DNA from: Chloroflexota bacterium
GTDB taxonomy: Bacteria; Chloroflexota; Dehalococcoidia; JACQUO01
Reading direction: 5' to 3'
NCBI GenBank assembly: GCA_016210205.1
Contig: JACQUO010000023.1
Span: 129,788 to 193,787, forward strand
Length of the DNA: 64,000 nucleotides
Shown: positions 1 through 64,000 of the stretch, piece by piece
Layout: each line of letters starts with the position of its first letter
How positions within the stretch are numbered: position 1 is the first letter of the stretch
Notes under the pieces: generated by a model
What the model was told of the DNA's origin: nothing
The model's input: the letters and a program-made list of their open reading frames with translations, nothing else
Database searches by the model: none
Translations under genes and position numbers: made by a program

Positions 1-517
1 CGGTGCTGCCCGTGGCGGTGGACACCAGGACACCGTCGGCCTTGAAGGTGGTGAGAGGCTCGCCGTCGATGACCGTCTCCACATAGACCACCCGTGGATC
101 CTTGCCCCGCCCCACCACGGCGTCGTTGAGGGCCAGGCTGTGTAGAGCCTCGCCCTTGAGCTCCACCTGGAGCAAGGCGCGCTCATCGACGCAGCCCTCG
201 CCCGCCAGGAAGTGCGGCAGGGCCTCGACCACCTCCTCCGGGCCCAACTCGGTGATAAAGCCCAGGCGGCCCAGGTTCACCCCCAGGACGGGCACGCCCC
301 AGGGCACCGCCATGCGGGTGGCCCGCAGCATAGTGCCGTCACCGCCGATGCTTACCAGGAGCTCGCTGCCGGGGACATGGGCACGGGCGCCATCCTCATC
401 CCAGGCGGAGCTGAGCCAGGGGGCCGCCTTTTTCCCCTCCAGGGCACGGGCCAGCTCCTGGGCCAGGGCAACGGCCCGCTCCAACTTGGGATGATAGATA
501 AACCCGACTTTTTTCAC
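1..517 (-). CDS. nadK: NAD kinase (partial, C-terminus outside window)
   Basis: Phosphorylates NAD to NADP in the cytosol. The reverse strand reads VKKVGFIYHPKLE..., followed by the NAD kinase signature SIGGDGTMLRA and NLGRLGFITEL, which carry the GGDG catalytic loop and the substrate pocket. The ORF is open to the window edge, so about 172 N-terminal codons are visible and the C-terminal part is missing. A GTG start at 517 is chosen because GGAG lies a few bases upstream and the gene follows the tlyA stop by one base, so both genes are probably co-transcribed. The tlyA-nadK order is common in bacteria. The ORF track missed it because it has a GTG start and no stop in the window. Confidence 0.9.
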   Translation of the reverse strand, partial: MKKVGFIYHPKLERAVALAQELARALEGKKAAPWLSSAWDEDGARAHVPGSELLVSIGGDGTMLRATRMAVPWGVPVLGVNLGRLGFITELGPEEVVEALPHFLAGEGCVDERALLQVELKGEALHSLALNDAVVGRGKDPRVVYVETVIDGEPLTTFKADGVLVSTATGST

Positions 518-518
518 T

Positions 519-1274
519 TCACTCCGCCCCCGGCTTCTCCAGAAGTGCCAGGAACTCCCGGTTGCCCGCGGCCCCCAGGAGGGGGGAGGGCACCACCCCC
601 TGAAAGAGCCAGCCTTCGTCCCCAGCCCAGGCCAGGAAGCGGGCCAGCGCCTGGGCGTGAAGCCTAGGGTCTCTGACCACGCCCTTTTTCTCCGTGCTCC
701 CCCTGGGCAGCTCAAACTGGGGCTTGAGGAGGACAAGGAGACACCCGCCCGCCTTGAGATGACCCGCCAGCGCGGGTATCACCTTCTCCACGGAGATGAA
801 AGAGACATCCATGGTGGCCAGGTCTACCGCCTCGGGCAGATCGAAGGGATAGCGGGCGTTGACCCGCTCCATGACCACCACGCGCGGGTCGGTGCGGAGC
901 CGGTAGTCCAGCTGGCCGTAGCCCACATCCAGGGCATAGACCCGCCTGGCCCCCCGCTGCAGAAGGCAGTCGGTGAAGCCCCCGGTGGAGGCGCCCACAT
1001 CCAGGGCCACCTTGCCCTCCACCTCCAAGTGAAAGGCGTCCAGGGCATGGGTCAGCTTCTGGCCGCCGCGGCTCACGAAGGTCGGCGGCGCCACCACTCG
1101 CAGGGAGGCTTCAGGCGAGGCCAGGCTGCCTGGCTTGAGGGGCATCTCCTCCCCCACCCGCACTGCCCCCGCCATGATGAGGGCTCGGGCCTTCTCCGTG
1201 CTGGGGGCCAGGCCCCGCTCCACCAGGAGAGCATCGACTCGCCTTTTGGCCATATGTCCGTTGCCTTTTGCCAC
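519..1274 (-). CDS. tlyA: TlyA family rRNA 2'-O-methyltransferase / hemolysin A-like
   Basis: Probable cytidine-2'-O-methyltransferase of ribosomal RNA. An N-terminal S4 RNA-binding domain (RRVDALLVERGLAPSTEKAR, roughly residues 10-70) is followed by an FtsJ/RrmJ-type SAM domain with VSRGGQKL and ALDVGASTGGFTDCLL as SAM motif I. Two starts are possible: GTG at 1274 (used here) and ATG at 1253 (MAKRRVDALL). The upstream TATAAT box at 1288..1283 puts the transcription start near 1276, so GTG 1274 would be almost leaderless, while ATG 1253 would have a leader of about 20 nt without a strong Shine-Dalgarno. The family also includes proteins called haemolysins; the methyltransferase role is the better supported one. 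Confidence 0.88.
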   Translation of the reverse strand: MAKGNGHMAKRRVDALLVERGLAPSTEKARALIMAGAVRVGEEMPLKPGSLASPEASLRVVAPPTFVSRGGQKLTHALDAFHLEVEGKVALDVGASTGGFTDCLLQRGARRVYALDVGYGQLDYRLRTDPRVVVMERVNARYPFDLPEAVDLATMDVSFISVEKVIPALAGHLKAGGCLLVLLKPQFELPRGSTEKKGVVRDPRLHAQALARFLAWAGDEGWLFQGVVPSPLLGAAGNREFLALLEKPGAE

Positions 1275-1282
1275 AGGCTTAC

Positions 1283-1312
1283 ATTATATTAGAGTCAAGG
1301 CCACAATATCAA
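1283..1312 (-). promoter_or_regulatory. sigma70-type promoter for tlyA-nadK
   Basis: On the minus strand TTGATA (1312..1307) and TATAAT (1288..1283) are separated by 18 bp. The predicted transcription start is only a few bases before the GTG at 1274. Confidence 0.65.
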
Positions 1313-1352
1313 TGATACCTGTTTTTCACCCCTCAACTGGAGCGCTGTCCCA

Positions 1353-2243
1353 TTGACTACCCTCAGGCTTCTGGTGGCCTCCCTGCGGCCGCGGCAGTGG
1401 AGCAAGAACCTCATCATCTACCTGCCCCTGGTCTTCGCGGTGAAGGTGGAGCCCGGGCCCCTGGCCCTGGCGACCGTGGGCTTCGTCCTCTTCTGCCTGC
1501 TCTCCGGAGCCGACTATCTGGTGAACGACTTAGCTGATTTGGAGCGGGACAGGGGGCATCCCCTGAAAAAGCAGCGGCCCCTGGCCTCGGGGAGGCTGAG
1601 CCGGAGTGCGGCCCTGGGGACGGCGGCGGTTATCTTCGCGGCGGTCCTGCCCTTCAGCCTCTGGTGGAGTCTGGGGTTTGGCCTGGCGGCATGGGCCTAC
1701 TGGGCCCTGGCCCTCCTCTACACCTTCGCCCTGCGCCGGGCCATCATCGATGTCTTCGTCATCGCGGCGGGGTTCGTGCTCCGGGCCGCCGCGGGGGCCC
1801 TGGCCATCGGTGTCCCCATCTCCCCCTGGCTCTACCTCTGTACCTTCCTCCTGGCCCTCCTCCTGGCCCTGGCCAAGCGACGACAGGAGCTGGCTCTGCT
1901 GGGAGCCGACGCCGCTCAGCACCGGGAGGCCTTCCAGTCCTACTCCATACACCTCCTGGACGAGATGCTGGCGGTGGTGGCCGCCGCCACCATCATGGGA
2001 TACAGCCTCTACACCTTCACGGCGGAGAACCTGCCCAAAAGCCACGCCATGATGCTCACCATCCCCTTCGTGGCCTATGGGGTTTTCCGCTATCTCTACC
2101 TGGTGCACCGGCGCAACCTGGGCCATGCCCCCGAGGAAATCCTCCTCACCGACTGGCCCCTGATTGTGGATATCCTCCTCTGGCTGCTGACCTCCGCGGG
2201 CATCCTCTACGGGGCCCAGGGGCGACTGCCCTTTATGCCGTAG
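1353..2243 (+). CDS. UbiA family prenyltransferase, decaprenyl-phosphate phosphoribosyltransferase-like
   Basis: Polytopic membrane enzyme of the UbiA superfamily with about eight to nine hydrophobic segments. The first Asp-rich motif reads VNDLADLERDRGHPLKKQRP followed by LASG. This is very like the ND..D...D..HP.K..RP(I/L)ASG signature of DPPR synthases, which transfer phosphoribose from PRPP to a polyprenyl phosphate for arabinose donor synthesis. The start is a TTG at 1353 with GGAG about ten bases upstream. No arabinosyltransferase or epimerase partner genes are nearby, so the exact donor and acceptor are inferred from the motif only. A different UbiA reaction (quinone or tetraether lipid synthesis) cannot be excluded. 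Confidence 0.72.
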   Translation: MTTLRLLVASLRPRQWSKNLIIYLPLVFAVKVEPGPLALATVGFVLFCLLSGADYLVNDLADLERDRGHPLKKQRPLASGRLSRSAALGTAAVIFAAVLPFSLWWSLGFGLAAWAYWALALLYTFALRRAIIDVFVIAAGFVLRAAAGALAIGVPISPWLYLCTFLLALLLALAKRRQELALLGADAAQHREAFQSYSIHLLDEMLAVVAAATIMGYSLYTFTAENLPKSHAMMLTIPFVAYGVFRYLYLVHRRNLGHAPEEILLTDWPLIVDILLWLLTSAGILYGAQGRLPFMP

Positions 2244-2285
2244 GCCGGCTTGAGTTTCCCATCAGGCTGACACCCGCCCTCCAAA

Positions 2286-2452
2286 CCCCATCCTGAGGTC
2301 AGATACCTCATCCCCCTGGCCCCCTTCTCCTTCAGGAGAAGAGGGCGGAGAAGATGGCTGGGGAACACCGCAGGCCCCTGCCCAAGGGGCCTGGCCCCTC
2401 TGAACTCCCCCTGCAAGAGAGGGAAGAGAAAGATTGGGGAGACACCCCTAAA
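2286..2452 (+). repeat. dispersed GC-rich intergenic repeat, copy A
   Basis: The region between the convergent prenyltransferase and HDAC-like genes holds CATCCCCCTGGCCCCCTTCT, an internal hairpin (CTTCTCCTTCAGGAGAAG), GGGGAACACC and CCTGGCCCCTCTGAACTCCC. It also contains GGGGAGACACCCC near its end. The same ordered blocks recur at about 14.3, 40.97 and 61.4 kb. No ORF is evident here. Confidence 0.7.
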
Positions 2453-2478
2453 TTAGGGCGCAATATCCTGACACGACC

Positions 2479-3600
2479 TCAGACACGGTGAAAGGGGAAA
2501 ACCAGGCGCTTGAGGTGAGCCACGGAATCCTCGGCGGTGCGCCGGGCGGCAGCGCTGACAGCGGGGTCAATGTTTGGCCCCTCGGCATCCCGCAACAAGG
2601 AGATGCCGTACTTCTCCCAGTACTCGTGGGGGATTTCATCGGGCCAGTCCACCCCTAGCATGGCGCCGTAGGCCAAAGTCCAGGTGCGGGGGACTACGCT
2701 CATCTCGTAGCCGCCGCCTCCCACGGCCACCCAGGGGCGGTCCAGAGCCGCCAGGCGCTTCACCACCTCGGCATACCCCTGGGCAGTAAGGCACAGGTGG
2801 GTCAGGGGGTCTTTGTAGTGGGTATCGGTGCCCAGCTGGGTGACCAGCAGGTCGGGCTTGAAGCACTCGATAAGCTCGGGCACCACCTGGTCGAAGGCCC
2901 AGAGATAGGTGTCATCGGTGGTATGGGGAGCCAGGGGGAGGTTGACGGAGTAGCCGAGGCCGGGGCCGGTGCCGATTTCCTCCACCTGGCCTGTGCCGGG
3001 GAAGAGGTAGCGGCCCGTCTCGTGGAGGGAGATTTTCAGCACGCGGTCGCTGCCGTAGAAGGCATCCTGGAGGCCGTCGCCGTGGTGGGCATCGATGTCG
3101 ATGTAGGCCACGCGGAGGCCCTGCTTCACCAAGTGGTGGACGGCCACGGCGATGTCGTTGAAGATGCAGAAGCCCGAGGCGTACTCGGAGGCTGCGTGGT
3201 GATATCCCCCGGCCACATTGAAGGCCACCCGTGCCCGGCCCGAGCGCACCTCGTCCACGGCCACCAGGGTGCCCCCCACCGCCAGGCAGGCCGCCTCATA
3301 CATGCCGGGATAGACAGGGTTGTCCCCATCGTCGGCGAAGTTGTATTCCCCCTGCTCCTCCAGGCCCTCGCCGCGGGAGAAGCGCTGCACCGCCTCCACA
3401 TATCTGGGGGTGTGGAAGATACGGAGCTCCTCCGCGGTGGCGTGGCGCGGGGCCACCAGGCGGGAATTGGGGAGCTTGAAGGCCCCATAGGCCTCCAGGA
3501 GCTCGTAGGTGAACTGGAGACGGGTGGGCCGCATCACATGGTCGGTGCGCACCACATGCTGGGAGACCTGCTTATCGTAGATGAAGGCGGCTTGTCTCAC
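2479..3600 (-). CDS. AcuC/histone deacetylase family protein
   Basis: Zinc-dependent deacetylase of the arginase-deacetylase fold; bacterial relatives act on acetylated lysine (AcuC on acetyl-CoA synthetase) or acetylpolyamines. Visible residues are GGYHHA (active-site histidine pair), YIDIDAHHGDGLQDAF (zinc Asp and His), LGTDTHYKDPL (second zinc Asp) and GGGGYE near the C-terminus. The track ORF begins at 3678, but the GTG at 3600 (VRQAAFIYDKQ) is preferred because it overlaps the stop of the upstream Mut7-C gene as GTGA, typical of translational coupling. This gives 373 residues, normal for AcuC. The substrate is unknown; no acs gene is in view. Confidence 0.88.
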   Translation of the reverse strand: MRQAAFIYDKQVSQHVVRTDHVMRPTRLQFTYELLEAYGAFKLPNSRLVAPRHATAEELRIFHTPRYVEAVQRFSRGEGLEEQGEYNFADDGDNPVYPGMYEAACLAVGGTLVAVDEVRSGRARVAFNVAGGYHHAASEYASGFCIFNDIAVAVHHLVKQGLRVAYIDIDAHHGDGLQDAFYGSDRVLKISLHETGRYLFPGTGQVEEIGTGPGLGYSVNLPLAPHTTDDTYLWAFDQVVPELIECFKPDLLVTQLGTDTHYKDPLTHLCLTAQGYAEVVKRLAALDRPWVAVGGGGYEMSVVPRTWTLAYGAMLGVDWPDEIPHEYWEKYGISLLRDAEGPNIDPAVSAAARRTAEDSVAHLKRLVFPFHRV

Positions 3601-4085
3601 GGGGACGGCTCCGTGACTTGGGCCAGCGCCTGCTTCATATGGGCCCAGTGAGTCCCCTGCCAGAAGGTGCGCCCGCACTGGGGGCAGTGGCTAAAGGTTT
3701 TTTGGGTCTCGAAGACATAAGGCGGGACCCGGCCCAGGGCGTCCCACTTCTCCAGGGGCAGGAGTTCCACATTGCAGTCCAGGCAGCGGGTGAAGGGACG
3801 CGCCTCCGCCTCCAGGGGCAGGGTGGCCAACACCTGGCGCATCTGGGAGGCGATGTCGTCAGCATGGATGTGAATCACCCGCAGGCGGCCGCTGCGGGCG
3901 AGGCCCCGGCTGGCGATGTGGCCATCCCGGGTGAGGACAATACGGCCCTCGTTAAGGGCCGTCCGCACCAGGGACGAGTCGTCCTCCTGACTGGGGTGGA
4001 AGGTGGCGTCATAGCCCAAGCGGCGCAGCCACCGGGCCAGCTTGCCCACATTGGCGTCCACGAGGAAGCGCGGTTCCATACCCAT
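3597..4085 (-). CDS. Mut7-C RNase-domain protein with zinc ribbon
   Basis: About 162 residues. The N-terminal half (RFLVDANVGKLARWLRRLGY, then GRIVLTRDGHIA) is the PIN-like nuclease fold of Mut7-C with conserved Asp residues. The C-terminal half carries two Cys pairs (CLDCN and CPQCG) that form a zinc ribbon. Stand-alone bacterial members are predicted ribonucleases with no settled substrate. ATG at 4085 or 4079 is chosen because conservation begins at EPRFLVDANVG; the longer track start at 4211 adds an unlikely N-terminus. The stop overlaps the GTG start of the deacetylase gene by 4 bp, so the two are probably co-translated. Confidence 0.82.
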   Translation of the reverse strand: MGMEPRFLVDANVGKLARWLRRLGYDATFHPSQEDDSSLVRTALNEGRIVLTRDGHIASRGLARSGRLRVIHIHADDIASQMRQVLATLPLEAEARPFTRCLDCNVELLPLEKWDALGRVPPYVFETQKTFSHCPQCGRTFWQGTHWAHMKQALAQVTEPSP

Positions 4086-4167
4086 ATAATAGCATACCCA
4101 GTTAGAGCAAATTCGCCTCCGCTCAAATAATCCTGTAAAATGTCCCCATATCCCAGGGAGGTGCACG

Positions 4168-4593
4168 ATGCCAGCGCAACGCGGCAGATTCGCCACCGCC
4201 ATCAACTGCATCGACGGGCGCGTCCAGGGGCCGGTACTAGAATGGATGAAAGAGCATCTGGGCGTCGATTATATTGACAAGGTCACAGAGCCCGGCCCCG
4301 ACAAGGCCCTGACCCAGGGAACTGCGGGAGTGGTAGAGGCAATAAGACAAAAAGTCCAGGTGTCAATCAGCGCCCACGGCTCCCGCGCCATTGCCATTGT
4401 GGGCCACTATGACTGCGCCGCCAACCCCGTCTCCAGAGAGGAGCACCTGCGGCAAATCAGAGAATGCATCGGGGTTATCGCCTCCTGGGGGTTCCCCGCT
4501 CGCATCCTGGGGCTGTGGGTGAATGAGCAGTGGCAAGTGGAGCACGTGAGCGATACGGAACTCGCAGTCCTGCCTAATGGCAATCACTTTTAG
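4168..4593 (+). CDS. small beta-carbonic-anhydrase-like protein
   Basis: A 141-residue protein with the zinc signature of beta-class carbonic anhydrases in compact form: INCIDGRVQ (Cys with the Asp-Arg dyad) and, about 70 residues on, GHYDCAAN (His and Cys ligands). Beta-CAs hydrate CO2 to bicarbonate. This protein is clearly shorter than classical members (about 200 residues) and lacks their N-terminal helices, so activity is inferred from the ligand set only. The start ATG follows GGGAGGTGCACG. It is divergently oriented from the Mut7-C gene. Confidence 0.72.
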   Translation: MPAQRGRFATAINCIDGRVQGPVLEWMKEHLGVDYIDKVTEPGPDKALTQGTAGVVEAIRQKVQVSISAHGSRAIAIVGHYDCAANPVSREEHLRQIRECIGVIASWGFPARILGLWVNEQWQVEHVSDTELAVLPNGNHF

Positions 4594-4643
4594 CCTCGCC
4601 CCACCCACACCAGCGCCGTCATTCATGCCCCCTGGCCCACCCT

Positions 4644-4652
4644 TGCTATAAT
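4644..4652 (+). promoter_or_regulatory. extended -10 promoter for archease-rtcB
   Basis: TGCTATAAT is an extended -10 with a consensus hexamer at 4647-4652, about 30 bp before the archease ATG. No convincing -35 element is visible. Confidence 0.5.
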
Positions 4653-4681
4653 TAGGTGAAGCCCCGGCCAGGAGGCCCCCC

Positions 4682-5095
4682 ATGCGCCGCTACCGCCTGC
4701 TGGAGCACACCGCCGACACCGGCCTCGTAGCCTACGGGCACGACCTGCGGGAGGCCTTCGCCAACGCCGCCTACGGCATGTTCACCATCATCGCCGGCCG
4801 GCGCGGGGTAAGGGCCAGGGTGAAGCGGGAAATCGCCGTCAGCGCCCCGGACCGGGAGGCCCTGCTGGTGGCCTGGCTCAACGCCCTCCTCTACCATGTG
4901 GACGCCGAGGAGCTCCTCTTCTGCCGCTTCCAGGTGACGGAACTTACGGAGACAGCCCTCACGGCGGAGGCCTGGGGCGAGACCATCGATCCGGGGCGAC
5001 ACCGCCTGCGCACCGCCATCAAGTCTGCCACCTACCACATGATAGAGGTGGCCGAAGGGGAGCCCTGCCGGGTGCGAGTCATCCTGGACTTATGA
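4682..5095 (+). CDS. Archease (RtcB activator)
   Basis: A 137-residue archease. In other organisms this small metal-binding chaperone speeds guanylylation and turnover of the RNA ligase RtcB. Recognisable segments are the N-terminal RLLEHTADTGLVAYG with the conserved HTAD, then LLYHVDAEELLF, and the C-terminal KSATYHMIEV with VILDL. Its neighbour 39 bp downstream is rtcB, the usual arrangement, which supports the call strongly. Start ATG has AGGAGG a few bases upstream. Confidence 0.93.
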   Translation: MRRYRLLEHTADTGLVAYGHDLREAFANAAYGMFTIIAGRRGVRARVKREIAVSAPDREALLVAWLNALLYHVDAEELLFCRFQVTELTETALTAEAWGETIDPGRHRLRTAIKSATYHMIEVAEGEPCRVRVILDL

Positions 5096-5134
5096 CATCT
5101 TGAAGGCCACCAAAATCCAGGCGGGAGGTGGGCC

Positions 5135-6595
5135 ATGACCAAGCGTTGGGAAGGGCCGCTGCAGCAGGTGGACGAGTTCCGCTGGGAGATACCCCAATCC
5201 TACAAGCCCGGGATGCTCACCAACGCCATCGTCTATGCCGACGAGGCCATGATGAAGCACATCCGGGAGGACTTCTCCCTGGAGCAGGCGGCCAATGTGG
5301 CCACCCTGCCGGGGATTGTGGGCTCGTCCCTGGCCATGCCGGACATCCACTGGGGCTACGGCTTCCCCATCGGGGGGGTGGCCGCCACCCGCCAGGCCGA
5401 CGGCCTGGTCTCCCCGGGAGGCGTGGGCTTCGACATCAACTGCGGCGTGCGCCTCCTGCACACCAACCTCACCGTCTCTGAAGTGAAGCCCAAAATCGCG
5501 GAGCTGGTGGATGCCATGTTCGTCGCCGTGCCCTCGGGCCTGGGGACCAAGGGCAAAATCCGCCTGCGGGGGAAAGAAATCGACGAGGTGCTGCGCAAGG
5601 GGGCACGCTGGGCCGTGGAGTCGGGCTACGGGGAGCCGTCAGACCTCATCCACGCCGAGGAGGGCGGGGAGATGAAGGGCGCTGACCCCGATAAAATCAG
5701 CGCCCGGGCCAAGGAGCGAGGCGTCCCCCAACTGGGAACCCTGGGCTCCGGCAACCACTTCCTGGAGGTCCAGGTGGTGGAGGAGATTTACGACGCTGAG
5801 GCGGCCCGCGTCCTGGGCATCGAGGCAGTGGGGCAGGTCACCGTCTTCATCCACACCGGTTCCCGGGGCCTGGGCTACCAGGTCTGCGACGACTACCTCA
5901 AGGTCATGGCGGGGGCGGTGCCGCGCTACGGCGTCGTCCTGCCGGACCGCCAACTGGCCGGGGCCCCGGTGCGCTCGCCGGAGGGCCAGGACTACCTCGC
6001 CGCCATGGCCGGGGCTGCCAACTACGCCTGGGCCAACCGCCAGGCCATCACTCACTGGGTGCGGGAGGCCTTCGGCCAGGTGCTCCGCCAGAGCCCGCGC
6101 GACCTGGGGATGTGGCTGGTCTACGATGTGGCCCACAACATCGCCAAGCTGGAGACCCACCCGGTGAAGGGGAAACCCACACCCCTCTGCGTGCACCGCA
6201 AGGGGGCGACCCGGGCCTTCCCGCCGGGGCATCCCGAGGTGCCCGCCCGCTACCGGGGCGTGGGCCAGCCGGTGCTCATCCCCGGCGACATGGGGCGCTA
6301 CTCCTATGTGGCCGTGGGCACCGAGGCGGCCATGAGAGAGACCTGGGGCTCCACCTGCCACGGGGCGGGGCGCCGGGCCAGCCGCGGGGCCGCCCTGCGC
6401 GCCCTCAAGGGGGTGAACATCCTGAAGCGGCTGGAGGAGCAGGGGATTACGGCCCGGGTCGTTAGCCCCAGGTCCCTGGCGGAGGAGGCCTCGGAGGCCT
6501 ACAAGGATGTGGCGGAGGTGGTGCGGGTGGCCGACGGCGCTGGCATCAGCCGCAGCGTGGCCAAGGTGCGGCCCTTGGGCGTGGTCAAGGGGTAG
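5135..6595 (+). CDS. rtcB: RNA-splicing ligase RtcB (3'-phosphate/5'-OH ligase)
   Basis: Joins RNA ends bearing 2',3'-cyclic phosphate or 3'-phosphate to 5'-OH ends using GTP and Mn2+, in tRNA repair or splicing. At 486 residues it matches the family. Motifs in order: DIHWGYGFPIGGVAA, GGVGFDINCGVRLL (the metal-binding Asp and Cys), LGSGNHFLEVQ, HTGSRGLGYQV, VHRKGATRAFPPG, and GSTCHGAGR (the region holding the guanylylated His). It is the second gene of the archease operon. No spliced tRNA is visible in this window, so a repair role is as likely as splicing. Confidence 0.95.
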   Translation: MTKRWEGPLQQVDEFRWEIPQSYKPGMLTNAIVYADEAMMKHIREDFSLEQAANVATLPGIVGSSLAMPDIHWGYGFPIGGVAATRQADGLVSPGGVGFDINCGVRLLHTNLTVSEVKPKIAELVDAMFVAVPSGLGTKGKIRLRGKEIDEVLRKGARWAVESGYGEPSDLIHAEEGGEMKGADPDKISARAKERGVPQLGTLGSGNHFLEVQVVEEIYDAEAARVLGIEAVGQVTVFIHTGSRGLGYQVCDDYLKVMAGAVPRYGVVLPDRQLAGAPVRSPEGQDYLAAMAGAANYAWANRQAITHWVREAFGQVLRQSPRDLGMWLVYDVAHNIAKLETHPVKGKPTPLCVHRKGATRAFPPGHPEVPARYRGVGQPVLIPGDMGRYSYVAVGTEAAMRETWGSTCHGAGRRASRGAALRALKGVNILKRLEEQGITARVVSPRSLAEEASEAYKDVAEVVRVADGAGISRSVAKVRPLGVVKG

Positions 6596-6608
6596 TGTAT
6601 AGTGCATC

Positions 6609-7019
6609 ATGAATATGCAAGACGACCGACTTCACGTCATCTTTGAAAAGACCGCGGGCCGTTGCTTCCATTGCGGTAAGAAGCTCTCGTTCAATGCTTA
6701 TGGGAGAGTGGATGGCCGCGGTTCTTGGGAGATAGACCACAGCAATCCTCTTAGCAGGGGCGGCACTGATAATTTGAGCAACCTCGTCCCATCCTGTCTT
6801 GCATGCAACCGTAGCAAGGGTGGGTTAACGAGCACCGAATTCGGATCAGGACGTTACCTTGACCCTAAAGCTCCCAAGCCACTCATACATCCTAAGAAAA
6901 AAATTAAGAATGCAACTTGCGAGACATGGAGAAGCTGTCACCGCAGGAGCAGGCTCGGTACTGGCGCGAGTTCAGGCGCAGATGGCCCGGCACATGGCGT
7001 CGTCTCGTACGCATTCTAG
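6609..7019 (+). CDS. HNH endonuclease domain protein
   Basis: A 136-residue protein with a complete HNH core: CFHCGKKLSF (first Cys pair), WEIDHSNPLSRGGTDNLSNL (His-Asn part of the beta-beta-alpha metal finger) and CLACNRSKGG (second Cys pair). It probably cleaves DNA and may be a free-standing selfish or defence nuclease. The base composition is visibly richer in A and T than its neighbours, and the gene sits alone just after rtcB, which suggests acquisition. The last 35 or so residues after KKKIKNAT look like unselected sequence and overlap a second small ORF in another frame, so the natural C-terminus may have been altered. Confidence 0.78.
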   Translation: MNMQDDRLHVIFEKTAGRCFHCGKKLSFNAYGRVDGRGSWEIDHSNPLSRGGTDNLSNLVPSCLACNRSKGGLTSTEFGSGRYLDPKAPKPLIHPKKKIKNATCETWRSCHRRSRLGTGASSGADGPAHGVVSYAF

Positions 7020-7042
7020 AAAAGCGTATGCCTCGTCCATAA
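6926..7042 (+). CDS. putative 38-residue basic small protein
   Basis: Too short for the ORF track. The frame from ATG 6926 to TAA 7042 encodes MEKLSPQEQARYWREFRRRW...LEKRMPRP, a basic, aromatic and amphipathic sequence that looks far more protein-like than the overlapping tail of the HNH ORF. There is only a weak ribosome site (GAG a few bases upstream). No homologue is recognised. It may be a real microprotein or the remnant of an older gene end. Confidence 0.35.
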   Translation: MEKLSPQEQARYWREFRRRWPGTWRRLVRILEKRMPRP

Positions 7043-7126
7043 ACTGGAGAACGTGGCCACCAACCGCGGCAGTGACTTGGCCCGCGTGCACCCGCATCAC
7101 CCGACGGTGCATCCACACCACCCCCC

Positions 7127-7990
7127 TTACGCGAACTGCTCCAGGAGCTCCTGGAGGCTCCCTTTGCCCTCTGGTGCAGCCTGCTGGCGGATTTCCTCCA
7201 GCCCCTCCTCCAGGGTCGGGCGCGAGGCCTGATAGAAGAGCCCCAACGGTATCTTCTCTCCCTGGGCCAGGGCCTGCCCCAGGGCCGCCAGGCGGTCGGA
7301 GGGGTTATGGGTGGCCGGCAGGTTCGTCACCCGCTCCTGGTAGTACCGGTAGGTCTCGATGGGGTTGAAGGTGACGCAGGGGCTGAGCACATGGATGAAG
7401 CCGAATCCTCTGTGCCGTATCCCCTGGGCCATCAGCTCCGTGAGCTGCTCGTGGTGCTGGGCCCCGGCGAAGCCCCGAGCCACGAAGGAAGCTCCATAGG
7501 CCAGGGCCAGGAGCACCGGGTTCACGGGCTGGTCTCGGTTGCCGTAGGGCGCGGTGCTGGTCACCTGGCCCTGGGGGGTGGTGGCCGAGGTCTGGCCCTT
7601 GGTCTGGCCGTAGAGGGAGTTGTCCACCAGGATATAGGTGAGGTCCGGGTTGCGCCGGGCCACATGGGGCAGGTGTCCCCCGCCGATGCCCATGCCGTCG
7701 CCATCGCCGCCCACGGCGAGGACGGTGAGCTCGGGTCGAGCCACCTTGGCCCCCACCGCGATGGGCAGGGCGCGCCCGTGGACGGTGTGGAACCCGTAGC
7801 TGTTGACGAAGCCCGGCAGCCGTCCGGAACAGCCGATGCCGGAGACGATGATGGTCTCCTCGGGCACAGCCTTCACCTGGGAAAGAGCGCCGTAAAGGGC
7901 GGAGAGGACATTATAGTCGCCGCAGCCGGCGCACCAGATAGGCCGGCGCGCGCTCTGATAGGTCAGCGGAGAGATGCTGACAGTAATCAT
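7127..7990 (-). CDS. korB: 2-oxoacid:ferredoxin oxidoreductase, beta subunit
   Basis: Carries the thiamine diphosphate part of a CoA-dependent 2-oxoacid:ferredoxin oxidoreductase. WCAGCGDYNVL near the N-terminus and GGDGDGMGIGGGHL...NPDLTYILVDN form the ThDP/Mg binding motif. CGCS-type cysteines for an FeS cluster appear as CAGCG, SGIGCSGR and SPCVTFNP. At 287 residues it fits KorB-type subunits. The start ATG overlaps the korA stop as ATGA, so the pair is translationally coupled. 2-oxoglutarate is the likeliest substrate by family resemblance, but pyruvate or another 2-oxoacid cannot be excluded. No separate ferredoxin-like delta subunit is adjacent. Confidence 0.9.
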   Translation of the reverse strand: MITVSISPLTYQSARRPIWCAGCGDYNVLSALYGALSQVKAVPEETIIVSGIGCSGRLPGFVNSYGFHTVHGRALPIAVGAKVARPELTVLAVGGDGDGMGIGGGHLPHVARRNPDLTYILVDNSLYGQTKGQTSATTPQGQVTSTAPYGNRDQPVNPVLLALAYGASFVARGFAGAQHHEQLTELMAQGIRHRGFGFIHVLSPCVTFNPIETYRYYQERVTNLPATHNPSDRLAALGQALAQGEKIPLGLFYQASRPTLEEGLEEIRQQAAPEGKGSLQELLEQFA

Positions 7991-9717
7991 GGCTGGCTTG
8001 CCTCCTTGATGGCCGCCACCACCTCCCCCGGGGTGATGGGCCGCCCCTCTGGGATGGCCAGGGAGGTCACCGGCAGGCCCAGACGCGCCTTGAGCAGGCT
8101 GGCGAACTGGCCGGTGTAGTTGGATTCAGGGACGATGATGGCCCCCAGCCCCCGGACGAAACGGCGGATTTGCGCCTCCGGCAGGGGATTGAGGGCCAGA
8201 GGATAGAGGGCCCGGGCCGACAGGCCCTGCTCCCGGGCCTGGGCGATGGCCTCCCGCACGGCCCCCTCGGTGGAGCCCCAGCCGATGAGGCCTACCCTGG
8301 CCTGGGAGCTGCCGAAGACATGGACCTGGCGCAGCTCCCTCCCCGCCATCGCCAGCTTGTGGAAGCGCTTCTCGGTCATGCGGCGGTGCATCTCGGAGGT
8401 GTAGCTGGGAGCGCCCTCCTCGTCGTGTTCCAGGCCCGTGGCCACATAGGTGCCCCCGGGAGTGCCGGGGCGGGCCATAGGGGAGACCCCACTCTCGGTG
8501 AAGCGATACCTCTTATAGCCGCCAAGGTCATCGGGGGACGGCAGGAGGCGCCTGGTTTTGTGAACCTGGAGGAGGCGGGGCCGGTCGAAAGCCTCCCTGC
8601 GCTTGGCGATGAACTGGTCCAGGAGGATGATAACGGGCATCTGATACCTGTCCGCCAGGTTGAAAGCCTTCAGCGTGAGCCCAAAGCAGCTCTGGACATC
8701 GGTTGGGGCCAGGACGATGCGGGGGGCCTCGCCATGGGAGCCGTAGAGCGCGAGGTTCAGGTCGGCCTGCTCGGGCTTGGTAGGGAGGCCCGTGCTGGGA
8801 CCACCCCGCTGCACATCCACGATGACCGCGGGGATTTCGGCCATGCTGGCCAGGCCGATGAGCTCCTGCATGAGGGTGAAACCCGGGCCAGAGGTGGCCG
8901 CCATAGCCCGCTCCCCGGCGAAGGAAGCCCCCAGAACCATGCCCAGGGCCGCCATCTCGTCCTCGCCCTGGAGCACGGCGCCGCCGAACTTGGGCAGCTC
9001 CCGGGCCAGGAACTCCATGATGTCCGTGGCCGGGGTGATGGGGTAGCCGGCGAAGAGCTTGAGCCCCGCGGCGATGGCCCCCAGGGCCACGGCCTCGTTG
9101 CCGGACATGACCAGGTGGGCGCCCATTTCCCCCTGTCGGGGGCGCAGGTGGAACTTGAGGTGAGCGGAGTCCGCGGCATAGGTGAAGCCGACCTTGAGGG
9201 CCGTCAGGTTCGCTTCCATCTGGTCCGGGAAGCGCTCTTTCACGGCCTCGGTCAGGTACTTCTGGGGCAGACCCAGGAGCCGGCCCGCCAGCCCCAGGGC
9301 CACCATGTTGCGGGCTCGGGCGCTGGCTCCGGCCAGGCGGAGGAGCTCTGCCATGGGCACAGGACAGATATAGTGGCCCTCGTGGTCGAACTCGCAAGCC
9401 AGGGGGTGGTCGGTGGCAGCGGCCCCCTCGTAGATGGCCATGCCGCCCTCCTTGAGGGCCTCCAGATGGGGCAGGGCCGCCTCCCTATCGATGGCCAGGA
9501 GCAGGTCCAGACGCTCCCCGGGGTCCGTCACGGGGGCCGGGCTGATGCAGACCTGATAGACGGTGTCGCCGCCGCGAACCTCGGCGCCATAGCTTTCGAA
9601 GGTATGGCTGTGGAGGCCCCAGTGGCCCGCGGCCACCGCCAGCAACTCGCCTGCAGTGATAATCCCGTCGCCGGCGCGGCCGCTGACCCGGACTACGACC
9701 GCTTTCGCTCGCCTCAT
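7987..9717 (-). CDS. korA: 2-oxoacid:ferredoxin oxidoreductase, fused gamma-alpha subunit
   Basis: A 576-residue fusion. Residues 1-190 are the gamma domain (VRVSGRAGDGIITAGELLA, YGAEVRGGDTVYQV). The rest is the alpha subunit: GNEAVALGAIAAGLKLFAGY, PITPATDIMEFL, the QGEDEMAALGMVLGASFAGE segment, ATSGPGFTLMQE, then the PTKPEQADL loop and transketolase-C-like domain. Together with KorB it oxidatively decarboxylates a 2-oxoacid to acyl-CoA and reduces ferredoxin, or runs in reverse to fix CO2. The gene begins 1 bp after the upstream regulator stop, so regulator-korA-korB is one operon. Confidence 0.92.
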   Translation of the reverse strand: MRRAKAVVVRVSGRAGDGIITAGELLAVAAGHWGLHSHTFESYGAEVRGGDTVYQVCISPAPVTDPGERLDLLLAIDREAALPHLEALKEGGMAIYEGAAATDHPLACEFDHEGHYICPVPMAELLRLAGASARARNMVALGLAGRLLGLPQKYLTEAVKERFPDQMEANLTALKVGFTYAADSAHLKFHLRPRQGEMGAHLVMSGNEAVALGAIAAGLKLFAGYPITPATDIMEFLARELPKFGGAVLQGEDEMAALGMVLGASFAGERAMAATSGPGFTLMQELIGLASMAEIPAVIVDVQRGGPSTGLPTKPEQADLNLALYGSHGEAPRIVLAPTDVQSCFGLTLKAFNLADRYQMPVIILLDQFIAKRREAFDRPRLLQVHKTRRLLPSPDDLGGYKRYRFTESGVSPMARPGTPGGTYVATGLEHDEEGAPSYTSEMHRRMTEKRFHKLAMAGRELRQVHVFGSSQARVGLIGWGSTEGAVREAIAQAREQGLSARALYPLALNPLPEAQIRRFVRGLGAIIVPESNYTGQFASLLKARLGLPVTSLAIPEGRPITPGEVVAAIKEASQP

Positions 9718-9718
9718 G

Positions 9719-10387
9719 TCATGTTATCCTGGGAGAGCCCTTCTTGGGGTCTCCTTCGCTCTTATTGATGATATAGCTACAGCACTCCTGGCCCCCCGCC
9801 CGGGACGTCTCCCGCATCACATTCACCCCCAGCAGCCCCTTGATGAAGGTCTGGTCCACGGCACAGAGGGACTGGTGAGCCTCGGCCACCAGCCGGTAGG
9901 GACAGTTGTGAGCCACCAGAGCGTAGTGGTCGCCCTCGGTGCGGCACTCGGCAGAAAAACCCTCCTCGTTGAGGATGCGGCAGACCTCAGCAACCCGCTC
10001 CCCCAGGTCTTTGCCCAGCATACGCTCCCCGTGGCGAGCAGCGAGCCGCTGGCCCATGCGTTGATAGAGATGGGCTAGCACCTCAAGGCCATCCTTCCCG
10101 TATAGCTCCTGGACGCCAAGGCTAGCCAACTCCTGAATAAGGGAACTGGAGAGTCGATGGTACTTCCGGGGAAGCATCTCCAGGCTAGCCTCGGTGAGGA
10201 AATAGCTGTGGTGGGGCCGGCCCGTGTCCCGGTGCACCACCTCATAGGCCACCAGGTTATCTCGCTGCAGGATGTCCAGGTGACGCCGCACGGTAGCGGG
10301 CGCCAGCTTGAGGAGCTCTGCCAACTCCTCGGCCCGGGCCTCCCGCTGCTTCTGCAGGATTTCGATGATGTGTTCTCTTGTGCCCAT
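9719..10387 (-). CDS. winged-helix regulator with C-terminal Cys cluster (SufR/DeoR-like)
   Basis: A 222-residue transcription regulator. The N-terminal winged helix (TREHIIEILQKQREARAEEL, then APATVRRHLDIL) resembles ArsR/DeoR-type helices and the wing follows as DTGRPHHSYFLT. The C-terminal half has HNCPYR, SLCAVDQTF and QECCSY, a Cys set like that used by SufR-type repressors to hold an Fe-S cluster. It precedes korA by 1 bp, and its product may sense redox or Fe-S status and control the ferredoxin-dependent enzyme. An inverted repeat upstream at 10480-10502 is a good candidate operator. Cluster binding is inferred from the cysteine pattern only. Confidence 0.82.
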   Translation of the reverse strand: MGTREHIIEILQKQREARAEELAELLKLAPATVRRHLDILQRDNLVAYEVVHRDTGRPHHSYFLTEASLEMLPRKYHRLSSSLIQELASLGVQELYGKDGLEVLAHLYQRMGQRLAARHGERMLGKDLGERVAEVCRILNEEGFSAECRTEGDHYALVAHNCPYRLVAEAHQSLCAVDQTFIKGLLGVNVMRETSRAGGQECCSYIINKSEGDPKKGSPRIT

Positions 10388-10436
10388 CTCTTTCTATTAT
10401 AAACCCCCCTTGAAGTGGAATGCCCTTGCGGTGTTC

Positions 10437-10465
10437 AGTATACCAAAGGGGTTTCGTTTTAGCAA
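10437..10465 (-). promoter_or_regulatory. promoter for regulator-korA-korB operon
   Basis: Minus strand TTGCTA (10465..10460), 17 bp, TATACT (10442..10437). A second TATAAT at 10401..10396 lies just before the ATG but has no clear -35. Confidence 0.5.
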
Positions 10466-10479
10466 TTAAAATCATTTAA

Positions 10480-10502
10480 TGGTTAAAAGCTAGACTTAAC
10501 CA
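10480..10502. promoter_or_regulatory. perfect inverted repeat, candidate operator
   Basis: TGGTTAA-9 nt-TTAACCA is a perfect 7-bp dyad in the divergent region between the winged-helix regulator and the small zinc-ribbon gene. It overlaps the -35 box of the rightward promoter and lies just upstream of the leftward -35 box, so one bound protein could affect both. Confidence 0.55.
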
Positions 10503-10519
10503 CAATATTATGCTAAAAT
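10491..10519 (+). promoter_or_regulatory. promoter for small zinc-ribbon gene
   Basis: TAGACT (10491-10496), 17 bp, TAAAAT (10514-10519), with an extended -10 TG one base before the hexamer. Confidence 0.5.
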
Positions 10520-10545
10520 ATCAACAAAGCCTGGAGGGGTGAGCC

Positions 10546-10779
10546 ATGAGGAAAAAACTAGCCCCTGTCCTGGAGACCCCGCCCCAGGAGCGAGAGAAGC
10601 CCCTTGCCGATTGCCAGCATCACTGGGTCATCGATTCTCCCCATGGCCCTGAGAGCCGGGGCGTCTGCCGCAAGTGCGGCGCCCAAAAGGCCTTCCTGAA
10701 TACCTTCCGCTCCTATTTCTGGGAGGAAGACTCCCAGGGAGAGGCCCGGCGGCGGGCCGCCGCCTCGGATCAGGGCTGA
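10546..10779 (+). CDS. conserved small zinc-ribbon-like protein
   Basis: A 77-residue protein with CQHHWVIDSPHGPESRGVCR followed by KCGAQKAFLN. The pattern C-x-H-H...C-x-x-C-G resembles a family of small actinobacterial/Chloroflexota proteins with HHW(I/V)I(D/E)SP.GP.SRG.C..CG. The residues suggest one zinc ion. The role is unknown. A good Shine-Dalgarno (GGAGGGG) precedes ATG 10546, and the gene has its own promoter next to the candidate operator, so it may belong to the regulon of the divergent regulator. Confidence 0.75.
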   Translation: MRKKLAPVLETPPQEREKPLADCQHHWVIDSPHGPESRGVCRKCGAQKAFLNTFRSYFWEEDSQGEARRRAAASDQG

Positions 10780-10816
10780 GGGACAGGTGTTGACAGAGGG
10801 ATAGCCGTCCCACAAA

Positions 10817-12121
10817 ATGGTGGCGCTGGCGGAACGGCCCTGGGGGGCCGGTGCCTCCGACGAGGTGGGGATGGCGTCAAAAAATCATGACCTAGAGCGA
10901 GAGCTCCAATCGCTGCTGGCCCGGGAAGGCCGTGTCACCTTCGCCCAGTTCATGGAGGTGGCACTATACTGGCCTGGGGCGGGTTATTATACCTCAGGGC
11001 GCAGCCCGGCGGGGCCGGAGGGCGACTATTACACCAGCCCCTCCGTCCATCCCGCCTTCGGCGCCCTCCTCGCCCTGCAGATGGAGGAGATGTGGCAGCG
11101 CTTGGCCCGCCCCCACCGCTTCTGGGCCGTTGAGTTGGGCGCGGGGCCGGGCCGCTTGGCCCAGGACATCACCGGCTTCTCCCGCCATCTCGACCCCCAA
11201 TTCGCTGCCGCCCTCCGCTATGTCTGCGTCGACCGCGGTGGGGGCGGCGGTCCGGGCGGCCTCCGCGCCCTACGGGCCACGGGCATCCCCTTTCGCAACC
11301 TGATAGGCTGTATCCTGAGCAACGAGCTCCTGGACGCCTTCCCCGTCCACCGGGTGAGGAGGCAGGGCAGAAGGCTTCTGGAATCCTTCATCTCCCTGTC
11401 AGAGGGCAAGCTCACAGAACTCTGGGCCGAGCCCTCCACCCCGGCTCTGGCAGAATACCTGGCCGCCCTGGGAATAAGCCTGCCCGAGGGGTGTCTGGCG
11501 GAGGTCCGCCCCGCCTTAGCACCCTGGATACGAAAGGTGGGCCAGGCCCTATCCCGCGGCTTCGTCCTCACCATCGACTACGGGGGCCTGGCCCCAGAGC
11601 TTTATGGCGCACATCAGCCCCAAGGGACGCTGCTGTGCCACTATCGCCATACCGTCCACCAAGACCCCCTGGCCCATCTGGGGGAGCAGGACATCACCGC
11701 CCCCGTGGACTTCACCACTCTGGTCATGGCGGGCGAGGAGGTTGGGCTGGAGCCCCTGGGGCTGGTGAGCCAGGGCCGCTTCCTGGAGAACCTCGGCCTG
11801 CGCGAGTACCGGGAGGCCCTCGCCCGGCGAGGGCTGCCCTCCGCGGAGCACCACGCCAACCAGATGGCTCTCCTGGACCTGGCCCGGCCCGAGGGGATGG
11901 GCAACTTCCGGGTTCTGGTTCAAGGCAAGGGCGTGGCGACGGAGCCGCTCCTGGGCCTGATTCCCTCCCCGTCCCACTGGAGGCGGCTCAGGGAACTACC
12001 CCTGCCCCAGCTGGAGCCAGAGCGGGCCTTCCTCCTGCGGGGCCGCTATCCCCACCTAGCCCAGGAGATTGACCCGCAACCCCCATCCGAAATGCCCGTG
12101 GCGCCGAGAAAGGGTGACTAG
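10817..12121 (+). CDS. MidA/NDUFAF7-family SAM-dependent methyltransferase (COG1565)
   Basis: Predicted protein arginine methyltransferase-like enzyme; the mitochondrial relative NDUFAF7 modifies a complex I subunit. Family features: ITFAQFMEVALYWPGAGYYT-like N-terminus (here VTFAQFMEVALY), GDYYTSPSVHPAFGALLA, the SAM motif VELGAGPGRLAQDI, LSNELLDAFPVHRV, and LTIDYGG. Start ATG 10817 is the long choice; ATG 10871 (MASKNHDLERE) has a better ribosome site (GAGGTGGGG) and fits the family N-terminus well. The substrate in bacteria is not established, and no complex I genes are near. Confidence 0.82.
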   Translation: MVALAERPWGAGASDEVGMASKNHDLERELQSLLAREGRVTFAQFMEVALYWPGAGYYTSGRSPAGPEGDYYTSPSVHPAFGALLALQMEEMWQRLARPHRFWAVELGAGPGRLAQDITGFSRHLDPQFAAALRYVCVDRGGGGGPGGLRALRATGIPFRNLIGCILSNELLDAFPVHRVRRQGRRLLESFISLSEGKLTELWAEPSTPALAEYLAALGISLPEGCLAEVRPALAPWIRKVGQALSRGFVLTIDYGGLAPELYGAHQPQGTLLCHYRHTVHQDPLAHLGEQDITAPVDFTTLVMAGEEVGLEPLGLVSQGRFLENLGLREYREALARRGLPSAEHHANQMALLDLARPEGMGNFRVLVQGKGVATEPLLGLIPSPSHWRRLRELPLPQLEPERAFLLRGRYPHLAQEIDPQPPSEMPVAPRKGD

Positions 12122-12122
12122 C

Positions 12123-13088
12123 ATGCCCGACCAGGAACACCTTCTGGATGCCTATTCCCAGGCGGTGACCAGGGTGGTGGAGAAGGTCAGCCCCACCGTG
12201 GTGAAAATCGGGGTCTCCCAGCCCGCCCAGGGGGGGCGGGGCCGCCGCCACGAGCACACCGGCGCCGGCTCCGGTGTCATCATCGCCCCCGACGGCTACA
12301 TCCTCACCAACAGCCATGTGGTCCACGACGCCCAACACCTGGAGGTGACCACCGCCGCCGGCCAGACCTTCCCCGCCCAGACGGTGGGGGAGGACCCGGA
12401 CACCGACCTGGCGGTGATTCGCGGCGAGGCCCGGGACTTGCCCGTGGCGAACCTGGGGGACTCGGACAAGCTCAAGGTGGGCCAACTGGTCATCGCCATC
12501 GGCAACCCGCTGGGGTTCCAGGCCACGGTCACCGCCGGGGTGGTGAGCGCCCTGGGCCGCTCCCTCCGGGGCCAGGCGGGAAGGCTCATCGAGAACATCA
12601 TCCAGACCGACGCAGCCCTCAACCCGGGCAACTCCGGCGGCCCCCTGGCGGACACCCTCTCCCAGGTGGTGGGCATCAACACCGCCATCATCCCCTTTGC
12701 CCAGGGGATTTCCTTCGCCATCCCCATCAACACCGCCCGCTGGGTCATGGGGCTGCTCATCAAGGAAGGGCGGGTGCGCCGGCCCTACCTGGGCGTCTCC
12801 GTAGCGCCCGTGCCCCTGCATCCCCGTATGATAGCAGCCCTGAAGCTGCCCGCGGAGCGGGCCCTGCGGGTGGTGGAGGTGGTGCCGGGCAGCGGGGCCG
12901 ACGCGGCGGGCCTGGAGCCAGGGGATATCATCGTGGCGGTGGACGGCCGCCCTATCCAGAGCGCCGACGAGCTGCACCAGCTCCTGGCCAAGATGGGCAT
13001 CGGCGCGGAGCTCTCCCTGGCCGTCATCCGGGAGTACCAGTGGCTGGAGTTTCGCATCAAGACCCGGGAAGCGCCTCCCCCCAACTGA
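12123..13088 (+). CDS. HtrA/DegP-type serine protease with PDZ domain, no signal peptide
   Basis: S1C family protease of 321 residues. The catalytic triad is visible as LTNSHVVHD (His), DTDLAVIR (Asp) and NPGNSGGPL (Ser). One PDZ domain follows (YLGVSVAPV, GSGADAAGLEPGDIIVAVDG). The true start is ATG 12123 (MPDQEHLL), 18 codons inside the track ORF, directly after the methyltransferase stop. There is no signal peptide or N-terminal membrane helix, so unlike typical DegP it should act in the cytosol. It probably shares a transcript with the upstream methyltransferase. Confidence 0.9.
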   Translation: MPDQEHLLDAYSQAVTRVVEKVSPTVVKIGVSQPAQGGRGRRHEHTGAGSGVIIAPDGYILTNSHVVHDAQHLEVTTAAGQTFPAQTVGEDPDTDLAVIRGEARDLPVANLGDSDKLKVGQLVIAIGNPLGFQATVTAGVVSALGRSLRGQAGRLIENIIQTDAALNPGNSGGPLADTLSQVVGINTAIIPFAQGISFAIPINTARWVMGLLIKEGRVRRPYLGVSVAPVPLHPRMIAALKLPAERALRVVEVVPGSGADAAGLEPGDIIVAVDGRPIQSADELHQLLAKMGIGAELSLAVIREYQWLEFRIKTREAPPPN

Positions 13089-13152
13089 GAGGGCGAGGCG
13101 TGGCCATAGGCCGGGATAGCACCGGCCCCATAAAGTCGACAGGAGGCACCCC

Positions 13153-14337
13153 ATGGCCTTTGAAATCGCCAAGGACGTCTATTGGGTGGGCGCCCTGGAC
13201 GCTCAAATCCGCATTTTCGATGTCATCATGAAGGCCCCCCATGGCACCACCTACAACGCTTACCTGGTCAAAGGTCGGGACAAGACCGCCCTGATTGACA
13301 CCGTCAAGGCCAAATACAAAAACACCCTCCTGACCCACCTGCGGGAGCTTATCGACCCCAAGGAGCTGGACTATATCATCATCAACCACACCGAACCCGA
13401 CCACACGGGGGCTTTGGAGACCCTCATGGCGCAGGCTCCCCAGGCCCGGGTAGTCATCTCCCGCACCGCGGAGAGCTACCTCAAACACCTCCTCAACCGG
13501 GATGTGGCCCCCCTCAAGGTGGGCGACGACGATGTCCTGGACCTGGGCGGGCGTGAGTTGCGCTTCTTCTCCACCCCCTTCCTCCACTGGCCCGACACCA
13601 TGTTCACCTACCTGCCCCAGGAGAGCATCCTCTTCCCCTGCGACTATCTAGGATGCCACTTCTGCGACGAGCGTCTCTGGGATGACAGCGTGGACGACTT
13701 CTCCGCCTCCTTCGACTACTATTTCCACATCATCATGCGCCCCTTCAAGGAATATAGCCGCAAGGCCCTGGAAAAAATCACGCCCATGGACTGGAAGCTC
13801 ATCGCCCCCAGCCACGGGCCGCTATTGCGCAGCAACCCCCGTCGCTACCTGGAGCTCTACCGGCGCTGGAGCCAGGAGCCCCCGGCAGCAGACCGACCCA
13901 AGTCCCTGATTGTCCTCTACGCCTCGGCTTACGGCAACACCGGGGCCATGGCCCAGGAGATAGCCCGGGGGGCCGAGGCCGCCGGAGCCAAAGTTATGGT
14001 TTATGACCTCATGGCTTTAGATAGCGACCCCCGGCTAGTGGACGCCGTGGAACAGGCCGACGGCCTGGCCGTGGGCTCCTGCACCATCAACGCCGACGCG
14101 GTGCGTCCGGTCTGGGAGTTCCTGGCCAGCCTGGCCACCTTGCGGGTCAAGGGCAAGGTAGGAGTGGCCTTCGGCTCCTACGCCTGGAGCGGCGAGGCCC
14201 CCAAGCTCATCGAGGAGCGGCTGCGGGGCCTGAAGCTCAAGGTGAGCGAGGAAGCCCTGAGAGCGCACCTGGTGCCCACGGCGGAGGACCTGGCCCACTG
14301 CCGCGAGCTGGGGGAGCGGTTGGCCAAGTCCCTATGA
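13153..14337 (+). CDS. flavodiiron protein (FprA family A-type flavoprotein)
   Basis: Reduces O2 to water (or NO to N2O) and protects anaerobic metabolism. The N-terminal beta-lactamase-like domain has the di-iron ligands NHTEPDHTGALE (H-x-E-x-D-H), FLHWPDTMF, PCDYLGCHF and APSHGPL. The C-terminal flavodoxin domain starts at about residue 250 with YASAYGNTGAMAQEIARG as the FMN phosphate loop. At 394 residues it is a standard two-domain FDP without fused rubredoxin. The start ATG follows AGGAGG. It converges with the superoxide dismutase gene, making a small oxygen-defence locus. Confidence 0.95.
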   Translation: MAFEIAKDVYWVGALDAQIRIFDVIMKAPHGTTYNAYLVKGRDKTALIDTVKAKYKNTLLTHLRELIDPKELDYIIINHTEPDHTGALETLMAQAPQARVVISRTAESYLKHLLNRDVAPLKVGDDDVLDLGGRELRFFSTPFLHWPDTMFTYLPQESILFPCDYLGCHFCDERLWDDSVDDFSASFDYYFHIIMRPFKEYSRKALEKITPMDWKLIAPSHGPLLRSNPRRYLELYRRWSQEPPAADRPKSLIVLYASAYGNTGAMAQEIARGAEAAGAKVMVYDLMALDSDPRLVDAVEQADGLAVGSCTINADAVRPVWEFLASLATLRVKGKVGVAFGSYAWSGEAPKLIEERLRGLKLKVSEEALRAHLVPTAEDLAHCRELGERLAKSL

Positions 14338-14342
14338 GTCAA

Positions 14343-14456
14343 GTCCATCCCCCGGCCCCCTTCTCCTTCCAGTTCCAGGAGAAGGGAGTAATGCCAAACT
14401 TGAGGGACACCCCAAGCCCCCACCAGAGGGGCTTGGCCCCTCTGGACTCCCACTCA
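14343..14456 (+). repeat. dispersed GC-rich intergenic repeat, copy B
   Basis: Lies between the convergent flavodiiron and SOD genes. It contains CATCCCCCGGCCCCCTTCTC, a hairpin (CTTCCAGTTCCAGGAG), GAGGGACACCCCAAGCCCCC and GGCTTGGCCCCTCTGGACTC, in the same order and orientation as copies A, C and D. Confidence 0.72.
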
Positions 14457-15068
14457 CTTGCCGGTATAAACGGCATTGAGGCGTTCCGCCTTCTCTAGGC
14501 GGGCGCTCACCACCCCCCAGTCAATGTTCTTCATGAAGGCGTCCAAATAAGCAGCGCGGCGCACCCCGTGGTCAATCATGTAGGCGTGCTCATAGACATC
14601 CAGCACCAGGACGGGGACGGCGTTCCAGACCCCGCCCACATCGTGGACATCGCAGAGATAGTGGTGGAGCCTGCCGTCCTCCAGGTTCAGGGCCAGTGCC
14701 ACCCAGCCCCGGGCCGAAATGCCGCAGGCCCGCAGGTCCGCCTTCCAGGCCTCCACGGAGCCGAAATCCCGGGCCAGCCGCTCCGCCACCTTGCCCGATG
14801 GCTCCCCACCACCCTTTTTCAGGTTGCCGAAGTAATACTCGTGGAGGTAGATGCCGTTGGTGGCGAAGACCTCCTCCTTCTTCAGCTCGCGGATGTCGCT
14901 GAAGGTGGCGTTGGCCTTGGTACGGTCCGCGGGGCCCAGCTTCTCTTCAATTTCGTTGAGCTTGTTCACATACCCCACATAGAGGGTGTCCCGGTGCTGG
15001 GCCAGCTGGTTCTCGGAGATTCCATCCAAACCCCCAGGGAAGGGGTAGCTCTTGGGCATGTGGGCCAT
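14454..15068 (-). CDS. superoxide dismutase, Fe/Mn family
   Basis: Converts superoxide to H2O2 and O2 in the cytosol. Four metal ligands are recognisable: AQHRDTLYVGYV (His), YLHEYYFGNL (His), and VLDVYEHAYMID (Asp and His). The sequence is diverged from textbook SODs: the DVWEHAY motif reads DVYEHAY and the following YY is MI, which makes the metal preference uncertain. At 204 residues the length is normal. ATG 15068 follows GAGGAGG, and a promoter TTGACC-17-TACCAT sits upstream. Confidence 0.87.
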   Translation of the reverse strand: MAHMPKSYPFPGGLDGISENQLAQHRDTLYVGYVNKLNEIEEKLGPADRTKANATFSDIRELKKEEVFATNGIYLHEYYFGNLKKGGGEPSGKVAERLARDFGSVEAWKADLRACGISARGWVALALNLEDGRLHHYLCDVHDVGGVWNAVPVLVLDVYEHAYMIDHGVRRAAYLDAFMKNIDWGVVSARLEKAERLNAVYTGK

Positions 15069-15098
15069 GGTGTCCTCCTCAAAATCATGATTATCTCC

Positions 15099-15127
15099 AT
15101 GGTAAAGTAAGGACAGGGGAGGGTCAA
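15099..15127 (-). promoter_or_regulatory. promoter for superoxide dismutase gene
   Basis: Minus strand TTGACC (15127..15122), 17 bp, TACCAT (15104..15099). Confidence 0.6.
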
Positions 15128-15142
15128 TAGGCCCAGCTACCC

Positions 15143-15171
15143 TTTACAACGGGAAGCTGGAAAGTTATCAT
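15143..15171 (+). promoter_or_regulatory. promoter for glycine cleavage operon
   Basis: TTTACA (15143-15148), 17 bp, TATCAT (15166-15171), about 40 bp upstream of the gcvT start. No glycine riboswitch fold was recognised between it and gcvT. Confidence 0.6.
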
Positions 15172-15210
15172 GGGTCAAACGCCTTCACCAGCACCTTTCA
15201 GGGAGGCCTT

Positions 15211-16314
15211 ATGGAGCCTGACCCCCAGGCCCTCAAGCACAGCCCCCTCTTCGGGGAGCAACAGGCCCTGGGGGCGCGCCTGGTTTACTTCGCCGGCTGG
15301 CAGCTTCCCGTCCAGTACCGGGGCATCCTGGAGGAGCACCGGGCGGTGCGCTCCCGGGCCGGCGTCTTCGATGTCTCCCATCTCTGCCGCACCGAGCTTC
15401 GGGGGGAGAAAGCCGCCGCCTTGCTCCAGCGGGTGCTCACCACCGATGTCACCCGCCTGACCCCAGGTGCCGGCCAGTACACCCTCCTCTGCCAGGAAGA
15501 CGGCGGTATCCTGGACGACGCCATCCTCTACCGGCTAGAGGACTATTTCCTGCTGGTGAGCAATGCTGCCAACGCCGAGAAGGTGAGGGCGTGGCTGGTG
15601 CACTGGGCCGGACCTGCAAGCCAACCTCAAATAGAGGACACCACAAGACAGACGGGGATGCTGGCCTTCCAGGGGCCTCTGGCCGCCCGAGACCTGGATG
15701 CCCTGACTCACCACGAGGCCGCCCAACTCGCCCCCTTCCACATCCGCGCCCTGCGCATCGGCAGGCATATGGCCCTCATCTCCCGCACCGGCTACACCGG
15801 TGAGGACGGCTTCGAGCTTATCCTCACCCCCGAGGACACGGTGCGGGTCTGGCGGCATCTCCTGGCCCACGGCGCCGCCCCCTGCGGCCTGGGGGCCCGG
15901 GACACCCTGCGCCTGGAGGCAGGCTATCTGCTCCACGGCAACGATATGGATGCCGCCACCAACCCGCTGGAAGTGGGCTTGGGCCGTTTCGTCCACTGGG
16001 ACAAGGGCGAGTTCATCGGGCGGGAGGCCCTGGTGAAGGCCAAGGAGCGGGGCGTGGCCCGCAGGCTGGTGGGCTTCGAGATGGTGGGCCGGGGCATCGC
16101 GCGGCGAGGATACAATGTGCTCGCGGGAAGCGAAGTCATTGGCAGTGTCACCAGCGGCACCTTCGCCCCCACCCTGGACCGGGCCATCGGCCTGGCCCTG
16201 GTGCGGGCCCAGCTCGCCCAGCCGGGCCAGGGCCTCGCGGTGGAGATTCGCGGCGAGCCGGTCGAGGCCCGGGTGGTGGCCCTGCCCTTTTACCGCCGCC
16301 CCAAAGTAAACTGA
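15211..16314 (+). CDS. gcvT: glycine cleavage system T protein (aminomethyltransferase)
   Basis: Transfers the methylene group from aminomethyl-lipoyl GcvH to tetrahydrofolate and releases ammonia. At 367 residues it is full length. Family segments include YFAGWQLPVQY, VFDVSHLCRTEL, SRTGYTGEDGFEL (folate-binding region), LGARDTLRLEAGYLLHGNDM and the C-terminal barrel with GSVTSGTFAPTLDRAIGLAL. ATG 15211 follows GGGAGG. It is the first gene of the gcvT-gcvH-gcvPA-(two lipoproteins)-gcvPB operon. Confidence 0.95.
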   Translation: MEPDPQALKHSPLFGEQQALGARLVYFAGWQLPVQYRGILEEHRAVRSRAGVFDVSHLCRTELRGEKAAALLQRVLTTDVTRLTPGAGQYTLLCQEDGGILDDAILYRLEDYFLLVSNAANAEKVRAWLVHWAGPASQPQIEDTTRQTGMLAFQGPLAARDLDALTHHEAAQLAPFHIRALRIGRHMALISRTGYTGEDGFELILTPEDTVRVWRHLLAHGAAPCGLGARDTLRLEAGYLLHGNDMDAATNPLEVGLGRFVHWDKGEFIGREALVKAKERGVARRLVGFEMVGRGIARRGYNVLAGSEVIGSVTSGTFAPTLDRAIGLALVRAQLAQPGQGLAVEIRGEPVEARVVALPFYRRPKVN

Positions 16315-16327
16315 ACCGGGAGGCTCT

Positions 16328-16729
16328 ATGCATCCCCAGAACTGCTACTACTCTAAAGAACACGAGTGGCTCAAGCTTGAGCGGGACGGCACGGCCCTGG
16401 TGGGCATCACCCACTACGCCCAGGACCAGTTGGGGGATGTGGTCTTCCTGGCCCTGCCGTCTGTGGGGGCCCGCCTCCAGCAGTTCCAAAAGCTGGGGGA
16501 GATTGAGTCGGTGAAGGCGGTCTCGGGCCTCTTCTCCCCCGCCAGCGGCCAGGTGCTCGAGGTGAACCAGCAGGTGCTGGACAAGCCGGAACTGGTGAAC
16601 AAGGAGCCTTATGTCCGGGGCTGGCTACTGCGCCTGCGCCTGGACGACCCCGGGGAGCTGAAGCGCCTCCTTTCCGCCCAGGCTTACGAAGACCTCCTGG
16701 CGGGGATGGGCGCCCCCCACACCCCTTAG
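16328..16729 (+). CDS. gcvH: glycine cleavage system H protein
   Basis: A 133-residue lipoyl carrier protein that shuttles the aminomethyl group between the P and T proteins. The lipoylation site is Lys63 in IESVKAVSGLFSPASG, preceded by the typical EHEWLKLERDGTALVGITHY. It starts 13 bp after gcvT with a GGGAGG ribosome site. Confidence 0.95.
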   Translation: MHPQNCYYSKEHEWLKLERDGTALVGITHYAQDQLGDVVFLALPSVGARLQQFQKLGEIESVKAVSGLFSPASGQVLEVNQQVLDKPELVNKEPYVRGWLLRLRLDDPGELKRLLSAQAYEDLLAGMGAPHTP

Positions 16730-16747
16730 GTTCAGGAGCGTGCCGCC

Positions 16748-18085
16748 TTGATTAACCCTTACATCCCCAACACCGACGCCGACCGCCGAGCCATGCTGGA
16801 GACCATCGGCGTCTCCTCCGCGGAGGAGCTGTTCCGTGACATCCCGGCGCAGTTTCGTGACCCCCCCCTGCGCCTGCCCCGGCCCCTCTCGGAGCTGGAG
16901 CTGCGGCGGGAGCTGACGGCCCTGGCGGAGGAGAACACCCACGCCGAACGCTACGCTTGCTTTTTGGGAGGTGGCGCCTACCGCCACTTCGTCCCCGCGG
17001 TGGTGAGGCACATCATCTCCCGCAACGAGTTCGCCACCGCCTACACCCCCTATCAGGCAGAGGTGAGCCAGGGCACCCTCCAGGCCATCTACGAGTTCCA
17101 ATCTTTGATAAGCCTGCTCATGGGGATGGAGGTGGCCAACGCCGGCATGTATGATGGGGCCTCGGCCCTGGCGGAGGCGGCCCTCATGGCCTGCCGGGTC
17201 ACGGGACGGCGCACGGTCGCCTACCGGGAGACCCTGAACCCCCGCTGGCTGGAGGTGGTGCGCACCTACACCGCCCCCCAGGGCATCGAACTGCTGCCGC
17301 TCCGGGGCGGCGAGCGGCAGCGCCCCCGCCTGCCCCGTGGCCCGGAGCTCGCCGCTGTCCTGGTGCAGAGCCCCAACCACTATGGCTATCTGGAGGACTG
17401 GGAGACCTGGGCCGGGGCCGCCCACGCGGCCGGCGCCCTTCTGGTCGCCGCCGCCGACCCCATCGCCCTGGGCCTCTTCCGCCCGCCCGGCGACTGCGGG
17501 GCGGACATCGCGGTGGCCGAGGGCCAGCCGTTGGGCAGCGCCCTCTCCTTCGGCGGGCCGTATCTGGGCCTCTTCGCCTGCCGGGAGCGGGATGTGCGCC
17601 AGATGCCCAGCCGCATCGTAGGGCGCACCACCGACACGCAAGGGCAGGAGGGCTTCGTCCTCACCCTCCAGCCCCGGGAGCAGCACATCCGCCGCGAGAA
17701 AGCCACCTCCAACATCTGCACTAACGAGGCCCTGGTGTCCCTGGCAGCCACAGTGTATCTGGCGGCGCTGGGGCCGCGGGGCCTGCGGGAGATTGCGGAG
17801 CTTTGCTATCATAAAGCCCACTACGCCGCCCGGCGCATCCGGCAGCTGCCAGGTTATTCCGTGCAACGGGGATTGTTCTTTCAGGAGTTCCTGGTGGAGT
17901 GCCCGGCCCCGCCTGCGGAGCTCAACGCCGCGCTCCTAGAACGGGGCATCATCGGCGGGCTGGAGGCGGGCGAGCGCCACCCCCACGGGATGATATTATG
18001 TGTCACGGAGATGAACACGAGAGCGGAGATTAATCAGCTCGTGGCCGCCCTGGGGGAGTGGGGCGAGCCAGGCCGAAAGAAGTAG
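16748..18085 (+). CDS. gcvPA: glycine dehydrogenase (decarboxylating) subunit 1
   Basis: The non-PLP-lysine half of the split two-subunit P protein. Family features are YIPNTDADRRAMLETIGVSS at the N-terminus, FLGGGAYRHFVPAVV, FATAYTPYQAEVSQGTLQ, MYDGASALAEAALMA and the REKATSNICTNEAL segment. The start is a TTG at 16748 with AGGAG upstream. At 445 residues the length is normal. Its last 15 codons lie in the 87-bp block that is repeated 760 bp downstream. Confidence 0.94.
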   Translation: MINPYIPNTDADRRAMLETIGVSSAEELFRDIPAQFRDPPLRLPRPLSELELRRELTALAEENTHAERYACFLGGGAYRHFVPAVVRHIISRNEFATAYTPYQAEVSQGTLQAIYEFQSLISLLMGMEVANAGMYDGASALAEAALMACRVTGRRTVAYRETLNPRWLEVVRTYTAPQGIELLPLRGGERQRPRLPRGPELAAVLVQSPNHYGYLEDWETWAGAAHAAGALLVAAADPIALGLFRPPGDCGADIAVAEGQPLGSALSFGGPYLGLFACRERDVRQMPSRIVGRTTDTQGQEGFVLTLQPREQHIRREKATSNICTNEALVSLAATVYLAALGPRGLREIAELCYHKAHYAARRIRQLPGYSVQRGLFFQEFLVECPAPPAELNAALLERGIIGGLEAGERHPHGMILCVTEMNTRAEINQLVAALGEWGEPGRKK

Positions 18086-18127
18086 AGGAGGCTATCATGA
18101 GGACGAAAATGCTCGGGCTGGCCCTGG
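18041..18127 (+). repeat. 87-bp perfect direct repeat, copy 1
   Basis: Covers the last codons and stop of gcvPA, the GAGGAGG ribosome site and the first ten codons of lipoprotein gene 1. It is identical to 18801-18887 (offset 760 bp). Confidence 0.95.
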
Positions 18128-18759
18128 CGGGAATGCTGCTGGCGGCTTGCGGCGGCCCCGCGCCAGCGCCCACGGCTCCAACGGCAGTCACGCCGACCGC
18201 GGCCGCACCCGGAGCAACCGCCGCGCCCAGGGCAACCCCAGCCACACCCACACCCACTCGGGCCCCCACTCCGGCTACGACTCCCACTCCTATTCCCACC
18301 ATTCCGCCCCTGCAAGACCCCATGAGGGGACAGGTGGAAGCCTTCGGTAAGGCCCTGGCCGCCATCCAGAGCGATGGGGCAGTCTGGAAGGCCAACCTCA
18401 ATACCTTTGTCAGCGACAGCGCCACCATGCCCTTCGCCAGAAGACAAGAGACATACAATGGCCTGGGGCTCCGCCTCACCGCCTTGAAAAGCCGGATGGC
18501 CGAGCTGGCCGTCCCTCCCGTCGCCGAGGCGCGCCCTCCCTACGACAAGCTCCTCCAGCTCTGGGCCAAGCACACCGAGGTGTTCAGCCGGCAGCAGCTC
18601 TATGCCGCGGCGTCCTATAACCCGGATGAGGCCGCCCAGGTGGACGCCCAGGTGAAGGCCCTGGAGGCGGAAATCGCCCAGCTCAAGACCCAGTTCAACG
18701 GGCTGATGGACCCCTTGCTGGCCAAATACCAGCTCACCCGGGCTGGGGTGGGGCTGTAG
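18097..18759 (+). CDS. lipoprotein with Pro/Thr linker and helical domain, copy 1
   Basis: A 220-residue predicted lipoprotein inserted in the glycine cleavage operon. The signal peptide MRTKMLGLALAGMLLAAC has a lipobox with Cys18. A Pro/Thr/Ala-rich linker (about residues 19-70) leads to a helical C-terminal domain with no recognised family. The track start at 18058 lies inside gcvPA; ATG 18097 is used because it has GAGGAGG upstream and starts the signal peptide. It is paralogous to the next gene: the signal peptides are nearly identical and both C-termini end LLAKY.LTRA.VGL. The function is unknown; the product should sit on the outer face of the membrane, although its co-transcribed neighbours are cytosolic. 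Confidence 0.85.
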   Translation: MRTKMLGLALAGMLLAACGGPAPAPTAPTAVTPTAAAPGATAAPRATPATPTPTRAPTPATTPTPIPTIPPLQDPMRGQVEAFGKALAAIQSDGAVWKANLNTFVSDSATMPFARRQETYNGLGLRLTALKSRMAELAVPPVAEARPPYDKLLQLWAKHTEVFSRQQLYAAASYNPDEAAQVDAQVKALEAEIAQLKTQFNGLMDPLLAKYQLTRAGVGL

Positions 18760-18766
18760 GCGGGAA

Positions 18767-18842
18767 GATTGGCGCTACGAAACTGGAGATAGACCGGCTG
18801 GTGGCCGCCCTGGGGGAGTGGGGCGAGCCAGGCCGAAAGAAG
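18767..18842 (+). pseudogene. duplicated 3' remnant of gcvPA
   Basis: The codons before lipoprotein gene 2 read TKLEIDRLVAALGEWGEPGR followed by KK and a stop, matching the true gcvPA end TRAEINQLVAALGEWGEPGR. It has no start and can only be a by-product of the tandem duplication that copied the lipoprotein gene. Confidence 0.88.
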
Positions 18843-18887
18843 TAGAGGAGGCTATCATGAGGACGAAAATGCTCGGGCTGGCCCTGG
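18801..18887 (+). repeat. 87-bp perfect direct repeat, copy 2
   Basis: Identical to 18041-18127; includes the gcvPA tail remnant, ribosome site and start of lipoprotein gene 2. Confidence 0.95.
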
Positions 18888-19432
18888 TGGGGATGCTGCT
18901 GGCGGCGTGCGCTACACCGACGCCAACTCCTACGCCCATACCCACGCCAACTCCTACGCCCATACCCACGCCAACCCCTGACCCCATGAGGGCTCAGGTA
19001 ATCACCTTCGGGAAAGCGATTGCTGCTATCGAAACCGACAGCGTAGCTTTGAACGATGACTCCAAGACTTTTCTGAGCTACAGCTCAGGAATGACAGCGG
19101 CGGCTAGACTGACCAAGTATCAAGAGCTGGTGTCCCGCTTTAACGGGCTTAAGGACAGGGCGGCGCAAATCTCTCGTCCTCCCATCCCCGAGGCACGCGC
19201 CGCCCATGATAAGTACCTTCTAGGCTGGTCGAAAGGGGCCCAAGGGTTCACCTTACTAAACACCTTAATTCAATCGGGAAGAGCGCTTTCTCCCCAGGAA
19301 GGTGCCCAAATCCAGGCCCTAATGGATGAGGCCACTCTTCTTTATAAACAGTTCTATGAGCTAATGGATGACCTGCTCGCCAAATACAAGCTCACCCGGG
19401 CCGATGTAGGCCTGAAAGCAACGATAAAATGA
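18857..19432 (+). CDS. lipoprotein with Pro/Thr linker and helical domain, copy 2
   Basis: A 191-residue paralogue of the upstream lipoprotein. The signal peptide MRTKMLGLALVGMLLAAC carries Cys18, followed by a shorter linker built from TPTPIPTP units and a helical domain (PMRAQVITFGKAIAAI to LLAKYKLTRADVGL). ATG 18857 is preferred over the track start at 18818, which lies in the gcvPA remnant. The body of the gene is visibly richer in A and T than its neighbours. Its stop overlaps the gcvPB start as ATGA, so expression is coupled to the glycine cleavage operon. The function is unknown. Confidence 0.85.
   Translation: MRTKMLGLALVGMLLAACATPTPTPTPIPTPTPTPIPTPTPDPMRAQVITFGKAIAAIETDSVALNDDSKTFLSYSSGMTAAARLTKYQELVSRFNGLKDRAAQISRPPIPEARAAHDKYLLGWSKGAQGFTLLNTLIQSGRALSPQEGAQIQALMDEATLLYKQFYELMDDLLAKYKLTRADVGLKATIK
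18923..18970 (+). repeat. 24-bp tandem repeat in lipoprotein linker
   Basis: Two exact copies of a 24-bp unit starting CCAACTCCTACGCCC, with a partial third, encode the TPTPIPTP linker. Such units can expand or shrink by slippage. Confidence 0.9.
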
Positions 19433-20892
19433 TGTTCGCTGAGAAAGCCAGCCCCAGCCAACGCCAGTTGCTCATGGACCGCTCCCGCCCCGGGCGGCGG
19501 GCGGCCACGGTGCCGAGGCGGGATGTCCCCGCCGCGCCCCTGCACCCAGTCCGCTGGCGGCGCGCGTCGTTGCCCCTGCCCGAGGTCAGCGAGGGGGAAC
19601 TCGTCCGCTACTTCGTGGCCCTCTCCCAGCGCAACTACGGGGTGGACAGCGGCTTCTACCCCCTGGGCTCCTGCACCATGAAATACAACCCCAAGTGGCA
19701 CGACGAGATGGCCGCCCTGCCCGGCTTTGCCCAACTCCACCCTTTGCAGGAAGAGGAGTCGGCCCAGGGGGCGCTCCGCCTCATGCACGACCTCCAGGGA
19801 TACCTGGCGGACGTTACGGGCCTGGAGGCGGTAAGCCTGTGCCCCGCCGCCGGGGCTGGCGGCGAGTTGGCGGGGATGCTCATGATCCGGGCCTACCACC
19901 GCGCCCGCCGCGATGCTCAGCGCGCCCAGGTCCTCATCCCCGACTCCGCTCACGGCACCAACCCCGCCTCCGCGGCCATGGCCGGCTTTGAGGTGGCCCA
20001 TGTGCCCTCGGACAGCGACGGCAACACCGACCTGGAGGCTCTACGGGGGATGCTCTCGGGGCGCACCGCCGCCTTCATGGTGACCATGCCCAACACCCTG
20101 GGCCTCTTCGAGCCACGAATCGCCGCAGCCTGCCGCCTGGTGCACGAGGCCGGGGGCCTGGTCTATGGCGATGGAGCCAATCTCAACGCCATCCTGGGCC
20201 GGGCCAAGCTGGGGGAGCTGGGCTTCGACATCGTCCATATGAACCTGCACAAGACCTTCTCCACGCCCCACGGCGGCGGCGGGCCCGGGGCCGGGCCGGT
20301 GGCCGTGGCCCGCCGCCTGGCCCCCTACCTCCCCGAGCCCCAGGTGGCGCGCCAGGGCGGGGTCTACCATCTCGCGCGACCGCGCCGCTCCATCGGGAGG
20401 CTCACGGCCTTCCACGGCAACTTCGGGGTGCTGGTGCGGGCCTGGGCCTACATCCGCCTCATGGGGGCGGTGGGGCTGCGGCAGGTGAGCGAGAACGCGG
20501 TGATTAACGCCAACTACCTGCGGGTCCAACTCAAAGATGCCTACCAGCTTCCCTACGACCGCCCCTGCATGCACGAGGTGGTGCTCTCCGCCTCCCGCCA
20601 GCGGGCCAAGGGCGTACGGGCGCTGGACATCGCCAAGCGGCTGATTGACTATGGCTTCCACCCCCCCACCATGTATTTCCCCCTGATTGTGCCCGAGGCC
20701 CTGATGATTGAGCCTACGGAGACGGAGTCCAAAGAGACCCTGGACGCCTTCATCGCCGCCCTGCTGGCCATGGCCCAAGAGGCAGAGGAGAACCCTCAGC
20801 TGCTTCAGGAAGCGCCGCATCATACCCCCATCTCCCGCCTGGACGAGGCCAAGGCGGCCCGCCAGCCCGACCTGCGCTGGCGGCCCCGCTGA
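19429..20892 (+). CDS. gcvPB: glycine dehydrogenase (decarboxylating) subunit 2
   Basis: The PLP-binding half of the P protein, which decarboxylates glycine and loads the aminomethyl group on GcvH. Recognisable segments: FYPLGSCTMKYNPKWHDEMA, QGYLADVTGLEAVSLCPAAG, DSAHGTNPASAAMAGF and the PLP lysine in MNLHKTFSTPHGGGGPG. At 487 residues it is full length. The ATG overlaps the stop of lipoprotein 2 (ATGA). Confidence 0.95.
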   Translation: MMFAEKASPSQRQLLMDRSRPGRRAATVPRRDVPAAPLHPVRWRRASLPLPEVSEGELVRYFVALSQRNYGVDSGFYPLGSCTMKYNPKWHDEMAALPGFAQLHPLQEEESAQGALRLMHDLQGYLADVTGLEAVSLCPAAGAGGELAGMLMIRAYHRARRDAQRAQVLIPDSAHGTNPASAAMAGFEVAHVPSDSDGNTDLEALRGMLSGRTAAFMVTMPNTLGLFEPRIAAACRLVHEAGGLVYGDGANLNAILGRAKLGELGFDIVHMNLHKTFSTPHGGGGPGAGPVAVARRLAPYLPEPQVARQGGVYHLARPRRSIGRLTAFHGNFGVLVRAWAYIRLMGAVGLRQVSENAVINANYLRVQLKDAYQLPYDRPCMHEVVLSASRQRAKGVRALDIAKRLIDYGFHPPTMYFPLIVPEALMIEPTETESKETLDAFIAALLAMAQEAEENPQLLQEAPHHTPISRLDEAKAARQPDLRWRPR

Positions 20893-20937
20893 CGGCTGTC
20901 GCCCCTCGCCAGGTATGCCTGGTTCTGGAGCGATTCA

Positions 20938-20966
20938 TTGACGATTTATGCAACTTGGACTACAAT
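20938..20966 (+). promoter_or_regulatory. promoter for two-component system
   Basis: TTGACG (20938-20943), 17 bp, TACAAT (20961-20966), about 30 bp before the histidine kinase start. Confidence 0.62.
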
Positions 20967-20997
20967 GCCCTTGCAGACGGTCTAGGAGGGTGGCACC

Positions 20998-22356
20998 ATG
21001 ACCATGAACACCCTCAAATGGATTGCCATCATAGCGCCAGCGGCTTTCGTTGGTCTTTTTGAGTTCATTCGCCACGAGTATTTCCACGAGCATGTGCCCA
21101 GCGTCCTGGGCAACCTCGCCACCATGGCCATCGCCCTGTCCTTCACCGGCCTCTTCGCCCACTTCATCTTCTCCAACGTTCGCAATCTGCAGGAGAAGAT
21201 AATCCGTCAGAACCAGCATCTGTCCACCATCAACGCCATCACCAACGACATCAACCGCACCCTGGACTTGGAGACCATCCTCAGCAATTCCCTGGAGCAA
21301 CTCGGCAGCCTGTTTGACCTTAAGTGCAGCGGCATATACCTCAAAGACTCCCAGGGCCGACCCTTCCTGGCCCACCATAAAGGTCTGACTCCGGCGGCAT
21401 TGAAAGGGCTAACAGCATCCGGCGCTGCCCCACCGCCGCCCCCCTGCGGCTGTTCCCAGGCCATGGATAATAAGGCGCCTGTGCTCATCCTGGAAGCCCA
21501 ACAGGACCTCCGTTGCTCGCCCGTGCTCCTGGACGAGGTTTTGCCCTATACCTGCGCTAGTTTTCCCCTAAAATCCCGGGGGGAAATCATGGGGGCCATG
21601 TTCTTACTAAAAAAGTCCGGGTCCCCCAACTTTTCCCCTTCGGACATGGCCCTCTTGGAGGCCATCAGCCACCAGATGGGTTCTGCCATCGAGAACGCTC
21701 GCCTGCACCAGCAGATAGCCGAGGTCTCCGTCATGGAGGAGCGGGACCGCATTGCCCGAGAGCTCCACGACAGCTTGGCCCAAGTCCTGGGCTACCTGAC
21801 TTTGAAGACCGCCACCACCCGAGATTACCTGGAGCGCCACCAGGAACATCAGGCTTTAGAGGAGATAAAGGAGATGGGAGGGGTGGCGGAGCAAGCCTAT
21901 AAGGACACCCGGGAGGCCATCCTGGGCCTGCGCACCTCCGTCAGCCCCGAAGAGGGCCTCATCCGGAGCCTGAGAGAATACCTACGCAAATTCGACCGCC
22001 AGAGCGGAATAAAGACGGAGTTGGTGGTAGCACGGGGGACGGTCATACAATTCACCCCCAAGGCGGAGGTTCAGCTCATCCGCATCATCCAAGAGGCCTT
22101 AACCAATGTGCGTCGCCACTCCGGGGCCCGCCACGCCTGGGTTCGCATGGAGCGGGTCAAGGGCCAGGTGAAGATAACGGTAGAGGACGACGGCCATGGG
22201 TTCGACCCCGCCGCCGTGACACAGAGCAAAGATGGCCGGGTCTTCGGCCTCCAGACCATGCGGGAGCGCACGGAGAGCATCGGCGGCTCATTCCAAATTC
22301 ACTCTACCCTGGGCCGGGCCACCAAGGTCGTCGTCTCCTTGCCTGAGAAAGGATAA
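20998..22356 (+). CDS. NarL-type sensor histidine kinase with GAF domain
   Basis: A 452-residue membrane sensor. Two N-terminal membrane helices (about residues 7-25 and 38-58) are separated by a short His-rich loop (RHEYFHEH). A coiled linker leads to a GAF domain (about 85-235) that could bind a ligand or cofactor. The HisKA_3 dimerisation helix has the phospho-acceptor His257 in RIARELHDSLAQ, and the ATPase domain has NVRRHSGARHAW and EDDGHGFDP. It is followed 20 bp later by its response regulator. The signal is unknown; position just before the Rieske/cytochrome b genes suggests a redox or respiratory cue. Confidence 0.92.
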   Translation: MTMNTLKWIAIIAPAAFVGLFEFIRHEYFHEHVPSVLGNLATMAIALSFTGLFAHFIFSNVRNLQEKIIRQNQHLSTINAITNDINRTLDLETILSNSLEQLGSLFDLKCSGIYLKDSQGRPFLAHHKGLTPAALKGLTASGAAPPPPPCGCSQAMDNKAPVLILEAQQDLRCSPVLLDEVLPYTCASFPLKSRGEIMGAMFLLKKSGSPNFSPSDMALLEAISHQMGSAIENARLHQQIAEVSVMEERDRIARELHDSLAQVLGYLTLKTATTRDYLERHQEHQALEEIKEMGGVAEQAYKDTREAILGLRTSVSPEEGLIRSLREYLRKFDRQSGIKTELVVARGTVIQFTPKAEVQLIRIIQEALTNVRRHSGARHAWVRMERVKGQVKITVEDDGHGFDPAAVTQSKDGRVFGLQTMRERTESIGGSFQIHSTLGRATKVVVSLPEKG

Positions 22357-22376
22357 AGAGCCCCCAGGAGGCTAAC

Positions 22377-23054
22377 ATGAACCCTATCCGCATTTTGCTG
22401 GTGGACGACCAGGTCCTGTTTCGTAAGGCCCTGGCATCTCTCATCAATTCCCAGCAGGGCATCATGGAGGTGGTAGGAGAGGCCGGGGACGGCCAGGTGG
22501 CCCTGGAGGCGGCCCGGAACCTCCAACCAGACCTCATCCTCATGGATGTCCGCATGCCCGGGGTCGACGGCTTGGAAGCCACTCGCCTCATCAAGGAGGA
22601 ACTCCCCACGACAAAAATCGTCATGCTTACAGTCTCCGATGAAGAGGGGGATGTCTTCGAGGCCATCAAGCTGGGGGCTCAGGGCTATCTTTCTAAAGAC
22701 CTCAAACCCAACCAACTCTTCGAATTCATCAAAGGGGCGGCTGAAGGCGAAATCGCCATCACCCCTGGAATCGCCAGCAAAATCCTCCAGGAATTCCGCC
22801 AGCACCCCCCTCGCCGGGCGGAGCCCAAGAAGCTGCCGGGGTTGGAACTGACGGCCCGGGAAAAAGAGGTCCTGCGGCTGGTAGCGGAGGGAGACACCAA
22901 CAAACAGATTGCTCTTACCCTCTTCGTGGCCGAAGGGACGGTGAAGAACCACTTCCATAACATCTTGGTCAAGCTCCAGCTCAAGAACCGGGCTCAGGCC
23001 GCCGCCTTTGCCTTGCGGGAGGGGCTGGTGCCCCTGAACCCCCCCGAACACTAG
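22377..23054 (+). CDS. NarL/FixJ-type response regulator
   Basis: A 225-residue DNA-binding response regulator. The receiver domain has the acidic pair (LLVDDQ), the phospho-acceptor Asp57 in LILMDVRMPGVDG, and Lys in YLSKDLKPN. The C-terminal LuxR-type HTH is LTAREKEVLRLVAEGDTNKQ through VKNHFHNILVKLQLKNR. It pairs with the kinase upstream. The next operon encodes the bc-type complex and is a natural candidate target. Confidence 0.93.
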   Translation: MNPIRILLVDDQVLFRKALASLINSQQGIMEVVGEAGDGQVALEAARNLQPDLILMDVRMPGVDGLEATRLIKEELPTTKIVMLTVSDEEGDVFEAIKLGAQGYLSKDLKPNQLFEFIKGAAEGEIAITPGIASKILQEFRQHPPRRAEPKKLPGLELTAREKEVLRLVAEGDTNKQIALTLFVAEGTVKNHFHNILVKLQLKNRAQAAAFALREGLVPLNPPEH

Positions 23055-23276
23055 CCCCCACTTACCGCTCCCTGCCCTCCCCCCACCACACCATTTCTTT
23101 CAACCTAGCCTTTACCCCGGGCCGTGAAACCAGGACGGCGCAGGGATATATATCTTATGGCCATGGGCGAAGCACAAGATATGCCGAGCGATATATGGAC
23201 GGAGTCTGTGTCTCGTGGGAAAATTGAATTGTGAAACCATTCATTTGGGCTAGAACAAAGATGACAGGAGAATAAC

Positions 23277-23837
23277 ATGGCGAACACAATAGCCCACACG
23301 ACACCTAGCTCCACTCCAAAAGGCGCCATAGGCCGGCGGCAATTCATGGCCTATGGGACAGGCGTGATTGGGGCCGTCATCGCCTCCATCGTGGGGATTC
23401 CTATCATAAACTATTTCATTTCACCAGCTCTGGGCCATAGCCAGGCCACCGCGAAGTCGGAATGGAAGGAAATGGGAGTGATATCCCAGTTCCCTGTAGG
23501 GGTGCCCACAAAAGTGGAGTATTCGGAAATCCAGAAGACCGGCTGGGAGGTGGCAGAGGCCAGGAAAACCGTCTGGGTGGTGAACCAGGGCAATGGCCAG
23601 GTTACCGCGTACAATCCCCGGTGCACCCACCTCGGTTGCGCCGTTTACCACGACGAGAAGGCCAACACCCTCAACAGCCCCTGCCATGGCGGCGTCTTCC
23701 GGGTCTCCGATGGCAAGGTGCTGGCAGGCCCACCTCCCAGGGCGCTGGATACCCTTCCAGTAAAAGTTGAGAACGGGCACATATCCGTCATCTACAAGGA
23801 CTTCCGGGTGGGCACCACCGAGAAGATTGAGCTCTAG
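23277..23837 (+). CDS. Rieske iron-sulfur protein of a bc-type complex
   Basis: A 186-residue Rieske protein carrying electrons from quinol to cytochrome c. It has an N-terminal membrane anchor (YGTGVIGAVIASIVGIPI) preceded by GRRQFM, which looks like a Tat motif. The [2Fe-2S] ligands are in CTHLGC and SPCHGGVF. The 222-bp gap upstream contains a weak TTGTGA-16-TAGAAC possibility, so the operon may need an activator such as the adjacent response regulator. The cytochrome b gene follows 24 bp downstream. Confidence 0.93.
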   Translation: MANTIAHTTPSSTPKGAIGRRQFMAYGTGVIGAVIASIVGIPIINYFISPALGHSQATAKSEWKEMGVISQFPVGVPTKVEYSEIQKTGWEVAEARKTVWVVNQGNGQVTAYNPRCTHLGCAVYHDEKANTLNSPCHGGVFRVSDGKVLAGPPPRALDTLPVKVENGHISVIYKDFRVGTTEKIEL

Positions 23838-23861
23838 GACAAAGCCGAGGAGGTTTCCATC

Positions 23862-24533
23862 GTGCTGAACCGGTTTTACAATTTCCTCGATGAGCGCTAC
23901 CGTGTCACCCCGCTGTTGCGGGACATCGCCGACCACCAGGTCCCCGACCACGCCAACCCCACTCGCGACATGCGAGCCTTCGTCTACTGTCTGGGGGGCA
24001 TCTCCTTCATGGTCGCCATCCTGCTGTTCACCACCGGGGTCTTACTGGCGGTCTACTATGTCCCGGCCCCGGAGCGTGCCTACGACAGCATCCAATACAT
24101 TATGAACGGGGTAGCCTTCGGCCCCCTGATTAGGGGCATCCACCACTGGGGGGCCAGCCTCCTCATCATCACCATGGTCCTCCACATGCTGCGGGTTTTC
24201 TTCCACGGCGCTTACAAAGATCCCCGGCAACTCAACTGGGTGGCGGGGCTGCTCCTCCTGATGGCAGTGATGGGAATGGGCTTCACGGGCTATCTCCTGC
24301 CCTGGGATCAGAAAGCCTACTGGGCCACCAATGTAGGTACCTTCATGGCAGCCACGGTCCCCTTCATTGGGGATTTCATAATGCGGGTCCTGCGGGGTGG
24401 CCCGGAGCTGGGGGCCATTACCCTAATCCGCTTCTATGCCCTCCACGTGTTGGTGCTACCAGCCATCATAGGCCTTTTGCTGGCTTTCCATTTCCTGATG
24501 ATACGCCGCCAGGGCATCTCCGGCCCACTATGA
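23862..24533 (+). CDS. cytochrome b (N-terminal, b6-like) subunit
   Basis: A 223-residue b6-type cytochrome with four transmembrane helices that holds two b hemes. Heme-ligand His pairs lie in GIHHWGASLLIITMVLHMLR and RFYALHVLVLPAII...AFHF. The quinol site has GYLLPWDQKAYW. The start is a GTG at 23862 with GAGGAGG upstream. The split into separate b6-like and subunit IV-like genes resembles cytochrome b6f and some Gram-positive bc complexes. Confidence 0.93.
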   Translation: MLNRFYNFLDERYRVTPLLRDIADHQVPDHANPTRDMRAFVYCLGGISFMVAILLFTTGVLLAVYYVPAPERAYDSIQYIMNGVAFGPLIRGIHHWGASLLIITMVLHMLRVFFHGAYKDPRQLNWVAGLLLLMAVMGMGFTGYLLPWDQKAYWATNVGTFMAATVPFIGDFIMRVLRGGPELGAITLIRFYALHVLVLPAIIGLLLAFHFLMIRRQGISGPL

Positions 24534-24569
24534 CTCGGGGCAATCCCCTTAAGATTAGGAGTGACAGGC

Positions 24570-25589
24570 ATGATTGAGCCAGGCTCATTGGGGGCCAAAG
24601 AGACTAAGGCAACCCGCCAGCCAGCAACCTTCTGGCCGGAGTTCATCTTCATCGAGGCGGTGGTGGCTCTGGCGGTAACCTTGGGGTTGCTAATAGGCGC
24701 CTCCTTGCTCTCTATACCGCACGAGAGAATAGCCGACCCCATCGACTCTTCCTACATACCCAGGCCTGAATGGTATTTCTTGTTTCTCTTCGAGCTGCTT
24801 AAGTATTTCCCCGGCGAGTTGGAGTGGGTCGGGGTGGCGGTCATCCCCACCATCGTGGTGCTCATCCTCCTGCTCCTGCCCTTTATCGACCGCAGCCCAG
24901 CGCGGAGGCCCACGGCCCGCCCTATAGCTTCCAGCCTGGCTATCATCGGCCTGCTGGGCATCGTTTTCCTCACTTACCGGGCCCTAGCGGCCACGCCCCC
25001 CACGGTCACTTCTCACACGCTGCTGGTGGCCCAGGGCGAGAAGCTCTTCCAGGAGGCAGGCTGTCTCGGTTGCCACAGTCGGGGACCCATTATCGGGGGC
25101 AACTTCGGGGGAGACCTCGCCAATGTGGGCAATCGCCGCACCCTGAGCTGGGTGCACCGCTTCATCGAGAACCCCGGCCGCATCGACCCCGACTCCAAGA
25201 TGCCGGCGTTTCTGGGCCAGCTAAGCCATGAGCAGGTGGAGGCCATCTCCCTCTACCTGATGGAGCAACGCATCGGCCCCGCTACCGCCTCCGCCCCCGT
25301 CCCCGTAGCAACAGCACCAGCCAAGCCCGAGACCAGCGCAGGCGTGAAATCCCCCGCCGCAGAGCTGAGCATCGGGGAGACCTCCTTCAAGCAGAACTGC
25401 AACATGTGTCATCCCGGCGGCGGTGTGGGTGTCGGCCCCCCACTGAAGCAAGGGGCCTACAAGGGCACCCAGGCTGAATTCACCAAAATCATCCGCCAGG
25501 GCAAGGGGGCCATGCCACTCTTCCCCCCAACGCGCATCGACGATGGTGAGCTCCAGACCCTGTACCAATACATAAGCGCACTGCAATAG
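24570..25589 (+). CDS. cytochrome b C-terminal (subunit IV-like) fused to diheme cytochrome c
   Basis: A 339-residue fusion. The N-terminal half has about three membrane helices with the PEWY motif (YIPRPEWYFLFLFELLKYFP) of the quinol-oxidation site. After a fourth helix (LAIIGLLGIVFLTYRALAA) come two cytochrome c domains with CLGCH and CNMCH heme sites, joined by a Pro/Ala-rich linker. The track start GTG 24561 leaves no spacing to AGGAG; ATG 24570 (MIEPGSLGAKE) is better. The fused cytochrome c probably takes the place of cytochrome c1. No separate c1 gene is present. Confidence 0.92.
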   Translation: MIEPGSLGAKETKATRQPATFWPEFIFIEAVVALAVTLGLLIGASLLSIPHERIADPIDSSYIPRPEWYFLFLFELLKYFPGELEWVGVAVIPTIVVLILLLLPFIDRSPARRPTARPIASSLAIIGLLGIVFLTYRALAATPPTVTSHTLLVAQGEKLFQEAGCLGCHSRGPIIGGNFGGDLANVGNRRTLSWVHRFIENPGRIDPDSKMPAFLGQLSHEQVEAISLYLMEQRIGPATASAPVPVATAPAKPETSAGVKSPAAELSIGETSFKQNCNMCHPGGGVGVGPPLKQGAYKGTQAEFTKIIRQGKGAMPLFPPTRIDDGELQTLYQYISALQ

Positions 25590-25597
25590 GGAAAAAG

Positions 25598-25645
25598 AGA
25601 TAGGGGGACCGCCCATAGCGGGTTGGCTCCTCCTATCTTTTCTTT
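25598..25645 (+). terminator. probable Rho-independent terminator of the bc operon
   Basis: GATAGG...CCTATC arms with further internal pairing (GGGGGACC / GGCTCC region) are followed by TTTTCTTT, directly after the cytochrome fusion gene. Confidence 0.6.
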
Positions 25646-25748
25646 ACCTGCCATCAGACCGGCTGCCTTCCCGGAGGAGCCAACCCTACATTCGGCCCTA
25701 CGACAGGCGCTGCCGGCACGAGGTGGCGCTCGCCGCCTCTCACCAGGG

Positions 25749-25777
25749 TTGACAGGGCCGTCCCCGCCCTGTATTGT
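25749..25777 (+). promoter_or_regulatory. promoter for the four CoA-transferase genes
   Basis: TTGACA (25749-25754), 17 bp, TATTGT (25772-25777), about 90 bp before the first CoA-transferase gene. The rest of the 277-bp gap shows no gene. Confidence 0.62.
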
Positions 25778-25866
25778 CAGAAAACCCTGTGCCCCATACC
25801 AGCGACTAACCTCACGGCGCAGAGCGTACCGGCATCTCTAAGGATAGTGGCGGAAGGAGGAGAGCG

Positions 25867-27093
25867 ATGGCGGAGACGAGAGACCACCCACAGGCCCTGG
25901 AGGACATCCGCGTCCTGGAGCTGGCCGATGAGAAGGGCCTATATTGCGGGAAGCTCCTAGCGGACATGGGCGCCCAAGTCATCAAGGTGGAGCGGCCCGG
26001 CGGTGACCCCACCCGTGACATCGGGCCATTCTACCAGGACCGACCTCACCGGGAGCGGAGCCTCTTCTTCTGGCACTACAACACCAGCAAGCAGGACGTC
26101 ACCCTGAGCCTGGAGACCCCTGAGGGGCGCGGCCTCTTTCGCCGCCTGGCGGCGAAGACCGACATCATCATCGAGACTACGCTGCCGGGCAGCCTGGAGG
26201 CCCTGGGCCTGGGGTATGATTCCCTGGCAGCAGATAACCCGGGCCTCATCATGACCTCCATCACCAGCTTCGGCCCTCAGGGGCCTTACTCCCAGTATAA
26301 GGCCCCGGACATCGTGGGGGTGGCCATGGGGGGAATGATGACGGTCTGCGGGGAGCCGGAGACGCCACCCGTCCAGCCCTACGGGGGCCAAGCATATCAC
26401 GCTGTGTCCTGCCAGGCGGCCATCGGCGCTCTCATCGCCCTCTACGCCCGTGGGCTCACCGGGCGGGGGCAGCATGTCCAGGCCTCCATGCAGGCGGCGG
26501 TGGCCTTCTCCACGGAGTTCACCAACCTCTGGTGGATATACCAGAAGCTCAACCTCAAGCGCCACGGCAGCCGCCACGGGGCTTCTGGGCCCGGCCCCGT
26601 GGGCAACATCTGCCATACTAAGGACGGCTATATTTGCATCATGGGGGGCAACCCACCCCTGGATTGGATGGAGCGGGAGGGCCTGGCAGGAGACCTCAAG
26701 GGCCACCCCTACTGGTCCAACCCGGCCCTACGGCGGGACCCCCAGGTCTCCCTGCATGTCTTTGGTCTCACCGACGCCTGGACGCGCACCCACTCCAAGA
26801 TGAAACTTTTCCACGCCTGCCAGGCCCAGCAGATAAACTGGGCCCCGGTCTATTCCCTGGAGGAAGTCCACGCCGACCCCCATATCCAGGCCCGGGATTT
26901 CTTCGTGGAGATAGAGCACCCGGAGCTGGGCGCCCGCTTCGAGTACCCCGGCGCCCCCTACAAGTTCGGTGAGACCCCCTGGAGCATCCGCCGGCGTGCC
27001 CCCCTGGTGGGGGAGGACAACTCAGAGGTCTATGGGGCCTTGGGCCTCTCTAAAGAGGAGCTGGCCCTGCTGGCCCAGGCCGGGGTCATATAG
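25867..27093 (+). CDS. CaiB/BaiF family III CoA-transferase, pair 1 non-catalytic-type subunit
   Basis: Family III CoA-transferases move CoA between organic acids as interlocked dimers. This 408-residue copy has the family N-terminus (RVLELADEKGLYCGKLLADM, then GAQVIKVERPGGDPTRDIGP) and the LTGRGQHVQASM loop. Aligned by hand through the conserved TGRGQ block, the position of formyl-CoA transferase Asp169 is Tyr177 here (GGQAYHAVS), so it lacks the catalytic Asp. It resembles copy 3 most, whereas copy 2, only 12 bp downstream, keeps the Asp. This pattern suggests a hetero-oligomer with copy 2, as in benzylsuccinate CoA-transferase. The substrate is unknown. Confidence 0.85.
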   Translation: MAETRDHPQALEDIRVLELADEKGLYCGKLLADMGAQVIKVERPGGDPTRDIGPFYQDRPHRERSLFFWHYNTSKQDVTLSLETPEGRGLFRRLAAKTDIIIETTLPGSLEALGLGYDSLAADNPGLIMTSITSFGPQGPYSQYKAPDIVGVAMGGMMTVCGEPETPPVQPYGGQAYHAVSCQAAIGALIALYARGLTGRGQHVQASMQAAVAFSTEFTNLWWIYQKLNLKRHGSRHGASGPGPVGNICHTKDGYICIMGGNPPLDWMEREGLAGDLKGHPYWSNPALRRDPQVSLHVFGLTDAWTRTHSKMKLFHACQAQQINWAPVYSLEEVHADPHIQARDFFVEIEHPELGARFEYPGAPYKFGETPWSIRRRAPLVGEDNSEVYGALGLSKEELALLAQAGVI

Positions 27094-27105
27094 AGGGAGG
27101 GGGAG

Positions 27106-28320
27106 ATGGAAGGAGCACTGGCGGGGCTACGGGTGCTGGACTTCACCTGGGTGCTGGCCGGGCCATCGTCCACCAGGTTCCTGGCTGACCACGGGGCGCA
27201 AATCATCAAGGTGGAGCAGCGGGGCACGGGTGACCGTGTGCGCCAAGCCGTCCTGGCCGACGCCAAGCCGGGGGTTAACCGGGGCGGCTATTTCAACTGC
27301 ATCAACCGGGGCAAGCTCAGCATCACTTTGAACATGGGAGACCCCCGTGCCCAGGGGCTGGTGCGGCGGCTGGTGCCCCTGTGCGACATCGTGGTGGACA
27401 ACTTCCGCCCCGGCATCATGGAGCGCTGGGGGCTGGACTACGAGAACCTGAGGAGGCTGAGGCCCGACATCATCGCCTTGAGCCTCTCGGGCATGGGGCG
27501 CACGGGGCCTTACGCCGGCTACGGCAGCTTTGGGCCCAACCTCCAGGCCCTCTCCGGCATCACCTACCTCACCGGCTTCCCTTGGCGCGACCCCGTGGGC
27601 TTCGGCTACTCCTACTCCGACTACACCGGAGGCTGGGCCGGGGCATTGGCCATGCTCCAGGCCCTCCACTACCGCCGGCGGACGGGCCAGGGGCAGTTCG
27701 TGGACTTGTCGCAACTGGAGGCGCTGCTCCCCATGCTGGGGGTGGGCCTGATGGACCTCACCGTCAACGGCCGCCAGGCCACCCGCGCGGGCAACCGCTT
27801 GCCGGGCCAGCCCGCCGCCCCCCACGGGGCCTATCGCTGCCGGGGGGATGACCAGTGGTGCGTCATCGCCGTCTTCACTCCCGCCGAGTGGGAGGCCTTC
27901 TGCCGCGCCCTGGGCAATCCCCCCTGGGCCGTCGACCCCAAGTTTGCCAGTGTCACCGCGCGAGTCCAGCATCAGGACGAGCTGGACAGGCTGGTGGAGG
28001 AGTGGACAGGCCAGCGGACGCCCGACCAGGTCATGGAGCATCTCCAGTCCCACGGCGTGGCGGCGGCGGCGGTGCGCGAGGCCCCCGACCTCATCGACCG
28101 CGACCCGCAACTGCGGGAGTTCGGCTTCTGGGTGGAAGCTGACCATCCGGAGCTGGGCCGCCGCCTCTACGAGGGGATGCCCTTCAAGCTGTCGGAGACG
28201 CCGGGGGCGGTGCGCCGCGGCTCGCCCCTCTTAGGGGAGCACAACGACCTGGTCTTCGGCGAGCTCCTGGGATTGAGCCCGGAGGAGATAGCGGGTCTGA
28301 AGAAGGCCGAAGTCATCTGA
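27106..28320 (+). CDS. CaiB/BaiF family III CoA-transferase, pair 1 catalytic-type subunit
   Basis: A 404-residue copy with RVLDFTWVLAGPSSTRFLAD, GAQIIKVEQRGTGDRVRQ and RRTGQGQFVDLSQ. The residue aligned to the catalytic Asp of formyl-CoA transferase is Asp172 (SYSDYTGGWAG), exactly 21 residues before the TGQGQ threonine as in the reference enzyme. It follows copy 1 by 12 bp and is followed by copy 3 after 22 bp, so all four are probably co-transcribed. It is likely the active partner of copy 1. Confidence 0.88.
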   Translation: MEGALAGLRVLDFTWVLAGPSSTRFLADHGAQIIKVEQRGTGDRVRQAVLADAKPGVNRGGYFNCINRGKLSITLNMGDPRAQGLVRRLVPLCDIVVDNFRPGIMERWGLDYENLRRLRPDIIALSLSGMGRTGPYAGYGSFGPNLQALSGITYLTGFPWRDPVGFGYSYSDYTGGWAGALAMLQALHYRRRTGQGQFVDLSQLEALLPMLGVGLMDLTVNGRQATRAGNRLPGQPAAPHGAYRCRGDDQWCVIAVFTPAEWEAFCRALGNPPWAVDPKFASVTARVQHQDELDRLVEEWTGQRTPDQVMEHLQSHGVAAAAVREAPDLIDRDPQLREFGFWVEADHPELGRRLYEGMPFKLSETPGAVRRGSPLLGEHNDLVFGELLGLSPEEIAGLKKAEVI

Positions 28321-28342
28321 TTATTTCCTGAGGAGGCAGCGC

Positions 28343-29614
28343 ATGCCAGACTATTCCCGCACCGATACCCTGCTGGGCCCCTACCGCGTCCTGGACCTCA
28401 CCAGCGAGCTGGGCCTCATGTGCGGCAAGATGCTGGGGGACCTGGGGGCCGATGTCATCAAGCTCGAGCGCCCCGGAGGCGACCCGGCCCGCAATCGCGG
28501 CCCCTTCTATAAAGACCAGGTGCACCCTGAAAAGAGCCTCTTCTGGTTCGCCCACAATGTGAACAAGCGGGGTCTCACCCTGAACATTCGCTGCGCCGAC
28601 GGCCAGGAGCTATTAAAGCGGCTGGTGACCACCGCGGACTTCCTCATCGAAAGCTACGCGCCGGGCTTTCTGGAATCCCTGGGCCTGGACTACGAGGACC
28701 TGAGCCAGATTAACCCCCGTCTGGTGATGGTCTCCATCACCCCCTTCGGCCGCACGGGGCCCAAGGCCCGCCACAAGATGAGCGAGCTCACCATGTGGGC
28801 CAGCGGCGGGGAGATGTATCTCACCGGCGACCCCGACCGAGCGCCCCTGTGGATAAGCCTGCCCCAAGCCGGACTGCAAGGCTCCCTGGAGGCCCTGGCC
28901 GGGGCCATGGTGGCCCACTGGCATCGGGAGAACACCGGCGAGGGCCAGCATGTGGATGTCTCCATCCAGGAGGCTGTCATCTGGCAGCTCATGGGCACCC
29001 CCATCGGCCTCTGGGCCTGCCACGGGGAGAACCAACAGCGCCGCGGCACCATGCAGGTGCAACCCAAAGCCACCTACCCCGGGGCCGGCCAGTGCAAAGA
29101 CGGCTTCTTCACCGGCGGCATCCTCGGCGGCGGCGCTTCCCTCCACACCGTGAGGACGCAGCAGGGTCTGGTGTCCTGGATGGACGCGGAGGGCAGGGCC
29201 ACCCCGGAGCTCAAGGGCTACGACTGGCGCCGCTTCGACGGCCGCTCCGTCACCCAGGAGGAGGCGGACCGGCTGGCCAAACCCATCCTGGACTTCTACA
29301 AGACCAAGACCGTACGCCAAATCCACGAGGAGGGCGTGGTGCAGCGCCGCATGACCACGGCGGCCTTCTACACCGCCAAGGATGTCTTGGCGGACCCCCA
29401 GCTCCAGGCCCGAGACTACTGGGTCAAGCTGGAGCACCCCGAGCTGGGGGAGTCCCTCACCTACCCGGGTGCCTACGCCAAGATGAGTGAGACGCCCCTC
29501 AAGTTCCGGCGCCGCGCCCCCCTCATCGGCGAGCACAACGACGAGCTCTACCGGGGGGAGCTGGGACTGAGCGCCTCGGAGCTGGCCCTGCTCAAGGGGC
29601 GGCGGGTCATCTAA
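28343..29614 (+). CDS. CaiB/BaiF family III CoA-transferase, pair 2 non-catalytic-type subunit
   Basis: A 423-residue copy clearly related to copy 1 (RVLDLTSELGLMCGKMLGDL, GADVIKLERPGGDPARNRGP). The Asp position is Gly177 (PQAGLQGS), and Gln-Ala precede it as in copy 1. The C-terminal region is somewhat longer, with an extra stretch around residues 265-300. ATG 28343 follows GAGGAGG. It probably associates with copy 4. The function beyond the family is unknown. Confidence 0.85.
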   Translation: MPDYSRTDTLLGPYRVLDLTSELGLMCGKMLGDLGADVIKLERPGGDPARNRGPFYKDQVHPEKSLFWFAHNVNKRGLTLNIRCADGQELLKRLVTTADFLIESYAPGFLESLGLDYEDLSQINPRLVMVSITPFGRTGPKARHKMSELTMWASGGEMYLTGDPDRAPLWISLPQAGLQGSLEALAGAMVAHWHRENTGEGQHVDVSIQEAVIWQLMGTPIGLWACHGENQQRRGTMQVQPKATYPGAGQCKDGFFTGGILGGGASLHTVRTQQGLVSWMDAEGRATPELKGYDWRRFDGRSVTQEEADRLAKPILDFYKTKTVRQIHEEGVVQRRMTTAAFYTAKDVLADPQLQARDYWVKLEHPELGESLTYPGAYAKMSETPLKFRRRAPLIGEHNDELYRGELGLSASELALLKGRRVI

Positions 29615-29653
29615 ACCAAGACTTCCCACACATATCGGGAGAGGGAGAGGACT

Positions 29654-30889
29654 GTGGCGAAAAAAGCCTTTGAAGGGATAAAGTGCCTGGACTTCGGCTG
29701 GATAGGGGTGGGGCCGGTGCCCCTGCGGCTCATGGGGGACCACGGAGCTACGGTGGTGCGCCTGGAGTCCCATACCGCCCCGGAGACCGCCCGCAACTCG
29801 CGCCCCTACATCGGGAACACAGCCCATGTGGACCGGGCCTACTGGTTCGCCGACTGGAATAGCAGTAAGCTCGGCCTCAGCATCGACCTGAGTAAGCCCC
29901 GAGGCAAGGAGATTGCCTGGAAGCTCATCCGCTGGGCCGACATCATCACCGAGGGCATGACCACCAAGACCATGCGCAACTGGGGCATGGACTACGAGAG
30001 CGTGCGGAAGGTGCGCCCGGACATCATCTATCTGAGCACCACGGTAAAGGGGCAGACGGGTCCCCACCACTCCGCCGCAGGCCATGGGACGCTCATTGCC
30101 GCCCTGGCAGGCATCTCATCTCTGGTGGGCTGGCCGGACCGCTACCCCTTAAGCCAGTGGGGCGCCTATACCGATATGCCCAACTGGCGCCTGGCCTCGG
30201 CGGCCATCCTGGCGGCCCTGGACTACCGTCGCCGTACCGGTAAGGGGCAGTTCATCGACTACTCCCAGTTCGAGGGCGCCCTCCACCTGGTGGCGCCCAC
30301 CTTCCTGGAATACGCTGTCAATGGCAGGCTCATGGAGCGCAACGGCAACCGCTGGGCCTACGCCGTCCCCCACGGCGCCTTCCCCTGCCAAGGGGACAAC
30401 CGCTGGGTGGCCCTATCCGTCGGCACCGACAAAGAATGGCATTCCTTATGTCAAGCCATGGGCGACCCGGCTTTGGCCCAGGACTCCCGTTTTGCCACCT
30501 TCATGGCCCGCAAGCGCCACGAGGATGAACTGGAGCGCATAGTCGCGGGGTGGACTAAGCAACATACTACCGACGAGGTGGTGGCCAGTCTCCAGACAGC
30601 AGGGGTAGCCTCCAGCGTGGTGGAGAGCGTAAAAGACCTCTTTGAAGACGACCAACTCCAGCACCGGCGGCATTTCCGCTGGCTCCTGCATGCCACCGGG
30701 GAGAAGGTACCCCACGAGGCCTGGGGCTTCCAACTCTCCAAGACGCCAGACACCATGTTCGCCGCCCCCGCCATGGGCCAGCACAACGAGTACGTGCTGA
30801 AGGAAATCCTGGGCTACGCCGATGAGGACATCGCCCAACTTCTCATGGATAAAGTCGTCACCACCGAGGACGACCTGCCCAAGGCCTGA
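29654..30889 (+). CDS. CaiB/BaiF family III CoA-transferase, pair 2 catalytic-type subunit
   Basis: A 411-residue copy with CLDFGWIGVGPVPLRLMGDH, GATVVRLESHTAPE and RRTGKGQFIDYSQFEGA, closest to copy 2. The aligned catalytic residue is Asp174 (AYTDMPNW). The start is GTG at 29654 after GGGAGAGG. It is the last gene of the four; the next gene is convergent. The pattern copy 1/2 and copy 3/4 looks like duplication of an ancestral two-gene unit. Confidence 0.87.
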   Translation: MAKKAFEGIKCLDFGWIGVGPVPLRLMGDHGATVVRLESHTAPETARNSRPYIGNTAHVDRAYWFADWNSSKLGLSIDLSKPRGKEIAWKLIRWADIITEGMTTKTMRNWGMDYESVRKVRPDIIYLSTTVKGQTGPHHSAAGHGTLIAALAGISSLVGWPDRYPLSQWGAYTDMPNWRLASAAILAALDYRRRTGKGQFIDYSQFEGALHLVAPTFLEYAVNGRLMERNGNRWAYAVPHGAFPCQGDNRWVALSVGTDKEWHSLCQAMGDPALAQDSRFATFMARKRHEDELERIVAGWTKQHTTDEVVASLQTAGVASSVVESVKDLFEDDQLQHRRHFRWLLHATGEKVPHEAWGFQLSKTPDTMFAAPAMGQHNEYVLKEILGYADEDIAQLLMDKVVTTEDDLPKA

Positions 30890-30934
30890 TGACACTCTCG
30901 GGCTAATGGCTACAGCCAAGCGACCATTGCTCCG

Positions 30935-31744
30935 TTAGGGGGCTCGCGGCGGCTTGGTCTTTCCCGAAAGGATGGCCGCCACCTGGTCCCGATGGGCTAT
31001 CTCCCAGACCGCGCCGTCCTTGACCAGGTACTTCCAGGTCAGCCTGGGCGTCTGGGCCAAGTCGGCGGGGGTGGTGGAGAGCAGGGTCTCCTCGTCCGCC
31101 TCTGCCTCCACTTCGGGGTTGAAGATTACCTCCTCCAGGCTGGCCTCGGCTAACTTTCCCCCGTCCTTGAGATAACCCCTCACCCCTTCGTAATAGGCCC
31201 ACTGGACGAAGCCGCTGCAGATATAGGAGTCCACCCGCAGGGCCCGGGCCAGTCGGGGTCGCCGCACCCGGCGCAGCCCCTCGGGCTTGAAGCGCAGGAA
31301 GCCATAGACAAACCCCAGGACGAACTGCCGCATAAGCCAGCGGCCGAGGGTGAGTATCATCCCGTAGTCGTATTTGGCATCAATCTCCTGGAGAGCCAGG
31401 CCACGAATATAGCGCTGCAGGTCTTCCTGAAACCAGGGGGCCTCCAGGCTGAGCACCGCCACATCGGTCCTCCGGCCCGAGCCCAGGAAACGGGAGATGT
31501 TGTGGATGTCGATACCCTCGCCGCCCGACTCAATGATGAAGGTTTGCTGATAGCCTTTGTCCGTGTCCCGCAGCACATAGACCAGCGCGGCGTGGTTCCA
31601 GTATGACTTGGTTCCGAAGCGGATAAGCCGCCCGATAAGGCTGCCCTTGGAGTGGGTCAGGAGGATATCCACCCTTTTCAAGCGCCCCTCTTCCACCAGA
31701 GCCCTCATAGCATCGCGGGACAGAAAAGCCGCCTCCCTGGCCAT
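30935..31744 (-). CDS. YiiX/YaeF-like permuted papain-fold hydrolase
   Basis: A 269-residue protein with features of the permuted NlpC/P60 (YiiX/YebB) hydrolases: VDILLTHSKGSLIGRLIRFG followed by SYWNHAALVY, where the active-site His precedes the Cys, and later DSYICSGFVQWAYYEG with the nucleophile Cys. The order His-then-Cys is the hallmark of the permuted fold. Members are proposed amidases or peptidases on lipids or cell wall. ATG 31744 with GGGAGGTG replaces the long track start at 31918. It converges with the CoA-transferase operon. Confidence 0.68.
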   Translation of the reverse strand: MAREAAFLSRDAMRALVEEGRLKRVDILLTHSKGSLIGRLIRFGTKSYWNHAALVYVLRDTDKGYQQTFIIESGGEGIDIHNISRFLGSGRRTDVAVLSLEAPWFQEDLQRYIRGLALQEIDAKYDYGMILTLGRWLMRQFVLGFVYGFLRFKPEGLRRVRRPRLARALRVDSYICSGFVQWAYYEGVRGYLKDGGKLAEASLEEVIFNPEVEAEADEETLLSTTPADLAQTPRLTWKYLVKDGAVWEIAHRDQVAAILSGKTKPPRAP

Positions 31745-31893
31745 GGAAACACCTCCCGACGGAAGTCCCCCCAGTCTAGCAGGCCAGCTTGAAGGGGACA
31801 ACCTCCGCTGTCCTGCTAGCCGCCCGCACTTGGGCGGCCCCTGATGACCAAGGTGTGCTGGCCTAACTGCCCCGCATTCTAGCCCCCCGGCCG

Positions 31894-31923
31894 TTGACAA
31901 AGCTGACCGCCGAGCCATAAACT
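31894..31923 (+). promoter_or_regulatory. promoter for corrinoid methyltransferase-like gene
   Basis: TTGACA (31894-31899), 18 bp, TAAACT (31918-31923). The gap 31745-31967 otherwise shows nothing. Confidence 0.6.
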
Positions 31924-31967
31924 AGGTTTGGCCCCACAGGTTAGTTCACTCCCTCAGGAGGCAACCC

Positions 31968-32753
31968 TTGGAAATCATCGCCACCAACCTCAACTTCCGC
32001 AGCCGCAAGCTGGCCACCGCCGCCAAAGAGGGCCACGTCGAGGCGCTCCAGCAGCTGGCGCGGGACTGCGCCGCCGCCGGCGCCCACCGCCTGGCCATCA
32101 TCCCCCAGCCCGGCCAGCACAACGTGGTTGACCTCATGAGGTTTGCCATCGACGCTGTCCAGAAAGCCGTCGACCTGCCCCTAGCCCTTTGCTGTGACGA
32201 CCCCAAGGCTCTTCAGGCCGCACTCAAGGCCTGCAAGCGCCCACCTCTCATCAACTATATCTCCTTCGAGCAGGAGAGGCTGGACATCCTGCCCATGGCC
32301 GCGGCCGCCCGCGCCGAGGTGACCCTGCTGGCGGTGCAAAAGGGCATCCCCGACGATGTGGACGAATCCTTACACCTGGCCTCGGTCCTGGTGGGGGCGG
32401 CGGCGGAGGCCGGCATACCGCACGAGCGCATGTATTTGGACCCCATGGCGGTGCATGTCACCGCTGATGTAGGGCAGCACCATGCTCAGACTGTGCTCGA
32501 GTTCTTCCGCGCTCTGCCCGACGCCTTCGACCCGCCCGTGAAAGGCGTTTGCTGGCTCTCCAACATCTCCGCGGGCGCCCCGCGTCAGGTGCGCCCCGCC
32601 ATCAACAGCGTGTTTCTGGCCATGCTGGCAGGGTTGGGAGTTTCCACCGTCTACATGGATGTCCTGGACCGGGAGACCATGCGCTCCCTCCGGGTTATCC
32701 GCGTCCTCCAGAACGACCTGCTGTACTCCGACGCCGAGGCGCATATACGGTGA
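31968..32753 (+). CDS. methyltetrahydrofolate:corrinoid methyltransferase-like protein
   Basis: A 261-residue TIM-barrel of the pterin-binding family, close in length and pattern to AcsE (MeTr), which moves a methyl group from methyl-THF to a corrinoid protein in the Wood-Ljungdahl pathway. Shared landmarks are LPLALCCDDPKALQAALKAC, PLINYISFE, YLDPMAVHVTADVGQHHAQT, CWLSNISAG and a C-terminus like AEILLNQ. The Asp, Asn, Asp and Asn that hold the pterin in MeTr appear kept, but the LDLNVG segment is replaced by LAIIPQPG. The start is TTG 31968 after AGGAGG. No CODH/ACS or corrinoid protein gene is in the window. Confidence 0.72.
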   Translation: MEIIATNLNFRSRKLATAAKEGHVEALQQLARDCAAAGAHRLAIIPQPGQHNVVDLMRFAIDAVQKAVDLPLALCCDDPKALQAALKACKRPPLINYISFEQERLDILPMAAAARAEVTLLAVQKGIPDDVDESLHLASVLVGAAAEAGIPHERMYLDPMAVHVTADVGQHHAQTVLEFFRALPDAFDPPVKGVCWLSNISAGAPRQVRPAINSVFLAMLAGLGVSTVYMDVLDRETMRSLRVIRVLQNDLLYSDAEAHIR

Positions 32754-32794
32754 TTACCCCGCCATAGCGTTTCCGCCTTTTCTCGCGGGGTAAT
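32753..32794 (+). terminator. hairpin after the methyltransferase gene
   Basis: A perfect 10-bp stem ATTACCCCGC / GCGGGGTAAT with a 22-nt loop begins at the stop codon. There is no T-run, so it could instead protect the mRNA end. Confidence 0.4.
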
Positions 32795-32986
32795 TGCAGA
32801 CCCTGGTTTCGCCGCCGCCAGCCGCCCGGGACACTGAACCCTGTGGGCCTTCTCCCACTCCCTTTACTTGAGAGGAAACCGCAGGTGCCACGTCCTCGCT
32901 CTTCGCGAGCAAGAGCTTTTATTTCCACCAGAATGTCATCGATAATCACACTTTGAAAGAACTAAAAAAATTCCTTCAAAATTATC
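32795..32986. other. intergenic, no gene recognised
   Basis: The 300-bp gap between 32753 and 33054 holds the hairpin at its left end, then featureless sequence that becomes strongly AT-rich after 32935, and a promoter at its right end. Short ORFs here do not look coding. Confidence 0.5.
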
Positions 32987-33015
32987 TTGCCAAAAGTCTT
33001 TTCATGTGTTATTAT
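32987..33015 (+). promoter_or_regulatory. promoter for channel-like gene
   Basis: TTGCCA (32987-32992), 17 bp, TATTAT (33010-33015), inside an AT-rich stretch. Confidence 0.6.
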
Positions 33016-33053
33016 GCTGACTCGTGACGGAATAGAACTCTCGGAGGGGCCCT

Positions 33054-33944
33054 ATGAGCAGCTCTACCCCTCTCATCGATGGGCTGGCGATGTACACCGC
33101 GGGCCGTGGGCCACTAAGGCAGGCCAACTATGAGTCCGGGCGCACCCGTCCACCCGAGCTACCGAATCCCTACCCCTGGCGTCCTCCCCAGAGTTGGCAA
33201 GGGCTACCCTCGAGCCAAGTAACGCGACGGAGGCGATTCTCCGCCCCGCCGGTGGAAGATGAAAGCCCCAATGCCGCCTGGCAGGCCCCAGCCACAACCT
33301 ACCGCAGCCGCTGGAACGGCTTCATCGAAGAGGACCGAACGGCCCACCCCGCCAAGACCGCCTCAAGGGCCTGGGGCAGCCTGGACCAGGCCCCCGCCCT
33401 GTGGAGCGATTCCCCTCCCACCCCATCGCCTCGGCCCGTTGCCCTGGCGGCCACGGCGGTTCTGGAGCAGCCGCTAATCCCGGCAGCCCTCCTGGGCCGA
33501 CCTCGCCTCATCCCCACTGTTTATCCTCCTTCCCTCACCCGAGAGTGGGAACCGGAGGAGAAAGCGGAATCGCCCACGCCACCAGAGGTGAGTTTGCCCG
33601 TTGCCAAGGCAGCTGGAAAGCCTGCCTCTGCTTTCAGGCTCTTCCAGCTTGATGAAAGCCTCCTCAATATTCTGGTCTTCGCTTCCGTGGTGGTGGTGGT
33701 CTTCGGCTTCCTGTACATGTTCTCTGAAAGCGTGGGCAGCTACACCAATAGCCCCTTCGGCGTCCAAGACTACTTCCTCTTCAGCATACGCACCTTACTG
33801 ACCATGTCCATGCCCGACATGGGCCCCCTCAATTCCTTCGGGAGGCTGTTGAACTCTCTGGAGGGCACCTTCGGCATGTTTTCCCTGGCGCTGGTTAGCT
33901 TCATCCTGGGCCGCAACCTGAGCTCCAGCCAAGAGGCCAGCTAA
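33054..33944 (+). CDS. two-TM potassium-channel-like protein with degenerate filter and long disordered N-terminus
   Basis: A 296-residue protein. The first 195 or so residues are Pro/Arg-rich and look unstructured. The C-terminal 100 residues have an ion-channel layout: TM1 (LLNILVFASVVVVVFGFLYMF), a loop, a pore-helix-like FGVQDYFLFSIRTLLTM, then PDMGPLNSFGRLLNSLEGTFG running into TM2 (MFSLALVSFILGR). The T-x-G-Y-G-D filter of Ion_trans_2 channels is replaced by TMSMPDMGP (about residues 250-258), while the flanking D..P....GR.L...E...G pattern is kept. It may conduct other ions, be a non-conducting relative, or be a sensor. ATG 33054 follows GGAGGGG. Confidence 0.62.
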   Translation: MSSSTPLIDGLAMYTAGRGPLRQANYESGRTRPPELPNPYPWRPPQSWQGLPSSQVTRRRRFSAPPVEDESPNAAWQAPATTYRSRWNGFIEEDRTAHPAKTASRAWGSLDQAPALWSDSPPTPSPRPVALAATAVLEQPLIPAALLGRPRLIPTVYPPSLTREWEPEEKAESPTPPEVSLPVAKAAGKPASAFRLFQLDESLLNILVFASVVVVVFGFLYMFSESVGSYTNSPFGVQDYFLFSIRTLLTMSMPDMGPLNSFGRLLNSLEGTFGMFSLALVSFILGRNLSSSQEAS

Positions 33945-33973
33945 GGAGATAGACCAACCCGGCCCGCTCACAC

Positions 33974-34011
33974 CAAGCAAAGGCTCGCCTCCTGGGGTGA
34001 GCCTTTGCTTG
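33974..34011. terminator. bidirectional terminator hairpin
   Basis: A perfect 13-bp stem CAAGCAAAGGCTC / GAGCCTTTGCTTG with a 12-nt loop lies between two convergent genes. T-runs are weak on both sides. Confidence 0.7.
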
Positions 34012-34032
34012 TTCCTCCGCCTCAAGGCCGGC

Positions 34033-35886
34033 CTAGGGGGCATATCCGGCGGTGGCAGTGTGGGCTGATGACATGGCGACCGATATGGGGTTGCCGGCGA
34101 CCGCAGCGCCATCCACAGACCATCCCTGGAAGTTATACACCACCCCCGACTTGGTGATGGAAGCAGGGGCCGTAAGGGTGACGGCGCTGCCGCTGTCATA
34201 CCAGCTTTCCCCGGCTATGACGCCCAGGCCAGGGGGATTGGTAACCACTTTAAGGTAAAACTGCGTTTTCCAACTGGCCGTGGCGGTCTTGGCGCTATTC
34301 ATCTTGATGGCATTGGAATAGTGGTAATAGGTCCCGCTGGCAGCACCGCTCCAGGCAACGAAGACATAACGAGTTCCTGGGTCGCCGCTGACAGGGTCGC
34401 TGCTGACAGTATCGGTATTGAGCGTAGCCCGGGCCTCTTCTTCCCCCTCAACGAACCAACCCTCATCAGTGGCATGACCGGTAGCGGGGTCAAACGAGCG
34501 CTTTTCTCGGCCCGGCGTACCGTAGGGCGAGACCACGGTCAGGTAATACTGGCGCTCTAAAGTGGCAGTGTACTGGACGAAGTAGTCAGGGGTGGTTACG
34601 GTATGGCGCTGGGCCCCGCCGTCGCTCCAACCGGCGAAGACATAGCGTACGCCCGCCGCAGGGCTCTGGAGAGACTCCACATAGAGGGTATGGGTGGTGT
34701 TCTGCTCCCACACCAGGTTTACGGGGGCGCTAAGAATTTCGCCATCCACAATGACTTTGGTGCCGCTGCCGATGTTGGTGGCCACCCGCACGGCTACGGC
34801 AGGGGGAGCTTTGTACTGGGCAGAGATGGTATGGGGGCCATCTATCTTAACGCTGATGGCGCCGCTCACCGAAGGAGGAGCGCCATCCAACGACCATCCC
34901 TTAAATGTATAGCTGATGTTGTTGAGGGAATAGGTAGTCGGCGCCGTGACGCGAACGGAGGCATTCTCATCTTGCCAGCCCTGCCCAGTAAGGCCGGCGA
35001 TGCCGGGGGGGGCCGAGAGCACATTGAGGTAATACTGCTGCTTCCATAAGGCCATCACGGCGCGCGGCCCGGCCATGACGATGGGGGTTGACTTCTTGTA
35101 ATCGGTCCCCGTGGCCCACCCGTCCCACTTCACGAAGGCTTTTTGGGCCTTGTCCCCAGTAATGACAGCCCCTTCCTTAAGGCCCGCGTAGGCAGTGCTA
35201 CCTTGGTCATACCAGCCCTGGCCCAGGGCCTCCCCCACCTCCGTGGTGACGGTGAGCTCATATTGCTTCGTAAACTTTGCCTCATAGGTTGCAGGCTCTG
35301 CGGGGCGAGCCTCACGACTCTTCTCCACCACCCCATCACTCCAGCCGCTAAAAACATACCGCGCCCCCGGCTCTCGGGAGACAGGCACCGCGACTTCAAG
35401 GGTGTGTCGGGAGCCCGGGGACCAAAATCCCTGGAACGGGGTGGTGATGGCTTGGCCGTCAACAATGACCGGGCTCCCCGGCCCCAGGTTGGAGGTGACG
35501 AAGACCAGCACTTGCTTCGCCGATGGGGGTTGAGCTTCCAGACCAGGGGTAGATGGCGCGGCGGAAGATGCCGCCCCGGGGGTAGTTGCCCCAGGGGGAG
35601 TCGCTGCCACCGACGTGGGAGTGGGGGGCGGGGTGGTCCGGGAGCGCAAGGGGAACGGGAAAGCCCCAGCTGGTGTCGGCGTGGGCGTCGGGACGAGTGT
35701 AGGTATAGGAGTGAGCGGCAGGCGTGTCGCTGCTGGCGGGGCAAAGGTGGCAGTGGGCGGGGCGCCACTGCAGACGCTGCCAGCCAGGGCCAAGAGGGCA
35801 ACCAGGAACGAAAGCCCTTTTATGGCCGATGGTATTCCAAGCATGACAGCTACAAGATACCATTTTATCCCTGCCTGGTAAAGCAC
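34033..35886 (-). CDS. secreted protein with InlB-B/bacterial-repeat-like modules
   Basis: A 617-residue predicted exported protein. An N-terminal hydrophobic signal (FLVALLALAGSVCSGA) is followed by a Pro/Thr-rich linker (about residues 45-120) and then at least six beta-rich modules with recurring VFSGWSDG, FVKWDGWATG, FKGWSLDG, VFAGWSDG, FVAWSGAAS and FQGWSVDG and aromatic strands such as QYYLTVVSP and QFYLKVVTNPPG. These resemble divergent InlB B-repeat/Listeria-Bacteroides-repeat domains of surface proteins. The lipobox is not canonical (GSVC), so lipidation is doubtful. GTG 35886 has GGAAGGGAG upstream. A role in adhesion or envelope structure is inferred. Confidence 0.72.
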   Translation of the reverse strand: MLYQAGIKWYLVAVMLGIPSAIKGLSFLVALLALAGSVCSGAPPTATFAPPAATRLPLTPIPTLVPTPTPTPAGAFPFPLRSRTTPPPTPTSVAATPPGATTPGAASSAAPSTPGLEAQPPSAKQVLVFVTSNLGPGSPVIVDGQAITTPFQGFWSPGSRHTLEVAVPVSREPGARYVFSGWSDGVVEKSREARPAEPATYEAKFTKQYELTVTTEVGEALGQGWYDQGSTAYAGLKEGAVITGDKAQKAFVKWDGWATGTDYKKSTPIVMAGPRAVMALWKQQYYLNVLSAPPGIAGLTGQGWQDENASVRVTAPTTYSLNNISYTFKGWSLDGAPPSVSGAISVKIDGPHTISAQYKAPPAVAVRVATNIGSGTKVIVDGEILSAPVNLVWEQNTTHTLYVESLQSPAAGVRYVFAGWSDGGAQRHTVTTPDYFVQYTATLERQYYLTVVSPYGTPGREKRSFDPATGHATDEGWFVEGEEEARATLNTDTVSSDPVSGDPGTRYVFVAWSGAASGTYYHYSNAIKMNSAKTATASWKTQFYLKVVTNPPGLGVIAGESWYDSGSAVTLTAPASITKSGVVYNFQGWSVDGAAVAGNPISVAMSSAHTATAGYAP

Positions 35887-35927
35887 AAAATCTCCCTTCC
35901 ATGCTTGTCCTGCTTGCCCACATGGAT

Positions 35928-35956
35928 TTGAATGTCAAAGAATCTGATGGTAGAAT
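35928..35956 (+). promoter_or_regulatory. promoter for AOR-family gene
   Basis: TTGAAT (35928-35933), 17 bp, TAGAAT (35951-35956), 30 bp before the start codon. Confidence 0.6.
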
Positions 35957-35985
35957 GTCCGCATCAGCTCAGGAGGAAGACCCTA

Positions 35986-37851
35986 ATGGCGGGCTACGGC
36001 GGGAAGCTGCTGCGGGTGGACCTATCCCAGGGCCAAATCAGCCAGGAGCCTATTCCGGAGGAGGTCAAATTGGCCTTCGTGGGCGGGCGAGGCATCGGCA
36101 TCAAATACCTCTACGACGAGCTGGCCCCGGGGACAGACCCCCTGGGCCCTGGGAACAAACTCATCCTGCTCAACGGCCCACTGGCCGGGACCAACGCCCA
36201 GTCCGTCTCCCGCTGGATGGTCATCACCAAGAGTCCCCTCACCGGGGCCTATGCCCGGTCTGTGGCGGGAGCCGATTTCGGGGCCTGGCTCAAGTTCGCC
36301 GGCTATGACCTCATCATCCTCGAGGGGCAGGCCGCGCGGCCTATCTACCTTCATATCGGCCGGGAGGGGGCAGAGCTTAGGGACGCCGGAGAGCTCTGGG
36401 GGAAGAATACCCAAGAGACCCAAGAGTGGCTATCGCGACGGCATGGCCCTCTCACCCGGAGCGCCTGCATCGGCCCGGCCGGGGAGCGCCTGGTGCGCTT
36501 CGCCGCCATCGTCAGCGCTCGGCGCACCGCCAGCCGCTGCGGGGTAGGCGCCGTCATGGGCGCCAAGAGGCTCAAAGCCGTGGCCATCACCACCCAGCGG
36601 CATCTTGAGCTGGCTGTCCCCGAGGCCTTCCAGGCCCTGGTGCGGGAACAAATCGGCTATAACAAAGCGGATCTGGGCTATCAGAACAGCCACGAGATGG
36701 GCACCACCGGGGCCTCCGCCCACTTCAACCGCTTGGGCATCTTCCCCGTGCGCAACTTCCGGGCCGGCCAGATGAAGGGCGCCGAGGAATTCTCCGGCGA
36801 AGAATACCGCAAGCTTAGAGTGGGCGAGTTCGGCTGCTACTCCTGCTCCGCCCGCTGCGGCAAGCACCACCGGGTGCTTGCCGGCCCTTATGCCGGAGCC
36901 GAGAGCGAAGGGCCGGAGTATGAGAGCATCTGGGCCTTCACCGGCCCCATTGACAGCGCCAACCTGGGGGCCACCGTGGCCGCGGACCAGCTCTGCGATG
37001 ATTTGGGCATGGACACCATCTCCACGGGCAACGCCATCGGCTTTGCCTTCGAGCTCTTCGAGAAGGGCATCATCACGGAAAAAGATACCGACGGCCTTAA
37101 GCTCCGCTACGGCAACCATGCCGCCATGGTGGCGTTGGCCCACAAGATAGGCCGACGCGAGGGCTTGGGGGATGTCCTGGCCGAAGGCGTGGCGCGGGCC
37201 GCCGAGCACATCGGCCACGGCGCCTCGGCCTACGCGATGCACGCCAAGGGCCTAGAGCTCCCCGCCTACGAGCCCCGGGCCGCCAAGGCCCATGGCCTCA
37301 ACTACGCCACCAGTAACATCGGCGGCAGCCACTGCTTCGGATATGCCACCCAGGAGATTTTCGGCGTCCCCGTGCCCCGACCCGTGGATCGCTTTGCCGA
37401 CACGGGAAAAGGGGACATCGCCGCTTTCAACCAGAACCGCACCGCCCTGACAGAAATGGGCATCGTGTGCACCTTCGCCGCGGGCTGGCGCTGGTTCGGC
37501 CAACTCTACCACCGCATGCTGACTGCTGCCACCGGCATCCCAGAGTTCGGCGACCGCGCCTACTTGGCGGCGGCGGCGGAACGCCTCTACAACCTGGAGC
37601 GATGCTTCAATGTCCGGGAGGGCTTCTCCCGCGCCCAGGATACCCTGCCCCAGCGCATGCTCACGGAGCCTCTGGAGCAGCCCGGCGGCCCCGCTCACGG
37701 CCAGGTGGTGCGGGCCCAGGATGCCCTTCTGGATGAGTACTACGCGGCGCGGGGCTGGACCACCGCCGGCATCCCCAAGGCAGAGAAGCTGCGCGAGCTG
37801 GGACTGGAGGGCATCCTGGGCAACCTAAAACAAGCGCCCAGGGCAAGGTGA
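35986..37851 (+). CDS. aldehyde ferredoxin oxidoreductase family protein
   Basis: A 621-residue tungsten/molybdenum bis-pterin enzyme that oxidises aldehydes to acids with ferredoxin as acceptor, or runs in reverse. The N-terminal domain has the typical GGKLLRVDLSQG and FVGGRGIGIKYLYDE. The [4Fe-4S] ligands are CYSCSARC with the fourth Cys probably in GIVCTFA. The pterin regions include FGAWLKFAGYD and LDDLGMDT-like CDDLGMDTIS. The track start 35932 is too long; ATG 35986 follows AGGAGG. It is monocistronic with its own promoter; no adjacent pterin or tungstate-uptake genes are seen. The aldehyde substrate is unknown. Confidence 0.92.
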   Translation: MAGYGGKLLRVDLSQGQISQEPIPEEVKLAFVGGRGIGIKYLYDELAPGTDPLGPGNKLILLNGPLAGTNAQSVSRWMVITKSPLTGAYARSVAGADFGAWLKFAGYDLIILEGQAARPIYLHIGREGAELRDAGELWGKNTQETQEWLSRRHGPLTRSACIGPAGERLVRFAAIVSARRTASRCGVGAVMGAKRLKAVAITTQRHLELAVPEAFQALVREQIGYNKADLGYQNSHEMGTTGASAHFNRLGIFPVRNFRAGQMKGAEEFSGEEYRKLRVGEFGCYSCSARCGKHHRVLAGPYAGAESEGPEYESIWAFTGPIDSANLGATVAADQLCDDLGMDTISTGNAIGFAFELFEKGIITEKDTDGLKLRYGNHAAMVALAHKIGRREGLGDVLAEGVARAAEHIGHGASAYAMHAKGLELPAYEPRAAKAHGLNYATSNIGGSHCFGYATQEIFGVPVPRPVDRFADTGKGDIAAFNQNRTALTEMGIVCTFAAGWRWFGQLYHRMLTAATGIPEFGDRAYLAAAAERLYNLERCFNVREGFSRAQDTLPQRMLTEPLEQPGGPAHGQVVRAQDALLDEYYAARGWTTAGIPKAEKLRELGLEGILGNLKQAPRAR

Positions 37852-37919
37852 AAGCTTGCTTTCGAGAATACCCCACAGCCAGACAGCCAGGACGAATGTT
37901 ATGCTTTTGCGTGTTAGTC

Positions 37920-37928
37920 TGCTATAAT
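37920..37928 (+). promoter_or_regulatory. extended -10 promoter for cytochrome c maturation genes
   Basis: TGCTATAAT with a consensus -10 at 37923-37928. No good -35 is seen, which suits an extended -10 promoter. The first gene starts about 95 bp downstream. Confidence 0.55.
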
Positions 37929-38023
37929 GTGGAGGAAATTGTCCACTAACCCAGTCGTTTGTCGGCGCGCAATAACAACGATGAGATTAATGCTCCCAAA
38001 GAAATCCTCAAACAAGAGTTGAT

Positions 38024-38551
38024 ATGGGCCGCATTACCATAATTGCTACCTTCGTAGTATTCTTCGGCCTGATTGGCCTGGTTGGCTTCGGGTTGGGGGC
38101 CCGTGAGCCCCTCACCGGGGCCAGCGGCGTGGCCCGGGTGGGCCGTCCCTCCATCGACTTCACCCTGAACCTCTTCGACGGGAACAAGCTATCCCTCAGC
38201 AGCCTCAAAGGCAAGCCCGTGGTGGTGAACTTCTGGGCCTCCTGGTGTCCCCCTTGCCGCGAGGAGGCCGCCACCCTGGAGAAAACCTGGCGGGTCTATA
38301 AAGACAAGGGTGTGGTCTTCATTGGAGTGGACATCCAGGACACGGAAGCCGCCGCTCGGGCCTACATCGAGGAATTCCGTGTCACCTACCCCAACGGCCC
38401 CGACCGGGACGGGAAAATCACCATCGACTACGGGGTCAGCGGCATTCCCATCACCTTCTTCATCAACCGGGAGGGCATGATAGTCGACCGCTGGGTGGGA
38501 GCCATCACCGAGCCGATGCTGGTGGCCCAAGTGGAGGCGCTGCTGAAGTGA
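38024..38551 (+). CDS. membrane-anchored thioredoxin-like protein (TlpA/ResA type)
   Basis: A 175-residue thiol-disulfide oxidoreductase outside the membrane. An N-terminal hydrophobic helix (IIATFVVFFGLIGLVGFGLG) anchors a thioredoxin fold with WASWCPPCREEA as the redox centre and a cis-Pro in SGIPITFFI. ResA-like proteins reduce heme-binding cysteines of apocytochrome c. It overlaps ccdA by 4 bp (GTGA), so the electron donor and acceptor are translated together. Confidence 0.9.
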   Translation: MGRITIIATFVVFFGLIGLVGFGLGAREPLTGASGVARVGRPSIDFTLNLFDGNKLSLSSLKGKPVVVNFWASWCPPCREEAATLEKTWRVYKDKGVVFIGVDIQDTEAAARAYIEEFRVTYPNGPDRDGKITIDYGVSGIPITFFINREGMIVDRWVGAITEPMLVAQVEALLK

Positions 38552-39285
38552 CGGAACTAGCGCCGCCGGTGAACCTGACCCTAGCCTTCACCGCTGGGGT
38601 GGTATCCTTCCTCTCTCCCTGTGTGGCCCCCCTGGTCCCCGGCTACCTGGCCTACCTCTTCGGCACCTCCGTTGATAAGCTGGAATCCCCCGGATGGGGG
38701 CAGATGCTCTACGGGCTGGCGGCCACCTCCCTCTTCGTCCTGGGATTCACGGCGGTCTTCGTCAGCCTGGGCACCTCAGCCTCACTCCTGGGCTCACTAT
38801 TTGAAAGCTACCAGCGGGAGATGATACAGGTATCCGGCGGGGTGATGGTCTTCATGGGCATCCTGCTCACCGGCCTAATCCCCATCCCCTTCTTCAACCA
38901 GGAGCTCAGGTTCCACGGCGAGATGAAAGGCATGGGCCTGCTCAAAGGCGTGCCCCTAGGGATGGCCTTTGGCCTGGGCTGGACCCCGTGCATCGGGCCC
39001 ATCCTGGCCTCCATCCTCTTCTATGCCAGCGCTGCCACGACGGTGGCCCAGGGCTCGGTGCTGCTGCTGGTCTATTCCCTGGGCCTGGGCCTATCTTTCA
39101 TCATCACTGGTCTCTTCTTCAGCCGCGTCCTGAAGGCGCTCCGCTGGCTTATCCGCTACCGGAGGCACTTGAACATCGCCAGCGGCGCCATCCTCATCGG
39201 CATCGGGCTGCTATTCCTGACCAACAACTTCTTCTACATTAGCCTGGCCACCCAGAGGTTTTTCTACCAAATCTTCGCCAGATGA
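38548..39285 (+). CDS. ccdA: cytochrome c biogenesis protein CcdA
   Basis: A 245-residue membrane protein with six predicted helices that carries electrons from cytosolic thioredoxin across the membrane. The two conserved Cys are in SPCVAPLVPGYL and WTPCIGPILASIL. The start is GTG 38548, overlapping the stop of the thioredoxin-like gene. It supplies reducing power to the ResA/TlpA-like and CcmH-like partners. Confidence 0.93.
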   Translation: MTELAPPVNLTLAFTAGVVSFLSPCVAPLVPGYLAYLFGTSVDKLESPGWGQMLYGLAATSLFVLGFTAVFVSLGTSASLLGSLFESYQREMIQVSGGVMVFMGILLTGLIPIPFFNQELRFHGEMKGMGLLKGVPLGMAFGLGWTPCIGPILASILFYASAATTVAQGSVLLLVYSLGLGLSFIITGLFFSRVLKALRWLIRYRRHLNIASGAILIGIGLLFLTNNFFYISLATQRFFYQIFAR

Positions 39286-39295
39286 TTACGAGGCC

Positions 39296-39820
39296 ATGAA
39301 GAGCTATAAATTTCTCACTGCCCCTCTCATATTTGTCCTTCTAGCCACAGCCTTGCTTCCGGGATGTCTTAGCACCTCCACCCCCTCCTTAGAAGAGCGG
39401 GCCCAGGACCTGGAACGCAGCCTCATGTGCCCCATCTGCGAGGGCCAGACCATCTACGAGTCTCAAAGCGCCCTTGCCGTGCAAATCAAGTCCAACATCC
39501 GAGAGCAGTTGGCCCAGGGCAAGACCAGGGAGCAAATCATCCAGTTTTATGTCGAGCGCTACGGAGAGCGCATCTTGGCAGCGCCGCCGCCCGCGGGGAT
39601 AAACTGGGCCCTCTGGCTGGGGCCTCTCGCCGTGCTCGGCATCGGCGGTTTCATCCTCTACCGCCTTATCCTCTCCTTCCGCCGCCAGGGAGCGGCCGTG
39701 CCCGCAGAGATGCCAGTCACCTCTCCAGAGGAGCGCCGCTACTGGGAGGAGCGCATCCAGGCGGAGCTGGAGGGCCGGAGTCCCCCCGTCCCAGATAGGA
39801 AACAAGCGCGCGGGCCATGA
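39296..39820 (+). CDS. CcmH/NrfF-type cytochrome c maturation protein
   Basis: A 174-residue protein with an N-terminal signal (FVLLATALLPGC, possibly lipidated at Cys24) and the CcmH signature LMCPICEGQTIYESQSALA, where CxxC reduces apocytochrome c. A single C-terminal membrane helix follows (WALWLGPLAVLGIGGFILY). It starts 10 bp after ccdA. No CcmF or CcsB heme lyase gene is in this window, so the remaining maturation genes must lie elsewhere. Confidence 0.9.
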   Translation: MKSYKFLTAPLIFVLLATALLPGCLSTSTPSLEERAQDLERSLMCPICEGQTIYESQSALAVQIKSNIREQLAQGKTREQIIQFYVERYGERILAAPPPAGINWALWLGPLAVLGIGGFILYRLILSFRRQGAAVPAEMPVTSPEERRYWEERIQAELEGRSPPVPDRKQARGP

Positions 39821-39878
39821 ATCAATACTCTGACGTCAAACTATGCCGCTATCTTGCTTTTAAAAGGAGGATTTGCCT

Positions 39879-40958
39879 GTGATAAAAGGGATGGTCTTCA
39901 TCGATGGCAGCTGGCTTTACTATAACCGGCGCAACCTGGGGCGAGACCATGGGAACCCCAACTTCCAGGTAGACTATGGCCTGCTCCCCAAGGTCCTGGC
40001 GGAAGTGGTCTCCGAGCGGCTCTACCGCACGGAGGTGGACCTGGTGCGCACCTTCCTCTTCGGAAGCTACGCCGAAAACTATGATTTGCGGGACGATGCG
40101 GCGGTCCAGGACCGCCTGGACTTCTTCGCCATGCTGAAAGAGGAGTACCAGTACGAGGTGGAGGCCTTCCACATCGACTTCCGAGGCAAGCGGCTGCGGC
40201 GACAGGACCGGGAGCCCGAGGACGAGTTCGAGCCCCATGAGAAGTGCGTGGATATCGCCCTGGCCACCGCCATGCTCTACTATGCGGCCATCCCCAACGC
40301 CTACGACATCGCCATCGCCATCCTGGGGGACCGGGACTTCACCCCCCTGCTCAAGGCGGTTCGGCGGCTGGGAAAACGCACCGTCATCGCCAGTATCAAG
40401 GGCAGCTGCGCCCCCGACTACGCCGACCCCCAGGACGCTGCGGGGGTCAAGGACATGGGCATCATCTGGCTCAACGACCTGGTGGACCGAATTGAGCTTA
40501 AGTACGAACGTCAACAGCTGGATTGCCAGTCCCCCCTCCATCGCGGCCCCAAGAAGGTCTGGACCACCTACCGACCGCGGACGGGGAGGCCCTTCTACTG
40601 CGATGTCTGCCGGGAGAGGTTCACCGCGGAGAAGGCGGCGGTGCAGGCAGAGTTCCTGGCCCCCGAGAACAACCGCGCCGACAGCGAAGAGAAAGCCCCG
40701 CCTGTCCTGGGCCGAATCCTTGCGGGGCTCATCCTGAAGCGCATCGAGGACAAGGGCTACGGCTTCATCCGGGGCGCCGACGGCAAGGACTACTTCTTCC
40801 ACCTTACCGACCTGGAGCCCAACCTGCCCTGGCTGGAGGCCCAACTGGGACAGCGGGTCGTCTTCGAGGTGAAGAAGGAGGCCCAACTGGATAAGGCCGG
40901 GGCCGCCTTACGCGTGCAGAAGGCCTCTGCCCCCAACGGCTCCCAGGGCCAACCCTAA
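39879..40958 (+). CDS. NYN-domain RNase fused to cold-shock-like domain
   Basis: A 359-residue fusion. The N-terminal NYN (PIN-like) domain, about residues 1-205, has FIDGSWLYYNRRN, KCVDIALATAMLYYA and ILGDRDFTPLLKAVRRLGKR, giving the Asp residues of the metal site. A short zinc-finger-like CDVC is in the middle. The last 70 residues (LKRIEDKGYGFIRGADGKDYFFHLTDL) form a cold-shock/OB RNA-binding domain with RNP1-like GYGFIR and RNP2-like YFFHL. The protein is probably an RNA nuclease with its own RNA-binding tail. GTG 39879 is preferred: AGGAGG is 8 bp upstream, while TTG 39873 is too near. Confidence 0.8.
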   Translation: MIKGMVFIDGSWLYYNRRNLGRDHGNPNFQVDYGLLPKVLAEVVSERLYRTEVDLVRTFLFGSYAENYDLRDDAAVQDRLDFFAMLKEEYQYEVEAFHIDFRGKRLRRQDREPEDEFEPHEKCVDIALATAMLYYAAIPNAYDIAIAILGDRDFTPLLKAVRRLGKRTVIASIKGSCAPDYADPQDAAGVKDMGIIWLNDLVDRIELKYERQQLDCQSPLHRGPKKVWTTYRPRTGRPFYCDVCRERFTAEKAAVQAEFLAPENNRADSEEKAPPVLGRILAGLILKRIEDKGYGFIRGADGKDYFFHLTDLEPNLPWLEAQLGQRVVFEVKKEAQLDKAGAALRVQKASAPNGSQGQP

Positions 40959-40961
40959 GGC

Positions 40962-41083
40962 CGCTGAAGAACACCCCCAAACCCCCTCAAGGGGGTTCAA
41001 GGTATCCCCTTCGGGGAGGATTTATATCTGGGGGACACCCCCAGACCCCCGCCAATTGTTCGCCCCTCTGGACTCCCCTTTTT
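40962..41083 (+). repeat. dispersed GC-rich intergenic repeat, copy C
   Basis: Lies between the convergent NYN and ThDP genes. It contains AACACCCCCAAACCCCCTCA, a hairpin with CCTTCGGGG, CTGGGGGACACCCCCAGACC and TCGCCCCTCTGGACTCCCCT. The internal palindrome CTGGGGG-ACA-CCCCCAG is perfect. Confidence 0.75.
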
Positions 41084-41093
41084 CCGCAGCCTG

Positions 41094-42827
41094 CTAGGGC
41101 CGCCGCAGCCTCACATCCAGGACGGCAGCCTGCCCCGCCCGCACCCGCTCCAGGCCCCGCTGGAGGGCCTCCGGCAGCTGGGCCGGGTCCTCCACCGTCT
41201 CCCCATAGGCACGGCAGGCCTGGGCTACCAGGGCATACTCCGGGCTGGGGGCGATGTCCATCCCCACCCAAGCCCCCGTCCGCTCGGAATAGGACGAAGG
41301 ACCGTAGTCCGTCCGCAGGGAGGCCTTGGGGGCGTTGTAGGCCTGGTTGTTGAAGATGACCGTCAGGAAGGGAACATGGTAGGCATCCGCCGCCCAGAGG
41401 GCCGCAGTGGGGCAGCCGAAGACGAAGCTGCCATCCCCCATCAGGGACACCACGGTGCGATCCGGGGCAGCGAGCTTGGCCCCCAGGGCCGCCCCCAAGC
41501 CCCACCCCAGGGAGGAGCCGCCGCTGCCGAAGATGGTGCCGGGGCGGGTGCGCGCCAGATGGCGGCTCACGAACCCGGAGCTGGTGACAGCCTCGTTGAG
41601 GACAATGTCTTCCTCCCCCACCGCCTGGGCGATGCAGTAGCCCAGCCAGTCGGGCGAGATGGGGCGCTGGGCGGCCAGCCCCAAGGCCCCTTGGCGCCAA
41701 CCCTCACGCCGGGCCTGCATCTGCTGGCCGTGGCGCTCCAGCCGCTCCCGGGCCGCAGCGCGGGCCGACGCGGTGAGATGGACCTTCAGGGCTACCGTGA
41801 GGGCGAGGATGGCCTTGGCGGAGTCGGCATGGAGGGAGATGTCCACGGGGAAAAACCACATGGGGATGGTGGGCTTGACGGGGTCGAGGTCTATCTGGAT
41901 GATTTTGGCCCCCGGCCGGGGACGGACGACGCCGGGGATGTAGGGGACGTCGTGGTCGATGACCAGGATGGCATCGGCCTCTCTAAGATAGGGGTTGGCC
42001 AAAACGCCCGCCCAGAGCGGGTGAGCGGTGGGGAAGTTCATCCGCAGGTCGGCGGATACCACCGGGGCGCCCAGGGCCTCCGCCAGGGCGACTAGAGCCC
42101 CGACGGCGGAGGGGCTGCGCCCGGAGCTCCCCGTGATGATGAGGGGGCTCTGGGCCCGGGCCAGAATCCGGGCCGCCTCCTCAAGCAGGTCGGGGTCCGC
42201 CTGGGGCGCGGCGGGGGCGCCGTGGCGGGCCACCTCCGGCACCTCCAGGTGCTCCAGCTTCTCCATGAGGACTTCCCGAGGGAGGGATAGATAGACGGGG
42301 CCAGGCGGGGAGGCCGAGGCCACCTGGAAGGCCCGCTGCACCACCTGGTGCAGGTTGTCCGCCAGGCGCACCTCGTAGTCCCACTTCACATAGCCCCGGA
42401 CGATGGCGGCCTGATCGAACTGCTCCTGAATCCAATGAATCATGCCGCTGCGCTGGCCTCGCCGAGAGCCCTCCTGGGTCCAGGGGGCGCGGCCCGCGCA
42501 GAGGACCACCCCGATGCGCCCGCGCTGGGCGTTGTGGAGGGCGCCTCCCACCTGCTGGGTGCCCAAATCCACATGGACGAAGACCACCTGGGGCCGGCCC
42601 GAGAGCATGAAATGGCCGTGGGCGGCGGACATGGCCACGGACTCGTGGAGACTCAAGATGACCTTGGGGACCCGTTTCTCCTGGGCCTGGAACTTGGCCA
42701 GGGCCTCCTGGACGGGGAAAGTGTCGGTGCCGGGGTTGAGAAAGATGTAGTCCACCCCGTTGGCGTCCAGCATCTCCACAAAGGCCTCCGCCCCCTCCTC
42801 CACCACTACCCTTTTTCCTGGGGTCAT
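41094..42827 (-). CDS. thiamine-diphosphate enzyme, acetolactate-synthase-like family
   Basis: A 577-residue three-domain ThDP enzyme. The N-terminal domain has YIFLNPGTDTFP and the catalytic Glu in LSLHESVAMSAAHG; the central domain follows; the C-terminal domain has the ThDP motif LMGDGSFVFGCPTAALWAAD with VIFNNQAYNAPK. No acetolactate synthase small subunit or ilv gene is near, and the G-T-D-T-F-P and NPG details suggest a decarboxylase/lyase of the broader family instead. ATG 42827 with GAGGAGG replaces the track start at 43007. It lies 64 bp downstream of the LonB gene. Confidence 0.8.
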   Translation of the reverse strand: MTPGKRVVVEEGAEAFVEMLDANGVDYIFLNPGTDTFPVQEALAKFQAQEKRVPKVILSLHESVAMSAAHGHFMLSGRPQVVFVHVDLGTQQVGGALHNAQRGRIGVVLCAGRAPWTQEGSRRGQRSGMIHWIQEQFDQAAIVRGYVKWDYEVRLADNLHQVVQRAFQVASASPPGPVYLSLPREVLMEKLEHLEVPEVARHGAPAAPQADPDLLEEAARILARAQSPLIITGSSGRSPSAVGALVALAEALGAPVVSADLRMNFPTAHPLWAGVLANPYLREADAILVIDHDVPYIPGVVRPRPGAKIIQIDLDPVKPTIPMWFFPVDISLHADSAKAILALTVALKVHLTASARAAARERLERHGQQMQARREGWRQGALGLAAQRPISPDWLGYCIAQAVGEEDIVLNEAVTSSGFVSRHLARTRPGTIFGSGGSSLGWGLGAALGAKLAAPDRTVVSLMGDGSFVFGCPTAALWAADAYHVPFLTVIFNNQAYNAPKASLRTDYGPSSYSERTGAWVGMDIAPSPEYALVAQACRAYGETVEDPAQLPEALQRGLERVRAGQAAVLDVRLRRP

Positions 42828-42891
42828 GGCATCCTCCTCTGCTGGGCTAACGCGTGCCGCCCACGATGCTCGCGCCTGAGGTGGCGCGCCC

Positions 42892-45357
42892 TTAGGGGTC
42901 GGGCTGGTCCTCGGGCTGGCCCTCGGGCTGGCCCCAAGCCGTGGCCTCCGGGCCAAACCTGGTGAGGCTGCGAGCCAGCTCCCGGAGGCGCCGGTCCACC
43001 CGGCCATTGATGCTGCTGGCGGGAAACTCCCCCTTGCGCCCGCGCTGGCCGGCCCTCCCCCCCGTGAGCACCTCCATGCCGTCGTCCACGGTCTTGATGG
43101 CGTAGATGTGGAACTTGCCAGCGGCCACCGCCTCCACTACCTCCTCCTTAAGCATCAGGTGGCGGACATTCTGATGGGGTATCATCACGCCCTGACGTCC
43201 CGTGAGGCCCTTCACCTTGCAGACGGCGTAGAACCCCTCGATTTTCTCATTCACCCCGCCGATGGCCTGGATTTCCCCCTTCTGGTTCACGGAGCCGGTG
43301 ACGGCGAGGTCCTGCCGCAGGGGCAACTCCGCCAGGCTGGACAGGATGGCGTAGAGCTCCGTGGAGGAGGCGCTGTCCCCTTCGATGCCCTCATAGGACT
43401 GTTCGAAGCAGACGCTGGCAGAGAGGGACAGGGGCTTGTCCTGGGCGTACTTCCATCCCAGGTAGCCGCTCAATATCATGACGCCCTTGTCATGGATTCG
43501 ACCAGAGAGATGGGATTCCCGCTCGATGTTGATGACGCCCCGGCGCCCCATGAAGGTCTGGGCGGTGACCCGGGAGGGCCGCCCGAAGGTGGTATCGCCC
43601 AAGGTGTAAACGCTCAGGCCATTGACCTGGCCCGCCTGCTCGCCATCCACCTCAATCATGATAGTGCCCTGTCTAATCATCTCCCGGATGCGGTGCTCCA
43701 GCAGATTGTGGCGGTAGAGCTTCTCGTCGATGGCCCGCCGCACATGGCGGGCCTCCACCCGCTCGGCCCCGTCCCGGGCGGCCCAGTAGTCCCCCTCCGT
43801 CACCAGCTCCTGGATTTGGGCGAAGCGGGAGGACAGCTTATCCTGGTCGGCCACCAAGCGGGCGCCGTACTCCGCCACCTTGGCCACCCCCGAGGGGGTA
43901 TAGTGGCGCAGGCCCTCCTTCTCGCAGGTGCCGCAGATGAAAGCGGCGTAGGCATGCAGGTTTTGGGGCGTGCGCTCGATGACGAAATCGAAGTCGGCCT
44001 TGACCCGGAAGAGCTCCCAGAAGTCCTCATCATACGTAGAGAGCGTCTGATAGAGATTGCCATCCCCCACCAGCACCACCTTCACCTCCAGGGGAGTGGG
44101 CTGGGGCCGCATCCCCTGGGGAGCGATGAAGCCCATGAGCTCCAGGGGGTCCTCCAGGCGCACCTCTTTTTTGCGCAGGGCCCGCTTGAGGGCTTCCCAG
44201 ACCCCGGGGCTGGTCAGGACATCGCGGGCCGCCAGGAGCAGGTAGCCGCCGTTGGCTATGTGGAGGGCGCCGGGCTTGAGCATGGTGTGATCGCTCAAGT
44301 ACCCCCCCATAAAGAAACGCCGCTCTATTTTCCCGAAGAGGTTGCTGTAGATGGGGTTGGACTCCTCCACCACCGGTGGGCCTTTGGTGTCGCCGTTGTC
44401 CACAAAGACATTGACATGGAAGGGGATGTAGGGGTCCCGGGGGCCGGCGGAGGTGGTGATGTACTGAGGGGATTGGGCCTGGCCCTCCGTCTGCTTGAAG
44501 ATATCCAGGTGGTCCCGGGTGTAGGTCTTGAGCTGCTCCAGGAAGCCCCAGAGGGGCTCGTCCTTATACTCCTCGGCCACCTCGCCAAGGAGGCGGGAGA
44601 TGGTGAACTCGCCCAGCTGGCGGTCCTGCTCCGACACCCGCTCCATGGTGCGCCGCTCCGTGTCCCGGGCCTTCTCGAAAGTCTCGTCCACCCGCTTGGA
44701 CAGCGCGCTGCGGCGCTCCTCTATCTGGTTGCGCTCCTCCTCGCTCAGGGAGGCGTAATCGGCGGTGGGGATGGGCTTGCCCTCGTGGAGGGGCACCAGG
44801 TGGGCGCCCGTGGAGGTCATCTGCATGACGAAGCCCTGCTGGCGAGCCTCCTGGTCCAGCCCCTCAAAGAGCTGTTTTTGCTCCGCCTGCGCCTCCTCGA
44901 CGATTTGCTTCTTCTGGAGCTCGTACTGCTCGCTGGAGAAGGCCTGGCTCAGCCCATCCTTGAGGTCGTCCTTGAGCTGGAGCACCCGGTCGCGAAAGAT
45001 CTTTCCCCGGCCGGCGGGCAAGGGCACGATTTGAGGGCGGTCAGGGTCGGCGAAGTTGTGGAAATAGCACCAATCCTGGAGGCGGAAGTGGTCGCGGAGG
45101 TTTTCCTTCTCCCGGCTCACCTTCTCGATGTAGGTCTTGACCATGGAGGTCTTGCCAGTGCCCGCCAGCCCCGCCACATAGATGTTATAGCCGGCCCGCT
45201 CCATGGCCAGCCCGAACTCGATGGCCCGGGTGGCCCGGTCCTGGCCGATGAACTCCCCCAGGGGCGTCAGGTCCTTAGTGCACTCGAAGGTGAAAATCTT
45301 CTCGTCGCAGGTCCAGCGGAGCTTGTCTGCCGGGACCAAATAGCGGTTAATAGCCAT
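42892..45357 (-). CDS. LonB-type ATP-dependent protease (AAA_32 family)
   Basis: An 821-residue Lon-like protease. The N-terminal third has Walker A AGLAGTGKTSMVKTY with a long helical insertion. The ATPase part includes NGGYLLLAARDVL and the sensor regions. The C-terminal Lon protease domain has the Ser-Lys dyad at Ser662 (EGDSASST) and Lys705 (GGVNEKIEG), spaced 43 residues as in Lon. The family is usually cytosolic. The promoter TTGCCA-17-TAGAAT is upstream; the ribosome site is AGGAGG. The last 55 residues are polar and repetitive (GQPEGQPEDQ). A 830-residue open frame on the other strand is a shadow. Confidence 0.92.
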   Translation of the reverse strand: MAINRYLVPADKLRWTCDEKIFTFECTKDLTPLGEFIGQDRATRAIEFGLAMERAGYNIYVAGLAGTGKTSMVKTYIEKVSREKENLRDHFRLQDWCYFHNFADPDRPQIVPLPAGRGKIFRDRVLQLKDDLKDGLSQAFSSEQYELQKKQIVEEAQAEQKQLFEGLDQEARQQGFVMQMTSTGAHLVPLHEGKPIPTADYASLSEEERNQIEERRSALSKRVDETFEKARDTERRTMERVSEQDRQLGEFTISRLLGEVAEEYKDEPLWGFLEQLKTYTRDHLDIFKQTEGQAQSPQYITTSAGPRDPYIPFHVNVFVDNGDTKGPPVVEESNPIYSNLFGKIERRFFMGGYLSDHTMLKPGALHIANGGYLLLAARDVLTSPGVWEALKRALRKKEVRLEDPLELMGFIAPQGMRPQPTPLEVKVVLVGDGNLYQTLSTYDEDFWELFRVKADFDFVIERTPQNLHAYAAFICGTCEKEGLRHYTPSGVAKVAEYGARLVADQDKLSSRFAQIQELVTEGDYWAARDGAERVEARHVRRAIDEKLYRHNLLEHRIREMIRQGTIMIEVDGEQAGQVNGLSVYTLGDTTFGRPSRVTAQTFMGRRGVINIERESHLSGRIHDKGVMILSGYLGWKYAQDKPLSLSASVCFEQSYEGIEGDSASSTELYAILSSLAELPLRQDLAVTGSVNQKGEIQAIGGVNEKIEGFYAVCKVKGLTGRQGVMIPHQNVRHLMLKEEVVEAVAAGKFHIYAIKTVDDGMEVLTGGRAGQRGRKGEFPASSINGRVDRRLRELARSLTRFGPEATAWGQPEGQPEDQPDP

Positions 45358-45402
45358 GAATATCCTCCTGGATGGGATGCTCTCTTTGTCCTTGTCCCAG
45401 GC

Positions 45403-45431
45403 ATTCTAAGGAAGTGCGCCAAGATTGGCAA
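45403..45431 (-). promoter_or_regulatory. promoter for LonB-type protease
   Basis: Minus strand TTGCCA (45431..45426), 17 bp, TAGAAT (45408..45403). Confidence 0.6.
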
Positions 45432-45467
45432 TAGCCCAGGGACGCACGGGTTAAGGCCAGGGATTAT

Positions 45468-47285
45468 TCATGCCCCCAGCTTGAGTACTGCCATGAAGGC
45501 CTCCTGGGGGATTTCCACATTGCCCACCCGCTTCATGCGCTTCTTGCCCTCAGCCTGCTTCTCCAGAAGCTTGCGTTTGCGGGTGACATCGCCGCCGTAG
45601 CACTTGGCAAGGACATCCTTGCGCATGGCCTTGACATTCTCCCGAGCCACCACCTTCCCCCCGATGGCCGCCTGCACCGCCACCTCGAAGAGCTGGCGTG
45701 GGATGAGTCCCCGGAGCTTCTCCACCAGCTCCCGTCCCCGGCGATGGGCGTCGTCCCTGCGCACGATGGTGGAGAGGGCATCCACGGGCTGCCCGTTGAC
45801 CAGGATATCCAGCTTCACCAGGGGCGCGGGACGATAGTCAGCGAAGGCGTAATCCAGACTGGCGTAGCCCTGGGTGAGAGACTTCAGGGGGTCGTAGAAA
45901 TCCACCAGCATGTGGGCCAGGGGCATGGCGTACTCCAGATGCACCCGGGCCCCCACCTCCTTCTCCCCGCCGATGTAGCTCATATGCTTATACTCGCCAC
46001 GGCGGGCGGTGACCAGCTCCATGATGGGGCCGATGTAGCGCGAAGGGGCGATGATGGTGATAGCCATCCAGGGCTCGCGAATCTCCGCCGTCTCCTGAGG
46101 CGGCGGCAGGCGGGCGGGGCTGTCCACCGTCATCAGAGAGCCATCGGTCTTGAGGGCCTGATAGGCCACGCTGGGAGCGGTGATGACCAGGCTCAGGCCA
46201 TACTCCCGCTCCAGCCGTTCCCGGACAATTTCCATGTGAAGGAGGCCCAAAAAGCCGCAGCGAAAACCGAAGCCTAGGGCGGCGCTGGACTCGGGCTCGT
46301 AGGAGAGGGAAGCGTCGTTGAGCTTGAGCTTGTCCAGAGCGTCCCGGAGCAGGGGGTAATCGCCCCCCTCCACGGGATAGAGGCCGGCGAAGACCATGGG
46401 TTTGGCGGGGCGATAGCCCGAGAGGGCCGTCGCCGCAGGGCGCTCGGCCCCGGTGATGGTGTCCCCCACCTGGCAGTCCTTGACATTCTTGAGGCCGGTG
46501 GCAATATAACCCACCTCGCCAGCGGCCAGACCCTCCCCTGGGGTGAGAACGGGGCGGAAGGTCCCCACCTCCAGCGCTTCCATCTCTTTGCCCGTGGCCA
46601 TGGCGCGCAGGCGCTGGCCCGAGGCCATCCGGCCGTCCACCAGGCGCACATAGGCGATGACCCCCTTATAGGGGTCGAACATGGAATCGAAGATGAGGGC
46701 GCGGGCCTCCGCCTCGGGCCGGCCCCGCGGCGGGGGCACCCGGCGCACCACCGCCTCCAGCACCTCCCGGACTCCCGTCCCCTCCTTGGCGGAGACCAGG
46801 AGGGCCTCCCCCAGGCCCAGGGTCTCTTTTATCTCCTGAACCACCCGTTGGGGGGCGGCGGAAGGCAGGTCTATCTTGTTGACCACGGGGATGAGCGTCA
46901 GGTTCTGCTCCAGGGCAAAATAGACATTGGCCAGGGTCTGGGCCTGGATGCCCTGGGTGGCGTCCACCACCAGCACGGCGCCCTCGCAGGCGGCCAGGGC
47001 CCGAGACACCTCGTAGGAGAAGTCCACATGGCCAGGGGTGTCGATGAGGTTGAGCTGATAGGCCTGGCCATCGGCAGCTTTGTACTCCATGCGCACCGGG
47101 TGGGCCTTGATGGTGATGCCCTTTTCCCGCTCCAAGTCCATGGCATCCAGCACCTGTTCCGCCATCTGGCGGGGGGCCAGGGTGCCCGTGAGCTCCAGGA
47201 AGCGGTCCGCCAGGGTGGACTTGCCGTGGTCGATGTGGGCGATGATGCAGAAGTTGCGGATGCGAGATGGCTCCATGGGGCTCAT
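45468..47285 (-). CDS. lepA: elongation factor 4 (LepA)
   Basis: Ribosome-associated GTPase that helps ribosomes under stress or in initiation. The G domain begins [20 protein letters not shown] (G1), with [12 protein letters not shown] (G3) and VNKIDL (G4). Domains II, III and V follow, and the C-terminal LepA-specific region has [20 protein letters not shown] followed by KKRMKRVG. Length (about 605 residues) is standard. The start is uncertain: ATG 47285 ([12 protein letters not shown]) or ATG 47276; neither has a clear Shine-Dalgarno. It follows the CCxHH membrane protein gene by 42 bp. Confidence 0.96.
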
Positions 47286-47327
47286 AGTAGCACGGGGAAG
47301 GGGTGGATACAAGGAGCGGGAAGGGGA

Positions 47328-48251
47328 CTACCTCAGCTCCCAGCGGAAGGAACGTTCGGGCACACCGTAGAGACCGAGAACAATGAGCCGCATCCAGCGG
47401 GCTCCCGGAGCCACGGCGGGGAAGGCCAGGGAGACTTCACGATGATGCCCTCCGGCGGGCGCGCCGTCCCAGGACAGGGGCCGGTAGCGGTTCCCTTGGC
47501 TGTCCTCCAGCACCGCCACCGCCGCGGGGTCGAAGGACAGGGAGCCCTGGTGCGTATCGAAAGCAACCTTGAGGTTGACCGGGAAGCCGGGGGCCCAGGA
47601 ACGCGGCGAGACCTCCACCCCCAGGCCGCCGGCCTCAGCGCTCTGGGGCACCAAGCTCATGGGAGCGAGAATGGCGCTGACGTTGGCAGCCTGGCTCCCC
47701 GAGTTCAGGTTGAGCCAGAAGACCATAGGAAGAGCCACCAGGGCCAAGGCGATGACGCCTCCCCTGACCTTGGGTAAGTTCAGGACCGCCAAGGGGCCCA
47801 AGATGCCTTTCCCCGGCTGATAAAGCCCCCGGGCCCGAATATGCTGGAGCATCTGGAGTATGCCCCAGAGGTTGGCCACCAGGCCCACCGCCAGGAAGAA
47901 GGGCTGGTACTGCGAAAGGAACGGGGCCAGGGCAGAGAGGCCGAGGAGGGGCAGGACATCGGCGCCGTGATGCAAGCAGCACGCCACCATGGCCCCGCCG
48001 GATACCCCGCCGCTGGCGGCCACGGAGGCCAAGCCCTGGGCCTGGCGCAGGTGCGCCTGCTGTCGGATGTGCCAGAAGAGGCCGGCCTGTAAGCCGAAGC
48101 CCGCCGCCAGCAGCCCCAGCCACGGCTCCAGGGCCAAGAACTGCTGCCAGGCATGGGGCCAGGACTCGGCCACGCCCAGGACCACCAAGAATAGACTGAT
48201 GAGCAGAGCGCCTGCGGCAACTCCCACCGCAAGGGGTCGAGGCGAGGACAT
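47328..48251 (-). CDS. membrane protein of unknown function with CCxHH motif
   Basis: A 307-residue protein with about five membrane helices in the first 210 residues and a beta-rich soluble C-terminal part (about 215-307). The third hydrophobic segment has GGAMVACCLHHGADVLPLLG followed by LSALAPFLSQYQ. A CCxHH motif in a membrane helix next to an ADVLP turn suggests a metal or heme-handling role, as in some copper or mercury transport proteins. ATG 48251 has GGAG upstream. It is upstream of lepA on the same strand. No named family is recognised. Confidence 0.6.
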   Translation of the reverse strand: MSSPRPLAVGVAAGALLISLFLVVLGVAESWPHAWQQFLALEPWLGLLAAGFGLQAGLFWHIRQQAHLRQAQGLASVAASGGVSGGAMVACCLHHGADVLPLLGLSALAPFLSQYQPFFLAVGLVANLWGILQMLQHIRARGLYQPGKGILGPLAVLNLPKVRGGVIALALVALPMVFWLNLNSGSQAANVSAILAPMSLVPQSAEAGGLGVEVSPRSWAPGFPVNLKVAFDTHQGSLSFDPAAVAVLEDSQGNRYRPLSWDGAPAGGHHREVSLAFPAVAPGARWMRLIVLGLYGVPERSFRWELR

Positions 48252-48384
48252 AACTAATCTCCGGGCATTTCGTGGGCCTGTCCGACCAGTCACAACCTAA
48301 CGGCCCCATGTGAAGAAGGGATGGAGAAGCCGGGGAGAATTGATGGAAGTGGGCCGGGGGCTCAGCCTCGCTTAAGGCTGGTGG

Positions 48385-49233
48385 CTACCGCGGCAGGGGG
48401 TAGTTGGCGAAGAGCCACTCCTGGGCCTCGAGGCATTGGGGGCGGCCCTCCACCATCACATTGTTGTGGATGCGGATGAGGCGACGCTCCCAGGCGGCGG
48501 GCAGGGCGGGGATGTCGGCGGCGGCGGAGAGGAGCACCCGGGCCTGGAGCCGCTGGAGGTGCCCCAGGAGCGCCTCCCAGTCCTCCTCGCAGAAGGCGCA
48601 GGGCGTCTTCCAGTCGGACTGCCAGTAGGGGGGGTCAACGTAGAAGCAGGTGTCCGGAGCATCGTAGCGTTCCAGCACCGCCGCGTAGTCCCCGTGGGTT
48701 ATCTCCACGCTCTTCAGGCGGCGCTGCCAGTGGAGCAGGCCCTCCACCACCTCCATCCGCTCCCCCACGCAGTCACCGCTCACCTCCAGGCACTCGTAGT
48801 TGCAGCTTCCCAAAATCAGGTACATGAAGCGGTAGAAACGCTCCACCGGGTCCTCGCCCTCACGGGGGCAGGCAGCCTCCTGGGCCAGGGCCTGGAAGCG
48901 GTGCTGGCTCAGCGCCCATTCCTTCGCTCGCAGGACACGGCGCTGGGCGGCGGTGTGGTCGCGGATGAACTGGTAGGCGAAGGCGATGTCAGGGTTGAGG
49001 TCGTTGATGACCTCTTGAGGCGAGGGGCTCTTGCGGAAGAGGACGGCGGCGCCGCCGGCGAAGGGTTCGGCGTAGAGGTGATGGGCCGGTAAGAGGCTGA
49101 GGATGATGCTGCTGATGCCAGTGTTGCCGCCGGGGCTGCCGAAGGGCTTGCGCCGGGCCCAGGGCCGCTGGCCGCGACGCTCCACCTCCACCTGGTACTC
49201 CCAAAGCTCACGCTTGTCTTTGGCCCTGGTCAT
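48385..49233 (-). CDS. D12 class DNA adenine methylase (Dam family)
   Basis: A 282-residue N6-adenine methyltransferase. The SAM-binding motif is LYAEPFAGGAAVLF (FxGxG type), and the catalytic motif is DPPY in TCFYVDPPYWQS. NDLNPDIAFAYQFIRD is also typical of the D12 family. No restriction endonuclease is adjacent, so it looks like an orphan or phage-derived methylase. The start overlaps the MFS gene stop (ATGA), an odd operon partner. The specificity is unknown; GATC is only one possibility. Confidence 0.9.
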   Translation of the reverse strand: MTRAKDKRELWEYQVEVERRGQRPWARRKPFGSPGGNTGISSIILSLLPAHHLYAEPFAGGAAVLFRKSPSPQEVINDLNPDIAFAYQFIRDHTAAQRRVLRAKEWALSQHRFQALAQEAACPREGEDPVERFYRFMYLILGSCNYECLEVSGDCVGERMEVVEGLLHWQRRLKSVEITHGDYAAVLERYDAPDTCFYVDPPYWQSDWKTPCAFCEEDWEALLGHLQRLQARVLLSAAADIPALPAAWERRLIRIHNNVMVEGRPQCLEAQEWLFANYPLPR

Positions 49234-50555
49234 GTCTTCGCTCCGGGACTCGGGCTGGCGGCGACGGTGCTGGCCGTCCGCGGCTCCAGGCTCCTCTTGG
49301 GCAGGGGCAGGAAGTAGAGGAAGACCATACCGATAAGGCCCAGGAGGCCCGAGACCAGGAAGGCGAGGGTGTAGGTCCCGGTGGCATCCCAGAGCAAGGC
49401 GTAGAGGAAGGTGGCGCTGGCCGAGGCCGCGGTGGTGATGGGCGCCATCACCCCCATGATGATGGGCAGGTTAACTACCCCAAAGAGGTCCCCCACATAG
49501 ACATTCCACAGGGCCAGACCGCAGCCGTAGCCGATGCCGAAGATAACGCTAAAAATGAAATAGGTGGTAGCATCCCTCACCGCGAAAGCGGCGAAGAGCA
49601 TACTGAAGGCGGTGGCCCCCAGGGTTATCCACAGGATGGGCTTGCGCCCCCAGCGGTCCATAAGGCGGTCCGAGGTCCAGCCCCCCACAATCCGCCCCGC
49701 GATGGCGGCGAGGACGATGGCGGAGTAGGCGGCGGTGACGAAGCCCCCGTCCAGCTTGAGGTCGATACGGCCCCAGGCCTGGACCTGGCCCAGGGTGGGC
49801 ACCACGGAGGTCATGTAGCCCAGCTCGGTGAGGACGAGGAGCCAGAAGGTGGGGGTGCGCAGCACCTCTTTCATAGACCAGCGCGTCGAGCGCACGGCGA
49901 AGTCCCGGCGGCGCTTCAGCTCCTCCTCAGTGGGCTTGATGCCGTCGGGATAGGTGCCCGCCTTCTCGGGGCTGTCCACGATGAAAGCACCCCCGATGAG
50001 GGCCAGGACCGCGAAGAAGATGGCGAAGCCCAGATAGCCGTTCCGCCAACCCCAGTTGCTGTTGAGCCATTCCGCCATGGGAGCCCCTATAAAAAGGCCC
50101 CCGCTGAGGCCGATGCCCGCCAGGCTCTGGGCCAGCCCCGCCCGGCGCATGAACCAGCGCCGTACCGGGACATTGGTGGGGATGCCACTGGCAATCTGCA
50201 CCCCGATGCGAGTGAGGACGCCATAGGTGAGATAGAAGTGCCAGGGCTCCCGGGTGAGGCTGATGGACCAGGTGGCCAGGGCCCCGATGATAGCTCCAAC
50301 GAAAATCATGCGCCGGGCCCCCACCCGGTCCAGGAGGGTTCCAATGAAGGGGGAGGAGAGGGCCCCGGTGACGAAGGCGATGGTGAAGCCCAGGGAGAGG
50401 GTGGAACGGCTCCAGCCAAATTCTTGAAGCAGATAGGGGAAGAAATAGCCGAAGGAGAACTGGACAGCGTTGCCCCCCAGCATCACCACCGAGGCGCCTA
50501 CCAGCACAATCCAGCCGTAGAAGATGCCCTTCTTGTGCTCCGTCAGGGTCGCCAT
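49230..50555 (-). CDS. MFS transporter (oxalate/formate antiporter or monocarboxylate-like)
   Basis: A 441-residue major facilitator with 12 predicted helices. It begins FYGWIVLVGASVVML followed by FGYFFPYLLQEFGWSRSTLS, and has the MFS motif GTLLDRVGARRM between helices 2 and 3 and GGWTSDRLMDRWGRKPIL after helix 8. The N-terminal GW...FGWSR pattern is like the OFA/MCT group that carries small carboxylates. ATG 50555 (MATLTEHKK) is used instead of the track start at 50630. The substrate is inferred only from family pattern. The Dam methylase gene overlaps the end. Confidence 0.85.
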   Translation of the reverse strand: MATLTEHKKGIFYGWIVLVGASVVMLGGNAVQFSFGYFFPYLLQEFGWSRSTLSLGFTIAFVTGALSSPFIGTLLDRVGARRMIFVGAIIGALATWSISLTREPWHFYLTYGVLTRIGVQIASGIPTNVPVRRWFMRRAGLAQSLAGIGLSGGLFIGAPMAEWLNSNWGWRNGYLGFAIFFAVLALIGGAFIVDSPEKAGTYPDGIKPTEEELKRRRDFAVRSTRWSMKEVLRTPTFWLLVLTELGYMTSVVPTLGQVQAWGRIDLKLDGGFVTAAYSAIVLAAIAGRIVGGWTSDRLMDRWGRKPILWITLGATAFSMLFAAFAVRDATTYFIFSVIFGIGYGCGLALWNVYVGDLFGVVNLPIIMGVMAPITTAASASATFLYALLWDATGTYTLAFLVSGLLGLIGMVFLYFLPLPKRSLEPRTASTVAASPSPGAKT

Positions 50556-50822
50556 CGTCTCGTCTTTCTTTCTAGCGGCCTGCAGGGCCGATGAGAGAGC
50601 CGAGAAATCCCCGGCCGGCGGTGAGGGCACGAGATGCTATCGCTGCGGGGCAAGCCAGGTATGGCCTTAGCTTATGCGGAATTTATCCAGCATCCTTTCC
50701 AGAGGAAGGATAGCCAAACCCCGCCCTTAAGTCAAGCCAAGCTAGGAAACCAAGTGCCGCAGGATGATCGCCAGACCCGCAGCGAAGCTTTTCGAGCCGG
50801 GCCCTGGGGCTAGGCCACCACC

Positions 50823-51905
50823 CTAAGGGCCCGCCGCTGACACCAGCCTCGGCAGGCGCTCCTCTCTGGCCTCTAGGGCCAGGAAGGCGTCTATCCTGGA
50901 GTCCGCCCAGGCACGCTGGTGCTGGTGGGTGGGGTGGGGTCGGAAAAGATGGCGACAAGCCTCCGGATCAGCCCCTCGTATCTCCATATCCTCCAGCCGG
51001 CCCGCCCCCAGGCCGCCTCGCACGCAGTAAGACAGATACCCCACCTGGGCCACAGGGAAACCCATAAGCTCGGAGGCCAAGCAGTCAGCAGCCACGGGGT
51101 CGACGCTGGCTATGGCCACATCCCAGGACACGGCATGGCCAGCTCCCGGGCCATCTCCCTCCATGCCCCAGTAGCCGTCGATGACACTGAGATGGGGGCG
51201 GAAGCGCCGCGCCACCAAATACAAGTTCAAATTTTGGGTAGGAAAGCCCTGGTGCATCCGCTGGCGGTCGTTGTCGCTGACGCCTTGCACCACACCGCCC
51301 TTGACCCGCTCCATGATGGGCGTGTACTTCACAAAGGCGGGGATATAGTAATAGGCCTGGCGCATGAGGTCCCGAAACGCCCCCTGGGGACCCGAGGGCA
51401 CCTGATAGTAAAGGCTGCCCATAATCAGGTTCTTGAGGGAGAGGGTGACCAGGACGCAGTCATGGGTCTTGGGAGGGCAAAGGGAGACCACAAAATCCGC
51501 CTCGGCCACGGGGCGGGAGAAGCGCAGGGTCATGGGGTTCAGGTCTCGGTCCCGAACCTCCACCTTGCCCCAGGGGCCATCGTTCAGGTCCAAAAGTTTC
51601 AGGCCGTATTGCTTAGCCATCTCCCGGTAGCCGAAGCTGCGATAGGCGATATGGGCCGGGAACCCCGTCCCCTCGGCGATGGCGATGGGGCCGGCAAACC
51701 GAGGCCGCAGGAAGTCTAGCAGCGCCCGCACGGCCTCGGCCTGGGTGGAGGCCAGGGGCACGGTAACAGAGGCCAGGTTGACCTTGATGAGGATGCGCCG
51801 GACGCCCTCCAGGTGAATCTCGGGGGCGATGAGGTCTAAGGCACGCCGGATATTGTCGTAGCGGCCGCCGCCCCGGGCCAGACCCACCTTAGGCTTTGGG
51901 GGCAC
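50823..51905 (-). CDS. DUF362 domain protein
   Basis: A 360-residue DUF362 protein, a family of unknown function often linked to Fe-S enzymes. It contains LIKVNLASVTVPLASTQAEA, PIAIAEGTGFP, SLCPPKTHDCVLVTLSLKNL, and HLSVIDGYWGMEGDGP. It lacks the extra ferredoxin-type CxxCxxC domain seen in some members. The start is GTG 51905, 1 bp after the stop of the radical SAM gene, so it is the last gene of a GT2-radical SAM-DUF362 operon. Confidence 0.82.
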   Translation of the reverse strand: MPPKPKVGLARGGGRYDNIRRALDLIAPEIHLEGVRRILIKVNLASVTVPLASTQAEAVRALLDFLRPRFAGPIAIAEGTGFPAHIAYRSFGYREMAKQYGLKLLDLNDGPWGKVEVRDRDLNPMTLRFSRPVAEADFVVSLCPPKTHDCVLVTLSLKNLIMGSLYYQVPSGPQGAFRDLMRQAYYYIPAFVKYTPIMERVKGGVVQGVSDNDRQRMHQGFPTQNLNLYLVARRFRPHLSVIDGYWGMEGDGPGAGHAVSWDVAIASVDPVAADCLASELMGFPVAQVGYLSYCVRGGLGAGRLEDMEIRGADPEACRHLFRPHPTHQHQRAWADSRIDAFLALEAREERLPRLVSAAGP

Positions 51906-51906
51906 C

Positions 51907-53364
51907 CTAAGCGCCTTTGGTGACCGAGAAGTTCTTGATGTGACCTGCCGCCTTCTTGCCCGAGCGCCAGAGGAAGGCTAAATCGCGAGGGCGGCGAATC
52001 CCAGCTACCTTCCTGAGGACAAACTCCGGCTCTAAAATCACCTTGTATACCCCCGCGACCAGGGCCCGCACCGCCTCATCCTCCATGGGGGTGACCATGA
52101 CCGGCTCGCCCATGTCATAGCGCTCCCAGTCCAAAGTCTTGAGCAGGCCCTGCTCCTGGCACTCCCGGAAGAGGGGCGTCCCGGGATAGGGGATGACCAC
52201 CGTAGCCTGGGCTGTCTGGGCATAGCCTTTCTTAAGGAGGTATTTCCCCAGCTCCAGGGTCTTCTGGGCCTCCTCCCGGGTCTCCCAGGGATAGCCAAAC
52301 ATAATGGTGATGTGGGGCTCCAGCCCCGCCCGGCGCGCCGCTTTGCAGGACTCTTCGATTTGGCTCACTGCCAGACCCTTGTCCAGCCGGTCCAGGGTCT
52401 TCTGGTTGGCGGACTCCAGGCCGAAGAGGAGGAGGCGGAAGCCCGCTTTCTTCATGAGACGGTATTCCTCGGCGTCCAAGGCCCCGAAGCGCATGTTGCA
52501 ATCCAGGATGACCTCTTTGTGGTAGCCCCGCTCCATCATCCCCTGGCAGAAGCGTCGCAGCCACTGCCCCGTGGGAAAGCTGCCCGTATCGTCCATGATT
52601 TCTTTGACTTTATAGCGCTCGATGAGTTGGCCGACCTCATCCAGGAGCGACTCCGGCCGCCGCACCCGGTACTTGGGATAAAGGGTGGTCCAGGAGCAGA
52701 AGGAGCAGCGGTGATACCAGCAGTCCCTGCCCGCCATGGTGTAGGTGCCAGGGAGCACACAGTAGTTGCCGTTGCGCTCGCTGTAAAGCTGCCATTGGGT
52801 CAGGTCACGGTCGATGAGGGGGAGAGAACTGAGGTCATGATGCAGCTGGAAGGGGCCGGTGTTGGCCACCTTTCCCTCCCCGTCCCGATGCCAGATGCCC
52901 GGCTCCAAAGGGTCTTCCCCCTCAAGGTGGCGGGCCAGGTTGGCCAGGAGGAAATCATAGTCTCCCCCCGTTAGCACATAGTCCACGAGGCTGTTCTCAA
53001 AGGATTCCTCTGGAAGAGCGGTGACATGGTCGCCCATGAGGGCCACTTTGACGCCCGGCAAGGCCTCCTTAAGCTGGCCCAAGATGCCCCAGTGGGACTT
53101 GACCACCGGGGTCTTGGTCTCCATGGCGATGAGATCCGGGGGGGCCTGGCGCAGCGCCTCCAGCCACTGGGGAAAGGTCTGCTCGCCAGCGATGCCGTCA
53201 GCCCAGATGACATGGTGTCCGTCCCGGGCCAGGAGGGTGGCCGCAGCGGCGGGCACCACTGGGTAGATATAGGTAGACTCCTTGAACCACTGGAACTGGC
53301 GGTTCTGGGCCAGGAGGGGGGTGCCCTTGCCCGCCAAGGGAGGGAAGCCGATGGCAATCTTCAA
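51907..53364 (-). CDS. B12-binding-type radical SAM protein with CX4CX2C cluster motif
   Basis: A 485-residue radical SAM enzyme. The N-terminal part (about 1-160) has a Rossmann-like cobalamin-binding layout (YPVVPAAAATLLARDGHHVI, ALMGDHVTALPEE), without the classical DxHxxG. The radical SAM domain has AGRDCWYHRCSFCSW, a CX4CX2C spacing instead of CX3CX2C, then DDTGSFP, LDCNMRFG, LLLFGLESANQKTLDRL and IMFGYPWETREEA. The Elp3-like C-terminal part follows. Neighbours are a GT2 glycosyltransferase and DUF362 in overlapping genes, suggesting lipid or envelope modification. Confidence 0.85.
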   Translation of the reverse strand: MKIAIGFPPLAGKGTPLLAQNRQFQWFKESTYIYPVVPAAAATLLARDGHHVIWADGIAGEQTFPQWLEALRQAPPDLIAMETKTPVVKSHWGILGQLKEALPGVKVALMGDHVTALPEESFENSLVDYVLTGGDYDFLLANLARHLEGEDPLEPGIWHRDGEGKVANTGPFQLHHDLSSLPLIDRDLTQWQLYSERNGNYCVLPGTYTMAGRDCWYHRCSFCSWTTLYPKYRVRRPESLLDEVGQLIERYKVKEIMDDTGSFPTGQWLRRFCQGMMERGYHKEVILDCNMRFGALDAEEYRLMKKAGFRLLLFGLESANQKTLDRLDKGLAVSQIEESCKAARRAGLEPHITIMFGYPWETREEAQKTLELGKYLLKKGYAQTAQATVVIPYPGTPLFRECQEQGLLKTLDWERYDMGEPVMVTPMEDEAVRALVAGVYKVILEPEFVLRKVAGIRRPRDLAFLWRSGKKAAGHIKNFSVTKGA

Positions 53365-54092
53365 GGCTGGCTCCGTCGATAGTGGCGCCGGAAGAAGATT
53401 CCCAGGGTGTCCAGGATGATGTTGCGGATGTCCCGCGGCCTGATGCGCCCCATCTGGCGCTGATAGTCCAGCTCTATGGGGGCTTCAGCGAAGCGGTATC
53501 CCAGCATATGGGCCACCACCAGCAGCTCCAAATCGAAGGCGAACCGCTTCACCACCAGGCGGGGCAGCACCCGGCGCAGCACCTCCGCCTTGAAGAGCTT
53601 GAGCCCCGTCTGGGTGTCCCGCACCGGCAGCCCGAAGAGCAGGCGCACCATCCCGTAATACACAATGCTCATGAGGCGACGCTTCCAGGGGTAGCGGAGG
53701 TTGGACTGGGGGTGCCGCTTGGAGCCGATGACCAGGTCCGCCCCTGTCTCTTGCATCACCCGCCACAGGTTAGCCAGCTGCCTGGGGTTGAGGTCCAGGT
53801 CGGCATCCACGAAGGCCACATAGTCCCCCGTCGCCTGGCCCGCCCCGTACTTCAGGGCGTAACCTTTGCCAGCGTTGTTGGGGTAGCGCACCACCTTCAC
53901 CTGGGGGAGCTCCTGGGCCACCCCTCGGGCCACCTTCGCGGTGTTGTCCCGACTGCCATCATCCACCACCACCAGCTCGAAAGGGACACCGTTCAAGCAG
54001 CGCACCGTCTCCCGCAGGGTGTGGGCGATGTTCTCCTCCTCGTTATAGGCGGGCATGATGACAGAGAGTTTGCTGGCCCTCAAGCCTTCCAT
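53361..54092 (-). CDS. family 2 glycosyltransferase (polyprenyl-phosphate sugar synthase-like)
   Basis: A 243-residue GT2 enzyme with SVIMPAYNEEENI, VVVDDGSRDNT and the DxD motif FVDADLDLNP, plus GIPVRDTQTGLKLF-like (here GLPVRDTQTGLKLF). This pattern is that of dolichyl/undecaprenyl-phosphate mannose or glucose synthases. No membrane helices are seen, so it would work as a peripheral enzyme. It is the first gene of the operon; its stop overlaps the radical SAM start (ATGA). Confidence 0.88.
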   Translation of the reverse strand: MEGLRASKLSVIMPAYNEEENIAHTLRETVRCLNGVPFELVVVDDGSRDNTAKVARGVAQELPQVKVVRYPNNAGKGYALKYGAGQATGDYVAFVDADLDLNPRQLANLWRVMQETGADLVIGSKRHPQSNLRYPWKRRLMSIVYYGMVRLLFGLPVRDTQTGLKLFKAEVLRRVLPRLVVKRFAFDLELLVVAHMLGYRFAEAPIELDYQRQMGRIRPRDIRNIILDTLGIFFRRHYRRSQP

Positions 54093-54343
54093 AGCATAGC
54101 ATCCTATCTTAGCTACCCATGACAGCCTGCGCCGGCCCTAGCCGCGGCCCCGGGGCTTTGCGGCAGCCAACGAATCTTATCGGATGAAATCCCCCTAGTG
54201 TATCCTGATAAAAGTCTAAGCTTGGCTTAATACCCTTGTCAAGGCTTCCTTCTCAGGCAAGCAGAATTACAAAGACAAGCTGTTCCCCGCAAGCCCAGGA
54301 AGACTCTATCCAAGGGGCCGGTCTGACCTGAAGGCGTGGCGTA
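54093..54343. other. divergent intergenic region, no gene recognised
   Basis: The 312-bp gap between the GT2 gene and glmS holds the glmS promoter at its right end. The rest has a small dyad TAAGC-TTG-GCTTA near 54220. No glmS ribozyme core was recognised and no clear promoter for the GT2 gene. Confidence 0.5.
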
Positions 54344-54372
54344 TTGACAAGCTGTATGGCTATTGGTATCAT
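54344..54372 (+). promoter_or_regulatory. promoter for glmS
   Basis: TTGACA (54344-54349), 17 bp, TATCAT (54367-54372), 33 bp before the GTG start. Confidence 0.68.
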
Positions 54373-54404
54373 CTGCAATTAATTACCTCAGGCAGGCGCA
54401 TACT

Positions 54405-56189
54405 GTGTGTGGCATAGCTGGCTTCGTCGGGTCGGAACCCGCCGCCCCCATGGTCTTCAAGGCCCTGACTCGCCTGGAGTACCGGGGGTATGATTCGGCG
54501 GGCCTGGCCACCATATCGCGCGGCCACCTCTGGCACAAAAAGGGCGTGGGCAAGCTGCCGGAGGTCCAGGCCCAGCTGAACCTGGATAAAATGCCCGGGA
54601 CAGTGGGCATCGGCCATGTGCGCTGGGCCACCCACGGCGCGGTAACCGATGCCAATGCCCACCCCCACCTGGACTGCCGCGGGCGCATCGCCGTGGTCCA
54701 TAACGGCATCATCGAGAACTACCAGGAGCTTCGGGCCAGCCTGTCCCCCACCCACCGCTTCCTCTCCGAGACCGACAGCGAAGTCATACCCCACCTTATC
54801 GAGGCCCACATGGCCCAGGGGATGTCCCTGGAGGACGCCTGCTATCATACCTCCCGGCAACTCAAAGGCTCCTATGCCTTTCTGGCCATCGCCGCTTCCG
54901 AGCCGGACAAAATCGTGGCCTGCCGCCAAGACAGCCCCCTGGTGGTGGGCCACAGCCAGGGACGATGCTTCATCGCCAGCGATGTCCCCTCTTTCCTGGA
55001 GCACACCAACCAGGTGACCTATATGGAAGACGGCGAGATGGTGGTGCTGGTTCCCGGCCAGGCCACCTTCTACAACGGGCTGAAGGGAGACCTCCGGGAG
55101 CCCTTGGCTAAAGAGGTCAGCCAGATAGATTGGACGCTGGAGGACATCTCCAAGCAGGGCTACGACTACTTTATGCTCAAGGAGATAATGGAGGAGCCCA
55201 CCACCATCAGGCGCGCCCTGGAGCAGGACCGCCAGCTTGTCATGGATGCCGCCATGGATATCTTGCGGGCGCGGCAGGTGGTGATAACGGCCTGCGGCAC
55301 CTCCCGCTATGCCGCCCTCATCGGGCGCTATCTCTTCTCCAAGCTGGCAGGCAAGTTCTGCGATGTGGTCATGGCCTCGGAGTTCCAGTATTTCTCCGAC
55401 TCGGTGGACAAGAACACCCTGGTCATCGCCGTGTCCCAGAGCGGGGAGACCGCCGATGTCATGGAAGGGGTGCGCCGGGCCAAGGCCAACGAGGCCCAGG
55501 TCTTGTCCATCGTCAACACGCAGGGCTCCTCGGTAGCCCGGGCCAGCGACCGGGTGATTTATCTCGACTGCGGCCCAGAAATGGCCGTGGCGGCCACCAA
55601 GTCCTTCGTCTCCCAACTGGCGGTCTTCTATCTCCTGGCCTATGCCATGCGCTCCAGGCTGGATGAAGGGATTGCCAAGCTCAAGGCCGCGGCTGGGGCA
55701 ATCGAGCGGGAGCTGAAGGATAACTTCAAGAAGGTGGAGCGGCTGGCAGAGGTCACCAAAGACAGGGCCGACTACTATTTCATCGCCCGGGGGGCTAACT
55801 TCGCCATCGCCACCGAGGGGGCTCTCAAGCTCAAGGAGATTTCCTATATCCACGCCGAGGGCATGCCCGCGGGGGAGCTCAAGCATGGCACCCTCTCCCT
55901 CATCGAAGACGGCACCCCGGTGGTGGTCATCTGCCCCCAGGACTACACCCATGCCGAGACCCTGAGCAACGCCATGGAGGCGCGCGCCCGGGGGGCCTAC
56001 ATCATCGGCGTCTCCGATGCTGACCACGAGGCCTTTCACGAGTGGATAAGAATCCCCCAGACGGAAGAGGTTTTCTACCCCCTGGTCACCGTCATCCCCC
56101 TCCAGCTCCTGGCCTACTACCTGGCCCTGGCCCGAGGCCTCGACCCCGACCACCCCCGCCACCTGGCCAAGTCCGTTACCGTGAAGTAG
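54405..56189 (+). CDS. glmS: glutamine--fructose-6-phosphate aminotransferase (isomerizing)
   Basis: Makes glucosamine-6-phosphate from fructose-6-phosphate and glutamine, the first step to UDP-GlcNAc. The true start is GTG 54405, giving V-C-G-I-A-G-F so that the nucleophile Cys becomes the N-terminal residue; the track start at 54363 would bury it. The glutaminase domain has RWATHGAVTDANAHPHLDC and VVHNGIIENYQELR. Two SIS domains follow (ITACGTSRYAALIGRYL, AVSQSGETADVMEGVR). The C-terminus is HLAKSVTVK. Length 594 fits the family. The 597-residue opposite-strand ORF is a shadow. Confidence 0.96.
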   Translation: MCGIAGFVGSEPAAPMVFKALTRLEYRGYDSAGLATISRGHLWHKKGVGKLPEVQAQLNLDKMPGTVGIGHVRWATHGAVTDANAHPHLDCRGRIAVVHNGIIENYQELRASLSPTHRFLSETDSEVIPHLIEAHMAQGMSLEDACYHTSRQLKGSYAFLAIAASEPDKIVACRQDSPLVVGHSQGRCFIASDVPSFLEHTNQVTYMEDGEMVVLVPGQATFYNGLKGDLREPLAKEVSQIDWTLEDISKQGYDYFMLKEIMEEPTTIRRALEQDRQLVMDAAMDILRARQVVITACGTSRYAALIGRYLFSKLAGKFCDVVMASEFQYFSDSVDKNTLVIAVSQSGETADVMEGVRRAKANEAQVLSIVNTQGSSVARASDRVIYLDCGPEMAVAATKSFVSQLAVFYLLAYAMRSRLDEGIAKLKAAAGAIERELKDNFKKVERLAEVTKDRADYYFIARGANFAIATEGALKLKEISYIHAEGMPAGELKHGTLSLIEDGTPVVVICPQDYTHAETLSNAMEARARGAYIIGVSDADHEAFHEWIRIPQTEEVFYPLVTVIPLQLLAYYLALARGLDPDHPRHLAKSVTVK

Positions 56190-56455
56190 CTCCGCCCGCT
56201 GCCGTCCAGCCGCTGGCCGGTGAACTTCCTGTACGTGGGGACGGAGCCGGAGCGGGCCGAGCCGAAGGGGTAGAATCGCATCTCACCCACCTTATCTCCA
56301 GAGCTATCGGTGGTCAGCGCCGTCCCAGTCAGGTGGTCTTGGTGGAGCCAAGGGAGGTTCGCGCCCTTCTTCGTCGTCACCAGTCTCCCCCCCAGATAGT
56401 AGCTCAGCGTCGCCCGGCTGCCGCCTAGAGAGACGTTGCCCTCTATCCACCCCTG
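56190..56455 (-). pseudogene. RHS repeat-core fragment
   Basis: The minus strand encodes ATLSYYLGGRLVTTKKGANL, WLHQDHLTGTALTTDSSGDK, GEMRFYPFGSARSG and FTGQRLDGSG. These match the RHS-repeat-associated core (YYLGG, HQDHLGS, YYPFGE, FTGQRLD). Only about 85 codons remain; the upstream repeats, signal and C-terminal toxin are missing. It ends exactly at the glmS stop codon. It is a decayed remnant. Confidence 0.8.
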
Positions 56456-56766
56456 GCCCGGCGCCTGGCGGAAGACTATCGGCAGAGAGTGAGCACCAGC
56501 GCGGGGCGTGAGGGCCACGAAAGGCTGTCAGAGCGCGAGCGGCAGGTCCTGGCTTTAATCGCCCAGGGCTGCACCAACCAGGAAATCGCGACCGCCTGGT
56601 CCTCAACGTGTACACTATTCAGACTCACCGGGCCTGCATCATGGAAAAGCTGAACCTCTGCAGCAAAGCCCAACTCATTAAGGCCGCCATCCGTATGGGC
56701 TTTCTCAAACCACTTGGGGGCGCCGTCATACCAGTCAATAGAGATGCCCCTAACCAGCGTAAGTAA
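56456..56766 (+). pseudogene. LuxR-type response regulator C-terminal fragment, frameshifted
   Basis: The plus strand reads LAEDYRQRVSTSAGREGHER then LSERERQVLALIAQGCTNQE followed by IAT in one frame. It continues after an apparent 1-bp deletion near 56595 as LVLNVYTIQTHRACIMEKLN then LCSKAQLIKAAIRMGFL in another, ending at TAA 56764-56766. Together this is a complete NarL-type HTH with its linker, but the receiver domain is gone. It is unlike the intact response regulator at 22.4 kb in detail. Confidence 0.82.
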
Positions 56767-56843
56767 GGTAAAGCCGCCGACGTCCGGTTCTTCTCTCCGC
56801 CTCCTCCTGTGGCCCCCGCGGGCCGCTCAGCGCACAAGGCGAC

Positions 56844-56873
56844 TTGACAACCCCAGGCCGTTTCTGGTATACA
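56844..56873 (+). promoter_or_regulatory. promoter for decaheme cytochrome gene
   Basis: TTGACA (56844-56849), 18 bp, TATACA (56868-56873). It leaves a long leader of about 145 nt before the GTG start, with AT-rich sequence. Confidence 0.62.
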
Positions 56874-57028
56874 TCACGCAGCGAAGACACTTATCGTGCC
56901 CCTATCTGAGCCAAACCTAATAATGAAATGATTGGGAAAAAGATATATCCCGCAGGCCTTTTTGAAGATTGTAAGGTAAAGGTGATAAGGTAAGCGGGCC
57001 CAAGAATGTGAACTTAGGGAGGCATCTC

Positions 57029-59260
57029 GTGAGGGGCGCTAAGTCTTTATCCCTAGTAGCCGGCATTTTAGCCGCTGGGCTGGCCCTGACTCTAGCTGCC
57101 TGCGCCGGCCCGGTGGGCCCAGCGGGGCCTACGGGCCCGGCCGGACCGGCGGGGCCTGAAGCGGTCGTCCCCGCCGATGGGGTGGTTTCCACCATCACCG
57201 ACGTCACCATCGGCGCCGACCGCAAGCCGGTGGTGAGCTTCACCGTCGCGGACGGGAAGGGACAGCCCCTCAAAATCTCCGACCTGGGCGGCTACCCCCG
57301 CTTCACCATCGCCTATGTCAAGGAAGACGCTGCCACCAAGCTCACCGAGTATGTCAACTACGTGCTGGCCGATGTCACGGGCGCGCCTTTCACCTACAAA
57401 GGAGAGACCAAGCAGCCCGTCCTGGCCTCGGTGAAGGCCCGCCCCGGCTACGACCCCCTGCCCACCCCCGCCCCCGTCTTCCCCGCGCCTCTCCCAGGGC
57501 TTAAGGAGGTCGCAAGAGGCAGCTACACCTACACCTTCGTCACCGCCCTTCCGGAAGGGTTTGACCGCAACGCCACCCATGTGGTGGGAGGCGCCATCAC
57601 CCGGCTCGATCCCATCACCAAGGCCACCAGCACCTTCGCCGCCAACCCCATCTTTGAGTTTGTCCCCGCCGGCGGCGAGGTGAAGGCGACGCGCAAGGTG
57701 GTGGCCACCGCTTCCTGCAACCAGTGCCACGACCCGCTGGCCCTCCACGGCGGCAGCCGGCGCGAGACCCGCCTCTGCGTCCTGTGCCACACCCCCCAGA
57801 ACATCGACCCCGAGAGCGGCAACACCCCCCTGTTCAAAGTGATGATTCACAAAATCCACCGGGGAGCAAACCTGCCCAGCGTGAAGGCCGGCACCCCTTA
57901 CTTCATCGTGGGAAATGCGCAGAATGTAGCTGACTTCAGCGAAATCGGCTGGCCCCAGGACATCCGCAACTGCACCACCTGCCACGGCCGGCCGCCCGCG
58001 GGGGTGAAGGCCGAGGACTACGCCAAGCTGGCTCCCCAGGCTGATAACTACAAGACCGCCCCCAGCCGGGCCGCCTGCGGCGCTTGCCACGATAACATCG
58101 ACTTCGCCACAGGCAAGGCCATCAACAAGGGCACCAGGGACCACCCCGGCGGGGCGCAGGCCAACGACCAGCTCTGCGCCACCTGCCATGTGGCCGACAG
58201 CGGGGCGGAGTTCGACGCCTCCGTCGTGGGCGCCCATGTCATCCCGGAGCGCTCCAAGCAGCTCCAGGGCGTGGTCCTCGCCCTGGACGGGGCCACCGTC
58301 AAGCCCGGCGAGAAGCCTCAGGTGGACTTCTCCCTCAAGGATGGCGCGGGCGTGGCCCTGGACCCCAACAAGTTCGACTTCCTGGAGCTAACCTACGCCT
58401 ACCCCACCACCGACTACGCCAACCGGGTCACGGAGAATGTAAACCAGATAGTGGCACCTCCCGCCGCTCCCTTCGTGCGCGCGGGAACCCTGGCCGACCT
58501 GGGTGGCGGCAAGTACCGCTATACCTTCTCCGCCCCCATTGACGCCAGCGCCAAGGGCTCCGTGGGCATCGGCATGGGCGGCTACAGGAATGTCACTATC
58601 AAGGGAAACGAGGGCAAGGATGTCCTGGTCCGGGAGGCGAACATCAACCCGGTCATCTATGCCTCCCTGGATGCCACCAAGGCGGTGGCCCGCCGCTCCG
58701 TGGTGGACCGCAACAACTGCAACCAGTGCCACCTGGACCTGGGCAACCCGGCGGGTATGTCCCTCCACGGTGGCATCCGGCGCAACACCGAATACTGCAT
58801 CCTCTGCCACAACCCCAACCAGACCGATGAGGCCCGCCGGCCCAAGGAGAAGATGCCCCCGGAGAGCATCCAGTACAAGTACATGATTCACAGCCTCCAT
58901 ATAGGGGAGGAGCGGTCGGTGCCCACCGAGTTCATCGGGCGAGCCGTGGCCGCCACCGAGGAGGTCTTCTTCCCCACCCCGGGCGGGCAAGCCAACTGCA
59001 CGAAGTGCCACAAGGCGGGCACCCAGACCATCCCGTTGCCCGCCGGCGTGCTGCCCATGACGGTGACCCAGGAGGGAAAGGTGGTCTCAGTGACCCAGCC
59101 CATCTCCGCCGCCTGCAAGGCCTGCCACATCGGGAAGCCCGGCTTCGATGCCCACGCGGATACCATGACCTCGGCCAAATTCGGCGAGGCCTGCGCCAAC
59201 TGCCACGGCGAGGGCGCAGACTTCGCGGTGACCAAGGTGCACCAGCTGCTTCGACGCTAA
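57029..59260 (+). CDS. decaheme OmcA/MtrC-like c-type cytochrome lipoprotein with collagen-like stalk
   Basis: A 743-residue exported multiheme cytochrome. The signal peptide SLVAGILAAGLALTLAAC has a lipobox; a collagen-like GPVGPAGPTGPAGPAGPE follows directly. Ten CxxCH heme sites are visible: CNQCH (about 230), CVLCH, CTTCH, CGACH, CATCH, then CNQCH (about 564), CILCH, CTKCH, CKACH and CANCH (about 722), as two groups of five. A beta-rich domain precedes each group, as in OmcA/MtrC of metal-reducing bacteria. The GTG 57029 start with GGGAGG is preferred to GTG 57008. It probably passes electrons outside the membrane. It stands alone with its own promoter and terminator. Confidence 0.93.
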   Translation: MRGAKSLSLVAGILAAGLALTLAACAGPVGPAGPTGPAGPAGPEAVVPADGVVSTITDVTIGADRKPVVSFTVADGKGQPLKISDLGGYPRFTIAYVKEDAATKLTEYVNYVLADVTGAPFTYKGETKQPVLASVKARPGYDPLPTPAPVFPAPLPGLKEVARGSYTYTFVTALPEGFDRNATHVVGGAITRLDPITKATSTFAANPIFEFVPAGGEVKATRKVVATASCNQCHDPLALHGGSRRETRLCVLCHTPQNIDPESGNTPLFKVMIHKIHRGANLPSVKAGTPYFIVGNAQNVADFSEIGWPQDIRNCTTCHGRPPAGVKAEDYAKLAPQADNYKTAPSRAACGACHDNIDFATGKAINKGTRDHPGGAQANDQLCATCHVADSGAEFDASVVGAHVIPERSKQLQGVVLALDGATVKPGEKPQVDFSLKDGAGVALDPNKFDFLELTYAYPTTDYANRVTENVNQIVAPPAAPFVRAGTLADLGGGKYRYTFSAPIDASAKGSVGIGMGGYRNVTIKGNEGKDVLVREANINPVIYASLDATKAVARRSVVDRNNCNQCHLDLGNPAGMSLHGGIRRNTEYCILCHNPNQTDEARRPKEKMPPESIQYKYMIHSLHIGEERSVPTEFIGRAVAATEEVFFPTPGGQANCTKCHKAGTQTIPLPAGVLPMTVTQEGKVVSVTQPISAACKACHIGKPGFDAHADTMTSAKFGEACANCHGEGADFAVTKVHQLLRR

Positions 59261-59287
59261 ACGAGCGTGAGCGACAGTACGGAAGCA

Positions 59288-59318
59288 AAGGGGCCCCCTT
59301 TTAAGCAGGGGGCCCCTT
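59288..59318 (+). terminator. terminator hairpin after decaheme cytochrome
   Basis: Perfect 12-bp stem AAGGGGCCCCCT / AGGGGGCCCCTT with a 7-nt loop; the T-run after it is poor. Confidence 0.7.
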
Positions 59319-59445
59319 CCTTGCCCTGGAAATGGACTCCGCCGCCTCGTTCCATTATGATATGTGATAAGCGATACCAATGGGAGAGCGGGCAGGCCGA
59401 GGGCGACCGCGAGGATACACCCCTTGAAGGACGGAGGACCAGCCG

Positions 59446-59964
59446 ATGACCAAACGCAACAGGAAAGTCAGCCGGCCCAGCCAACCTCGGCCTAGAGGAA
59501 GGAGCCGGAAGAGGCTCTACTTCGGCATCGCCATCGCCGCCACCCTGGTGGTGGGACTGGGGGCCGTGCTGGCGACCAGAGGCGGCGGGCCTTCCCAGGG
59601 AGGTGCTCCCTCAGCGGGGGGCGCCCCCCTGCCCGAATGGCTCGCCCGGTCGCCCGCCCAGGTCAGAGAAGCCTACGCCTATGCTGCCGAGCACCCCGAG
59701 ACCACGAGCTACGTCCCCTGCTACTGCGGCTGCGGGATCCACGATGGCCATCGCAGCGCTAAGGAGTGTTTCGTCGCTGCTCGGCCATCCGGCTCTGCCC
59801 TGGTCTATGACCGGCATGGGGCGGGCTGTGACATGTGCGTGGACATCGCGCTGATGGTGAAACGGACGCTGGCCGGGGGCGGCTCCCTGCGGGAGGCGAG
59901 GCTGGCCGTGGAGAAGAAGTATAGCTGGGTGGGGCCCCCCACCGATACCCCGCCCCTTCCCTGA
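59446..59964 (+). CDS. PCYCGC-motif membrane-anchored protein
   Basis: A 172-residue protein with a positively charged N-terminus and one membrane helix (YFGIAIAATLVVGLGAVLA), so the rest faces outside. The conserved core is YVPCYCGCGIHDGHRSAKEC with a second CxxC in HGAGCDMCVDIAL. This is the PCYCGC family, of unknown function; the Cys/His cluster suggests binding of a metal such as copper, or redox work. It follows the decaheme cytochrome, which may place it in the same extracytoplasmic redox chemistry. Confidence 0.85.
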   Translation: MTKRNRKVSRPSQPRPRGRSRKRLYFGIAIAATLVVGLGAVLATRGGGPSQGGAPSAGGAPLPEWLARSPAQVREAYAYAAEHPETTSYVPCYCGCGIHDGHRSAKECFVAARPSGSALVYDRHGAGCDMCVDIALMVKRTLAGGGSLREARLAVEKKYSWVGPPTDTPPLP

Positions 59965-60032
59965 AGGAAAGATACCACCCCGATAGCCCTTCGGGCTCAG
60001 CCGCAGGGCTCAGACTCCGAGCTAACCACATA

Positions 60033-60107
60033 TGGTGAGCCGGGTGGGATTCGAACCCACGACACCCGGATTAAAAGTCCGGTGCTCTTCCACTGAGCTA
60101 CCGGCCC
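60033..60107 (-). tRNA. tRNA-Lys (anticodon TTT)
   Basis: The minus strand folds into a full cloverleaf of 72 nt plus an encoded CCA: acceptor GGGCCGG/CCGGCTC (one G-U), D arm GCTC/GAGC, anticodon stem CCGGA/TCCGG with loop CTTTTAA, and T arm GTGGG/CCCAC with TTCGAAT. Anticodon TTT reads Lys codons. Confidence 0.96.
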
Positions 60108-60187
60108 CCACTTACCACGCCGCGGGGCCTGCGGCTGCCTGGGTATTCTATCAAGGCCAAGCCCTGGGGGCAATGCGCTCGGGCCCT

Positions 60188-60748
60188 TTAGCCACCCGGC
60201 CTCACCAAGGGGAGACCTGCCTTGCACTGGGGACAGTCCGCGGGCTCATAGGTGTTGATGTCAATGTTGAAGCAACTGTAGAGGGGCACACCGAAGTCCG
60301 ACTTCCCCTTGGCGCGGTCCGCCAGCACCCCTACCCCCATCACCTCGCCCCCCCAGCGCTTCACCTCCGCGATGACCTCGCGAATGGAGCCGCCGGTGGT
60401 CAGGATGTCGTCCACCACCAGGACGCGCTCTTTGGGGAGGAGGGAGAAGCCCCGCCGGAAGGAACGGCCGTCGCCGTCTCGCTCGGCGAAGATGCCCCTC
60501 ACCCCTAATGAACGGGCCACCTCAAAGGCGATGAGGATGCCGCCTACCGTCGGCCCCGCTACCACCTGTACGCCATCCTTCTGGAAATGGCGGGCAATCA
60601 TCCGGCAAAGCTGGGCCGTGTAATGGGGGTACTGGAGGACATGAAACTTCTCCAGGTAGATGGGGGAGTGCAACCCCGAAGTCAGAAGGAAATGGCCCTC
60701 CAGGAAGGCCCCGGCCTCCCGGAAGATGAGCTCCGCCGTTTTGGTCAC
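60188..60748 (-). CDS. pyrE: orotate phosphoribosyltransferase
   Basis: Makes OMP from orotate and PRPP in pyrimidine synthesis. The PRPP motif is RVLVVDDILTTGGSI; LTSGLHSPIYLEKF and VAGPTVGGILIAFEVA are also family features. At 186 residues it matches short OPRTs. The start is GTG 60748 after AGAGG. The C-terminal DCPQCKAGLPLV carries a CxxC and looks like the thermophile-type end. It is just downstream of lepB on the same strand. Confidence 0.92.
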   Translation of the reverse strand: MTKTAELIFREAGAFLEGHFLLTSGLHSPIYLEKFHVLQYPHYTAQLCRMIARHFQKDGVQVVAGPTVGGILIAFEVARSLGVRGIFAERDGDGRSFRRGFSLLPKERVLVVDDILTTGGSIREVIAEVKRWGGEVMGVGVLADRAKGKSDFGVPLYSCFNIDINTYEPADCPQCKAGLPLVRPGG

Positions 60749-60766
60749 GTTGGCCTCTTTGCTCTC

Positions 60767-61303
60767 TTATTTCTCTGAGGAAGCCACTGCCAAGGGAGGG
60801 GAGGACACCAGGCCAAGCCGGCTGGTGGGCCAGAGAATGAGCCAGACCCGCCCCACAATGTCCTGCTGGGACACCGTGCCCCAGTGCCGGGAATCGGTGC
60901 TGTTGTTGCGGTTGTCCCCCATGAGGAAGTAATGATAGGGCTCAACCGTCACTTTTTCCAGGGGTTTTACGATGGCCTCGGGGAGGTAAGGCTCTTCCAG
61001 AGGCCTCCCGTTCAAATAGACCTTGCCCACCTTTATCTCAATGGTATCCCCCGGGCCGGCGATGACGCGTTTGATATAGGTGGCGTCGGAGGCGTTGGAC
61101 CACTTGGCGACGACCACCTCGCCCCGCTGGGGCAGCCCCAGCAGATAGGCTTGCTTGTTCACCAGGACCCAGCCGCCATTGGGGAAGTTGGGTTCAGAGC
61201 TGGCGCCCACCACTTCATAGACCTGTAGCACCGCCTGAAGGCTAATGTATATGACAACTGCGATGGCGATGATTTGCAGGACTTCTTTAACAGCACTCCG
61301 CAT
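60767..61303 (-). CDS. lepB: signal peptidase I
   Basis: Cleaves Sec and Tat signal peptides at the membrane. An N-terminal helix (EVLQIIAIAVVIYISLQAVL) anchors the protein; the Ser is in SSEPNFPNGGWVLVNK with V in place of the usual M after it (SEPN instead of SMxP), the Lys in ATYIKRVIAGPGDTIEI, and GDNRNNSTDSRHWG is box E. The first Lep box reads GASSEPNFPNG. The ATG at 61303 has no Shine-Dalgarno, but a TATAAT box is just upstream, so a leaderless mRNA is likely. The longer track start (61399) lies before that promoter. Confidence 0.93.
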   Translation of the reverse strand: MRSAVKEVLQIIAIAVVIYISLQAVLQVYEVVGASSEPNFPNGGWVLVNKQAYLLGLPQRGEVVVAKWSNASDATYIKRVIAGPGDTIEIKVGKVYLNGRPLEEPYLPEAIVKPLEKVTVEPYHYFLMGDNRNNSTDSRHWGTVSQQDIVGRVWLILWPTSRLGLVSSPPLAVASSEK

Positions 61304-61312
61304 GGTAAAACC

Positions 61313-61318
61313 ATTATA
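61313..61318 (-). promoter_or_regulatory. -10 box of lepB-pyrE, likely leaderless
   Basis: Minus strand TATAAT (61318..61313). The expected transcription start falls within about 3 nt of the lepB ATG at 61303. The -35 region is weak (TGGAAG). Confidence 0.55.
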
Positions 61319-61407
61319 GTGCAAATTCCAGGCTCCTTCCAGTATGGCCAGGCTGAAGCTTGAAACCAAACGAGCCCCCGATGAGAGATCGTTTAGCAAG
61401 CCTTACG

Positions 61408-61505
61408 ACCATCCCCTTGACCCCCCTTCCCGGTCAGGAAGGGGGAATCGAATGAAGCTGGGGGACACCCCAGACCCCCGACAAGGGGAGCATTGCCCCC
61501 TTGTA
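61408..61505 (+). repeat. dispersed GC-rich intergenic repeat, copy D
   Basis: Contains CATCCCCTTGACCCCCCTTC, a CCCGGTCAGGAAGGGGG hairpin, CTGGGGGACACCCCAGACCC and GACAAGGGGAGCATTGCCCC. Unlike the other copies it lies between divergent genes (lepB and the SIMPL gene). The surrounding gap 61304-61609 shows no other gene; a lone TATACT at 61575-61580 may be the -10 box of the next gene. Confidence 0.72.
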
Positions 61506-61609
61506 ACCCTCATTTCTAAACGCTCTACCCCCCGATGACCCCCAAAAGCCCTAACTTCATGACGGATTATTCGTTATACTAAGCGAAGACACCCGAGAGG
61601 AGGCACCCT

Positions 61610-62440
61610 ATGAATCCGAGACCCTGGCGTCTCTATCTGGGCCTGGCTTTGCTCTTGGCCCCCCTCCTAGCCGTCGCCTGCGCCCCTGCCACCACCCCCA
61701 CGCCGTCAACAGCTGTCCTGCCGGCCCCTCCTGGCAGGGCAGCCTCCGGTGTCCCTGCGGCAGGCTCCCTGGCAGCCCCGTATGGCTCCCCAGTATCCAG
61801 CTCCCAGCAGACAGGCTTGTGGGTGAGCGGCACTGGCCGGGCCACCACCAAGCCGGACATCGCCCTCCTGCAGTTGGGGGTGGAGGCCCGGGATAAGACG
61901 GTGGCGGCCGCCCAGGCCAGCGCCACCGGGGCCATGGCCAAGGTCATGGGCGTGCTCAAAGACCAGGGCGTGGCGGAGAAGGATCTCCGCACCACCCAGT
62001 TCTCCATCGAGCCCATCACCCGCTGGAATAAAGATAAGGAGCAGGCGGAAATCACCGGCTACCGGGTAAGCAATATGGTGAACGCCCGACTCCGGGCCCT
62101 GGACAAGGTGGGAGCCATCATCGACGCCGCCGCCGCCGCCGGGGGCGACCTCGTCCGCATCCAGGGCATCTCCTTCACCGTGGAGGACCCCACCCCCTAC
62201 GCCCAGGAGGCACGGGGCAAAGCGGTGCTGGAGGCCAAAGCCAAGGCGCAGCAAATCGCCGCCGCCGCCGGCATCGCCCTGGGCAAGCCCATCTACATCT
62301 CGGAGGGCAGCGTGAGCCTCCCCGTCCCCGCGCCCGCCATGCGGGCCCTGACGGCAGAGGGCATGGCCGCGGCCGTCCCCATCAGCCCGGGGGAGCTGGA
62401 GGTCACCGCGAGCATCCAGATGGTCTATAGCCTGGAGTAG
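61610..62440 (+). CDS. SIMPL (DUF541) domain lipoprotein
   Basis: A 276-residue exported lipoprotein. The signal peptide LYLGLALLLAPLLAVAC ends in a lipobox; a Pro/Ser/Ala linker follows, then a SIMPL domain (GLWVSGTGRATTKPDIALLQ, GYRVSNMVNARLRALDKVGA and EVTASIQMVYSLE). SIMPL proteins are widespread and of unsettled function; the E. coli relative YggE affects oxidative stress. ATG 61610 follows GAGGAGG. Confidence 0.9.
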   Translation: MNPRPWRLYLGLALLLAPLLAVACAPATTPTPSTAVLPAPPGRAASGVPAAGSLAAPYGSPVSSSQQTGLWVSGTGRATTKPDIALLQLGVEARDKTVAAAQASATGAMAKVMGVLKDQGVAEKDLRTTQFSIEPITRWNKDKEQAEITGYRVSNMVNARLRALDKVGAIIDAAAAAGGDLVRIQGISFTVEDPTPYAQEARGKAVLEAKAKAQQIAAAAGIALGKPIYISEGSVSLPVPAPAMRALTAEGMAAAVPISPGELEVTASIQMVYSLE

Positions 62441-62457
62441 CCCCCAAAGGCTCACCG

Positions 62458-62495
62458 AAAGCCAGCGGCTGAGCCCAGCGCCGCTGGCTTTTCTT
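62458..62495 (+). terminator. Rho-independent terminator after SIMPL gene
   Basis: AAAGCCAGCGGC / GCCGCTGGCTTTT stem with a 10-nt loop and TTTTCTT after it. Confidence 0.85.
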
Positions 62496-62498
62496 ACC

Positions 62499-62527
62499 TT
62501 GAATTGCCGCCTGCACCTTGATACAAT
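62499..62527 (+). promoter_or_regulatory. promoter for dcd-ribD
   Basis: TTGAAT (62499-62504), 17 bp, TACAAT (62522-62527), about 20 bp before the dcd start. Confidence 0.65.
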
Positions 62528-62548
62528 GGCCCAGGAAAGGGCGGGCAG

Positions 62549-63169
62549 ATGGTCTTAAGTGACCGCACCATCAAAGAGGAAATCGCCAAGAGCCGCATCG
62601 TCATTGAGCCTTATGACGAGAAGATGGTGCAGCCTGCCAGCGTAGATGTGCGCCTGGACCGTAAAATCCTGGTCTTCCGCAACTCCCGTCGCCCCTATAT
62701 CGATGTGCGCCAGGAGATGGACGACCTCACGGAGATAGTGGAAATTCCGGGGGACAACCCCTTCATCCTCCACCCCGGGGAGTTCGTCCTGGGCAGCACC
62801 CTGGAGTGCTTGACCCTGCCCGACGACCTGGTCTCCCGCCTGGAGGGCAAAAGCAGCCTGGGGCGGCTGGGGCTCCTGATTCACTCCACCGCCGGCTATG
62901 TGGACCCAGGCTGGAACGGCCACCTCACCCTGGAGCTCTCCAATGTGGCCAATCTGCCCATCACCCTCTATTACAGCATGAAAATCGGCCAGCTTTCCTT
63001 CCACCGCCTGAGCGCCCCTGCCGAGAACCCCTACGGGTCGCCGGCCCTGGGGAGCAAGTATCAGGGCCAGCGGGAGCCCACCGCCAGCCGCTACTTCCGG
63101 GACTATTCCAAGCCAGCCCCGCCCCAGGCTGGCCGCGCCGACAAAGGCCAAGGCCCCCGGCGGAAGTAG
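62549..63169 (+). CDS. dcd: dCTP deaminase
   Basis: Deaminates dCTP to dUTP on the way to d[14 protein letters not shown] at the N-terminus, [36 protein letters not shown] and [16 protein letters not shown] with the catalytic Glu are all family features. Length is 206 residues, with a short basic tail. ATG 62549 lies close to the promoter, with AAAGGGCGGG as a ribosome site. Confidence 0.94.
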
Positions 63170-63171
63170 CG

Positions 63172-64000
63172 ATGCCGATGGACTACATGGCCCGCGCCCT
63201 GGCCCTGGCTCGCCAGGCCCTGGGCAATGTCAGCCCCAATCCGGCGGTGGGGGCCGTCATGGTCAGAGACGGCCAGGTCATCGGGGAGGGCTGCACCCAG
63301 CCCCCCGGGGGCGCCCACGCCGAGGTCATGGCCCTCAAGGCCGCCGGGCCAGCCGCGCGGGGGGCGGCCCTCTATGTGACCCTGGAGCCCTGCTGCCACA
63401 AGGGGCGCACCCCACCCTGCACCGGGGCCATCATCGCTGCGGGCCTGGGGGAGGTGCACCTGGCCGCCCTCGACCCCAACCCCCTGGTGAACGGCCGGGG
63501 GAAGGCGGAGCTCGAGACCGCGGGTATCCGCGTCCGGGTGGGGGAGCGGGAGGAGGAGGCCCAGGAACTCAACGAGGCCTTTTTTAAATACATCACCACG
63601 GGCCTGCCCTTCGTTACCGCCAAGTTCGCCGCCAGCCTGGACGGGAAAATCGCAACCAGAAGCAGGCAGTCCCAATGGCTCAGCGGCGAGGAGGCGAGGC
63701 GCTTCGGCCACCGCCTGCGCCAGATTTCCGACGCTGTCCTGGTGGGGGTGGAGACGGCGCTGGCCGATGACCCCCGCCTCACGGCGCGGCTGGGAGGCGA
63801 GGGACGGCAGCCCCTCCGAATCATCCTGGACAGCCAGGGACGCACCATGCCCAAGGCGCGCCTCTTTCGGGAGCCGGGCCCAGTGCTCATCGCCACTGCG
63901 GGCCCCATCCCCCTGCCACGCCGCCGCGCCCTGGAGAGCGTGGGGGCGGAGGTCGTGGCGCTCCCAGCGGAGGCCGGGCACGTGGCCCTTGCGACCCTCC
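63172..64000 (+). CDS. ribD: riboflavin biosynthesis protein RibD (partial, C-terminus outside window)
   Basis: Bifunctional diaminohydroxyphosphoribosylaminopyrimidine deaminase and reductase, two steps of riboflavin synthesis. The ORF opens MPMDYMARALALARQALGNV and has the zinc deaminase motifs GGAHAEVMAL and PCCHKGRTPPC (residues about 45-80). After about residue 145 comes the reductase domain (FVTAKFAASLDGKIAT, AVLVGVETALADDPRLTAR). It runs off the window after about 276 codons without a stop, so the track does not list it. It starts 2 bp after the dcd stop and is likely co-transcribed. Confidence 0.94.
   Translation, partial: MPMDYMARALALARQALGNVSPNPAVGAVMVRDGQVIGEGCTQPPGGAHAEVMALKAAGPAARGAALYVTLEPCCHKGRTPPCTGAIIAAGLGEVHLAALDPNPLVNGRGKAELETAGIRVRVGEREEEAQELNEAFFKYITTGLPFVTAKFAASLDGKIATRSRQSQWLSGEEARRFGHRLRQISDAVLVGVETALADDPRLTARLGGEGRQPLRIILDSQGRTMPKARLFREPGPVLIATAGPIPLPRRRALESVGAEVVALPAEAGHVALATL

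Follow-up and report, generated by a model that had tools for sequence, protein, structure and literature searches.

A SufR-like regulator and a divergent small CxHHW...CxxCG gene in Dehalococcoidia, with a candidate operator between their promoters

SufR proteins (Synechocystis sll0088, Mycobacterium tuberculosis Rv1460; profile TIGR02702) carry an N-terminal winged helix and a C-terminal set of cysteines, and those characterised so far are repressors (PMC8593673; PMC6034842). M. tuberculosis SufR requires C203, C216 and C244, spaced X12 and X27 (PMC6034842), while the cyanobacterial motif is C-X12-C-X13-C-X14-C (PMC8593673). The partner of SufR is suf, its promoters are divergent or autoregulated with a conserved promoter-near site, and its operator is CAAC-N6-GTTG. 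No paper on SufR in Chloroflexota was found in the open-access literature.

The locus described here lies in a 64,000-nucleotide stretch of DNA, analysed as a whole and called the window, from a Chloroflexota genome of the class Dehalococcoidia (assembly of 1.42 Mb, 87.5% complete). Its features are as follows.

7127-7990, minus strand: korB-like 2-oxoacid:acceptor oxidoreductase beta subunit (TIGR02177, 311 bits)
7987-9717, minus strand: korA-like 2-oxoacid:acceptor oxidoreductase alpha subunit, a gamma-alpha fusion (TIGR03710, 625 bits)
9719-10387, minus strand: SufR-like winged-helix regulator, 222 aa, Cys162-X12-Cys175-X27-Cys203 (TIGR02702, invariant cysteines, fold)
10437-10465, minus strand: sigma-70-type regulator promoter TTGCTA-17-TATACT, TG before the -10 box
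10467-10490, plus strand: predicted regulator-binding site TAAAATCATTTAATGGTTAAAAGC (9.8 bits with a position-anchored weight matrix built from relatives alone)
10480-10502, no strand: perfect dyad TGGTTAA-N9-TTAACCA, exact in the sequence, unconserved at related promoters
10491-10519, plus strand: sigma-70-type small-gene promoter TAGACT-17-TAAAAT, TG before the -10 box
10546-10779, plus strand: small zinc-ribbon-like protein, 77 aa, C23-x-H25-x-W27 ... C41-x-x-C44, conserved in 53 sequences

The regulator and its place in the SufR family

The regulator matches TIGR02702 (SufR_cyano) over residues 3-207 (E=1.9e-22) at 80 bits, below the curated cut-off of 178.8 bits that a full-length SufR match exceeds. 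In a predicted-structure search the N-terminal winged helix, the fold it shares with SufR, is the one part that matches known structures. C162, C175 and C203 are invariant in 13 of 13 aligned regulators, among them members of clade A and of the suf group described below, and their X12/X27 spacing is identical to that of Rv1460, whereas the third cysteine of the cyanobacterial motif is missing, with no cysteine between C175 and C202. A first-pass annotation of this DNA had recognised a C-terminal cysteine set like that of an Fe-S sensor, and this reading stands: to judge from its cysteines, the regulator is probably an Fe-S sensor of SufR-like type.

The divergent promoters and the promoter-near site of SufR are also paralleled in the window, but the partner genes differ, being the small CxHHW...CxxCG gene and korAB in place of suf, and Mrp in clade A. 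By inspection, the window intergenic sequence contains no CAAC-N6-GTTG, and the motifs of clades A and B are different from it. No suf link was seen for the window regulator, which is followed by korAB in an 87.5% complete genome where no SUFBD_core and no full Mrp were detected. A suf-linked homologue from the same class (L103) has a similar TIGR02702 score (75 bits) and three cysteines visible in its own sequence that are conserved in its clade-mate L101; in contrast with the window regulator, it belongs to a separate clade, heads sufC-sufB (SufB 704 bits; SufC from sequence and order) and a following 448-aa gene that is probably sufD (sequence and order), and has no divergent small gene. 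Upstream of the suf-group regulator L101 (genome G128) lies GCAAC-TTCAAT-GTTGC, the published cyanobacterial SufR operator pattern. The window genome (G000) also has two aminotransferase-V/NifU_N pairs on contigs C23 and C31 (L243, L244), the one on C23 being preceded, as judged by eye, by a 152-aa Rrf2/IscR-like gene (L243, 4419-4877).

As the first-pass annotation had noted, the regulator heads a korAB operon, with 1 bp between its stop codon and the korA-like gene, which the korB-like gene follows. We considered korAB as a conserved partner and rejected it: korAB was seen directly downstream of the regulator at no other locus, and among the compared loci the linkage is specific to this genome. 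The KorAB enzyme is oxygen-sensitive and itself depends on Fe-S clusters. A regulatory link to korAB is plausible as a lineage-specific trait, and control of korAB may be incidental read-through, since repression when Fe-S clusters are plentiful would oppose the enzyme's need for them.

A divergent pair across Dehalococcoidia

The small partner gene, which the first-pass annotation had called conserved, is indeed found divergently paired with the regulator across Dehalococcoidia. The two genes are divergently adjacent in 23 of 148 class genomes, and the pair is present at 13 of 18 loci fetched later (once with the genes about 1 kb apart) and at 29 of 80 named loci, some genomes being common to these several sets. 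Among the cultivated carriers of the pair is Candidatus Lucifugimonas marina JH1073 (L188). A search of genome contigs gave no match with the single protein and 80 loci with an alignment.

The small proteins share the pattern CxHHWxIxxPxGxxSxGxCxxCGxxxxFxN (53 sequences), and a structure model of the window protein has three short strands. Over C23-C44 it resembles DUF5817 (PF19134) weakly (E=3.5e-4, 20.9 bits), failing the gathering score of 31; four of 14 members match this family at E 0.01. Neither sequence nor fold comparison with the PDB gave a significant match. From its residues, the protein would be expected to bind zinc.

In trees, the pairs across Dehalococcoidia and SAR202 fall into two regulator clades, A and B, and the suf-group regulators form a clade separate from both. 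In clade A the regulator is followed on the same strand by Mrp/ApbC at 18 of the 18 loci with enough contig (two checked against NCBIfam); at one of the clade A loci (L083, 3204-4628) the Mrp is a 474-aa protein with a C-terminal extension resembling a further domain. Clade B, which holds the window, mostly has the pair alone: at 18 of 28 loci the following gene points the other way, and these 28 showed no downstream partner in common.

The region between the divergent promoters

Both divergent promoters predicted by the first-pass annotation could be located as sigma-70-type promoters, each with a TG before its -10 box. That of the small gene has its -35 box TAGACT at 10491-10496 and its -10 box TAAAAT at 10514-10519, and that of the regulator, on the minus strand, has TTGCTA at 10465-10460 and TATACT at 10442-10437; the spacer is 17 in both. 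Both -35 boxes are poor, with 4 of 6 consensus matches. Relatives have a small-gene promoter close to consensus (TTGACA-17-TATAAT or slight variants of it). An alternative pair of boxes in the window, TTAAAA at 10483 and TATTAT at 10511, would move the anchor of the matrix described below. The best explanation of 10388-10545 is that the regulator and the small gene, a conserved divergent pair, share it as their control region. Further along the small gene's strand, 10817-14337 encodes a SAM-methyltransferase, then an HtrA-like protease and a flavodiiron-type (FprA-like) protein; a promoter-like site, TTGACA-17-CAAAAT, lies at 10790-10818 just 5' of the methyltransferase gene, and these three genes may form a separate transcript or receive partial read-through from the small gene.

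The first-pass annotation had proposed as operator the dyad TGGTTAA-N9-TTAACCA, overlapping one -35 box and abutting the other. The dyad is exact at 10480-10502 (TGGTTAAAAGCTAGACTTAACCA), has 7-bp arms and is the sole perfect copy in the genome; it does cover the -35 box of the small gene, but 14 bp separate it from that of the regulator. By itself it is unremarkable, because dyads of equal quality arise often when the intergenic region is dinucleotide-shuffled: perfect 7-bp arms around a spacer of 0-16 appear in 23% of the shuffles, and in 15% when at least two G/C per arm are required. The dyad alone is thus not beyond chance and is weak evidence. With up to 3 mismatches, its pattern has 17 genome copies versus 14 for the reversed control pattern. 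Conservation upstream of orthologous regulators, on which the annotation had staked its own proposal, was not found: with at most 1 mismatch the dyad occurs in 43 of 393 class genomes, which is about the level of the reversed control, and no regulator locus is among the matches. Moreover, at 17 clade B small-gene promoters the arm positions pair at 1.35 of 7, versus about 1.9 by chance. We therefore set the dyad aside as operator, since it is unconserved upstream of related regulators and the conserved element is 10467-10490.

This element fills the gap between the divergent -35 boxes, flush with that of the small gene and 1 bp off that of the regulator, and has 11 bp in common with the dyad. 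The right half of the conserved site is 10480-10490, which in the dyad make up the left arm and the beginning of its spacer; the right arm of the dyad lies within the promoter spacer and is without counterpart in relatives. Most plausibly, then, the dyad combines the conserved right half-site with a TTAACCA in the promoter spacer that is complementary to it by chance.

Motif discovery in the pair regions, with the window left out, gave the palindrome GGTtttTAC.GTAaaaACC in clade A (EM log-likelihood 100 versus 33 +/- 2 in shuffles) and the motif gCATTTTTTGCAAAAAATGc in clade B (71 versus 31 +/- 2.5). In both clades the predicted sites commonly end at or near the near-consensus TTGACA -35 box of the small gene. 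The clade A matrix has no significant match in the window (5.7 bits, with 60% of shuffles as high), nor has a first, palindromic and unanchored clade B matrix (20-23% of shuffles as high), whereas an anchored, non-palindromic clade B matrix matches significantly. This matrix was built from 17 clade B relatives, the window left out, and spans the 24 bases that precede the -35 box of the small gene. At 9.8 bits, 10467-10490 is as high as the best training members in leave-one-out, with shuffle p of 0.00015, 0.0008 and 0.0005 for three training sets and dinucleotide-shuffle p of 0.0006-0.0026; with all three sets, 10467 scores best of all positions in the AT-rich portion of the intergenic DNA.

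As a control, the matrix was applied to 155 further strong promoters from the loci compared. L088 and L094 take the first two ranks, the site lying at the TTGACA upstream of the regulator itself, and a clade B small-gene promoter (L075) takes the third; these ranks support binding of the site by the regulator, as well as autoregulation. L088 and L094 are clade B loci without the small gene, where the predicted site lies at a TTGACA pointing to the regulator. The matrix is weak, about 6-7 bits, and its significance holds for sites anchored to the -35 box but not across the genome: when built from 20 sequences, it gives six places in the 64 kb window a higher score than 10467-10490, none of them at the regulator/small-gene locus. 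The last 19 bases of the site are unique in the genome at up to 3 mismatches, so that a search at this level gave no further targets, and no convincing site was found in two fetched IscS/IscU-type regions of the genome. The clade B motif differs between subclades, several members lack a recognisable site, and from clade A to clade B the operator and the recognition helix seem to have changed in step. Since the nearest regulators are about 40% identical to that of the window, and the compared set holds no relative closer than class, the window operator could have drifted.

An Fe-S-responsive switch and its alternatives

We consider it reasonably likely that an autoregulated SufR-like Fe-S switch controls the small gene from 10467-10490, its holo form repressing its own transcript and the small gene. 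A regulator dimer would most likely bind 10467-10490, between the divergent -35 boxes; by analogy with SufR, the cluster-loaded protein would repress the regulator-korA-korB transcript and the small gene, and once iron limitation, oxygen or NO had removed or damaged the cluster, the apo-regulator would release both transcripts. Autoregulation is probable. The Mrp/ApbC linkage of clade A speaks for an Fe-S role; the TIGR02702 score below the cut-off and the failure to detect SufBD or Mrp in the genome speak against this reading. The first-pass annotation had likewise proposed an autoregulated redox switch that also controls the small protein; this is probable in so far as the pair and an inter-promoter site recur, and falls where the dyad was made its operator. 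In short, the regulatory pair it pointed to is real and conserved, and its guess at the sensor class was good, but the element it took for the operator was the wrong one.

Three other readings were weighed. The dyad could still be a lineage operator that has diverged, shifted downstream by about 11 bp and come to straddle the -35 box of the small gene; exact arms over that box, a sole perfect genome copy and the resemblance of TGGTTAA to the clade A half-site GGTTTTTAC would fit, but arms that pair below chance in the 17 relatives, a class-wide scan at control level without a match at regulator loci and an expectation in 15-23% of shuffles make this unlikely. We give similarly little credence to activation by the regulator, in which a dimer placed at about -48 relative to each start site would touch RNA polymerase at both -35 boxes. 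Activators commonly bind directly upstream of a -35 box and flush with it, and the poor boxes of the window (4 of 6) could call for one, even though both promoters have a TG before the -10 box; against this, the relatives' near-consensus small-gene promoter needs no activator, which favours repression, and characterised SufR proteins repress (PMC8593673; PMC6034842).

It is less likely still that there is no specific site, the matches reflecting AT-rich promoter DNA and the two genes staying together for other reasons. The low information of the matrix, the AT-rich region and the insignificance in the window of the clade A matrix and the first clade B matrix are what such a reading predicts; however, it accords poorly with the anchored shuffle p of 0.00015-0.0008, with motifs strong over shuffles in both clades, and with the best promoters outside the training set belonging to the SufR-like regulator family. 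Our preferred reading remains repression from 10467-10490.

SufR-like sensors are common in Dehalococcoidia and SAR202; the partner they keep most constantly is a small uncharacterised protein, to which the pairing gives a testable role. The arrangement of clade A ties Mrp/ApbC, an Fe-S carrier, to a dedicated sensor. We tentatively suggest, as a possibility that falls short of an even chance, that the small protein is an unrecognised Fe-S or metal homeostasis factor in Dehalococcoidia, placed under widespread SufR-like sensors that are uncoupled from suf and, in one clade, accompanied by Mrp/ApbC.

Follow-up and report, generated by a model that had tools for sequence, protein, structure and literature searches.

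A channel-like 2TM pore protein with a degenerate filter position from a Dehalococcoidia bacterium

The gene at 33054-33944 of the window (the whole stretch of 64,000 nucleotides that was analysed, from a Chloroflexota bacterium of the class Dehalococcoidia) encodes a 296-aa protein whose C-terminal TM1-pore helix-TM2 domain is, as judged by sequence comparison, a real homolog of K+-channel pores, with TMSMPD at residues 250-255 in place of the T-x-G-[YFL]-G-D filter of K+-selective channels. The protein is placed by the same comparisons as an outlying member of a family that joins pentapeptide repeats to a two-transmembrane (2TM) pore, within which the filter appears to have decayed stepwise. 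The reading favoured here, which we regard as modestly probable, is that of a 2TM module of K+-channel fold, probably tetrameric, that has lost K+ selection, would be non-conducting or at most weakly selective, and carries a disordered tail.

The gene, its signals, and its neighbours

The source assembly (1.42-Mb, 34 contigs) has relatives at class level only. Features of the gene and its product are as follows, with window coordinates, strand, and basis.

32987..33015, plus strand: promoter-like TTGCCA-17-TATTAT, with TG ahead of the second hexamer (consensus match only)
33043..33049, plus strand: Shine-Dalgarno-like GGAGGGG just 5' of ATG 33054 (sequence)
33054..33944, plus strand: open reading frame of the 296-aa pore-like membrane protein (open frame, codon bias)
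33054..33638, plus strand: residues 1-195, Pro/Ala/Ser/Arg-rich N-terminus, predicted to be disordered (composition, model)
33654..33734, plus strand: residues 201-227, TM1 (hydropathy, model helix 201-227)
33762..33806, plus strand: residues 237-251, pore helix (model, alignment to channel pore helices)
33801..33827, plus strand: residues 250-258, filter position TMSMPD then MGP, replacing TVGYGDxxP (alignments)
33837..33938, plus strand: residues 262-295, TM2, including GRLLNSLEGTFG (model, alignment)
33976..34009, no strand: inverted repeat AGCAAAGGCTCGCC / GGTGAGCCTTTGCT between convergent genes, possibly a shared terminator (by eye)

The open reading frame is an ordinary gene, with a credible start and matching codon bias. 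A stop codon lies six codons 5' of the ATG; codon log-odds are -0.03 in the N-terminal half, against -0.21 or worse in the five other frames (a modest margin), and +0.35 in the C-terminal half, against -0.01 or worse in the five other frames (a strong margin). The promoter-like site matches 10 of 12 consensus positions and lies 38 nt upstream of the gene; three such sites were observed in the region, with 0.3 expected from shuffles. The inverted repeat is absent from the sites given by the terminator scan.

The pore gene appears monocistronic. On one side it is flanked by a gene like those of pterin-binding methyltransferases, on the other by a convergent gene for an InlB-repeat protein. The product of this convergent gene (34033-35886, minus strand), 617 aa long and probably exported, combines InlB-type B-repeats (PF18998) with a stretch rich in Pro and Thr. 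The 327-aa protein encoded at 30935-31918 (minus strand) is without a Pfam match at E 0.001; visual inspection suggests a resemblance to a permuted papain-like (YiiX/NlpC-type) enzyme (HSKGSLIGRLIRFGTKSYWNHAALV). No gene context is conserved around the pore gene, the flanks in the relatives' loci L029 and L030 encoding other things.

Layout of the protein and homology of its pore domain

Residues 1-195 contain 33 Pro, 26 Ala, 19 Ser, and 18 Arg, and in the full-length AlphaFold monomer model they have nearly no secondary structure and a pLDDT of about 31-46; the Pro/Arg-rich, disordered N-terminus of about 195 residues described in an earlier note on this DNA is thus borne out. Hydropathy peaks at 2.48 over residues 204-222 (TM1), and the modelled helices (201-227, 237-251, and 262-295) stand in the order TM1-pore helix-TM2. 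The monomer models give the right topology at low confidence (mean pLDDT 46 for the full length, 58 for the domain only), because only 3 sequences were usable. Foldseek with the domain-only model ranked the pores of KcsA, NaK, and KCNQ first in the PDB, but at E 0.3 or more (best, KcsA at E 0.3); these matches, mostly channel pores without significance, were left out of the evidence for homology.

The C-terminal 101 aa score 19.6 bits (E 8.5e-4) against Pfam Ion_trans_2 (PF07885), under the cut-off of 22.5 bits. Among PDB entries, phmmer matched pores of KirBac, Shaker, and Kv channels (E about 0.002), TMSMPD aligning opposite TVGYGD, and nearly all PDB matches were tetrameric K+-channel pores. 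When a profile of the protein and its two nearest relatives was compared by hhalign, it matched in register at 96.5% with canonical channels and at 97.6% with the TLGLGD-type group; five column-shuffled controls gave 0.1-2.2%, and the channel match is therefore far beyond chance. The channel-like layout proposed in the earlier note is upheld by these matches and by the order of the model helices, and so, by the alignments, is its statement that the TVGYGD filter has been replaced; of the relation to Ion_trans_2 that it drew, the score of the single sequence fell short and the profile-profile match proved real. It would be extremely improbable for two ordinary TM helices and a loop to resemble a channel by chance: the sub-threshold Ion_trans_2 score and a fold-search E of just 0.3 would fit such a resemblance, but the in-register match at 96-98% is not reproduced by shuffled controls, and the relatives form a graded series of which several exceed the Pfam cut-off (L009, 22.9 bits; L032, 39.5 bits; L084, 38.7 bits).

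Relatives and decay of the filter

The nearest relative is a 253-residue open frame of genome G039, from another order of the same class, in which the two-part layout of disordered N-terminus and pore is kept and the filter region reads TASSFDLAP; it is about 40% identical to the window protein over the pore domain. Next comes a protein of genome G024 with pentapeptide repeats and a pore, its filter region reading GVSFTDLAP. Pfam found pentapeptide repeats in neither the window protein nor the G039 protein, and homology between the N-termini of these two was undetectable, 128 of 1000 shuffles scoring as high. Wider searches through 393 genomes of the class and 400 of the phylum added further proteins in which pentapeptide repeats, verified by Pfam, are joined to a 2TM pore at the C-terminus; a scan of genome contigs gave only two relatives that were already known, and the viral contigs searched gave none. 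The family spans Chloroflexota, Nostoc, and haloarchaea, the annotation in the latter two being either pentapeptide-repeat protein or potassium channel family protein, and most other members of the degenerate-filter clade have pentapeptide repeats. One member (L084:918-2306, plus strand; filter TIGFPD) is encoded on plasmid pNsp_i of Nostoc sp. ATCC 53789, near a tyrosine recombinase, so the family can be plasmid-borne. A short pentapeptide-repeat ORF (L030:2343-2861, plus strand) lies directly 5' of the G024 gene and is perhaps a truncated duplicate.

In a tree built from 57 pore domains (about 100 columns), the degenerate-filter proteins form one group (support 97/89; 92/62 without the filter columns), within which the window protein pairs with that of G039 (100/98; 100/95 without the filter columns) and the G024 protein joins next (99/87; 98/91 without the filter columns). 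The deeper forks are uncertain because there are only about 100 columns; a single clade of all pentapeptide groups was not rejected (p-AU 0.66).

Filters in this family grade from intact to absent. Haloarchaeal members have TIGYGD and TLGLGD, and Nostoc TIGFPD; the series continues through TIGFSQ, TIGFNT, TLSFNG, TVTFVR, TFNLAR, GVSFTD/TVSFTD, and TASSFD to TMSMPD. In the degenerate clade, a small one of 10 sequences and about 100 columns, filter identity is 0.29 against 0.34 for the rest of the domain; in canonical channels at similar pair divergence the values are 0.89 and 0.28. Ranked by conservation among 81 six-column windows, the filter comes 40th in the degenerate clade and second in canonical channels. 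Since the filter sequence is not conserved in this branch, the window protein is probably not a K+ channel. Around the filter, the starting T is kept in 9/10 members of the clade, G or S at the first Gly in 8/10, and the P after the filter in 9/10; the Asp of the filter is kept in 3/10, namely the closest three (D255 in the window protein). Some pore constraint therefore remains, given the conserved T, small residue, and P and the Asp of the closest three, and this counts against the favoured reading. Only S..D[LM][AG]P is shared by these three at the filter, within the full pattern [TG]xSxxD[LM][AG]P; the channel-like pattern around the filter that the earlier note had marked is conserved among relatives, and its MSMPD is not, even in the nearest.

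The lack of constraint on filter and N-terminus, together with a nearest relative whose pore domain shares only about 40% identity, could also mark a decaying gene whose pore is out of use. We hold this to be very improbable: the 296-aa frame is intact and shows codon bias, a start site and a promoter-like site are present, and G039, in another order, retains a protein built of the same two parts.

TVGYG is a textbook example of an invariant functional motif, and the graded series found in this prokaryotic family provides natural steps for asking what a K+-channel fold does without K+ selection. For proteins of this architecture, an annotation as 'ion channel' or 'potassium channel family' should be read with caution, as it may not mean K+ conduction. 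A search of openly accessible papers, among which most subscription journals are missing, brought up no account of 2TM pores joined to pentapeptide repeats or of their filters.

Possible functions and comparison with known pores

Going by established channel biochemistry, Pro for the second filter Gly and Ser for the first would be incompatible with the usual carbonyl filter. In the favoured reading, the pore-like domains would still come together as membrane tetramers, and the backbone-carbonyl K+ filter could no longer form, because Ser and Pro occupy positions that need Gly. The module would then be a membrane anchor, non-conducting or at most weakly selective, displaying its long disordered tail on what is presumably the cytoplasmic side, where relatives hold the pentapeptide domain. 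Of the three functions suggested in the earlier note, a non-conducting relative probably fits best; a gas or lipid sensor is set aside, no binding domain or supporting context having been found; and a channel of new selectivity is weakened, since MSMPD gives way to TASSFD and GVSFTD in the nearest relatives and the filter columns have changed at least as fast as the remainder of the domain. A weakly selective cation pore may still be formed, because all three of the closest proteins retain the S, D, and P of the filter.

Those same invariant residues, with the intact TM1-pore-TM2 frame, lend some weight to a conducting cation channel of altered selectivity, in which Ser252 hydroxyls and Asp255 carboxylates, arranged in rings, would make a wider filter, non-K+-selective or divalent-preferring. 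There is a precedent in CASTOR, which has AD(S/A)GNHA instead of TVGYG and is yet Ca2+ selective, its D265N mutant being inactive (PMC6697748). The CASTOR filter is highly conserved among orthologues, however, whereas residues around S and D vary among the three nearest proteins here, and the Asp is found in only 3/10 of the clade; we regard such a channel as rather unlikely. A narrower form, confined to the three closest proteins, would make [TG]xSxxD[LM][AG]P a new filter of a conducting pore, with Ser/Asp rings giving a non-K+-like selectivity and the disordered cytoplasmic tail acting as gate; this is plainly unlikely.

The same genome also encodes a canonical 2TM channel (G000:C24, L061), whose filter is TVGYGE and whose tail is TrkA-like, and K+-channel function therefore need not rest on the window protein. 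The latter could instead act as a modulatory subunit, joined in heteromers to a subunit that does have a filter, for instance this TrkA-fused channel. The two genes are, however, on separate contigs (C19, C24), the pore gene is apparently monocistronic, and the tree places the two pore domains very far apart; a heteromer is accordingly judged very unlikely, though marginally less so than a decaying gene.

The favoured module of K+-channel fold can be set beside several known systems. With KcsA, MthK, and KirBac (PF07885) the window protein shares TM1-pore helix-TM2, the Thr that starts the filter, the D and P that follow, and the G/hydrophobic pattern of TM2; it differs from them in having no GYG/GFG filter, in having no RCK or Kir regulatory domain, and in scoring below the Pfam cut-off. 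NaK retains much of the TVG.G filter, whereas the window protein has lost both filter Gly positions. The fold is shared with NaK-type non-selective channels, as is an altered filter without strict K+ selection (PMC5818664). CASTOR, POLLUX, and DMI1, Ca2+ channels of the plant nucleus, likewise have a TVGYG-less K+-channel-like pore and an acidic residue in the filter region; they possess a highly conserved replaced filter and an RCK gating ring, neither of which is found in the window protein (PMC6697748). Also comparable are the pentapeptide 2TM pores of Nostoc and haloarchaea, with a homologous C-terminal pore domain and many members with degenerate filters; unlike these, the window and G039 proteins lack the repeats and the GYGERP linker and have a disordered N-terminus instead.

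Two further observations were made on pores of this kind. A second pentapeptide protein of the same genome (L063:865-2319, minus strand; G000:C25; Pentapeptide_3, E 1.2e-19) ends in a two-helix region with a weak pore-profile match (19.6 bits) and no recognisable filter. In a Chloroflexota clade of pentapeptide-repeat proteins (support 100/100; n=22: L035, L036, L042, L045, L048, L053, L058, L064-L070, L072, L073, L075, L076, L078, L079, L081, L082), a strictly conserved SFHGRGF(F)P occupies the filter position: H, G, R, G, and F are present in 22/22, filter identity is 0.88, and the filter ranks 4/81 windows. Ion_trans_2 is not called by Pfam in this clade, which matches GYG-type pentapeptide pores at 98.6% and canonical channels directly at only 0.3%. 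With its conserved Arg, this motif is a better candidate than the window protein for a truly new filter.
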